This document shows, in pieces, positions 1 to 32,448 of a stretch of 32,448 nucleotides of DNA (the first letter of the stretch is position 1; each line of letters opens with the position of its first letter). The position numbers were made by a program, and so were the translations under genes. The notes beneath the pieces are model-generated. The model was not told where the DNA came from and searched no databases. It worked only from the letters and a program-made list of their open reading frames with translations. Source of the DNA: Clostridia bacterium (GTDB taxonomy: Bacteria; Bacillota; Clostridia; Oscillospirales; CAG-272). The DNA lies in NCBI GenBank assembly GCA_017502975.1, contig JAFVTV010000048.1, positions 1 to 32,448 of the forward strand, in the 5' to 3' direction.

Positions 1-53
1 AGGAATTCTGCCAACGCCTGCGGGGTCTTCGTGATTTTTTCAAAGTTGTTCAT
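1..53 (-). CDS. Start of an unknown leftward gene, cut by the window edge
   Basis: Only the first 17 codons are present, reading MNNFEKITKTPQALAEFL including a partial last codon. A good ribosome binding site (GGGAGG) lies about six bases upstream of the ATG on the minus strand, which is the main reason to believe it. The short helical head resembles the starts of small phage-like or clostridial hypothetical proteins, but that is an impression only. No function can be assigned. Its promoter would lie in the A+T-rich stretch at 100-160. Confidence 0.45.
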   Translation of the reverse strand, partial: MNNFEKITKTPQALAEF

Positions 54-166
54 ACTTTGCCTCCCAAATAAAAAATAAATGCGATCGGATTTGCCCGAAA
101 ATCGGGTCAAAAACCTTTCGCATTTATTGTATTATTTTTTAAAAATATAAAAAATGAGTTTTTATA

Positions 167-195
167 TTGACTTTTGAAACATCAAACGTTATAAT
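167..195 (+). promoter_or_regulatory. Sigma-A type promoter of the polysaccharide operon
   Basis: TTGACT (167-172) and TATAAT (190-195) are separated by exactly 17 bases. Transcription would begin near 202, leaving an untranslated leader of about 175 bases before the first gene at 380. Confidence 0.75.
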
Positions 196-202
196 GATTA
201 TA

Positions 203-379
203 TGTATGCTTGTCGCATTCTGTCTTATCATACAGAAAAGGAAAGCTTTGTCTGACGTAAAAGAAGTCTCAGGCTTGTTGCTGATAAAAGCAGCTGCGCT
301 TCCGCCTCCGAAGTTTGAGGTGCTTTTCCTGTGTTTGAAAATGCGGTTACAAATTGATCTATTTCAGTGAGGTGACAAA
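203..379 (+). promoter_or_regulatory. Long structured 5' leader of the polysaccharide operon
   Basis: No convincing gene lies here. The leader can fold: AGGAAAGC near 238 can pair (with a bulge) with GCTTTTCCT near 322, enclosing smaller hairpins such as GCTG/CAGC around 280-295 and CCTC/GAGG around 305-321. I do not recognise a known riboswitch class. There is no T-box core and no obvious terminator T-run. A ribosome binding site (GTGAGGTG) precedes the ATG at 380. It may carry transcriptional or translational control, but that is inference from length and folding only. Confidence 0.35.
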
Positions 380-2245
380 ATGTCAAATATCTGTTGGCGA
401 AAAATTTGGAAAATAGTGGCGTTGGTGTTTGCCGATCTTGCGTTCCTGCTATTTTCCTTACTTCTTGCACATGTGCTGCTTACCGGCAGCACAAGAAATA
501 TTTTTGAGCACATATTTGGTGTTTTGGGTGCTACTGTTCTGACGCTCTCGGTATTTGCACTGTGCGGCTTTTATAACATGTCCCTTAAAAATGCGGGATT
601 TGAGGAAATGCTGCGCATTTGCCTTGGCGTGCTGGTGGCAATGGTTCCCAACATACTTTTTCAGCACCTGATCACAGGATTTCGCATGCGCGAGATCATT
701 CTTGCGTTTGTGTTCCTTTTTGATCTGATCTGTATATCGCGCTATTGGTCGCGCTTTTCAAACGCGTGGCGCCATCGCTTTGTTGGCAGAAAAGAGAGAA
801 TTCCCGTTATGGTCATCGGTGGCGGTGAAGCCGGTGCCACGATCATTCGAGAAATGAATACCTCCAACAAGATCGCGTACAAGCCGCTTTGTATTATTGA
901 TGACGATCCCCAAAAGTTTAATACACGAATCTGCAATGTGCCTGTTGTGGGAAATCGCAACGATATTGAGAAAGCTGTTGTCAAATACGGTGTGGAACAA
1001 ATATTTGTTGCGATTCCCTCGGCACAAAGGCGGGCGATCAGTGAGATCTGTGAGATCTGTGCGCGCACCAAGTGCCGCGTGCGGATCTTGCCGGGAATGT
1101 ACGAGATGATCGAAGGCACGGCAATGACACATCAGATGCGTGATGTCAGCATTGACGATCTGCTCGGCCGCGAGCCGATCAGCATTAACACGCGTGAGGT
1201 TTTTGGCTATATTGAGGGCAAAAACATTTTGGTTACGGGAGGCGGCGGATCGATCGGCAGTGAGCTTTGCCGGCAGATAGCCGCACACAATCCCGCCTCG
1301 CTTACCATTTTTGATATCTACGAAAACAACGCTTATGATATCGAAATGGAGCTGCGTCGTAATTTCCCGTATCTTGATCTTAAGGTGCTCATCGGTAGCG
1401 TGCGCGAGGTAAGACGTGTAAACGACGTCTTTGAGATGGTGCATCCGCATATTGTATTCCATGCGGCGGCACACAAGCACGTTCCGCTGATGGAAACAAG
1501 CCCCGCAGAGGCTGTCAAAAACAATGTGTTTGGTACGTATAATGTCGCTAAGGCGGCAAACGATTTCGGCGCAGAGCGCTTTGTTATGATCTCTACCGAT
1601 AAGGCGGTGAATCCCACCAACGTGATGGGCGCCACAAAGCGTATTTGCGAAATGATCGTGCAGAATTTCTCACGGCATTCCGAGAAAACCGATTACGTTG
1701 CGGTTCGATTTGGCAATGTGCTTGGCAGCAACGGCAGTGTGATCCCACTGTTTAAGCGTCAAATTGCGGAAGGCGGTCCTGTCACAGTAACGCATAAGGA
1801 TATTATCCGTTATTTTATGACCATTCCCGAGGCTGTTTCGCTTGTGCTGCAAGCGGGAGCGTATGCTACGGGTGGTGAGATCTTCGTGCTTGACATGGGT
1901 GAGCCGGTGCGCATTGTGTCGCTTGCCGAAAATTTGATCCGCCTTTCCGGCTATACGCCCTATGAGGATATTCAAATTGTCTTTACGGGTCTGCGTCAGG
2001 GCGAAAAGCTTTTTGAGGAGCTGCTCTTGAACGAAGAGGGAATGAGAAAAACTCCCAACAAGAAAATTTACATTGGCAATCCCATTCAGATCGATAGCGC
2101 GTTGCTTGATCGTACGCTCGATCAGATGCAGGCTGCTACCGCAACGAATGATAACGTAACGCTGCTTGCGCTGATCAAGGAGCTGGTTCCCACTTACCGT
2201 GCCGATAAGCGTACCAATGCGGCAATCTTTAAAAATAAGGAGTAA
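380..2245 (+). CDS. Membrane nucleotide-sugar 4,6-dehydratase, FlaA1/WbpM/CapD family
   Basis: This 621-residue protein matches the long, membrane-bound form of UDP-GlcNAc-type 4,6-dehydratases. These make the 4-keto-6-deoxy intermediates of sugars such as QuiNAc, FucNAc or bacillosamine for surface glycans. The first ~120 residues hold about four hydrophobic segments. A Rossmann-like domain follows (VMVIGGGEAGATI, near 145), then the extended short-chain dehydrogenase domain with NAD motif TGGGGSIGSE near 281. The catalytic region carries the D407-K408 pair and MxxxK at M416-K420. That Met in place of the usual Tyr is typical of the large WbpM-type enzymes. It is the first gene of a three-gene operon, and the next ATG lies 3 bases past its stop. 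The exact sugar product cannot be read from sequence. Confidence 0.9.
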   Translation: MSNICWRKIWKIVALVFADLAFLLFSLLLAHVLLTGSTRNIFEHIFGVLGATVLTLSVFALCGFYNMSLKNAGFEEMLRICLGVLVAMVPNILFQHLITGFRMREIILAFVFLFDLICISRYWSRFSNAWRHRFVGRKERIPVMVIGGGEAGATIIREMNTSNKIAYKPLCIIDDDPQKFNTRICNVPVVGNRNDIEKAVVKYGVEQIFVAIPSAQRRAISEICEICARTKCRVRILPGMYEMIEGTAMTHQMRDVSIDDLLGREPISINTREVFGYIEGKNILVTGGGGSIGSELCRQIAAHNPASLTIFDIYENNAYDIEMELRRNFPYLDLKVLIGSVREVRRVNDVFEMVHPHIVFHAAAHKHVPLMETSPAEAVKNNVFGTYNVAKAANDFGAERFVMISTDKAVNPTNVMGATKRICEMIVQNFSRHSEKTDYVAVRFGNVLGSNGSVIPLFKRQIAEGGPVTVTHKDIIRYFMTIPEAVSLVLQAGAYATGGEIFVLDMGEPVRIVSLAENLIRLSGYTPYEDIQIVFTGLRQGEKLFEELLLNEEGMRKTPNKKIYIGNPIQIDSALLDRTLDQMQAATATNDNVTLLALIKELVPTYRADKRTNAAIFKNKE

Positions 2246-2248
2246 ACC

Positions 2249-3757
2249 ATGAACGAACAGACAAAAACAAACGAAATAACTCTGAGCTTTTTGGTGACAG
2301 TTTTCACCAAACGATTGATTCTGCTGATGCTTGCTCTTGTTGTGGGTGCAGCGGGTGCGTTTGCCTTCACAAAGGTCTTTGTTGATCCCGTTTATTCTTC
2401 CACTGCCGAATTTTCGGTAGAAAACACTTCTATCGAGGCGGGCGTTATGAACAGCGGTTACCAGGCAGGTGCCGCGCAGTATGCCGCAAACTATGCAAAC
2501 GAGGTAAAGGGAAATGTATATTTGAGCCAAATTTTAAAGGCATACAACGAGGAGTACGGCAAAGATCTTACATTGAAGCAGCTTAGAAAGAAAATTTCAA
2601 GCTCCTCTAAGAGTAGCTTGCCCGTGTTTACGGTAAAGGTATCTTCTACTGATCGTCAAGAGGCGTTTGATATTTTGCAGGTTATCGAGAGGATGACGCC
2701 CGAGCTTGTCCTCAATGAAAATACCAAGGTCTATACCAATGTAAAGCTGATCGAATACGGTTCCTTGGCAGAAACGCCCGATTCTCCCAACACTCTGCTT
2801 AACACCGCTATCGGTGGCATGCTTGCCTTTATCTTTGTCTATGTGCTGTTCTTCCTCAAGGCATTCCTTGATAAGACTGTATATGATGAGGATTCGCTTA
2901 AAAACACTTCCTCCGGAATTCCCGTGGTGGGCCAGATTCCGAGCTGGAGCAATAAAAAGGCGGAGGATACCAAGAAACACAGCGCGCAAGTGTTGGATAC
3001 TCCCAATGCTTCGGGGCATATTCAACGCAACTACGACCATCGCTTGCTTGCTGAGGAAACACCGTTTTCTATTTCCGAATCTTTTAAAACGCTGCGCACC
3101 AATTTGATGTATGTGGCGCTAAAGGACCATCAGTGCCCGGTGTTTGCCGTTACCTCCGGATTTGCGGGGGCGGGTAAGAGCCTTGTGATTGCCAATGTTG
3201 CCGTTAGCTTTGCGCAGCTTGGCAAGAAGGTGCTTTTGATCGACGGTGATATGCGTTGCCCTGTGCAGCATAAGATTTTTGATCTGCCTGCAGATCAACA
3301 CGGCCTTTCCGAGGCTTTGGCGGGCATTGACGAAAATCCGCTTGAGGCTTGTGTTACAAAGAATGCGTATGAAACGCTTGATGTAATGACTTGCGGTCAT
3401 ATTCCGCCCAACCCTTCAGAGCTGTTGGCATCTGAAAGAATGCGGTCCTTGCTTACTGCGGCAAAAGAAAAATACGATTATGTGTTTATCGATCTGCCTC
3501 CGCTGCTTGAAACGGCAGATGCAGGTGTTTTGACTTCTGTGGTATCGAGCTATATTATCGTAGCGCGCGCAGGTTATTCCAAGGTCGATGCGATATCCGA
3601 GGTTATAGATAAGCTTTTGGCAACGCGTGCCAATATCGCAGGCTTTGTGCTCAATGATGTAAGTGCAAAGGGCTCCTACGGCTATTACTCGCATTACAGC
3701 AATTATAATAAATACGGTAAATATGTTCACCGTACCGAAAACAAATCCGAACAATAA
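2249..3757 (+). CDS. Fused polysaccharide chain-length regulator and BY-kinase (Wzz/CpsC + CpsD/Wzc-like)
   Basis: This 502-residue protein controls polymer length and export of surface polysaccharide. The N-terminal half is a Wzz-type domain: membrane segment at about residues 25-45, an outer domain with a coiled region, and a second membrane segment at about 185-205. The C-terminal half is a bacterial tyrosine kinase: Walker A with GAGKS (K310), Walker A' LLIDGDMRC (~331-339) and Walker B VFIDLPP (D415). It ends in a tyrosine-rich tail (SYGYYSHYSNYNKYGKY), the usual autophosphorylation cluster. In Firmicutes the membrane activator and kinase are more often separate proteins; here they are one chain, as in proteobacterial Wzc. 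No partner phosphatase gene lies nearby. AAGGAG overlaps the end of the preceding gene. Confidence 0.9.
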   Translation: MNEQTKTNEITLSFLVTVFTKRLILLMLALVVGAAGAFAFTKVFVDPVYSSTAEFSVENTSIEAGVMNSGYQAGAAQYAANYANEVKGNVYLSQILKAYNEEYGKDLTLKQLRKKISSSSKSSLPVFTVKVSSTDRQEAFDILQVIERMTPELVLNENTKVYTNVKLIEYGSLAETPDSPNTLLNTAIGGMLAFIFVYVLFFLKAFLDKTVYDEDSLKNTSSGIPVVGQIPSWSNKKAEDTKKHSAQVLDTPNASGHIQRNYDHRLLAEETPFSISESFKTLRTNLMYVALKDHQCPVFAVTSGFAGAGKSLVIANVAVSFAQLGKKVLLIDGDMRCPVQHKIFDLPADQHGLSEALAGIDENPLEACVTKNAYETLDVMTCGHIPPNPSELLASERMRSLLTAAKEKYDYVFIDLPPLLETADAGVLTSVVSSYIIVARAGYSKVDAISEVIDKLLATRANIAGFVLNDVSAKGSYGYYSHYSNYNKYGKYVHRTENKSEQ

Positions 3758-3779
3758 ATTTTACTGCTGAAGAAAACAA

Positions 3780-5132
3780 ATGATGAAAACTGTCATACGG
3801 AAATACGGTGCAGAGATATTTCGCATGGTGCTCTGCGTTTTGGCGTTCCTTGCGGCAGTGCTCACAGGGGGCGATACCGAAAGGATCGCCCCCATTGCGG
3901 TGGCACTGATCTGTATACTCTCGCTTGGCCTATTGCTTCTTAAAAGCACAAAATATCTGACATTATTATTCTTACAGCTTACTTTGTTGCTCATCTTTTG
4001 CTACGATTCCTTTTCTGTTTTTATTCAGTACATTTGGCTTTTGCCCGTTGCACTTGTCGGCATGGCGGTGTATCTCATGCGCAAAAAGCCTCGCTTTTCT
4101 TTTGGGGCATCGGTTTTGCCACTTGTGGCGGTCAGCGTAGCCACGCTGCTTGGCGGTGTTGGCATGATATCCGCTTCCGATTATTTTCGGCCTGCCTCAC
4201 TTGTGTTTATGGCAGGGCTTGGCCCGGGCCTGCTCTTCTCCTATTGGATTATGAAGAGCGAGCTGAAAACAAAGGAAGATCGTGAATCCTTTATGCGTGA
4301 TCTTTTGTGTTGGGGCATGACTGCCGCTGCCATTGTGTTTTGGTATATGCTGCCCACCGTGATCGAAGCACGCGCGTTTTGGGGGTATGAGCCTCCTCAA
4401 TGGAGCAATAATATTGCAACCATGCTGATGATCGCCTTGCCTGCCGCACTCGCACAAAAAAGCAGAGGCCTCAGACACTATGCTTTGTTCTTCATTATGT
4501 TTGTTGCTACGGTGCTGGCGGGTTCTCGCGGCGGTCAGCTCTTTGTGGGAATAGAACTGGTGGCTTGTTGCCTTTGGGCTTTTTGTGAAGAAAAAAACCG
4601 TGTAAAGAAAATTTTGAACGGTGCTTGCTTTGTTTGCATTTGTGCTGCGGCGGTAGGCTTAATTGTTCTGCTTTATTATCATCCGGATATCGTGAATTTC
4701 GCAAATCAAAATGATGCGCGCTGGAAGCTGCTTGCACGCGGCTTTGAGGATTTCGGTAAAAATCCGCTTTTTGGCAGTGGCATCGGATATCGCGGCAATG
4801 CAGACCTGTTTAACGGTAAGCAGGGAACAATCAATTGGTACCATATTTTCATTTCACAGGTCGTAGGCGGACTTGGTATCGCGGGTATTTTGGCATGGAG
4901 TTATCAGCTCTATACGCGTGCTTGCCTTTCTCTTCATGTATGGCGCACAAAAGAGTTTGGCTTTGCGCTTTGCTATTTGGGGCTTTTTCTTATGTCTATG
5001 GTAAACCCCGGCGAATTTTGCCCCGTTCCCTATGCTTTTTTGGCAGTCTGCTTTTTTGCGGCAATTGAAAACCGTATTGAGGAGCAGGGTGTACTGCCGT
5101 TAAGAAGGCTTTATATGCCGTGGCGCAAATAA
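3780..5132 (+). CDS. O-antigen ligase/polymerase-like membrane protein (Wzy/WaaL type)
   Basis: This 450-residue protein is almost entirely hydrophobic, with roughly ten to twelve membrane segments. It has the signature positions of the Wzy_C/O-antigen-ligase family: AGSRGGQLF near residue 247, then FGSGIGYRG near 328 and a loop with WYHIFISQVVGGLGIAG near 356, where the family usually has a conserved His. It should polymerise or transfer lipid-linked glycan on the outer face of the membrane. It follows the BY-kinase by 22 bases with no promoter between, so it is co-transcribed. Two ATGs are adjacent (3780, 3783), and the ribosome binding site is weak (GAAG). Polymerase and ligase cannot be told apart by sequence alone. 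The operon has no glycosyltransferase genes within this window. Confidence 0.82.
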   Translation: MMKTVIRKYGAEIFRMVLCVLAFLAAVLTGGDTERIAPIAVALICILSLGLLLLKSTKYLTLLFLQLTLLLIFCYDSFSVFIQYIWLLPVALVGMAVYLMRKKPRFSFGASVLPLVAVSVATLLGGVGMISASDYFRPASLVFMAGLGPGLLFSYWIMKSELKTKEDRESFMRDLLCWGMTAAAIVFWYMLPTVIEARAFWGYEPPQWSNNIATMLMIALPAALAQKSRGLRHYALFFIMFVATVLAGSRGGQLFVGIELVACCLWAFCEEKNRVKKILNGACFVCICAAAVGLIVLLYYHPDIVNFANQNDARWKLLARGFEDFGKNPLFGSGIGYRGNADLFNGKQGTINWYHIFISQVVGGLGIAGILAWSYQLYTRACLSLHVWRTKEFGFALCYLGLFLMSMVNPGEFCPVPYAFLAVCFFAAIENRIEEQGVLPLRRLYMPWRK

Positions 5133-5170
5133 AAAATGGCTCAAATGCAAAAGCATTTGAGCCATTTTTT
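5131..5170. terminator. Bidirectional intrinsic terminator between the polysaccharide operon and spoVT
   Basis: A perfect inverted repeat (AATGGCTCAAATGC / GCATTTGAGCCATT, loop AAAA) is flanked by A-runs on the left and T-runs on the right. It serves both converging genes. The stop codon of spoVT lies at its right edge. Confidence 0.9.
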
Positions 5171-5724
5171 CACGATTCGAGTTGCTTCCCGAGAAATCCT
5201 GCCGCCGTTTGAATAAGCTTGCTTTCCACATCGGAGGCAGGCATGGTTCTGTCGTTTTTATCACCCGTTGTAAGGGATACCACGCAGCCAATGATATCGC
5301 CTTCTGCAAGGATCGGCATCGCGCAGCTTACGGTATGACTGCCGCCCTCCGCGATTGCGGGGATGCGCTCCATGCCGTCACGCCATACATACATAGAACG
5401 GCTCTCGATGATCTTTTCAAGCGCCTCGGATACCGATTTTTCGCCGTATTCCTTTCGCGGCACACCTGCTGTGGCGATCACGGCATCCCTGTCGCAGATC
5501 ACAACGCTAAGTGAGCAGGTCTTGTGCAGTGTTTCGGCATATTCGCCCGCAAAAGCGGCAAGCTCGCCAATGGGAGAATATTTTTTAAAAATGACCTCGC
5601 CCTCGCGGTCTGTATAAATTTCAAGAGGGTCGCCCTCGCGGATACGCATGGTTCTTCTGATTTCTTTGGGGATCACGACGCGACCGAGATCATCGATGCG
5701 CCTGACGATTCCTGTTGCTTTCAT
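5170..5724 (-). CDS. spoVT: Stage V sporulation protein T
   Basis: A 184-residue transcription regulator close to the 178-residue Bacillus SpoVT. Residues 1-50 form the AbrB-type swapped-hairpin DNA-binding domain (MKATGIVRRIDDLGRVVIPK is the classic start). Residues ~55-180 match the C-terminal GAF-like domain. SpoVT acts in the forespore under sigma-G and tunes sigma-G-dependent genes needed for spore coat and germination. Its presence suggests the organism forms endospores. AAGGAGATTTTATATATG provides the start signal. A possible sigma-G promoter lies about 80 bases upstream of the start. The gene converges on the polysaccharide operon and shares its terminator. Confidence 0.95.
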   Translation of the reverse strand: MKATGIVRRIDDLGRVVIPKEIRRTMRIREGDPLEIYTDREGEVIFKKYSPIGELAAFAGEYAETLHKTCSLSVVICDRDAVIATAGVPRKEYGEKSVSEALEKIIESRSMYVWRDGMERIPAIAEGGSHTVSCAMPILAEGDIIGCVVSLTTGDKNDRTMPASDVESKLIQTAAGFLGKQLES

Positions 5725-5803
5725 ATATAAAATCTCCTTGTGATTTTTAATGTGTGCCGTGTTAGTATCTGCAAATGCAGGAGATTTATACTTTTATGCT
5801 CAC

Positions 5804-5832
5804 AATTATGGAATAATGTGCAAACCGTATTC
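5804..5832 (-). promoter_or_regulatory. Possible sigma-G type promoter of spoVT
   Basis: Reading the minus strand, GAATA (-35, matching the G-H-A-T-R pattern) is followed 17 bases later by CATAATT (close to the CAT-x-H-T-A -10 pattern). Bacillus spoVT is transcribed by sigma-G, so the match fits biologically. Short patterns of this kind occur by chance, so confidence is limited. Confidence 0.35.
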
Positions 5833-5898
5833 ACTTTTATGTTGAATTGTGATATGATAAACATGCAATTTTCATTTAAATCTGCAAGGAGTAGCAAA

Positions 5899-6536
5899 AT
5901 GATCGTTTCGTTGATTGGAATTTTTGGGGACTTGCGTTGCTGATCTATCTTGCCTATAAGGGCTGCTCAATCATTTGGGTCGCTCCTGTCTGTGCTGCGC
6001 TGGTTGCACTTCTTGGCGGCATTGCCGTCACGTGCCTGATGAATCTGCACCAGCTAAAGGAGGTGCTGCCTGCCTTTAACGCCGGTGCAAACGGGTCGCT
6101 TGCGGCGATCATGAATACCTCTTGTGCCGTTGGCTTTGGCGCGGTTTTGAAGATCGTTCCCGGCTTTGCGGTGCTCAAAAACGCCATGCTCAATATGCCC
6201 GGCTCCATTCTCTTTTCTGAGGCAGTTGCCGTTAACGTTCTGTCGGGTGCCACGGGCTCGGGCTCGGGCGGCATGTCGATCGCGCTTGAGGCACTTGGCC
6301 CCGTATATCTTGCCAAGGCGACGGAGATCGGTATGAATCCCGAGTGGCTGCACCGCATTGCCTCTATTGCATCGGGTGGCCTTGGCACGCTGCCGCATAA
6401 CGGTGCGGTCATCACCCTGCTTGCCGTGTGTAACTGTAAGCACAAGGAGTCATATGCCGATATCGGCGTGACCTGCTGCCTGATTCCAACCGTGGTTTCC
6501 CTGCTTATGGCGCTGGTGTTTGGCTTATTTGTTTAA
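5899..6536 (+). pseudogene. Decayed GntP-family permease (frameshift plus internal deletion)
   Basis: GntP-type gluconate/organic-acid symporters are about 430-450 residues; this remnant codes for only ~210. It opens normally with AAGGAG and ATG (5899), reading MIVSLIGIF, then hits a stop after 14 codons. Reading resumes in another frame as LALLIYLAYKG, the expected continuation, so a one- or two-base indel sits in the T5G4 run at 5921-5929. After the first membrane segments (ending VALLGG near 6022) the sequence jumps straight to the family's late part (LKEVLPAFNAGANGS, then SEAVAVNVLSG and GGLGTLPHNGAV). Roughly half the protein, the central membrane segments, is therefore missing. The reading frame after the frameshift could still start at TTG 5937, but the product would lack most of the transport core. 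Confidence 0.85.
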
Positions 6537-6543
6537 AATACAT

Positions 6544-6574
6544 AAAGCGGAGTGAAATTCACTCCGCTTTTTTT
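6544..6574 (+). terminator. Intrinsic terminator after the GntP remnant
   Basis: AAAGCGGAGTGAA pairs perfectly with TTCACTCCGCTTT and is followed by a T-run. The terminator is intact although the gene before it is broken. Confidence 0.9.
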
Positions 6575-6607
6575 GTGTGCCGCATTGTATATTTTTTGTC
6601 AAAGACC

Positions 6608-6636
6608 TTGACATGAAAAAAGCAAAGGTATATAAT
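6608..6636 (+). promoter_or_regulatory. Consensus sigma-A promoter of serC-serA
   Basis: Perfect TTGACA (6608-6613) and perfect TATAAT (6631-6636) with a 17-base spacer. Transcription should start near 6643, leaving a short leader of about 50 bases with no recognisable riboswitch. Confidence 0.9.
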
Positions 6637-6692
6637 AAAAAGTAATCTATTTTATAGAAAGCAATGATGCTTTCGGTTATTGGAGGCTTATG

Positions 6693-7784
6693 ATGAACAG
6701 AGTATTTAACTTTTCCGCAGGTCCCTCTATGCTCCCCCTGCCCGTGCTTGAAAAGGCAGCGGCAGAGCTGATCACATACGGTGATTCCGGTATGTCCGTT
6801 ATGGAGATGTCACACCGCTCCCCTGATTATGAAGCAATCATTGCTGATGCTGAAAAGATGCTTCGTGAGCTGATGAACATTCCGGAGAACTATAAGGTGC
6901 TCTTTTTGCAGGGTGGCGCTTCTACCCAATTTGCGGCAGTTCCGCTGAACCTCATCGGTCGCACCGGCAAGGCTGACTACGTGGTTTCGGGTCAGTTCTC
7001 CGGCAAGGCATTTAAGGAAGCGCAGAAGATGGGCTATGACGTTGTTTGCACCGCCACCAGCAAGGAGGATAACTTCGACCACATTCCCGCCCTTACGCGC
7101 GATATGTTCCGTCCCGATGCCTCCTATGTGCATATTTGCTACAACAACACTATTTACGGCACAAAGTATGCCGACATTCCCGACACGGGTGATATTCCCC
7201 TTGTTGCCGACATGTCCTCCTGCATTCTTTCCGAGCCTGTTGACGTGAGCCGCTTTGGCGTGATCTACGCAGGCGCGCAGAAAAACATGGCACCTGCCGG
7301 TCTTACCATTGTTATTGTGCGCGAGGATCTGCTTGATTATGCCGACCCCAAAATGCCTACCATGCTTGAGTGGAAGACCATGGCAGAGAACGGCTCCATG
7401 TATAACACCCCCCCTTGCTACACTATTTACGTAGCAAAGCTGGTTTGTGAGTGGCTCCTTTCGATCGGCGGTCTTTCTGAAATGAAGAAGTACAACGAAA
7501 AGAAGGCGGCTGTTCTTTACAATTACCTGGATAGCCAAAACTACTATATCGCTCCCGTAAAGAAGGATAGCCGTTCGATGATGAACGTTACCTTTGTTAC
7601 GGGCGATGCTGAGCTTGACAAGAAATTTGCCAAGGAGGCTGCTGCTGCAGGCCTGAAGAACCTCAAGGGTCACCGCTCGGTTGGCGGCATGCGTGCTTCT
7701 ATTTACAATGCAATGCCCAGCGAGGGCGTTGATAAGCTGGTAGCGTTTATGAAGGAATTTGCCGCTGCCAATCCCAAGGCTTGA
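6693..7784 (+). CDS. serC: Phosphoserine aminotransferase
   Basis: Converts 3-phosphohydroxypyruvate and glutamate to O-phosphoserine and 2-oxoglutarate, the second step of serine synthesis (it can also serve the pyridoxal phosphate pathway). The 363-residue length fits the family. It begins NRVFNFSAGPSMLP, the classic SerC start. The pyridoxal-phosphate lysine is in GAQKNMAPAG (K197 from this start). The motif HRSVGGMRASIYNAMP is near the C-terminus. Two ATGs are adjacent, at 6690 and 6693; GGAGG at 6682-6686 is better spaced for the second, so I use it. serA follows 15 bases downstream in the same operon. A phosphoserine phosphatase is not in this window. Confidence 0.97.
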   Translation: MNRVFNFSAGPSMLPLPVLEKAAAELITYGDSGMSVMEMSHRSPDYEAIIADAEKMLRELMNIPENYKVLFLQGGASTQFAAVPLNLIGRTGKADYVVSGQFSGKAFKEAQKMGYDVVCTATSKEDNFDHIPALTRDMFRPDASYVHICYNNTIYGTKYADIPDTGDIPLVADMSSCILSEPVDVSRFGVIYAGAQKNMAPAGLTIVIVREDLLDYADPKMPTMLEWKTMAENGSMYNTPPCYTIYVAKLVCEWLLSIGGLSEMKKYNEKKAAVLYNYLDSQNYYIAPVKKDSRSMMNVTFVTGDAELDKKFAKEAAAAGLKNLKGHRSVGGMRASIYNAMPSEGVDKLVAFMKEFAAANPKA

Positions 7785-7799
7785 AAGGAAGCAATAAAA

Positions 7800-8969
7800 A
7801 TGAAAAATATTCTTTTACTTAACAAAATTGCCAAAGTGGGCACACAGCGACTTGACCCCACCGTATATCAATGCGGTACCGATGTCAGTGCACCTGTTGG
7901 TATCATGGTTCGCTCTGCTAAACTTCATGATATGACCTTTAACCCCGAGTTGCTTGCCATTGCACGTGCAGGTGCGGGTGTAAACAACATTCCCGTTGCA
8001 CGCTGCGCTGAGGAGGGCATTGTGGTGTTCAATACTCCCGGTGCCAATGCAAACGGTGTAAAGGAGCTTGCGATCTGCGCACTGCTTCTTGCTTCTCGCG
8101 ATGTAGTGGGCGGCATCAATTGGGCACGCTCGCTTGCGGGCACTGCTGACGTTGCTAAGCAGGTCGAGGCAGGCAAATCGCAGTTCGGCGGCACCGAGAT
8201 CAAGGGTAAAACGCTTGGCGTTATCGGCCTTGGTGCCATTGGCGGCTTGGTAGCAAACGTTGCCGTAAAGCTTGGTATGAAGGTCGTTGGATGTGACCCT
8301 TACCTTTCTGTTGCGGGCGCATGGAACCTTGATCACCATATTGAAAAAGCCACCACGTATGAGGAGGTTTATCAGAAAGCTGATTACCTCACGCTTCATG
8401 TGCCTGCCACCGAAACAACCACGGGCATGATCAACGCGCAAACAATTGCACAGATGAAAAATGGCGTAAAGATCATCAACCTCGCGCGTGCAGAGCTTGT
8501 AAATGCAGCTGATCTTGCCGCAGCCATGGCAAGCGGTGCAGTTTCGGCGTACGTAACCGATTTCCCCACCGAGGAAACGGTTTCCATTCCTGGCGCTATC
8601 GTGATTCCGCATCTTGGCGGCTCTACGGAGGAATCCGAGGACAACTGTGCGGTAATGGCTGCTGACGAGCTTGACGAGTACATCCGTTACGGCAATATCC
8701 GCAACAGTGTAAACTATCCTGCCGCATCAATGCCTGTATCGGCAAAGGTGCGCGTTTGCGTGCTGCACGCAAACGTTCCCGCTGTGCTTGCAAACGTGTC
8801 TTCTGTTATGGCAAAGGATGGCATCAATATCGAGAACATGCTCAACAAATCCAAGGGCGACAATGCTTATACCATTCTTGAGGTAAACGGTGAGGTTACC
8901 GAGCAGGCAGAGAATGATATTCTTGCACTTGACGGTGTGCGCCGCGTGAGAACCATTCGTTTTGCATAA
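7800..8969 (+). CDS. serA: D-3-phosphoglycerate dehydrogenase
   Basis: Oxidises 3-phosphoglycerate to 3-phosphohydroxypyruvate with NAD, the first and regulated step of serine synthesis. It has 389 residues. The NAD-binding motif LGVIGLGAIGGLVA lies near 139. The active-site arginine is in NLARAELV, the acidic residue in FPTEE, and the histidine in IPHLGGSTEE. A C-terminal ACT domain (about 318-389, beginning VRVCVLHANVPAVLANVSS) is the likely serine-sensing module. The extra ASB domain of the longest SerA type is absent. It is the second gene of the serC-serA operon, with AAGGAAG nine bases before the ATG. Confidence 0.96.
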   Translation: MKNILLLNKIAKVGTQRLDPTVYQCGTDVSAPVGIMVRSAKLHDMTFNPELLAIARAGAGVNNIPVARCAEEGIVVFNTPGANANGVKELAICALLLASRDVVGGINWARSLAGTADVAKQVEAGKSQFGGTEIKGKTLGVIGLGAIGGLVANVAVKLGMKVVGCDPYLSVAGAWNLDHHIEKATTYEEVYQKADYLTLHVPATETTTGMINAQTIAQMKNGVKIINLARAELVNAADLAAAMASGAVSAYVTDFPTEETVSIPGAIVIPHLGGSTEESEDNCAVMAADELDEYIRYGNIRNSVNYPAASMPVSAKVRVCVLHANVPAVLANVSSVMAKDGINIENMLNKSKGDNAYTILEVNGEVTEQAENDILALDGVRRVRTIRFA

Positions 8970-8986
8970 TAAGAGCAAAAGACAAA

Positions 8987-9027
8987 GGGGAGTGCCGATC
9001 GGCACTCCCCTCATTTATTCTATTTTT
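8987..9027 (+). terminator. Intrinsic terminator after serA
   Basis: A perfect 12-base-pair self-complementary stem (GGGGAGTGCCGA / TCGGCACTCCCC, 8987-9010) is followed by a T-rich tail to 9027. Confidence 0.85.
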
Positions 9028-9037
9028 GGTATCCCCC

Positions 9038-9066
9038 TTGTCAAAACGGGAAAAATATGTTATAAT
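9038..9066 (+). promoter_or_regulatory. Sigma-A promoter of prfB
   Basis: TTGTCA (9038-9043) and TATAAT (9061-9066) with a 17-base spacer. The predicted start near 9073 leaves about 46 bases of leader. It also rules out any prfB start upstream of about 9073. Confidence 0.8.
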
Positions 9067-9118
9067 TACTGTAATTAGTATAATGGAAAATGTCGCTTAT
9101 GCGGCGGGAGGTACTTTT

Positions 9119-10225
9119 TTGATTATCGCACTTGAAAATGCCAGACACGAGCTGATCGATATGCGTGAAAAATTGCAGGATCTTGGCGGGGCGCTCCGCG
9201 TGGAGGATCTTGCCGCACGTGTGGCGGAGCTGGAGCAAAAAACGGCAGACCCTTCGTTTTGGGCTGACCCCAATTCCGCAAAGGTGCTGCAGGAATTAAA
9301 GCAAAGTAAGGATACCATTGCCGAATATGAAGCGCTTTGTGCGCGCCTTGAGGATGCGATCGCCCTTGCCGAAATTGCCATTGAGGCAGAGGATGAAAGC
9401 TGTGTAGAGGAGGTTGAGGCTGAGCTTGCCGCCATTGTTGAAGCGGAAGATGCACAGCGCATGGAGGTGCTCCTCAACGGTGAGTATGACCGTAGCAATG
9501 CTATTGTTTCCTTCCACCCGGGTGCGGGCGGTACTGAGGCACAGGATTGGGCGCAAATGCTTTACCGTATGATCACACGTTGGGCGGAGCGCCGCGGCTT
9601 TAAATATAAGCTGGTCGATTGGCTTGACGGCGATATGGCAGGTATTAAGAGCGCTACGATCATGGTAGAGGGCACAAATGCTTACGGCTACCTAAAAAGT
9701 GAAAACGGAGTGCATCGTTTGGTGCGCGTTTCTCCCTTTGATGCCGCAGGCAGACGCCAGACCTCCTTTGCTTCCATCGAGGTTATGCCCGAGTTTGATG
9801 ATGTGGATGCCGTAGAGGTTCGCGATGAGGATATTGAGGTCACTGCCCACCGTTCGAGTGGCGCGGGCGGTCAGCATATCAATAAAACCGACTCTGCCAT
9901 TCGCATTTTGCATAAGCCCACCGGTATTGTAGTTGGCTGCCAGACTGAGCGTAGTCAGCTGCAGAACAAGGAAACTGCTATGAAGATGCTTAAGGCAAAG
10001 CTCATGGAGATCAAGCTGCGTGAGCGCCTTGACACCATTGAGGAAATTCAAGGCAATAAGGTAAATATCGAGTGGGGATCGCAGATCCGTTCCTATGTAT
10101 TTATGCCCTATACGCTTGCAAAGGATACCAGAACGGGATTTGAAAACGGCAATATCGGTGCCGTGATGGATGGCGAGATCGACGGATTTATCAATGCATA
10201 TCTCAAAATGAACGCAGGTCAGTAA
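9119..10225 (+). CDS. prfB: Peptide chain release factor 2
   Basis: Recognises UGA and UAA stop codons and triggers peptide release. From TTG 9119 the protein is 368 residues, close to E. coli RF2 (365). The tripeptide SPF that defines RF2 lies at about 205, and the catalytic GGQ (SSGAGGQHINKTDSAIR) at about 250. I chose the TTG because GGGAGG (9106-9111) sits seven bases before it. The upstream in-frame ATG at 9083 lies too close to the promoter and lacks a ribosome binding site. Most RF2 genes carry an in-frame UGA and a programmed +1 frameshift near codon 25. Here the region reads straight through (LQDLGGALRVEDL), so that autoregulation is absent. Confidence 0.95.
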   Translation: MIIALENARHELIDMREKLQDLGGALRVEDLAARVAELEQKTADPSFWADPNSAKVLQELKQSKDTIAEYEALCARLEDAIALAEIAIEAEDESCVEEVEAELAAIVEAEDAQRMEVLLNGEYDRSNAIVSFHPGAGGTEAQDWAQMLYRMITRWAERRGFKYKLVDWLDGDMAGIKSATIMVEGTNAYGYLKSENGVHRLVRVSPFDAAGRRQTSFASIEVMPEFDDVDAVEVRDEDIEVTAHRSSGAGGQHINKTDSAIRILHKPTGIVVGCQTERSQLQNKETAMKMLKAKLMEIKLRERLDTIEEIQGNKVNIEWGSQIRSYVFMPYTLAKDTRTGFENGNIGAVMDGEIDGFINAYLKMNAGQ

Positions 10226-10241
10226 GAGGGAGGTGCGCTGC

Positions 10242-10550
10242 ATGAAAATAAAGAAAGAAGCAAGGCAAGCCTTGGGGCTTTCGGCAGTGCTTTCGGCCTT
10301 GGTGCTAACCGTTACCTTTATTGTGCTTGCGGTGCGCCGCCGAAGCATTACCGAGGCTTTGTTGGCACTTGCGGCAGCGGCAGGCAGCACTGTTGGCGCG
10401 GCACTTTTGTTGGATGCCGTTGTTGCGCCCGATCCCGATGGAGAGGATGTCGTTATGCCTGACGAGAGCGAAGATAACGAAAGCGCCCCCGAGCTTTTTG
10501 AGGGCGAAGGATGCGAAGTCGCAGAGCAGGCTATACGTCAAGTGCTTTAA
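10242..10550 (+). CDS. Small membrane protein of unknown function with an acidic tail
   Basis: Not recognised. From the ATG at 10242 it has 102 residues: a basic start (MKIKKEARQ), two hydrophobic stretches at about 13-30 and 39-60, and a C-terminal third rich in Asp and Glu. GAGGGAGG lies eight bases before this ATG, which makes it better than an in-frame GTG at 10233. It starts 16 bases after prfB and ends 35 bases before the transglutaminase-like gene, with no promoter or terminator between. It is probably in one transcript with both, and its role may relate to the secreted protein downstream, but nothing in the sequence shows this. Confidence 0.7.
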   Translation: MKIKKEARQALGLSAVLSALVLTVTFIVLAVRRRSITEALLALAAAAGSTVGAALLLDAVVAPDPDGEDVVMPDESEDNESAPELFEGEGCEVAEQAIRQVL

Positions 10551-10585
10551 TACAGAGATACAATTTAAATAAGGAGGTATAAGAG

Positions 10586-11962
10586 ATGAAGGGTTTTTTA
10601 AGGAGCGTTAGCGCCCTGCTTTTGATCGTCTTTTTTGCCTCCTTTTGTCTTTGGCGGTATGAAAAGCTTTCTCTCATTGATGATGTTACCTCGTATTTTA
10701 ACGGCGCACTTGACCGTTTTGACCGTTTGCTTGCCTTGGCAGAGCCAAAAGGGGAGGAAGAGCAGGAGCCGCCAAGCGGGCCTGTTGATAGCGGTGGTAA
10801 TTATGCCGATTATAACCCTTCTGCCAATGTGGATGCCGACTTGGTGGAGGCGCTGCGAGAGGGCATTTCCAACATAGACGCTGTTATTGACCTTTCTGCG
10901 CTTTCTCCTACGAAGGAAGCGGTAAGGACGGCAATGTCTGCAATTGTTTATTCCTCGCCCGAGTATTTTTATTTGCAGCCCTCATACAAAATGACCTCCT
11001 CAAGTGAAGAATTGGTGCTCTCCATCACGCCAACCTATACTGCCACCAAGGATGAGGTGCTTGACATGCGAGAGGTGTACCGCCAAAAGCTTGCTGAGAT
11101 CGTGGCGGGTGCACCTGAAAACGGCACGGATTTTGATAAGATCCTTTATCTGCACGATTATTTCGTGCAAAATTACAGTTATGATGAAACGCTGACAATT
11201 CGCGATGCGTATACCTTTTTTACAACCAAAAAGGGTGTATGTCAGGCATATATGCTGGGGCTGATTGCCGCGGCACGGGAGCTTGGTATTGAATCCCTAC
11301 CCGTAACAAGCGATGCGATGAAGCATGCGTGGAATTTGGTAAAGATCGATGGCGCGTGGTATCATGTCGATATTACATGGGATGATAGCAAAAGCTACCC
11401 CACGCTTACCTCATATACCTATTTTTTGCAGAGCGACGCGGGGCTTGTTGCCATCGATGCAACGAGAGAGGAAGCTGATAGGCACCGCGAATGGGTAACG
11501 GCACAAGCGGCGACCGATACCAAATACGATACTGCCGTGTTCCGTAAAACAAACACCCCTATTTTAAATCACAACGGTGTGTATTATATGACCGTTCGTG
11601 CCGAAGACACAGTGTCTTCGCGCGGCGCCATTCTTTCGGGAACGGATATTACCGCCATGGCGCATTTTCTTGATGTCAAGGGCGGCTATTGGGCGGCAGG
11701 TCAAGGCAGTTATTATACCGATTGCTTTACAGGGCTTTGGCTTGATGGTCAGTATCTTTATTATAATTCGGGCAATTCGATCAGCCGCGTAAATCTTAGC
11801 GCTCCTGCGACGGATTACCGCGTGTATTTGGCAACCGATCTTGCTGTGGGCGAGAGTATTTACGGCATTATTGGTATTGAAAACGGAAGGCTGACCTATC
11901 TTAAGGCGGCAACGCTTTACGCTAAAACATATACCGTCGGCACGTTAGATGCTGTACAGTAA
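10586..11962 (+). CDS. Membrane-anchored or secreted transglutaminase-like protein
   Basis: A 458-residue exported protein. A single hydrophobic segment at about residues 7-23 acts as signal peptide or anchor. A Pro/Glu/Ser-rich linker (about 54-75) follows. The transglutaminase-like fold has the full Cys-His-Asp triad: C219 (in KKGVCQAYML), H247 (HAWNLVKI) and D262 (HVDITWDDS). Related clostridial proteins are thought to act as extracellular peptidases or crosslinkers on the cell surface, but substrates are mostly unknown. The C-terminal ~170 residues, rich in Tyr and Gly, look like the WG- or beta-propeller-like tails seen on such proteins, without a clear repeat. The start signal AAGGAGG is strong. 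Confidence 0.85.
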   Translation: MKGFLRSVSALLLIVFFASFCLWRYEKLSLIDDVTSYFNGALDRFDRLLALAEPKGEEEQEPPSGPVDSGGNYADYNPSANVDADLVEALREGISNIDAVIDLSALSPTKEAVRTAMSAIVYSSPEYFYLQPSYKMTSSSEELVLSITPTYTATKDEVLDMREVYRQKLAEIVAGAPENGTDFDKILYLHDYFVQNYSYDETLTIRDAYTFFTTKKGVCQAYMLGLIAAARELGIESLPVTSDAMKHAWNLVKIDGAWYHVDITWDDSKSYPTLTSYTYFLQSDAGLVAIDATREEADRHREWVTAQAATDTKYDTAVFRKTNTPILNHNGVYYMTVRAEDTVSSRGAILSGTDITAMAHFLDVKGGYWAAGQGSYYTDCFTGLWLDGQYLYYNSGNSISRVNLSAPATDYRVYLATDLAVGESIYGIIGIENGRLTYLKAATLYAKTYTVGTLDAVQ

Positions 11963-11986
11963 AAATAAACTTGTGGCAAATAAAGC

Positions 11987-12020
11987 TGCCCCCACTTGCG
12001 CAACAGCGCAAGTGGGGGCA
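11987..12020. terminator. Strong hairpin between converging genes
   Basis: A perfect 15-base-pair stem (TGCCCCCACTTGCGC / GCGCAAGTGGGGGCA) with loop AACA. It lies after the transglutaminase-like gene and after tyrS on the opposite strand. T-rich tracts flank it, better on the tyrS side, so it probably ends both transcripts. Confidence 0.8.
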
Positions 12021-12047
12021 ATTCTATGATATGGAGAGTTTATCGCT

Positions 12048-13262
12048 TTACTTTATGAGTGCACGACGGTAGTTCTTTTTGCCGCGCTTTATAAGCAGAC
12101 CCTCAGTGAGTTCTGCCTTGGTATAAGCCTTGCTGATATCGGTCACCTTGTCGCCCTCAACCGTAACGCCGCCCTGCTGCACGTTGCGGCGAGCCTCGGA
12201 TTTGGAGGCGCAAAGCTCGGTCTTTACAAGCAATGTGAGAATATCGATCGAACCGTCGACAAGATCCTCGTCGGAAAGCTCGGTTGTGGGCGCATCGGCA
12301 GCGGAGCCTGCACCAAACAGTGCCTTAGCACTTGCCTCAGCCTTTGCCGCTTCCTCTTCGCCGTGTACCAGTTTGGTAAGTTCAAAGGCAAGGATCTCCT
12401 TGGCGCGGTTTAACTGCTCGCCCTGCCATGCGTCCATCTTGTCGATCTCCTCAACAGGCAGGAAGGTGAGCATGCGGATGCACTTCAGCACATCGGCATC
12501 GCCAACGTTGCGCCAATATTGGTAAAACTCGTAAGGTGTGGTCTTTTCGGGGTCAAGCCAAACAGCTCCGCTTGCGGTTTTGCCCATCTTTTTGCCCTCG
12601 GAATTGAGTAAGAGGGTAATGGTCATGGCATAAGCATCCTTGCCAAGCTTTTTGCGAATCAGCTCAGTGCCGCCAAGCATGTTAGACCATTGGTCATCAC
12701 CGCCAAACTGCATATTGCAGTTGTAGGTCTTGTAAAGGTGATAAAAGTCATAGGACTGCATGATCATGTAGTTGAACTCAAGGAAGGACAGGCCCTTTTC
12801 CATGCGCTGCTTGTAGCACTCGGCAGAAAGCATTTTGTTTACCGAGAAGCACGCACCCACGTCACGCAGCACGTCTACGTAGTTGAGGTCAAGCAGCCAA
12901 TCGGCGTTATTGACCAAAATGGCGTTGTCAAAATCAATAAAGCGCGACATCTGCTTTTTAAAGCATGCCACGTTGTGATCGATCGTTTCGCGCGTCATCA
13001 TTTTGCGCATATCGGTTCGACCCGACGGGTCGCCGATCATGGCGGTGCCGCCACCAATCAGAACCACAGGTTTATTGCCTGCCATTTGCAAGCGCTTCAT
13101 CAGGCAAAGCGCCATAAAATGCCCTACGTGTAAGGAATCTGCCGTCGGGTCAAAGCCAATGTAAAAGGTCGCTTTTCCTTCATTTACAAGGTCGCGGATC
13201 TCTGCCTCGTCGGTGACCTGTGCAATCAGGCCTCTTCTGACTAATTCTTCATAAATTTTCAT
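12048..13262 (-). CDS. tyrS: Tyrosyl-tRNA synthetase
   Basis: Charges tRNA-Tyr with tyrosine. It has 404 residues, a normal length for the bacterial TyrRS group. The class I HIGH motif appears as HVGH (45-48) and the KMSKS loop as KKMGKT near 230. The tyrosine/tRNA pocket motif [10 protein letters not shown] is present. The last ~65 residues form an S4 RNA-binding domain ([18 protein letters not shown]). AAAGGAG precedes the ATG. The gene stands alone behind a T-box riboswitch, so it should be induced when uncharged tRNA-Tyr accumulates. Confidence 0.97.
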
Positions 13263-13291
13263 ACTCTATCTCCTTTGCTTTGAAAACAAAA

Positions 13292-13543
13292 TAAAAACGC
13301 CCCTGCCAAACGGCAAGAGGGCGAATGATCGCGGTACCACCTCTGTTTACCGCCACAGGCGGCATCTCAAACGGCAAGCAGCCGTGCTCGCGTAACGGGC
13401 GACACCGTCGCAGCCTACTGAGGATAGCCCCGTTCGGTGCGCGACTCGCGAATGTATTTCGGCAAACGTCCCCTCCGTTTCGCACCAACCAACGGCTCTC
13501 TTTGCGGCATCCGCTTGCTTACTCTTTCGGTCATTGTCTTTAC
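13292..13543 (-). promoter_or_regulatory. T-box riboswitch upstream of tyrS (tyrosine)
   Basis: On the minus strand the leader has the expected order. Stem I carries AGAGAG and an apical hairpin (about 13510-13480). A specifier UAC (Tyr) lies at 13456-13454 in the context GCCGAAATACATTCGC. The T-box core GAGGTGGTACCGCG is near 13343-13330. A terminator hairpin (CGCCC...GGGGCG) ending in a T-run lies at about 13322-13292. Uncharged tRNA-Tyr would stabilise the antiterminator and allow tyrS transcription. The UAC assignment rests on position and context and fits the downstream gene. Confidence 0.93.
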
Positions 13544-13549
13544 AGGGTC

Positions 13550-13578
13550 AGTATAGCATACCTTTTTTTTCTTGTCAA
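13550..13578 (-). promoter_or_regulatory. Sigma-A promoter of the tyrS T-box transcript
   Basis: Minus-strand TTGACA (13578-13573) and TATACT (13555-13550) with a 17-base spacer. It places the RNA start near 13543, directly before T-box stem I. Confidence 0.85.
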
Positions 13579-13640
13579 GAGCAATTTAGTGTTTGGATGT
13601 GATATTTAAATATATGTAATGTGATAATTGTGCTTCGGAC

Positions 13641-13669
13641 TTGACTTTTTCTATAATATGATATAAAAT
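13641..13669 (+). promoter_or_regulatory. Sigma-A promoter of the rpiR-like gene cluster
   Basis: TTGACT (13641-13646) and TAAAAT (13664-13669) with a 17-base spacer. The same TAAAAT -10 element is used by the tRNA promoter at the right end of the window. Confidence 0.65.
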
Positions 13670-13723
13670 ATAATATTGATATCCATAGATGCTGCCGCAG
13701 CGCAGCGCAACGGAGGGAACGGT

Positions 13724-14584
13724 ATGAAACAAAATCTGCTTCAGCAAATGACCGCGCGCATGCCTGAGTTTTCAAAGGGACAGCGCCTCATTGCGCAATA
13801 TATCTTAAATCATTACGACCGTGCAGCCTATATGACGGCATCACGCCTCGGCAGCCTTGTGGCGGTTTCCGAATCTACCGTTGTGCGCTTTGCCAACGAG
13901 CTTGGGTTTGCGGGCTATCCCGAAATGCAGCGTGCTCTGCAGGAGCTTGCCAAAACAAATCTCACCGCCGCGCAGCGTATGCAGGTTGCAGACAATCTGC
14001 TTGATAAGAACAATATACTCGATCACGTGCTGCAAGCCGATGCGGATAAGATCCGTCACACGCTCGATGCCATTGATCGGGATGCGTTTTACAGTGCGGT
14101 TGAAAAGATCGTGGCGGCGCGTAACATCTATATTTTGGGCGTGCGCTCTGCTGCTGCGCTTGCCGAGTTTCTCACCTTTAACTTCCGCATGATGTTTGAC
14201 AACGTGCGTGCCGTAGAGGGCACAACGGGCACCGAGATCTTTGAGCAGCTGCTTGACATTGGCCCTGAGGATGTATTTATTGCGATTAGTTTTCCGCGGT
14301 ATTCCAAGCGCACGGTTCGCGCCGTGGAGTTTGCACACCGTGCGGGTGCCGATGTTGTGGCGCTGACCGACAGTGCCACATCGCCCCTTGCCCCCGAAAG
14401 CGATCAGCTTTTGACAGCGCGCAGTGACATGGCGTCTTTTGTGGATTCCTTGGTGGCACCCCTTAGCATCATCAATGCTATGGTGGCGGCTGTTTCGATG
14501 CGTAAGCATGATGAGGTTACCGATCGCTTGCACCGTCTTGAGCGTATTTGGGATGAATACGACGTATACGATAAAAACAGTTGA
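13724..14584 (+). CDS. RpiR-family transcription regulator (HTH + SIS domains)
   Basis: A 286-residue DNA-binding regulator. Residues ~1-77 form the RpiR helix-turn-helix (MTASRLGSLVAVSESTVVRFANELGF). Residues ~105-235 form a SIS domain that normally binds a sugar phosphate (IYILGVRSAAALAEF, then FIAISFPRYSKRTV). I chose ATG 13724 because GGAGGG stands six bases before it. An upstream in-frame TTG at 13676 lies at the transcription start. It is the first gene of a run with no terminators through ispH-rpsA and touches the flavoprotein gene. Its ligand is unknown. No sugar-catabolic gene is adjacent, so the regulator may be autoregulatory or act elsewhere. Confidence 0.9.
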   Translation: MKQNLLQQMTARMPEFSKGQRLIAQYILNHYDRAAYMTASRLGSLVAVSESTVVRFANELGFAGYPEMQRALQELAKTNLTAAQRMQVADNLLDKNNILDHVLQADADKIRHTLDAIDRDAFYSAVEKIVAARNIYILGVRSAAALAEFLTFNFRMMFDNVRAVEGTTGTEIFEQLLDIGPEDVFIAISFPRYSKRTVRAVEFAHRAGADVVALTDSATSPLAPESDQLLTARSDMASFVDSLVAPLSIINAMVAAVSMRKHDEVTDRLHRLERIWDEYDVYDKNS

Positions 14585-14586
14585 GT

Positions 14587-15828
14587 ATGGCAGTGACAGT
14601 TGCTGTGATCGGTGGCGGTGCAGCGGGGCTGATGGCGGCAATACATGCCGCGCGCCTTGGTGCCGGCGTTACCGTATTTGAAAAAAATGACCGCTGTGGC
14701 CGTAAGCTTCGCATTACGGGCAAGGGCAGGTGCAATGTTACAAATCATTGTACACGCGATGTGTTTTTTGCGAATATTACGGGCAATGCGCGCTTCCTTT
14801 TCTCCGCATGGGACCGCTTTGGCGCGGAGGATACCGAGGCGTTTTTTGAGGAGCTTGGCGTGCCGCTGAAGGTGGAGCGCGGCAATCGTGTTTTTCCCGT
14901 TTCCGATAAGGCGACCGATATTGTGGATGCGCTGGTGCGTGAATGCCGCCGCACGGGTGTGAATATCGTTTGTGCTACAGTGGCAGAGCTCCTTGTTGAA
15001 GGGGGGCGTGTGCGCGGTGTGCGCACCTCGCGCGGTGAAATGCAATTTGATGCCGTGATTGTGGCAACAGGAGGCGTTTCCTATCCCCTTACGGGCTCCA
15101 CGGGTGACGGTTACCGCTTTGCCGCGGTGGCAGGACACACCGTTGTGCCCCCAACGCCATCCTTGGTACCCTTGGTGGAGGACGGCAATTTTTGCGCCGG
15201 TGTGCAGGGGCTTTCCCTTAGAAATGTGCGTCTTTCGGTGCATGATGCTGTAAAAAACAAGACCGTGTTTGAGGATTTTGGAGAAATGCTTTTTACGCAT
15301 TACGGTCTTTCGGGTCCACTTGTGCTTTCAGCATCGGCGCATTTGACCGATATGTCTCCGGGGCGCTACACGCTTTTTATCGATCTCAAGCCCGCGCTTG
15401 ATGAAAAAACGCTGGATGCGCGCCTTCTGTCAGATTTTAAAAAATATCAAAATCGCGATTTTCTAAACGCGCTTTCCGACCTTTTGCCGCAAAAGCTGAT
15501 CGCACCCCTGGTGCGCCTGTCGGGTATTGATGCGCGCAAAAAGGTCAATGCTATCACAAGAGAGGAGCGTTTTGCGCTTCTCGCGCTCCTAAAGCGCCTA
15601 CCTGTTAAGGTGCGCGGCTTCCGCCCCATTGCCGAGGCAATTATCACCAAGGGCGGTGTTGCCCTGCGTGAGATCTCGCCCCGTACCATGGCCTCAAAAA
15701 AAGCGCAGGGACTCTATTTTGCGGGCGAGGTGCTTGATCTTGATGCCTATACGGGCGGCTTTAATTTGCAAATTGCGTTTTCCACTGCGGTTCTCGCAGG
15801 CGAAAGCGCTGCATGTATGATAGAATAA
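14587..15828 (+). CDS. FAD-dependent oxidoreductase, HI0933/YhiN/BaiN family
   Basis: A 413-residue flavoprotein. It opens with the dinucleotide-binding motif VIGGGAAGLMAAIHAA and the family signature GRKLRITGKGRCNVTN near 40-55. It ends with GEVLDLDAYTGGFNLQIAFSTA, the conserved FAD-contacting tail. Members are annotated as aminoacetone oxidase-like, and one (BaiN) is linked to bile-acid 7-dehydroxylation in Clostridium scindens, but the general role is unsettled. The ATG at 14587 is two bases after the rpiR stop. A TTG at 14581 overlapping that stop is an alternative, and no strong ribosome binding site supports either, suggesting translational coupling. This gene often precedes cmk in clostridia, so it is probably not a bile-acid gene here. 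Confidence 0.9.
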   Translation: MAVTVAVIGGGAAGLMAAIHAARLGAGVTVFEKNDRCGRKLRITGKGRCNVTNHCTRDVFFANITGNARFLFSAWDRFGAEDTEAFFEELGVPLKVERGNRVFPVSDKATDIVDALVRECRRTGVNIVCATVAELLVEGGRVRGVRTSRGEMQFDAVIVATGGVSYPLTGSTGDGYRFAAVAGHTVVPPTPSLVPLVEDGNFCAGVQGLSLRNVRLSVHDAVKNKTVFEDFGEMLFTHYGLSGPLVLSASAHLTDMSPGRYTLFIDLKPALDEKTLDARLLSDFKKYQNRDFLNALSDLLPQKLIAPLVRLSGIDARKKVNAITREERFALLALLKRLPVKVRGFRPIAEAIITKGGVALREISPRTMASKKAQGLYFAGEVLDLDAYTGGFNLQIAFSTAVLAGESAACMIE

Positions 15829-15847
15829 GTTAACAAGGAGAAACAGC

Positions 15848-16522
15848 ATGATCAGAATTGCCATTGACGGCCCCAGCGGTGCCGGAAAAAGCAGCATAGC
15901 AAAGGCGGTTGCCGCACGGCTTGGCATTGTTTACGTGGACACGGGTGCGCTTTACCGTACGGTCGGCTACTTTGTGAGAAGTAAGGGCTTTGCGCGCACC
16001 GATATCGAGGGTATTGTTTCCTGCTTGCCGTACATTAAGATCGAGGTGCGCTATGAAAACGGCGCACAGCACGTTTATCTCAACGGTGAGGATCTTGGCG
16101 ACCGCATTCGCGAGCCTGAGATCTCTATGTATGCATCGGCTGTATCTGCCGTGCCCGCAGTGCGTGATTTTTTGCTGGATACGCAACGCGATATTGCTGC
16201 CAAAAACAGCGTTATTATGGACGGGCGCGACATCGGTACCGTTATTTTGCCGCATGCTGACGTGAAGATCTTTATGACTGCTTCAAATGAGGCGCGTGCC
16301 ATGCGCCGCACCAAGGAGCTTTTGGCAAAGGGCATGGAGGCAAATTACGAGGATGTGCTGCGCGAAATGATCGAGCGTGACAATAACGACCGCAACCGTG
16401 CCGTAGCGCCCGCAGTAGCGGCGCCCGATGCCGTATTGCTGGATAACTCGGATATGAGCATTGAGGAAAACGTAGAGGCAGTTCTTGCGATCATTCGAGA
16501 AAAAAGCGGTGTAACGGTATGA
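15848..16522 (+). CDS. cmk: Cytidylate kinase
   Basis: Phosphorylates CMP and dCMP to the diphosphates using ATP, salvaging nucleotides from RNA and lipid turnover. It has 224 residues. The P-loop IDGPSGAGKSS is at 7-17. The CMP-binding insert YVDTGALYRTVGY follows, and MDGRDIGTVILPHADVKIFM is the family's central motif. AACAAGGAG precedes the ATG, 19 bases after the flavoprotein gene. Its last codons overlap plsC by four bases (ATGA), so the two are translationally coupled. Confidence 0.97.
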   Translation: MIRIAIDGPSGAGKSSIAKAVAARLGIVYVDTGALYRTVGYFVRSKGFARTDIEGIVSCLPYIKIEVRYENGAQHVYLNGEDLGDRIREPEISMYASAVSAVPAVRDFLLDTQRDIAAKNSVIMDGRDIGTVILPHADVKIFMTASNEARAMRRTKELLAKGMEANYEDVLREMIERDNNDRNRAVAPAVAAPDAVLLDNSDMSIEENVEAVLAIIREKSGVTV

Positions 16523-17139
16523 AAAGTGTTTTTTACGTTATCATTCGCACCCTGCTTGTTATCCCTGCTAAATTGTTGTTTCGTGTCCGTGTGGTAGGCA
16601 GAAAAAACGAGCCGAAAAAGAAAGAGGGCGTATATTTGGTTTGCGCCAATCATCAAACCGTGCTTGATCCTGTATTTTTGTGTATTGCTTTGCGCCGTCA
16701 GCAGCCCCATTTTATGGCAAAGGCGGAGCTGTTTCGTGTGCCGGTGATCGGCAGGCTGGTGCGTTGGCTCGGTGCGTATCCCGTTTCCCGCGGCAAGGGG
16801 GATGTGGGCGCCATTAAGCATGCGATCAAGCTGCCTGAGGGCGGAAGGAGCATCGGCCTTTTCCCGCAGGGCACGCGCTGTGCCGGTAAGGACCCGCGTG
16901 AGTGCAGAGTGAAAAACGGTGCGGCAATGATTGCCTCGCACGCTGGGGCGCAGATCCTGCCCGTGCACATCAAGATGAAAAACTACACGTGGAAATTTTT
17001 CAGGCGTGTGACGGTCGTGATCGGCGAGCCGATCCCGTTTGCTGCGTTTGCGTATGACGCGCAAAAGGTCGGTGAATATGCACGCATTTCCGAGAGGGTC
17101 TATGGCGAGATCTGTCGCCTTGGCGACACGGTGAAATAA
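16519..17139 (+). CDS. plsC: 1-acyl-sn-glycerol-3-phosphate acyltransferase
   Basis: Transfers an acyl chain to lysophosphatidic acid to give phosphatidic acid, the precursor of membrane phospholipids. It has 206 residues. The catalytic HX4D motif is NHQTVLDP (near 40-47). The glycerol-phosphate-binding motif II reads FPQGTR rather than the usual FPEGTR. A hydrophobic N-terminal segment (~5-25) should attach it to the inner face of the membrane. It starts on the last bases of cmk (ATGA) and its stop overlaps the ATG of ispH-rpsA by one base, giving a tightly coupled cmk-plsC-ispH group. Confidence 0.93.
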   Translation: MKSVFYVIIRTLLVIPAKLLFRVRVVGRKNEPKKKEGVYLVCANHQTVLDPVFLCIALRRQQPHFMAKAELFRVPVIGRLVRWLGAYPVSRGKGDVGAIKHAIKLPEGGRSIGLFPQGTRCAGKDPRECRVKNGAAMIASHAGAQILPVHIKMKNYTWKFFRRVTVVIGEPIPFAAFAYDAQKVGEYARISERVYGEICRLGDTVK

Positions 17140-19175
17140 TGGAAGTTACGATTGCGAAAAATGCGGGCTTTTGCCCCGGTGTGCGCAATGCTACCGAGCA
17201 GCTCCATCGTCGCATGGCACATGCGGCGTGTGGGGAGCGCATCGTAACGCTTGGGCACCTCATACATAACGAGGAATATAACGAGGGGCTTGCCAAGCGC
17301 GGCGTTCGTGCCATTAAGGCGGATGAGCTTGCATCGCTTGCCGCCACCGCCTCACCCGAAACGCCCATTACGGTTTTTGTGCGTGCGCACGGCATCAGCC
17401 GCGAGGTAAGAGCGCATCTTGAGGCGCTTGCCGCCGCACACGAGGGCTTTTCCTTTGTGGATTGCACTTGCCCATTTGTCACAAAGATCCACCGCATCGC
17501 AGGCGAGCTTTCACAAAACGGAGGGCAAGACACGCATATTTTTATTTGCATCGGCAATGCTACCCATCCCGAGGTGGAGGGTTTTATGAGCTGCTTTGAC
17601 GGTGAAAAATACGTTTTTGCGGACTTTTCCGCGTTTGAAGCGGCGCTTAACAGCGCGCTGGGAGAGAAAATTTTGTCAAAAGTGCCCGTAATGGTGGCAC
17701 AAACGACCCAAAAATTAACAGAATGGAAAAAATGTCAAAAACTTTTAAAAAAGGTCTGTACAAATGCGTTAATTTTTGATACAATATGTAATGTTACGGA
17801 TTCCCGACAGACAGAAGCGGCGGCGCTTGCCGCAATTTCAGACGGTATGATCGTGATTGGCGGCAAGGAAAGCTCAAACACCGCAAAGCTTTTCGATATC
17901 TGCCAAGCACACTGCCCCGAAACGCTCCGTGTGACCGATACGGCGCAAATGCCTTTGGTGAAGACGTTTTCATTGACCCATCGCAAAGTGGGTATAGTTG
18001 CGGGAGCTTCGACCCCGCAAGAGATCATTGAGGAGGTATATAAAACAATGACTGAAGCAGAAAACTTTGCAAAACTTCTTGAAGAAACTGAAGTCAAAAA
18101 TTTACATACAGGAGCAATCGTTACCGGTACCGTATCCCACGTATCCGACACTGAGCTGCAGCTGGATCTCGGCGCAGGCGTAACCGGCTACATCAAGGCC
18201 GACCGCGTAAGCGATGACCCTTCTGTAAAGCTGACTGAGCAGTTCAAGGTAGGCGACACCGTAGAAGCCAAGGTGATCCGCGTAAGCGACATCGAGGGTG
18301 TGGCAGAGCTTGACAAAAGACGCGTTGACTCCGGCAAGAACTGGGAAAAGATCGTTGCCGCAAAAGAGGCAAACGAGGTGCTTGAGGCTACCGTTGCAGA
18401 CGTAGTGAAGGGCGGCGTAATCGTATTCGTTTACGGCAACCGCGTATTCATTCCCGCATCTCAGACCGGTGTTCCCAAGGACGGCGATCTCGCTCCCCTG
18501 AAGGGCACGAGCATCAAGTTCAAGGTGATCGAGGTGAAGGAGCAGGGCCATAAGGCAATCGGCTCTATTCGCGTTGTGCTTCGTGAGGAGTGCCGCGCAC
18601 AGGAAGAGGAGTTCTGGGCATCTATCGAGGAGGGTAAGACCTACACCGGTGTTGTAAAGAGTATGACCTCCTACGGTGCATTTGTAGATCTTGGCGGTGT
18701 TGACGGCATGGTACATACCAGCGAGCTTTCCTGGAAGCACATCAAGAACCCCGCAGAGGTTCTCTCCATTGGCGAAACCGTTACCGTTTTCGTGAAGTCC
18801 TTTGACCGCGAGAAGAAGCGCATTTCTCTCGGCTACAAGACCGAGGATACCAACCCCTGGTTCATCTTTACGAACAAGTGCCAGGTTGGCGACGTTGTTC
18901 CCGTTAAGATCGTAAGCATGATGCCCTTCGGTGCATTTGCAGAGATCATCGACGGTGTTGACGGCCTTATTCACATTTCGCAGATCGCTATGACTCGCAT
19001 CGGCAAGCCCGCTGACGTGCTGGAGATCGGTCAGAGCGTTGACGCTAAGATCATTGAGATCGATAGCGAGAAGCAAAAGGTAAGCCTTTCTATCCGCGCA
19101 CTTCTTGAGGAGGTTGCTGCTGCTGAGGCCGCAATGCCTGAGGAAGCCGTAGAAGAGGCTCCCGTAGAGGAATAA
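17139..19175 (+). CDS. ispH: IspH (HMBPP reductase) fused to ribosomal protein S1-like domains
   Basis: A 678-residue two-part protein. Residues 1-~300 are 4-hydroxy-3-methylbut-2-enyl diphosphate reductase, the last enzyme of the MEP isoprenoid pathway. They contain the three iron-sulfur cysteines (C12 in GFCPGV, C111 in CTCPFVTKIH, C217 in TICNVT) and the substrate residues ATHPEVEG near 141. Residues ~315-660 hold four S1 RNA-binding domains, the last two most typical (GVVKSMTSYGAFVDLGGVDG and KIVSMMPFGAFAEIIDGVDG), then an acidic Ala/Glu tail. This fusion is known in Clostridia and likely supplies their S1-type function. An AGGAGGT plus ATG at the junction (18031-18050) could also start a free S1 product. 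Confidence 0.95.
   Translation: MEVTIAKNAGFCPGVRNATEQLHRRMAHAACGERIVTLGHLIHNEEYNEGLAKRGVRAIKADELASLAATASPETPITVFVRAHGISREVRAHLEALAAAHEGFSFVDCTCPFVTKIHRIAGELSQNGGQDTHIFICIGNATHPEVEGFMSCFDGEKYVFADFSAFEAALNSALGEKILSKVPVMVAQTTQKLTEWKKCQKLLKKVCTNALIFDTICNVTDSRQTEAAALAAISDGMIVIGGKESSNTAKLFDICQAHCPETLRVTDTAQMPLVKTFSLTHRKVGIVAGASTPQEIIEEVYKTMTEAENFAKLLEETEVKNLHTGAIVTGTVSHVSDTELQLDLGAGVTGYIKADRVSDDPSVKLTEQFKVGDTVEAKVIRVSDIEGVAELDKRRVDSGKNWEKIVAAKEANEVLEATVADVVKGGVIVFVYGNRVFIPASQTGVPKDGDLAPLKGTSIKFKVIEVKEQGHKAIGSIRVVLREECRAQEEEFWASIEEGKTYTGVVKSMTSYGAFVDLGGVDGMVHTSELSWKHIKNPAEVLSIGETVTVFVKSFDREKKRISLGYKTEDTNPWFIFTNKCQVGDVVPVKIVSMMPFGAFAEIIDGVDGLIHISQIAMTRIGKPADVLEIGQSVDAKIIEIDSEKQKVSLSIRALLEEVAAAEAAMPEEAVEEAPVEE
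18031..18050 (+). promoter_or_regulatory. Internal ribosome binding site and ATG at the IspH-S1 junction
   Basis: AGGAGGT (18031-18037) stands ten bases before an in-frame ATG (18048) that opens MTEAENFAKLLEE, exactly where IspH ends and the S1 part begins. Initiation here would give an S1-only protein of about 375 residues. The spacing is slightly long, and AGGAGG also encodes the EEV of the IspH tail, so it may be coincidence. Confidence 0.4.
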
Positions 19176-19185
19176 TCATAAAAGA

Positions 19186-19219
19186 GTGCCCCCCAAATGC
19201 GGTTTGTATTGGGGGGCAC
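19186..19219 (+). terminator. Hairpin terminator after ispH-rpsA
   Basis: GTGCCCCCCAA pairs with TTGGGGGGCAC around a 12-base loop, followed by a modest T/A-rich stretch. It ends the long rpiR-to-ispH run. Confidence 0.75.
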
Positions 19220-19251
19220 CCTTAAATTTATGGGAAAATCCTGAAATATCA

Positions 19252-19281
19252 TTGACAGTAAGGCATAGGATATGTTATAAT
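19252..19281 (+). promoter_or_regulatory. Sigma-A promoter of the methylglyoxal-synthase-like gene
   Basis: Perfect TTGACA (19252-19257) and perfect TATAAT (19276-19281) with an 18-base spacer. The RNA would start near 19288, before the ATG at 19345. Confidence 0.85.
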
Positions 19282-19344
19282 GTATAAGAATAAACAGAAT
19301 TCTTGACACTGATATTCTACGGTCGAGGGAAGGAAGGTGCCAGC

Positions 19345-19773
19345 ATGGAAATTGCCATTATTGCGGCAGACATGAAGAAGGAACTGATGACACAGTTCTG
19401 TATTGCGTATTGCGGCGTGCTCAGTAAGCATAACCTCTGTGCCACCAGCATTACCGCGAAGTACATTTCGGAAGCCACAGGTCTTACCATTGAGAAAATG
19501 CTTACAGGAGAGCAAGGGGGAGAGCAGCAGATCGCTACGCGCGTTGCGTATAATGAGATCGATATTTTGCTGTATTTCCGTGACACGCGCCCTGAGGCAA
19601 TTTATGACGATAAAGAGGCGCAGGAGCTTTTGCTTGCCTGTGACCGATACAACATTCCCGTTGCAACCAATATTGCGACTGCGGAGGTACTGATTACAGC
19701 GCTTGATCGCGGCGATCTTGATTGGAGAAACTTCTTAAATCCAAGAAGCGAGTATAATCGCAGCAAAAAATAA
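19345..19773 (+). CDS. Methylglyoxal-synthase-like protein, probably not an active MgsA
   Basis: A 142-residue protein with the whole MgsA fold and length. It aligns end to end with Bacillus and E. coli MgsA, sharing ATGLTIEKMLTG, GG-QQ and NIPVATNIATAE. Several residues that make the enzyme work are changed: AHD becomes AAD (E. coli H19), GGDQQ becomes GGEQQ (catalytic D71), the phosphate-binding ATGTTG becomes ATSITA, and the histidine after the FxDP loop (H98) becomes Tyr. Conversion of dihydroxyacetone phosphate to methylglyoxal is therefore doubtful. It could be a sensor, a relative with another substrate, or a decayed enzyme. The start is ATG 19345 with AAGGAAGG seven bases before it. 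The strong promoter and intact frame argue that it is expressed and kept. Confidence 0.85.
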   Translation: MEIAIIAADMKKELMTQFCIAYCGVLSKHNLCATSITAKYISEATGLTIEKMLTGEQGGEQQIATRVAYNEIDILLYFRDTRPEAIYDDKEAQELLLACDRYNIPVATNIATAEVLITALDRGDLDWRNFLNPRSEYNRSKK

Positions 19774-19972
19774 TAAAGTGTTTGGAACACGCCCCTGCAT
19801 TCCGGTGCACAGAGAGAGAACGGCAAGCTGAAATGTTCTTCACGGTGGATGCAATCGGGTACCGCCCAAATGCTAAACTGCATAGAGTATGAGTGAAACG
19901 CTCGGGTGGAACCGTGTGAAAGTATCGCACCCCGACAGGTCTTTTGACCCTGTCGGGGTGCGTGTGTTTTTT
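19774..19972 (+). promoter_or_regulatory. T-box riboswitch upstream of thrS (threonine)
   Basis: The leader shows AGAGAG (19811-19816) followed by an apical hairpin (AGAAC...GTTCT), then a probable specifier ACC (Thr) at 19861-19863. The T-box core GGGTGGAACCGTG is at 19904-19916. A strong terminator stem (GCACCCCGACAGG / CCTGTCGGGGTGC, 19927-19961) and T-run (to 19972) follow. The specifier lies at about the same distance from the apical hairpin as UAC in the tyrS leader; an ACG at 19842 is the alternative, also Thr. A TATAAT at 19753-19758 inside the end of the preceding gene may be its -10 element, but no clear -35 accompanies it. Confidence 0.88.
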
Positions 19973-19996
19973 AAATATTCTCAAAGGAGTAATGAT

Positions 19997-21934
19997 ATGT
20001 TTAAAGTAAGTTTTTTCGAAAAAACCTTGGAATTTGAAGCACCGTTGTCGGTTTTTGATGCCGCAAAGGCAGCAGAACTGGTCACGCGTGCGCATATTGC
20101 CGCTGAGGTCGGCGGCACTGTTGTGGGTATGACACACCTGCTTGCAGGCGATTGTGAGGTCAAGCTTCTGACCTTTACCGATGCCGCAGGCAAGCACGTG
20201 TTTGATCATACGGCAGCCCACATATTGGCACAGGCAGTAAAGCGTCTGTATCCCGCCACCAAGCTCACCATCGGCCCCGCTGTGGAAAGCGGATTTTACT
20301 ATGATTTTGATAGCGACATCCCCTTTACACCCGATGTGCTTGCAGCGCTTGAGGGCGAGATGAAAAAGATCGTGAAGGAGAATCTTCTCATTGAGCGCTT
20401 TGAACTCCCCCGCGAGGAGGCAAGAGCGTTGATGGAGGAAAAGGGCGAGCCTTATAAGATGCAACTGATCGATGAGCTGCCCGCGGATGCCGTGATCAGT
20501 TTCTACCGTCAGGGAGAGTTTGTTGACCTTTGCGCAGGGCCTCACCTTTTCTCTACCGCTGCGGTCAAGGCCATTAAGCTCACGCAGTGCACGGGCGCTT
20601 ATTGGAAGGGCGACCAAAAAAACAAGATGCTGCAGCGCGTGTATGGCGCAGCCTTCCCCTCAAAGGAGGAGCTCAAGGCGCACCTTGAAGCGCTTGAGGA
20701 GGCAAGAAAGCGCGACCATAACAAGATCGGTCGCGAGCTTGAGTATTTCACTACTGTGGAGGAGATCGGTCAGGGCTTGCCCATTCTTTTGCCCAAGGGC
20801 TCGCGCGTGATTCAAACGCTGCAGCGCTGGATCGAGGATGAGGAGCAAAAGCGTGGCTATCTTTTGACCAAAACACCGCTTATGGCAAAGCGCGAGCTCT
20901 TCAAGATCTCGGGCCACTGGGATCATTACCGTGACGGCATGTTTATTATGGGTGATCCCGATGATTACAGTAAGGAGTGCTTTGCGCTCCGCCCGATGAC
21001 CTGCCCCTTCCAGTATCAGGTGTTCCTCAATAAAAAGCGCTCCTACCGTGAGCTGCCGATGCGACTTGGTGAAACCTCGACGCTTTTCCGCAACGAGGAT
21101 TCGGGTGAGATGCACGGCCTCATTCGTGTCAGACAGTTTACCATTTCCGAGGGTCACCTTGTCCTTCGTCCCGAGCAGCTTGAGGAGGAGTTCCGCGGCT
21201 GTCTTGAGCTTGCCAAGTATGTTCTTGATACCGTTGGCATGCTTGAAAACTGTACCTTCCGCTTCTCGCAGTGGGATCCTGCCCGTGCAGGTATCAAGTA
21301 TGAGGGAACGGCAGAGCAGTGGGAAGAGGCACAGCGCGTGATGGGTAATATTCTCGATAATCTCGGTGTGCAATACACCATTGGTATTGATGAGGCTGCA
21401 TTCTACGGCCCCAAGCTTGATATTCAGTACAAGAACGTGTTTGGAAAAGAGGATACCATCGTTACCATTCAGATCGATATGCTGCTTGCCGAGAAGTTTG
21501 GCATGGAGTACGTCGATAGCGACGGACAGATGAAAACGCCTTATATCATTCACCGCACCTCGCTTGGCTGCTATGAGCGCACACTGGCTTATCTTATCGA
21601 GCTGTATGCTGGTGCTCTGCCTACTTGGATGGCGCCCGAGCAGGTTCGCATTCTTCCCATTGGTGATGAGCATATCGATTACGCCTATGACGTAAAGCGC
21701 CGGCTTGCCGCTAAGGGTGTGCGCGTTGAGGTTGACGACCGCAATGAGACCATCGGCAAGAAAATTCGCACTACGCAGCTTGAAAAGGTACCCTATATGC
21801 TCGTGATCGGCGACAACGAAATGAACGCAGGCACGGTTGCCGTTCGCTCCCGTAAGGAGGGCGACAAGGGCGCTGTCACGGTTGATGAATTCCTTTCCGA
21901 CCTGCTTGTGGAAATCGAAGAAAAGAGAAGATAA
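19997..21934 (+). CDS. thrS: Threonyl-tRNA synthetase
   Basis: Charges tRNA-Thr. It has 645 residues, the standard full-length bacterial form. The N-terminal TGS domain spans ~1-60 and the editing domain ~65-225 (HTAAHILAQAV, then DLCAGPHL with the editing-site Cys/His). The class II catalytic core holds the zinc ligands (MTCPFQYQVF, then a His in the following motif and one in HRTSLGCYER). The C-terminal anticodon-binding domain is about 540-645. I chose ATG 19997 because AAAGGAGT stands six bases before it and the codon follows the T-box terminator. Reading further upstream would enter the riboswitch. Confidence 0.97.
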   Translation: MFKVSFFEKTLEFEAPLSVFDAAKAAELVTRAHIAAEVGGTVVGMTHLLAGDCEVKLLTFTDAAGKHVFDHTAAHILAQAVKRLYPATKLTIGPAVESGFYYDFDSDIPFTPDVLAALEGEMKKIVKENLLIERFELPREEARALMEEKGEPYKMQLIDELPADAVISFYRQGEFVDLCAGPHLFSTAAVKAIKLTQCTGAYWKGDQKNKMLQRVYGAAFPSKEELKAHLEALEEARKRDHNKIGRELEYFTTVEEIGQGLPILLPKGSRVIQTLQRWIEDEEQKRGYLLTKTPLMAKRELFKISGHWDHYRDGMFIMGDPDDYSKECFALRPMTCPFQYQVFLNKKRSYRELPMRLGETSTLFRNEDSGEMHGLIRVRQFTISEGHLVLRPEQLEEEFRGCLELAKYVLDTVGMLENCTFRFSQWDPARAGIKYEGTAEQWEEAQRVMGNILDNLGVQYTIGIDEAAFYGPKLDIQYKNVFGKEDTIVTIQIDMLLAEKFGMEYVDSDGQMKTPYIIHRTSLGCYERTLAYLIELYAGALPTWMAPEQVRILPIGDEHIDYAYDVKRRLAAKGVRVEVDDRNETIGKKIRTTQLEKVPYMLVIGDNEMNAGTVAVRSRKEGDKGAVTVDEFLSDLLVEIEEKRR

Positions 21935-21940
21935 AAACAA

Positions 21941-21967
21941 AAAATCCCCCCAAACGGGGGGATTTTT
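21941..21967 (+). terminator. Intrinsic terminator after thrS
   Basis: AAATCCCCCC / GGGGGGATTT with loop AAAC and a final T-run. Confidence 0.9.
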
Positions 21968-22107
21968 GCTTAAAATGCATTCATGCTTTATCTGATTTTG
22001 AAAAATGTCAAAAGAATCTTTGGCAGGTTTTGGCGCGTTTTACGGCATGATAAGTAGAGGATCTCTTTTTTAAGGGTGAATCAAGACATGGCAAAAGGAG
22101 AAGCTTT

Positions 22108-22707
22108 ATGAAGGAAGCAACAAAAGAAAAGAGCTGCGAGTTGCTGTCTGACGAGCAGATTATCGATCTTTATTTTGCGCGCGAGGAGCGTGCAATTAAG
22201 GAAACCGATCATAAGTACGGTAAATATTTGTTTACCATTGCTTATAATATCGTGCAGGATACACTCGATTGTGAGGAATGTCTTAACGATACGTATTTAA
22301 ATACGTGGAACCGCATTCCCCCCACACGCCCCTCCATATTTCACGCATTTCTTTCAAAGATTATGCGAAACATTGCAGTTGACAGATACCGTCACAATAA
22401 GGCGCAAAAGCGTGCTCCCTCAGAAATGCTGTTAACGCTTGAGGAACTTGATTCCTGCACGCCAAATGAGATGAGTATGGATGAGGAACTTGCGATTGCC
22501 GAGCTTAGTCGCTTGCTAAACGATTACTTAAAGGGGCTTAGCGACCGCGAGCGACTATTGTTTGTTTGTCGCTACTATTACGCAGATAAAATATCCGAGA
22601 TTGCAAAAATGCTGCAAGCGGGTGAGCGCAGCGTGTACCGTGAACTGGCGGCATTGAGAGAGGGTTTGCGCCAGCGTCTTGAAAAGGAGGGTTTTTGCTG
22701 TGAGTAA
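22108..22707 (+). CDS. ECF-type RNA polymerase sigma factor
   Basis: A 199-residue sigma-70-family protein with only regions 2 and 4, as in ECF sigma factors. Region 2 spans about 40-105 (ECLNDTYLNTWNRI, then FLSKIMRNIAVDRYRHNKAQ). Region 4 spans about 135-195, ending in a helix-turn-helix (SEIAKMLQAGERSVYRELAALREGL). AAAAGGAG stands nine bases before the ATG. Its end overlaps the next gene by eight bases, so the two are made together. The overlap and the partner's membrane topology suggest the partner holds this sigma factor inactive until an outside signal arrives. No clear sigma-A promoter is seen in the 140 bases upstream. The stretch at 22007-22055 (TGTCAAAAGAATC onward) is a candidate for an autoregulated ECF promoter. 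Confidence 0.92.
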   Translation: MKEATKEKSCELLSDEQIIDLYFAREERAIKETDHKYGKYLFTIAYNIVQDTLDCEECLNDTYLNTWNRIPPTRPSIFHAFLSKIMRNIAVDRYRHNKAQKRAPSEMLLTLEELDSCTPNEMSMDEELAIAELSRLLNDYLKGLSDRERLLFVCRYYYADKISEIAKMLQAGERSVYRELAALREGLRQRLEKEGFCCE

Positions 22708-25603
22708 GAAGCAAAAAAGAAATCTTGAGGCGATCTCACGCATTGATAATGAGATTGTGGATAAGGCATCACAGGAGCGCTCCAATCTTTTATTGGCACT
22801 GAAAAAGCGCATCAAGAAAGCGTGGATAATCCGTGGCGGTGCGATGGCGGCAAGCCTGGCTTTAATCGCAACGACTGTGCTTCTTGTGGTGCTGCTTGCT
22901 AAGGAGGTGCCCGTATATACGGGTATGACAGTGTCTAATTATGCGCCTGCTGCAACTGCTAGTGCAACATTGCCTACCTATCTTGATTCCGGCAATGGTA
23001 ATGGAAATGCCTACGGGAACAAGCATCTTGCGGGCGATCATACCGATGCCGATAAAACAATCGGCGAGGATCCCTTTGAAAAGCCAATTGGCGATGCCGT
23101 GGGTGCGTTTAGCGTACAAAGTGCCGAGCCGCGTTATTATGCAAAGCCCAACGAGGACGTATATATCACCGTACATATCGACAATCCCGATAATTTTGTG
23201 ATCCTTTCCTTTACCCTCAACGGTAAAATGTATTCCTCTTATATGTTTGAGGAGGGGTCGGACCTTGAAAATCTCATTTTGAAGGTGAACGTGGGTGAGG
23301 TCGAAGGTATGGTTTCCTATACCATTGACGCCATTAAGTATGTTGACGGCACCAAAATCAAGGACGTTGAGATTGGCGGTGAGCGCACGGTTGAGATCGG
23401 CGTTTACACCGAAAAGCAGCCGGCAGCCGCCTTTAGCGATTTGGAGATTGGCTTTAACAGTATCTCCTTTGCGGTGGATGTTTCGGATACCAAAAATCTT
23501 TTTGAAACACTGACGGGTAGCGTGGAAGCCGTGCTTTACAACGGTGATAGGATTGTCGCGCGCAAGGATATTTCTGCTACAGGAAAAACAACAGTTACCT
23601 TTGAGGGGCTCGCCACGGGGGCATTGTATGAGTGCGCAATTATTGCGACCTATGATGCGTTTGACGGCGAGGGGGTTGCACGCCATATTCTTTCCACGTA
23701 TGCCGCTTACACCAAGTCGATTGTCTTGTTTGACCGGGTGGAGATTGGTACAAACACCCTTTCGTTTGCCTTTCTTTGGGATCAGGCGTTTGCCACAAAA
23801 ACCGTAATGGGCTTGGCACTTTATCAAAACGACACCAAGGTAAGGGATATTGACGTGAGTGCCACCATAGTTGGCGACCTTATTTCCGACACCACCTATA
23901 CGCTGGTTGCTACCTATCAAAACGGCAGCGCCGAGGAGCAGATTAGCATTACCTTTACCACTGACGCGCTGTTTGTGACCGTTAATCAGTATCTTGAGGA
24001 GCTTGACGGCACCTACACGCTGTTCGAAACCGTGACCGAAACAGTGGAGCAGGGTACTGTTTACACACCCGCGCTTGGCAGCCACGTAGGCTTTACCACT
24101 CCCACCGTCGAGCCCGTTGCCGTGACCGATTGCCCCCACACCTTTGAATGTTACTTTGAGCGTACCGCATATGAGGTAACATTTCATTATAACAGTGCCC
24201 AGGGCATTGTTACCGAAAGCATTAAGTTTGGCAAGCCCCTTGCCACGCCCACGCGCGAGGGCTTTGCCTTCGAGGGCTGGTATCTTGATGCCGCTCTCAC
24301 AACGCCCGCGGGCGACACGATGCCCGCAAAACCCATCTCCGTTTACGCCAAATGGCTGACCGAAACTTCCACCGTGGATTTTTCCTACGAAATAAATGAA
24401 GGCAAGGTAACCATTACGGATGGTCAATTCTTGGATGTCGAACAGCTTGTGATCCCCGCCTATATCGGCGGTTATCCCGTCACTGCCATCGCATGGAACG
24501 GTCAGCGCATGTATTATGTTGGCGTTGCCTATGGTATCGTGAGTGTCACGATTCCCGATACCGTCACCGCCATCGGCAAGCAGGCGTTCAATGGCTGGCG
24601 GCAACTTGCGAGTATCACGATCCCCGCGAGTGTCACCACCATCGGCAGAAGTGCGTTCTCGGATTGCTCGGGCCTTACGAGTATTACGATCCCCGATAGC
24701 GTCACCACCCTCGGCTATTATGCGTTCTCGGGTTGCTCGGGTCTTACGAGCATCACGATTTCCGATAGCATTACCAGTATTGCCGATAATACGTTCTATG
24801 CCTGCACCAGCCTTGCGAGCATTACGCTTCCCGATAGTGTTACCAGTATCGGCGAGTATGCGTTCTCCAGATGCACAGGGCTTGTGAGTATTGAAATTCC
24901 GGGCGGAGTCACCACCATCGGCGACTGGGCGTTCGAGGGTTGCACAGGGCTTACCAGCATTGAGATCCCCAATGGTGTTACTACCATCGGTAAGGGTGCG
25001 TTCCAAGATTGCACGAGCCTTGTGAATATCACGATTTCCAATAGCGTCATGAGCATCGGCGAGCGTGCGTTCAAGGGTTGCACGGCGCTTTCGAGCATCA
25101 CGCTACCCTTTGTCGGTGCAAGCTTGAACGGAACAAGTAACATGTATTTTAGATATATATTCGGCACTGTTCCCGCATCTTTGAAGACCGTTGTGATCAC
25201 GGGTGGTGAGAGCATCGGCGCGTCTGCGTTCCAAGATTGCACGAGCCTTGTGAATATCACGATTTCCAATAGCGTCACCAGTATTGGCGCGTATGCGTTC
25301 AAGGGTTGCACGGCGCTTTCGAGCATCAGCTTTGGTGCAAACAGTCAACTTGAGAGCATTGGCTTTAATGCGTTTGGTGGTTGCACAAGCCTTTTGAGCA
25401 TCACGATCCCCGCGAGTGTCACCACTATCGACCCTTGTGCGTTCGATAATTGCACGAGCCTTGCGAGCGTGGACTTTGCGAATACCTCGGGGTGGTATAG
25501 TTCTGACGGTTATGAGATCTCCGCCACAGATCTGGAAGATACTTCTACCGCAGCAAAGTATTTGACAAAGATCCATTGCTATTACTACTGGCGGCGCCGC
25601 TGA
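22700..25603 (+). CDS. Membrane-anchored BspA-type LRR protein, candidate anti-sigma factor
   Basis: A 967-residue single-pass protein. The start is GTG 22700, with AAGGAGGG nine bases before it, overlapping the sigma gene. Residues 1-43 are basic and cytoplasmic and contain LEAISRIDNEIVDKA, resembling the short heads of anti-sigma proteins next to clostridial ECF factors. One membrane helix lies at about 44-68. Outside come a Gly/Asn/Asp-rich linker (~90-120), two beta-sandwich-like segments (~135-435), an InlB B-repeat/Flg_new unit (~490-553, with FEGWYLDAALTTPAG), and about 13 BspA-type leucine-rich repeats (~613-920). The tail is short, with no LPxTG or other wall anchor. Sigma partner and head suggest signalling; the outer part suggests binding to host or microbial surface ligands. 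The anti-sigma role is inferred, not shown. Confidence 0.8.
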   Translation: MSKKQKRNLEAISRIDNEIVDKASQERSNLLLALKKRIKKAWIIRGGAMAASLALIATTVLLVVLLAKEVPVYTGMTVSNYAPAATASATLPTYLDSGNGNGNAYGNKHLAGDHTDADKTIGEDPFEKPIGDAVGAFSVQSAEPRYYAKPNEDVYITVHIDNPDNFVILSFTLNGKMYSSYMFEEGSDLENLILKVNVGEVEGMVSYTIDAIKYVDGTKIKDVEIGGERTVEIGVYTEKQPAAAFSDLEIGFNSISFAVDVSDTKNLFETLTGSVEAVLYNGDRIVARKDISATGKTTVTFEGLATGALYECAIIATYDAFDGEGVARHILSTYAAYTKSIVLFDRVEIGTNTLSFAFLWDQAFATKTVMGLALYQNDTKVRDIDVSATIVGDLISDTTYTLVATYQNGSAEEQISITFTTDALFVTVNQYLEELDGTYTLFETVTETVEQGTVYTPALGSHVGFTTPTVEPVAVTDCPHTFECYFERTAYEVTFHYNSAQGIVTESIKFGKPLATPTREGFAFEGWYLDAALTTPAGDTMPAKPISVYAKWLTETSTVDFSYEINEGKVTITDGQFLDVEQLVIPAYIGGYPVTAIAWNGQRMYYVGVAYGIVSVTIPDTVTAIGKQAFNGWRQLASITIPASVTTIGRSAFSDCSGLTSITIPDSVTTLGYYAFSGCSGLTSITISDSITSIADNTFYACTSLASITLPDSVTSIGEYAFSRCTGLVSIEIPGGVTTIGDWAFEGCTGLTSIEIPNGVTTIGKGAFQDCTSLVNITISNSVMSIGERAFKGCTALSSITLPFVGASLNGTSNMYFRYIFGTVPASLKTVVITGGESIGASAFQDCTSLVNITISNSVTSIGAYAFKGCTALSSISFGANSQLESIGFNAFGGCTSLLSITIPASVTTIDPCAFDNCTSLASVDFANTSGWYSSDGYEISATDLEDTSTAAKYLTKIHCYYYWRRR
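24539..25461 (+). repeat. BspA-type leucine-rich repeat tract with an internal duplication
   Basis: About 13 units of mostly 23 residues (69 bases) follow the pattern xSITIPDSVTSIGxxAFxxC. One unit (about 25100-25190) is longer and divergent. DNA copies 228 bases apart are nearly identical: 24998-25049 equals 25226-25277 (52 bases), and 25066-25100 equals 25294-25328 (35 bases). This shows a recent unit duplication or gene conversion within the tract. Confidence 0.92.
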
Positions 25604-25636
25604 TTACCATAGTGCCTAATACTCAAGAAAATGAAA

Positions 25637-25660
25637 CGCGCCTTGCCGCGGCAAGGCGCG
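25637..25660. other. Perfect GC-rich inverted repeat
   Basis: A self-complementary 24-base stem (CGCGCCTTGCCG / CGGCAAGGCGCG) lies just before the main terminator, between converging genes. It may reinforce termination of the LRR gene. Confidence 0.6.
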
Positions 25661-25666
25661 TGACAA

Positions 25667-25701
25667 AAAAGCCGATGCAAGCTCTGCTTGCATCGGCTTT
25701 T
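25667..25701. terminator. Bidirectional intrinsic terminator
   Basis: A 16-base-pair stem (AAAAGCCGATGCAAGC / GCTTGCATCGGCTTTT) with loop TCT has an A-run on the left and a T-run on the right. It ends the LRR gene and the leftward GH28-like gene. Confidence 0.92.
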
Positions 25702-25710
25702 GTTATGTAA

Positions 25711-27069
25711 TTATACCTGTTTGAAGCGAGTAACATTTTCAAGCAGCATCGCGTCGCGCGCGTCAGGCTTTTCGGTTGAAAAGTCTACGTTATAAAGCCT
25801 GAGGTTGTTTACGTGCTTTGCAACAAAGCCGTGCACGGGGGCTTTTGTGCCGATGTACTTCACGCCGGGGTATTGGTTTCTGAGCTCGTTTAACACGATG
25901 TTTCTGTCTTCCTTCGTGCCGCCGCCGGGCGATACGAACTGGATGTTCGCAAGGCTCACGTTGTCAATGATGCTGTCGGGTTGACCTGCCAAGAGAAGCG
26001 GGAAATGGTGGGGCGTGCCAACCAGCTTATTTGCATAGTAATCTCTCGAGTTTTGCGCCATGGTGGCGGTGATCGTTTCGGTGTAGGGACCTGTGACGAT
26101 GACGTTTGAGATCGCCACGTTTTTCATCACACCGATCTTCGTGCCCTCGGGGCCGCGTGCGCGGTCACTGACGAGGAGCGCGATCGGAACGCCAACGTTA
26201 CGCATGGTGATATTGGAAACGGAAAGCCCCTCCACGCGCGCGCCGTCCGAGGTCATCAGGAAAATACCCTCAAGACGGGTGTCGTAAACGGTGCAGCCCG
26301 TAACGGTGGTGTTGATAAAGGCGGAGTTTGACTCGGTGCCAAACTTGATGGCAGAAGCGTGGCTTCTTACCACACAGCCCGTAATGGTGAGGTTTTCCAT
26401 CGCCTGAAAACGGCCGAGTGTGTAGGAGCATTTCGGAACGATCGCGTCATCGCCCGCGTCAACGATACAGTCGGAGATCACCACGTTCTTGCAGGAGTCG
26501 GGGCTGATGCCGTCAACGTGTGTGAAGACGTTTAGACCCGAAATAATGACGTTCTCGCACCCCGCGACGTACACGGCAAGGTCGGTTGCGTTGCGGATCA
26601 CCAGATCCTTGATGACAACATTGGTGCACTCCTTAAAGGCAACGACCTTACAGCCGCGGCACCAATGGCAGCCCTTTGCACCGGGGAACTCGGTAAAATC
26701 AAGATCCTCCCAAGCCGATTGCATATCGATCTTGCCGTAGCCCGTCAGGGCAATATCGTTTGCGTTGTCGGCGTGAAAGAGGCTGTGGTGGAAGAAGCTG
26801 TGGCTGCGGTCTTGAAATTCGGTGTTGGCGGCATCCTCCTCGTAAGGATCAAAATCAAGGCGATTGGTGCTGCCGAGAATAGTTGCACCCTTATCAAGCC
26901 ATACGTGCACGTTTGATTTAAAGTGCATCGTACCGCAAAGGTATTTGCCCTCGGGGATATATACCGTACCGCCGCCTGTTGCAGCGCAAGTGTCGATCGC
27001 CTTTTGAATGGCTTTTGAATCAAGTGCTACGCCATCACCAAGCGCGCCGTATTCCTTTACGTTAAACAT
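25711..27069 (-). CDS. Glycoside hydrolase family 28-like (polygalacturonase) beta-helix protein
   Basis: A 452-residue right-handed parallel beta-helix protein. The start VKEYGALGDGVALDSKAIQKAI is the standard head of pectin-acting and related beta-helix enzymes. GH28 active-site positions are partly visible: D186 (THVDGISPDS), D207-D208 (VDAGDDAIVPK), H237 (RSHASAIKFG) and K242. The classic GHG and RIK motifs are altered, as in many bacterial GH28-like proteins. There is no signal peptide, so it should act in the cytoplasm, probably on imported oligosaccharides such as galacturonides; the substrate is inferred. AAAGGAG precedes the ATG. It stands alone, with its own promoter and no transporter or sugar-acid genes beside it. 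Confidence 0.83.
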   Translation of the reverse strand: MFNVKEYGALGDGVALDSKAIQKAIDTCAATGGGTVYIPEGKYLCGTMHFKSNVHVWLDKGATILGSTNRLDFDPYEEDAANTEFQDRSHSFFHHSLFHADNANDIALTGYGKIDMQSAWEDLDFTEFPGAKGCHWCRGCKVVAFKECTNVVIKDLVIRNATDLAVYVAGCENVIISGLNVFTHVDGISPDSCKNVVISDCIVDAGDDAIVPKCSYTLGRFQAMENLTITGCVVRSHASAIKFGTESNSAFINTTVTGCTVYDTRLEGIFLMTSDGARVEGLSVSNITMRNVGVPIALLVSDRARGPEGTKIGVMKNVAISNVIVTGPYTETITATMAQNSRDYYANKLVGTPHHFPLLLAGQPDSIIDNVSLANIQFVSPGGGTKEDRNIVLNELRNQYPGVKYIGTKAPVHGFVAKHVNNLRLYNVDFSTEKPDARDAMLLENVTRFKQV

Positions 27070-27108
27070 AGCGTTTGCTCCTTTGTATGATTTGTTAATT
27101 ACAGTATT

Positions 27109-27137
27109 ATTGTAGCATGATGCAGGGCTGATGTAAA
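27109..27137 (-). promoter_or_regulatory. Sigma-A promoter of the GH28-like gene
   Basis: Minus-strand TTTACA (27137-27132) and TACAAT (27114-27109) with a 17-base spacer. The rest of 27138-27262 holds nothing I can support beyond A+T-rich DNA and a 13-codon frame that I rejected. Confidence 0.65.
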
Positions 27138-27262
27138 TGCAAAATACTGCTAAAAATATGTACTTTTCTGCTTTTTGCGGTTGACTTATAAATAAAGTAT
27201 AGCAAGTAACGGAGAAAATGGAAATGGAGTATAGAACGGATAATTGTAAAAATCCATAAATA

Positions 27263-27299
27263 ATGGGCGAATGCCGGTGTGCCCCGGCATTTCGCCCAT
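27263..27299 (-). terminator. Hairpin terminator after gpmI
   Basis: ATGGGCGAATGCCGG pairs with CCGGCATTTCGCCCAT with one bulged base. On the minus strand it follows the gpmI stop; an A+T-rich tail without a pure T-run lies beyond it. Confidence 0.7.
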
Positions 27300-27310
27300 G
27301 TTTAAGAGTA

Positions 27311-28969
27311 TTATTTTACTTCAATAATGGAGTTATCCCACATTTCAGGTGCCTCAAAGCCCATGAGATTGACCATGGTTGCGGCAACGTTTGAAAGTCC
27401 AAAGCTGCCGTCGTCTGCCTTTACGGTATAGGCGTTCTTTGCCTCGGTGTTGTCGTAAATGATGCAGGGCACACGGTTGAGGGTGTGGCTGGTCTTTGCC
27501 TTATAAGAGCCGTCCTTACCTGCCTTGGGCTGACCTTGCTTATCGGTTTCATACATTTCGTCGGCATTGCCGTGGTCAGCGGTGAGCAGTGCTACGCCGC
27601 CAAGACGGTCAATAACGGGCAGGAGGCGCGCAAGCTGCAGATCAAGCGCTTCCATTGAGCAGCGGGTTGCGGCAAGCGAGCCGGTGTGACCCACCATATC
27701 GCCGTTCGGGAAGTTGACGCGCAAATACTTGTATTTTCCGCTTTCAAGGCACTCGATCAGCTTGTCGGTGATCTCAGCACACTTCATCCAAGGGCGCTGC
27801 TCAAAGGGCACAACGTCGGAGGGAATCTCAATATAGGTTTCAAGCTCCTCGGAGAATTTGCCCGATTTGTTTCCGTTCCAGAAGTAGGTGACGTGACCGT
27901 ATTTCTGCGTTTCGGAAATAGCAAGCTGTGCAACACCTGTGTTTGCCAGATACTCACTCATGGTGTTGGTAATTTCGGGGGGAGATACCAGATATTTTTT
28001 CGGAATGTGCAGGTCGCCGTCATATTCAAGCATGCCTGCGTATACCACCTTGGGTACGCGAATGCGGTCAAACTTGTCAAATTCAGCACCGCCGTCAAAT
28101 GCCTTGGAGATCTCAATCGAACGGTCGCCGCGGAAGTTGTAAAAGATCACGCTATCACCGTCGTTTACAGTGCCAACGGGCTTGCCGTCCTTGGCAATGA
28201 CAAAGGGAGGCAGATCCTGATCGATCACCTTGGCTTCGGCGCGGTAGGTCTTAACTGCCTCGGCAGCGCTTGCAAATTGACGACCCTCGCCAAGCACGTG
28301 CGTTTTCCAGCCAAGCTCAACCATTGCCCAGTTTGCCTCGTAGCGGTCCATGGTAATAGTCATGCGTCCGCCGCCGCTCGCGATCGCGGCGTCAAAATCA
28401 GCGGAATTTAGTTCTGCGAGGAACGCCTCAAACGGCTCAATATATTCAAGCGCGGAGGTCTCGCCTACGTCACGCCCGTCGATGAGGGTATGGATACGAA
28501 CAGTTTTTACGCCCTCAGCTTTTGCCTCTTTCACCATTGCCTTGAGGTGATCGATGTGAGAGTGCACGTTTCCGTCGGAAAACAGGCCGAGGAAATGAAG
28601 CGTGCCACCGGTCGCCTTGACGTTTGCGACAAGCTCCTGCCAAGTAGCGGAAGCAAACATCTTGCCGCTTTCAATGGAATTTGAAACCAGCTTTGCACCC
28701 TGTGCGAATACCTGACCGGCACCAAGCGCGTTATGACCTACCTCGGAGTTGCCCATGTCGTCGTCGGAGGGAAGACCAACGGCAGTGCCGTGCGCCTTGA
28801 GGCTCACGGTGGGGTAATTTTTCATCAGCATGTCAAGGCAGGGGGTATATGCTGTGGCAACAGCATTTCCAACGGTATCGGGTGCAAGACCCACGCCGTC
28901 CATGACAACGGTGACAACGGGACCCGTGACGCCCGCAAAGCTCGGCAATTTTTTTAACGTTTTGCTCAT
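27311..28969 (-). CDS. gpmI: 2,3-bisphosphoglycerate-independent phosphoglycerate mutase
   Basis: Interconverts 3- and 2-phosphoglycerate in lower glycolysis with a two-metal (usually manganese) centre and a phosphoserine intermediate. It has 552 residues, slightly longer than the ~510 of Bacillus GpmI, matching the longer branch of the family. D24 (VVMDGVGLAP) and the phosphorylated serine S75 (DDDMGNSEVGHNALGAG) are present. Other motifs are LIDGRDV, GGRMTITMDRYEANW, VNFPNGDMVGHTGS and LTADHGNADEM. AAAGGAG precedes the ATG. It lies about 50 bases behind ackA in the same direction with a hairpin between. 3-phosphoglycerate is also the substrate of serA in this window. Confidence 0.97.
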   Translation of the reverse strand: MSKTLKKLPSFAGVTGPVVTVVMDGVGLAPDTVGNAVATAYTPCLDMLMKNYPTVSLKAHGTAVGLPSDDDMGNSEVGHNALGAGQVFAQGAKLVSNSIESGKMFASATWQELVANVKATGGTLHFLGLFSDGNVHSHIDHLKAMVKEAKAEGVKTVRIHTLIDGRDVGETSALEYIEPFEAFLAELNSADFDAAIASGGGRMTITMDRYEANWAMVELGWKTHVLGEGRQFASAAEAVKTYRAEAKVIDQDLPPFVIAKDGKPVGTVNDGDSVIFYNFRGDRSIEISKAFDGGAEFDKFDRIRVPKVVYAGMLEYDGDLHIPKKYLVSPPEITNTMSEYLANTGVAQLAISETQKYGHVTYFWNGNKSGKFSEELETYIEIPSDVVPFEQRPWMKCAEITDKLIECLESGKYKYLRVNFPNGDMVGHTGSLAATRCSMEALDLQLARLLPVIDRLGGVALLTADHGNADEMYETDKQGQPKAGKDGSYKAKTSHTLNRVPCIIYDNTEAKNAYTVKADDGSFGLSNVAATMVNLMGFEAPEMWDNSIIEVK

Positions 28970-28984
28970 GATATCTCCTTTTGC

Positions 28985-29004
28985 GGCTTGCCAAACGGCA
29001 AGCC
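28985..29004 (-). other. Intercistronic hairpin between ackA and gpmI
   Basis: GGCTTGCC / GGCAAGCC with loop GTTT (minus strand). No T-run follows, so it may be an RNA-processing or partial-termination element rather than a full terminator. A TATAAC just before it could belong to a weak gpmI promoter. Confidence 0.45.
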
Positions 29005-29020
29005 CTGTGTTATACTGTGT

Positions 29021-30247
29021 TTAGATCGCGCTAACGATTGCTGCGGTGTCGCGTGCGATCAGCAGCTCCTCGTTGGTGGGGATCACGTAAACGGCAACCT
29101 TCGATGCGTCGGTAGAGATCTTGACGTTGTTTGATTGTCTTGTGATCTTGGCGTTCAACTCCTTGTCGACATCAACGCCAAGGAAGTCAAGGTCAGTAAG
29201 AACAGCCTCGCGCAGCGTGGTGCTGTTTTCGCCGATGCCTGCAGTAAATACAATGGCATCAAGTCCATTCATCTCGGCAGCATATGCGCCGATATACTTC
29301 TTCAGCTGGAGCTTAAGGATGCTGATGGCAAGCTTTGCCTGCTCATGATGCGGGTTGGAGGGGCCGTCGGCAATTGCCTTTTGCAGGTCACGAGAGTCGG
29401 AGGAGTAGCCGCTGGTTACACCAAGGAAGCCGGACTTTTTGTTCATCAGGTCACTCACGCCTGCGGGTGTGAGGTTCAATTTCTCCATCATAAAGGGAAC
29501 GATCGCAGGGTCGATATCGCCGCAACGCGTGCCCATTTCAACACCCGCAAGGGGGGTAAAGCCCATGGAGGTGTCCATGACCTTGCCGTCCTTGACAGCG
29601 GAAATAGAGGAGCCGTTGCCGATGTGGCAGGTCACGATTCTTGTGCCCTCGGTCTTTCCAAGGATCTTCAGCATCTCGCCTGCAACAAAGCGGTGAGAGG
29701 TGCCGTGTGCACCGTAGCGGCGCACACCGTAGTCGCGGTAAAGCTCGTAGGGCAGTGCGTACATGTAAGCCTCGGGCTTCATGGTTTGGTGGAAGGCGGT
29801 ATCAAATACAAGCACCTGGGGCTTGCCGGGCATAACGGCAAGGCAGCCCTCAATGCCCTGAATGTGTGCAGGGGTGTGAAGGGGTGCAAAATCGTGGCAA
29901 AGGCGAAGCTTTGCAAGCACGTCGTCGGTAAGGAGCACAGACTCCGAGAAGTATGCGCCGCCGTGCACCACGCGGTGACCGACAGCCTCGATCTCATCCA
30001 TAGAAGAGATGCAGCCGTATTCCTTGTCAAGCAGCTTTTCTACCACAAGGCTCATCGCCTGTGCGTGATTTTTCATCGGGCGCGTTTCGCTTGTTACAAG
30101 CCCCTTTACAAGCTGCTTGTGCTCAATAGCAGAGCCGTCGATACCAATGCGCTCGCAAATGCCCTTGGCAAATACAGTTTCGGTGTTTGTGTCAAAAAGC
30201 TGATATTTCAGGGAGCTCGATCCCGCGTTGACAACAAGTACGTTCAT
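29021..30247 (-). CDS. ackA: Acetate kinase
   Basis: Makes ATP and acetate from acetyl phosphate and ADP, the energy-yielding step of acetate fermentation (reversible). It has 408 residues. The phosphate-binding start VLVVNAGSSSLKYQLFD, VGHRVVHGG (with R near 91), FDTAFHQTMKPEAYMYALP, the adenine-site block HIGNGSSISAVKDGKVMDT and the late ENSTTLRE are all present. The start is the ATG at 30247 with TGGAGGA before it; reading further upstream enters the untranslated leader. The usual partner pta (phosphotransacetylase) is not in this window. The gene diverges from tmcAL, which uses acetate. Confidence 0.97.
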   Translation of the reverse strand: MNVLVVNAGSSSLKYQLFDTNTETVFAKGICERIGIDGSAIEHKQLVKGLVTSETRPMKNHAQAMSLVVEKLLDKEYGCISSMDEIEAVGHRVVHGGAYFSESVLLTDDVLAKLRLCHDFAPLHTPAHIQGIEGCLAVMPGKPQVLVFDTAFHQTMKPEAYMYALPYELYRDYGVRRYGAHGTSHRFVAGEMLKILGKTEGTRIVTCHIGNGSSISAVKDGKVMDTSMGFTPLAGVEMGTRCGDIDPAIVPFMMEKLNLTPAGVSDLMNKKSGFLGVTSGYSSDSRDLQKAIADGPSNPHHEQAKLAISILKLQLKKYIGAYAAEMNGLDAIVFTAGIGENSTTLREAVLTDLDFLGVDVDKELNAKITRQSNNVKISTDASKVAVYVIPTNEELLIARDTAAIVSAI

Positions 30248-30300
30248 TTTTGATCCTCCATAATGGTAATAAAATATTAAGTAAGAATGTAACAATCTAT

Positions 30301-30329
30301 AGTATAACACATCAAAATGCTTTTTTCAA
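30301..30329 (-). promoter_or_regulatory. Sigma-A promoter of ackA
   Basis: Minus-strand TTGAAA (30329-30324) and TATACT (30306-30301) with a 17-base spacer. A weaker rightward pair, TTAAGT (30277-30282) and TAGTAT (30300-30305), overlaps it and might serve tmcAL. Confidence 0.65.
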
Positions 30330-30383
30330 TATTTCATTGAGAAAAAAATCCAAATTTTTCCGCCGGAAGAAGGGAATTACCAC

Positions 30384-31535
30384 ATGAAACACGTTGGTAT
30401 TATTTGCGAATACAATCCGTTCCATACGGGGCACGCACGGCTGCTTAAAGCTGTTCGCGGAGCCAACACCGTTGTGTGTTTGATGAGCGGCAACTTTACG
30501 CAGCGCGGCGAGGCGGCAATTTTGCCGCCCGTACCGCGCGCCGCCATGGCACTGGCGTGCGGGGCGGACCTCGTGCTCGAGCTGCCTTTTCCGTTTTCGG
30601 CTTCATCGGCGCGTTATTTTGCCACGGCGGGCGTGCGTGCGCTTGGCAGCCTTGGGATCGATACGCTTGCTTTTGGCAGTGAATGCGGCGACATCGAGAT
30701 ACTTTCCGCGCTTGCCGCGCGTGCACCCGAGGGGGAATATCGCAAAAAAGCGCCACACGTGATGCAAAATACAGGTGATGCTGCCGCGTATTTTGCGGCA
30801 CTTGGCGAAACGGTTTCCTCCAATGATATCTTGGCTGTGGAGTATTTGCGCGCTATCGCGCGCGAAGCGCCCGATATGGAGCCGTTTGTTGTCAACCGCA
30901 AAGGCGCAGAATACCGTCAAACGGTGCTAAAAAATGAGGAGTATCCTTCCGCCACTGCGCTGCGCGAGTCTTTGCGCGTGGGAGAGGGTATCAAGGCGCA
31001 TATCCCATTTGAGGCGCGAGAAATTTTCACAGATGCCGCCGCACGCTACGGCATTGCCGACACCGCCCGTCTTGGCAGCGCACTGCTTGCCGTTTTGCGC
31101 GCAAACGGTACGGGAAATCCCCATGAAATTGCCGAGTGCGGCGGTGGGCTGCATCGTCGCCTACAAAAGGCGGCTTGGAGCGCGGGTGACTATGGCGCGC
31201 TTTGCAAGGCGGCAGCAACCAAGCGCTATACCGATGGGCGCATTCGCCGTGCGCTCCTTTATCTGTTGGCAGGTGTTAAAAAAGAGGATCTTGTGGCACA
31301 TCCGGTATATCTCCGTTTGCTTGCCGCAAATGCCCGCGGCAGGGAATTCCTTAACGAAACCATGAAGCGCCGTACCGTTCACGTGGTAACCAAGCAAGCT
31401 GATATTGCAGGGCTTGGCGCTTGTGCCGCGCGCCAGCGCGAGCTTTCACTTCGTGCCGATGGGCTTTATGCGCTGTGCTTTGCCGATACTGTCACTCCCC
31501 ATGCACTGCAGACCGCTAAGCCCTATCTTTTATAA
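30384..31535 (+). CDS. tmcAL: tRNA(Met) cytidine acetate ligase
   Basis: Uses acetate and ATP to form N4-acetylcytidine at the wobble base of elongator tRNA-Met. This prevents misreading of Ile AUA codons. It has 383 residues and belongs to the former YlbM/DUF795 nucleotidyltransferase family. It begins with GIICEYNPFHTGHARLL, where HTGH is the nucleotidyltransferase motif. MSGNFTQRGEAAI and LVLELPFPFSASSARYFA are family blocks. EEYPSATALRESL lies further on. AAGGG stands about ten bases before the ATG. It diverges from ackA across a 136-base gap. Confidence 0.93.
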   Translation: MKHVGIICEYNPFHTGHARLLKAVRGANTVVCLMSGNFTQRGEAAILPPVPRAAMALACGADLVLELPFPFSASSARYFATAGVRALGSLGIDTLAFGSECGDIEILSALAARAPEGEYRKKAPHVMQNTGDAAAYFAALGETVSSNDILAVEYLRAIAREAPDMEPFVVNRKGAEYRQTVLKNEEYPSATALRESLRVGEGIKAHIPFEAREIFTDAAARYGIADTARLGSALLAVLRANGTGNPHEIAECGGGLHRRLQKAAWSAGDYGALCKAAATKRYTDGRIRRALLYLLAGVKKEDLVAHPVYLRLLAANARGREFLNETMKRRTVHVVTKQADIAGLGACAARQRELSLRADGLYALCFADTVTPHALQTAKPYLL

Positions 31536-31569
31536 ATAAGATGCGGTATAACCATATTTTATAAATGAC

Positions 31570-31598
31570 TTGACTTTTTTTATATAACGTGATATACT
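31570..31598 (+). promoter_or_regulatory. Sigma-A promoter of the 100-residue unknown gene
   Basis: TTGACT (31570-31575) and TATACT (31593-31598) with a 17-base spacer; the ribosome binding site GGAGG follows at 31621. Confidence 0.8.
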
Positions 31599-31632
31599 GT
31601 AATGCAGTAAATTTAGCAGAGGAGGCAGGATG

Positions 31633-31935
31633 ATGGCTGATACAAGAAAAAAGGTTGAAGGTGAATATCTGATGTATCAGGGCAAGCCCCTGGTGCGTGA
31701 AAACGATACCATTATTTACGGCGATCTCAATAATGATCCTTGCGTACTGTGCCTTGACATTATGGGTTATACAGGTGAGGGCGAGGCAAGAGTGCCGAGC
31801 AAGGTCCTTATTCAGGTGGTAGATGCCAAGGATCCCAATAAGATCATCAAGCAGGGTGATAAAGGCAGTCTGCATGATGCGTTTACACTTGGTATGACGT
31901 GGCTTGATCTTGAACTGAAAAAGGCACAAGCGTAA
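31633..31935 (+). CDS. Conserved-looking protein of unknown function
   Basis: A 100-residue soluble protein, not assigned to a named family. It begins MADTRKKVEGEYLMYQGKPL and continues with a polar, beta-rich middle (VRENDTIIYGDLNND, then VLIQVVDAKDP). It ends with a short helix (SLHDAFTLGMTWLDLELKKA). It has no membrane segment or signal peptide. Similar short proteins occur in clostridial genomes, in my recollection, without known function. Two ATGs are adjacent (31630, 31633); GGAGG at 31621-31625 is better spaced for the second. It is a single-gene unit with its own strong promoter and terminator, which suggests steady expression. Confidence 0.8.
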   Translation: MADTRKKVEGEYLMYQGKPLVRENDTIIYGDLNNDPCVLCLDIMGYTGEGEARVPSKVLIQVVDAKDPNKIIKQGDKGSLHDAFTLGMTWLDLELKKAQA

Positions 31936-31972
31936 TATAAAAAAGCACGCGCTGCGGCGCGTGCTTTTTTAT
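31936..31972. terminator. Bidirectional intrinsic terminator
   Basis: A long stem (TATAAAAAAGCACGCGC / GCGCGTGCTTTTTTATA, loop TGCG) with A- and T-runs. It serves both converging genes; the stop codon of the DUF1294 gene lies inside its right arm. Confidence 0.93.
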
Positions 31973-32235
31973 ATGGCTCTAAGGAGCAAAAAAATAATTG
32001 CTGCGTGTAGCAAAATGCCGCATACGTTGACGGCATAAAAGTAAAAATGCCTTGTTTTGTGACGGAAATATTGCATGGCGGCAAGCCCACCGACGGCACC
32101 GCCCAAAAGCGAAAAGCCAAGCAAGGCACGCTCGGGCACACGCCAAGCGCCTCGCTTTGCGCGATGCTTGTCGGCAGCGTATAATGCAAAGGTAAAGAGG
32201 TTCATCAGGGCAAGATAGATAAGGTAATATGTCAT
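31969..32235 (-). CDS. DUF1294 family small membrane protein
   Basis: An 88-residue inner-membrane protein with about three membrane segments (4-19, 38-55 and 67-85). The cytoplasmic loop carries the family signature YAADKHRAKRGAWRVPERAL, followed by LLGGAVGGLAAM and FRHKTRHFYF. The family is widespread, sometimes fused to a cold-shock domain, and its function is unknown. GAAAGGAAC precedes the ATG. Its stop lies within the shared terminator. Confidence 0.9.
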   Translation of the reverse strand: MTYYLIYLALMNLFTFALYAADKHRAKRGAWRVPERALLGFSLLGGAVGGLAAMQYFRHKTRHFYFYAVNVCGILLHAAIIFLLLRAI

Positions 32236-32285
32236 TGTTTTGGTGTTCCTTTCAAAGCCAAGACAGTTGGGCGACCTTATATAAT

Positions 32286-32314
32286 AGTATAAAGGATACC
32301 GATCTAAAAAGCAA
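32286..32314 (-). promoter_or_regulatory. Probable promoter of the DUF1294 gene
   Basis: Minus-strand TTGCTT (32314-32309) and TATACT (32291-32286) with a 17-base spacer. The -35 box is only a partial match. Confidence 0.5.
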
Positions 32315-32368
32315 TCTCTTTTGTAAAAAGCGTGAAAAAAGGAAAAAGAAAATTTTTTAAAAAAAGTA

Positions 32369-32397
32369 TTGACAACGAAAAGCCTATGTGCTAAAAT
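32369..32397 (+). promoter_or_regulatory. Strong sigma-A promoter of the tRNA gene
   Basis: TTGACA (32369-32374) and TAAAAT (32392-32397) with a 17-base spacer. The RNA would start around 32404, about ten bases before the tRNA. Confidence 0.85.
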
Positions 32398-32414
32398 ATA
32401 CAGGTCGCATAAAT

Positions 32415-32448
32415 CTGGGTGTGGCGCAGTTGGTAGCGCGCTACCTTG
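32415..32448 (+). tRNA. tRNA gene, 5' half only (cut by the window edge)
   Basis: The 5' acceptor strand CTGGGTG, T8, a D-arm with GCGC/GCGC stem and AGTTGGTA loop, and the 5' anticodon strand CTACC followed by TT all fit a tRNA. The last base of the window (G) would be anticodon position 34. The amino acid cannot be read. The D-arm style (GGCGCAG...GGTAGCGCG) recalls tRNA-Pro, and a GGG anticodon would fit, but this is a guess. Confidence 0.85.

Follow-up and report, generated by a model that had tools for sequence, protein, structure and literature searches.

The window, by which we mean the whole stretch of 32,448 nucleotides analysed here, is contig C49 of a Clostridia draft genome (1.66 Mb, 84% complete), and it carries a gene for an ECF sigma factor directly followed by a gene for a large membrane-anchored partner protein with leucine-rich repeats (LRR). 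The gene order is thrS, a terminator-like hairpin, the ECF sigma gene, the partner gene and further terminator-like hairpins (Table 1); across the region, the hairpin scan called seven sites resembling terminators, compared with 4.2 in shuffled sequence. The two genes overlap by 8 bp, a feature that a previous sequence-only reading of this DNA had noticed together with the short head, the single membrane helix, the InlB repeat and the BspA-type LRR of the partner, and all of these are confirmed. A GH28/pectate-lyase-like gene (25711-27069, minus strand) lies convergent with the pair; this neighbour is kept beside the pair in the related locus L133 and is in pieces in L189. The nearest named relatives are mostly metagenome assemblies of Clostridia and Oscillospiraceae from the ruminant gut.

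Table 1. Features of the sigma/partner operon; positions refer to the window, residues to the partner protein.
Feature	Position	Strand	Basis
Terminator-like hairpin 3' of thrS, between thrS and the sigma/partner pair	21940..21967	.	hairpin scan and sequence
Predicted autoregulatory promoter of ECF type: TGGCAG at 22021-22026 and CGGCA at 22043-22047, separated by 16 nt with T tracts	22021..22047	+	
ECF sigma factor gene, 199 aa	22108..22707	+	ORF and profile matches
Ribosome-binding site of partner gene, AAGGAGG	22684..22690	+	sequence
Partner gene, 967 aa: putative anti-sigma head, TM, FN3-like stalk, InlB repeat, BspA-type LRR	22700..25603	+	
Cytoplasmic head, residues 1-41	22700..22822	+	residues 11-27 covary with sigma 133-160
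Membrane helix, residues 42-66, with Ala50-Ala51 (22847-22852)	22823..22897	+	
Juxtamembrane strand VPVYTGMTV (70-78), predicted strand 1 of stalk domain	22907..22933	+	
Low-complexity linker (about 83-143), predicted disordered	22946..23128	+	pLDDT <50 over most
FN3-like stalk domain 1 body, residues 146-235	23135..23404	+	
Beta domains 2 and 3, residues about 242-349 and 354-449	23423..24046	+	
InlB-type (Flg_new) repeat, residues 491-551	24170..24352	+	36 bits against a cut-off of 27
BspA-type LRR domain, residues about 556-966	24365..25597	+	
Second hairpin	25636-25661	-	called by hairpin scan
Likely terminator of the sigma/partner operon: hairpin, then TTTTGTT	25671..25697	.	read from sequence; absent from the hairpin scan's list

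ECF sigma factors consist of sigma regions 2 and 4 only, in about 200 residues, and the product of the first gene agrees in both length and domain matches: Sigma70_r2 and Sigma70_ECF score above the Pfam cut-off and r4 slightly below it, TIGR02937 scores above the NCBIfam cut-off, and among the best 25 of 63 NCBIfam families the top matches are general ECF models. About 60 bp upstream of the sigma start lies a candidate for the sigma factor's own promoter, which had been proposed to lie between 21970 and 22107. It is kept in all four aligned sequences, those of the window and of three orthologues (L133, L189 and L134), the latter having two tandem copies upstream of the sigma gene and the window one. 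In the four genomes the pattern including the T tracts has seven exact sites, all seven at the sigma/partner operon, and two one-mismatch sites elsewhere (control, none); because this pattern was derived from these very operon promoters, its informative part is the absence of other sites. In the window's genome, the pattern used first matched the operon exactly and gave two further sites, each with two mismatches (on contigs C35 and C41), against two in the control. A loose pattern found 67 sites in the four genomes (16, 12, 16 and 23), compared with 43 (9, 16, 8 and 10) when the control was reversed sequence, these sites being judged by their letters alone and those of the operon being distinguished by the T tracts. 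No second promoter target was established by the pattern searches in the four genomes. It is quite possible, if somewhat short of probable, that the operon itself is the main target of the sigma factor.

The partner begins with a cytoplasmic head for which AlphaFold2 predicts two helices, 3-12 and 17-36, at low confidence (block means 46-61), and its residues 1-80 are matched by no Pfam or NCBIfam model at E<=1. The sequence SRIDNEIVDKA, noted earlier in this head, is indeed present; it is not special to the window's protein, being one form of a family motif whose commonest residues are roughly [LIM]-[GS]-x-I-D-[DEP]-[DE]-[LIY]-[IV]-E-x-A. An Asp stands at the position of D16 in 197 of 254 partner heads. 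In the membrane helix, Ala50 is found in 224 of the 254 partners and Ala51 in 233, with both in 212; the Ala-Ala pair may act as a degradation signal or may instead serve helix packing. On the outer side, the spacing of the linker differs among relatives, and N162-P163 is present in 21 of 21 aligned stalks (L210, which is without the domain, was left out). Another stalk alignment was selected by a pattern requiring the proline and VPVYxGMTV, so that invariance at those places proves nothing. The distal domain belongs to the BspA type by its LRR_5 repeats.

Sigma genes of this type and partners with this kind of head occur together far beyond the window. The sigma type was found in 35 of 59 genomes, the window's own and its relatives (E<=1e-8), and in 121 of 148 genomes of one family in a family-wide search (E<=1e-15). 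Both searches and the nearest relatives yielded 262 distinct sigma genes with readable ends, which are best matches and not a random sample; from the family-wide matches listed, 80 places were taken besides the returned loci, skipping those with internal stops, two that were nearly identical to others and the last entries listed. In 226 of the 262 the end of the sigma gene runs into the next gene, over exactly 4 bp in 187 and exactly 8 bp in 39. Of 176 partners that are at least 80 residues long, 173 have a membrane helix within residues 1-110; two of the three exceptions are sigma reading frames picked by the script, and the third is L106. Natural fusions of sigma factor and head were not seen among these 176 partners. 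The pairing was also approached from the head, with a profile built on the head and its membrane helix. In the window's genome this profile matches twice, each time at a sigma gene, and across the class it matches in 21 of 118 genomes (E<=1e-4); a sigma gene lies directly upstream in all 12 loci returned, the window included. The second pair of the window's genome (G000:C35:5855, L033) has a small ectodomain. At G022:C7:20981-21534 (L050/L202), a sigma gene of the family is split across two frames and apparently broken.

The outer part of the partner is exchanged among relatives: the same sigma-linked head bears very different ectodomains, including serpin and M23 domains. Serpin domains on the sigma-linked head and helix occur at L177:10558-11997, L186:10546-11979, L081:5412-6995 (minus strand) and L083:1064-2581, with E from 1.7e-81 to 5.8e-50, and an inhibitory-looking hinge, EKGxxAAAFT, is present in L186 and L081; serpin-ended partners are possibly protease sensors wired to a sigma factor. 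Peptidase_M23 ectodomains are carried on the same head and stalk by the partners at L135, L152 and L158, with HxH in L152 and L158 and absent in L135. The stalk domain was found at 13 places in 11 of 59 genomes, ten of them sigma-linked partners. The other three (L248, L249 and L250) are lipoprotein-like proteins without the head, on contigs with no family sigma gene at E<=1e-8, and L248 keeps IPVYKGMTVS after its lipobox. The strict claim that the stalk is a signalling domain dedicated to sigma control is rejected on account of these three. On contig C20 of the window's genome, a MerR protein of 924 residues (L256:4762-7533, minus strand) has its DNA-binding domain at residues 9-79 and a membrane helix near residue 150, and also carries three InlB repeats and BspA-type LRRs (LRR_5); it is likely a membrane regulator of the one-component type that shares its outer modules with the window's partner.

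Covariation between head and sigma factor was computed over 254 rows, after eight of the 262 had been dropped. Head residues 11-27 covary with residues 133-160 of sigma region 4, and the predicted contacts include those of sigma 142, 149 and 160 with head 18, 22 and 27; couplings outside region 4 are few and weaker (L114-N8, I44-Q5), and the sigma-specific signal of the head is absent from the adjoining membrane helix. The 18 contacts were first chosen on all data; in a repeat test contacts and log-odds were taken from the first 173 pairs only, the alignment being built from both sets. Overall correlation between the coupling maps of the two sets is weak (0.17 for head columns, 0.08 for the membrane helix), the agreement lying in their top pairs. 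In the window the strongest coupled pair is like-charged (R149/K22), as in 9 of the 254 rows. For the window's sigma factor, the head of the window comes only 35th of 254 in the covariation model, with a score of -0.72 against 2.46 for the C35 head; for the C35 sigma factor, the C35 head comes 32nd of 254 and is favoured over that of the window. Contact between the partner head and its cognate sigma factor is supported at the level of the family by these sequence couplings, and because of the rank of the window's own head and the better score of the C35 head, this reading is solid for the family, and weaker where the insulation of this particular pair is concerned.

The sequence-only reading had interpreted the two genes as a sigma/anti-sigma system and had expected that the head would pair consistently with ECF genes, that this pairing would persist while the ectodomain varied, and that the head would be predicted to bind sigma regions 2/4. 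Conserved pairing was found from both the sigma and the head side, LRR, serpin and M23 domains do sit on the same head, and the predicted contacts fall on region 4 with little outside it; together pairing, covariation and promoter support the interpretation. We consider it very probable that the partner is an anti-sigma factor and, with good if slightly lower confidence, predict from sequence that the pair is a self-contained switch. In such a switch the head helix around IDNEIVDKA would pack on sigma region 4, a contact that the covariation supports, and the head would hold the sigma factor at the membrane, away from RNA polymerase. Outside, the InlB repeat and the LRR would be borne on the FN3-like stalk, and the curved face of the LRR would touch a ligand or a neighbouring surface. 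By analogy with RsgI, LRR binding or external cleavage would expose the membrane helix to an RseP-type protease, and the released head, ending near the conserved Ala-Ala, would be degraded by a Clp protease. The freed sigma factor would then transcribe from GGCAG-N16-CGRC, first of all from the predicted promoter of its own operon. Release by intramembrane proteolysis seems to us somewhat better than an even prospect, as suggested by the single membrane helix, Ala50/Ala51, a Peptidase_M50 gene in the window's genome and the RsgI precedent; this site-2-type protease candidate is nonspecific, since such genes are present in 14 of 14 control genomes. For the LRR tip as the sensor, the case is evenly balanced.

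A different role for the LRR protein is that of an output, mainly an adhesin, with the head as governor of its expression: too little LRR protein would leave sigma factor free, more would be made, and no ligand would be sensed. The confinement of the exact T-tract sites to the operon, by a pattern taken from its own promoters, fits such a loop, as do the LRR and InlB domains, of a kind typically found in lipoproteins of the cell surface, and the lipobox-like starts of four LRR proteins in the window's genome. However, the variety of ectodomains on one head, serpin and M23 among them, and the conserved Ala-Ala in the membrane helix are easier to explain if the ectodomain gates release, and we regard a pure governor as rather unlikely. 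Covariation shows contact without its sign, so that the head might also bind the sigma factor as a membrane tether or helper, that is, as a positive regulator. Yet an anti-sigma gene commonly overlaps its sigma gene, and the overlap seen here is this usual layout. Moreover, where binding to sigma 4 is known from ECF pairs, the binding partner is an inhibitor, with helix 1 in class I and helix 1 in CnrY making the contact (PMC7406223). We hold a positive role to be improbable. Finally, short basic segments are common before membrane helices and the head could be an ordinary basic anchor in an operon shared by two unrelated genes, but the pairing in 226 of 262 cases with a conserved motif, and a sigma-specific covariation that stops at the membrane helix, leave this account hardly credible.

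Returning to the switch, we tentatively speculate that the Oscillospiraceae of the ruminant gut may possess an array of one-gene surface receptors, each made of a short head that binds sigma 4, a membrane helix that conceals an Ala-Ala degradation tag and an outer part that can be swapped, LRR for proteins or surfaces and serpin or M23 for proteases or the wall, with LRRs wired to transcription at least twice in one genome, through an ECF sigma factor and through MerR. In the window's clade the stalk would be a split FN3-like domain with its first strand at the membrane and a floppy linker, so that a cut in the linker or a pull on the LRR could strip off the strand and start proteolysis. If LRR or serpin tips are sensors, these bacteria would couple their transcription directly to surfaces or proteases around them. 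No description of an LRR-, serpin- or M23-ended ECF anti-sigma factor was found among the open-licence papers listed, by title and abstract opening and in several cases limited to the best 6-20 matches, and the window's pair looks like a member of an undescribed family. ECF sigma factors are an abundant group. A 2021 review counts 102 of 157 ECF groups as being without mechanistic or functional insight (PMC8103513). Here, a single signature, recognisable in sequence data, ties together a sigma factor, a short head and a sensor that can be exchanged. Through the predicted contacts (sigma 142/149/160, head 18/22/27), sigma/anti-sigma specificity becomes testable without knowledge of the signal.

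The SigI/RsgI systems of Clostridium thermocellum and Bacillus share with the window's pair the two-gene sigma/anti-sigma layout, a short inner domain and one membrane helix with XAA, and with the family a membrane-adjacent domain and exchangeable outer sensors. RsgI proteins are marked by the RsgI inner domain and the RsgI_M central domain. In the window's partner, the RsgI family has no match at E<=1 in the whole protein or in its first 80 residues, HMMER filters dropping most weak matches. The sigma factor appears from its best profile matches to be of ECF type, with region 4, rather than a SigI; the head covaries with that region and the tip is an LRR. Given the ECF-type sigma factor and the lack of an RsgI match, we do not file the pair as RsgI, though it would work like RsgI, in which RseP cuts the membrane helix, ClpXP reads XAA and the outer sensors are carbohydrate-binding, glycosidase or peptidase-like (PMC12203970). 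Stalk domain 2 resembles the RsgI4 sensor 7cg1, among many FN3 folds. RsgI_M was found by Pfam in one of 60 more distant partners, and a pattern search showed an RsgI_M-like segment with DVNP[SG] behind an ECF-type head in L064, L094 and L129, of which the Pfam-scanned set held only L094; judged by their motifs, these segments are a link between the window's family and RsgI. The N162-P163 pair had raised the idea that the stalk is a distant autocleaving RsgI_M, which was rejected: profile comparison with the segments of the three relatives, only three sequences on that side, gave no similarity (probability under 1%), and for want of this support we do not claim autocleavage.

Class I anti-sigma domains (ASDI) have at least 50 residues, with or without Hx3Cx2C, according to PMC7406223, and the window's head, with about 41-43 and no Hx3Cx2C, is too short for this class. 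It resembles class II, represented by CnrY of Cupriavidus, in its very small size and its predicted contact to sigma region 4. Class II places helix 1 on sigma 4 and helix 2 on sigma 2, the second helix of CnrY also binding sigma 2 (PMC7406223), whereas the window's head has two helices predicted at low confidence, the couplings in its family are strong to sigma 4 and few and weaker elsewhere, including sigma 2, and its outer domain is large. In the lysozyme receptor system RsiV/SigV, the anti-sigma factor likewise sits in the membrane and recognises a protein ligand through its outer domain, and release is by proteolysis (PMC4183432, PMC5014341); the window's protein differs from RsiV in bearing an LRR outer domain in place of the RsiV domain. 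From BspA-type LRR surface proteins such as 4fs7 and PcpA (4cp6) it differs in its anchor, which is a putative sigma-binding head with a membrane helix rather than a lipid or wall anchor.
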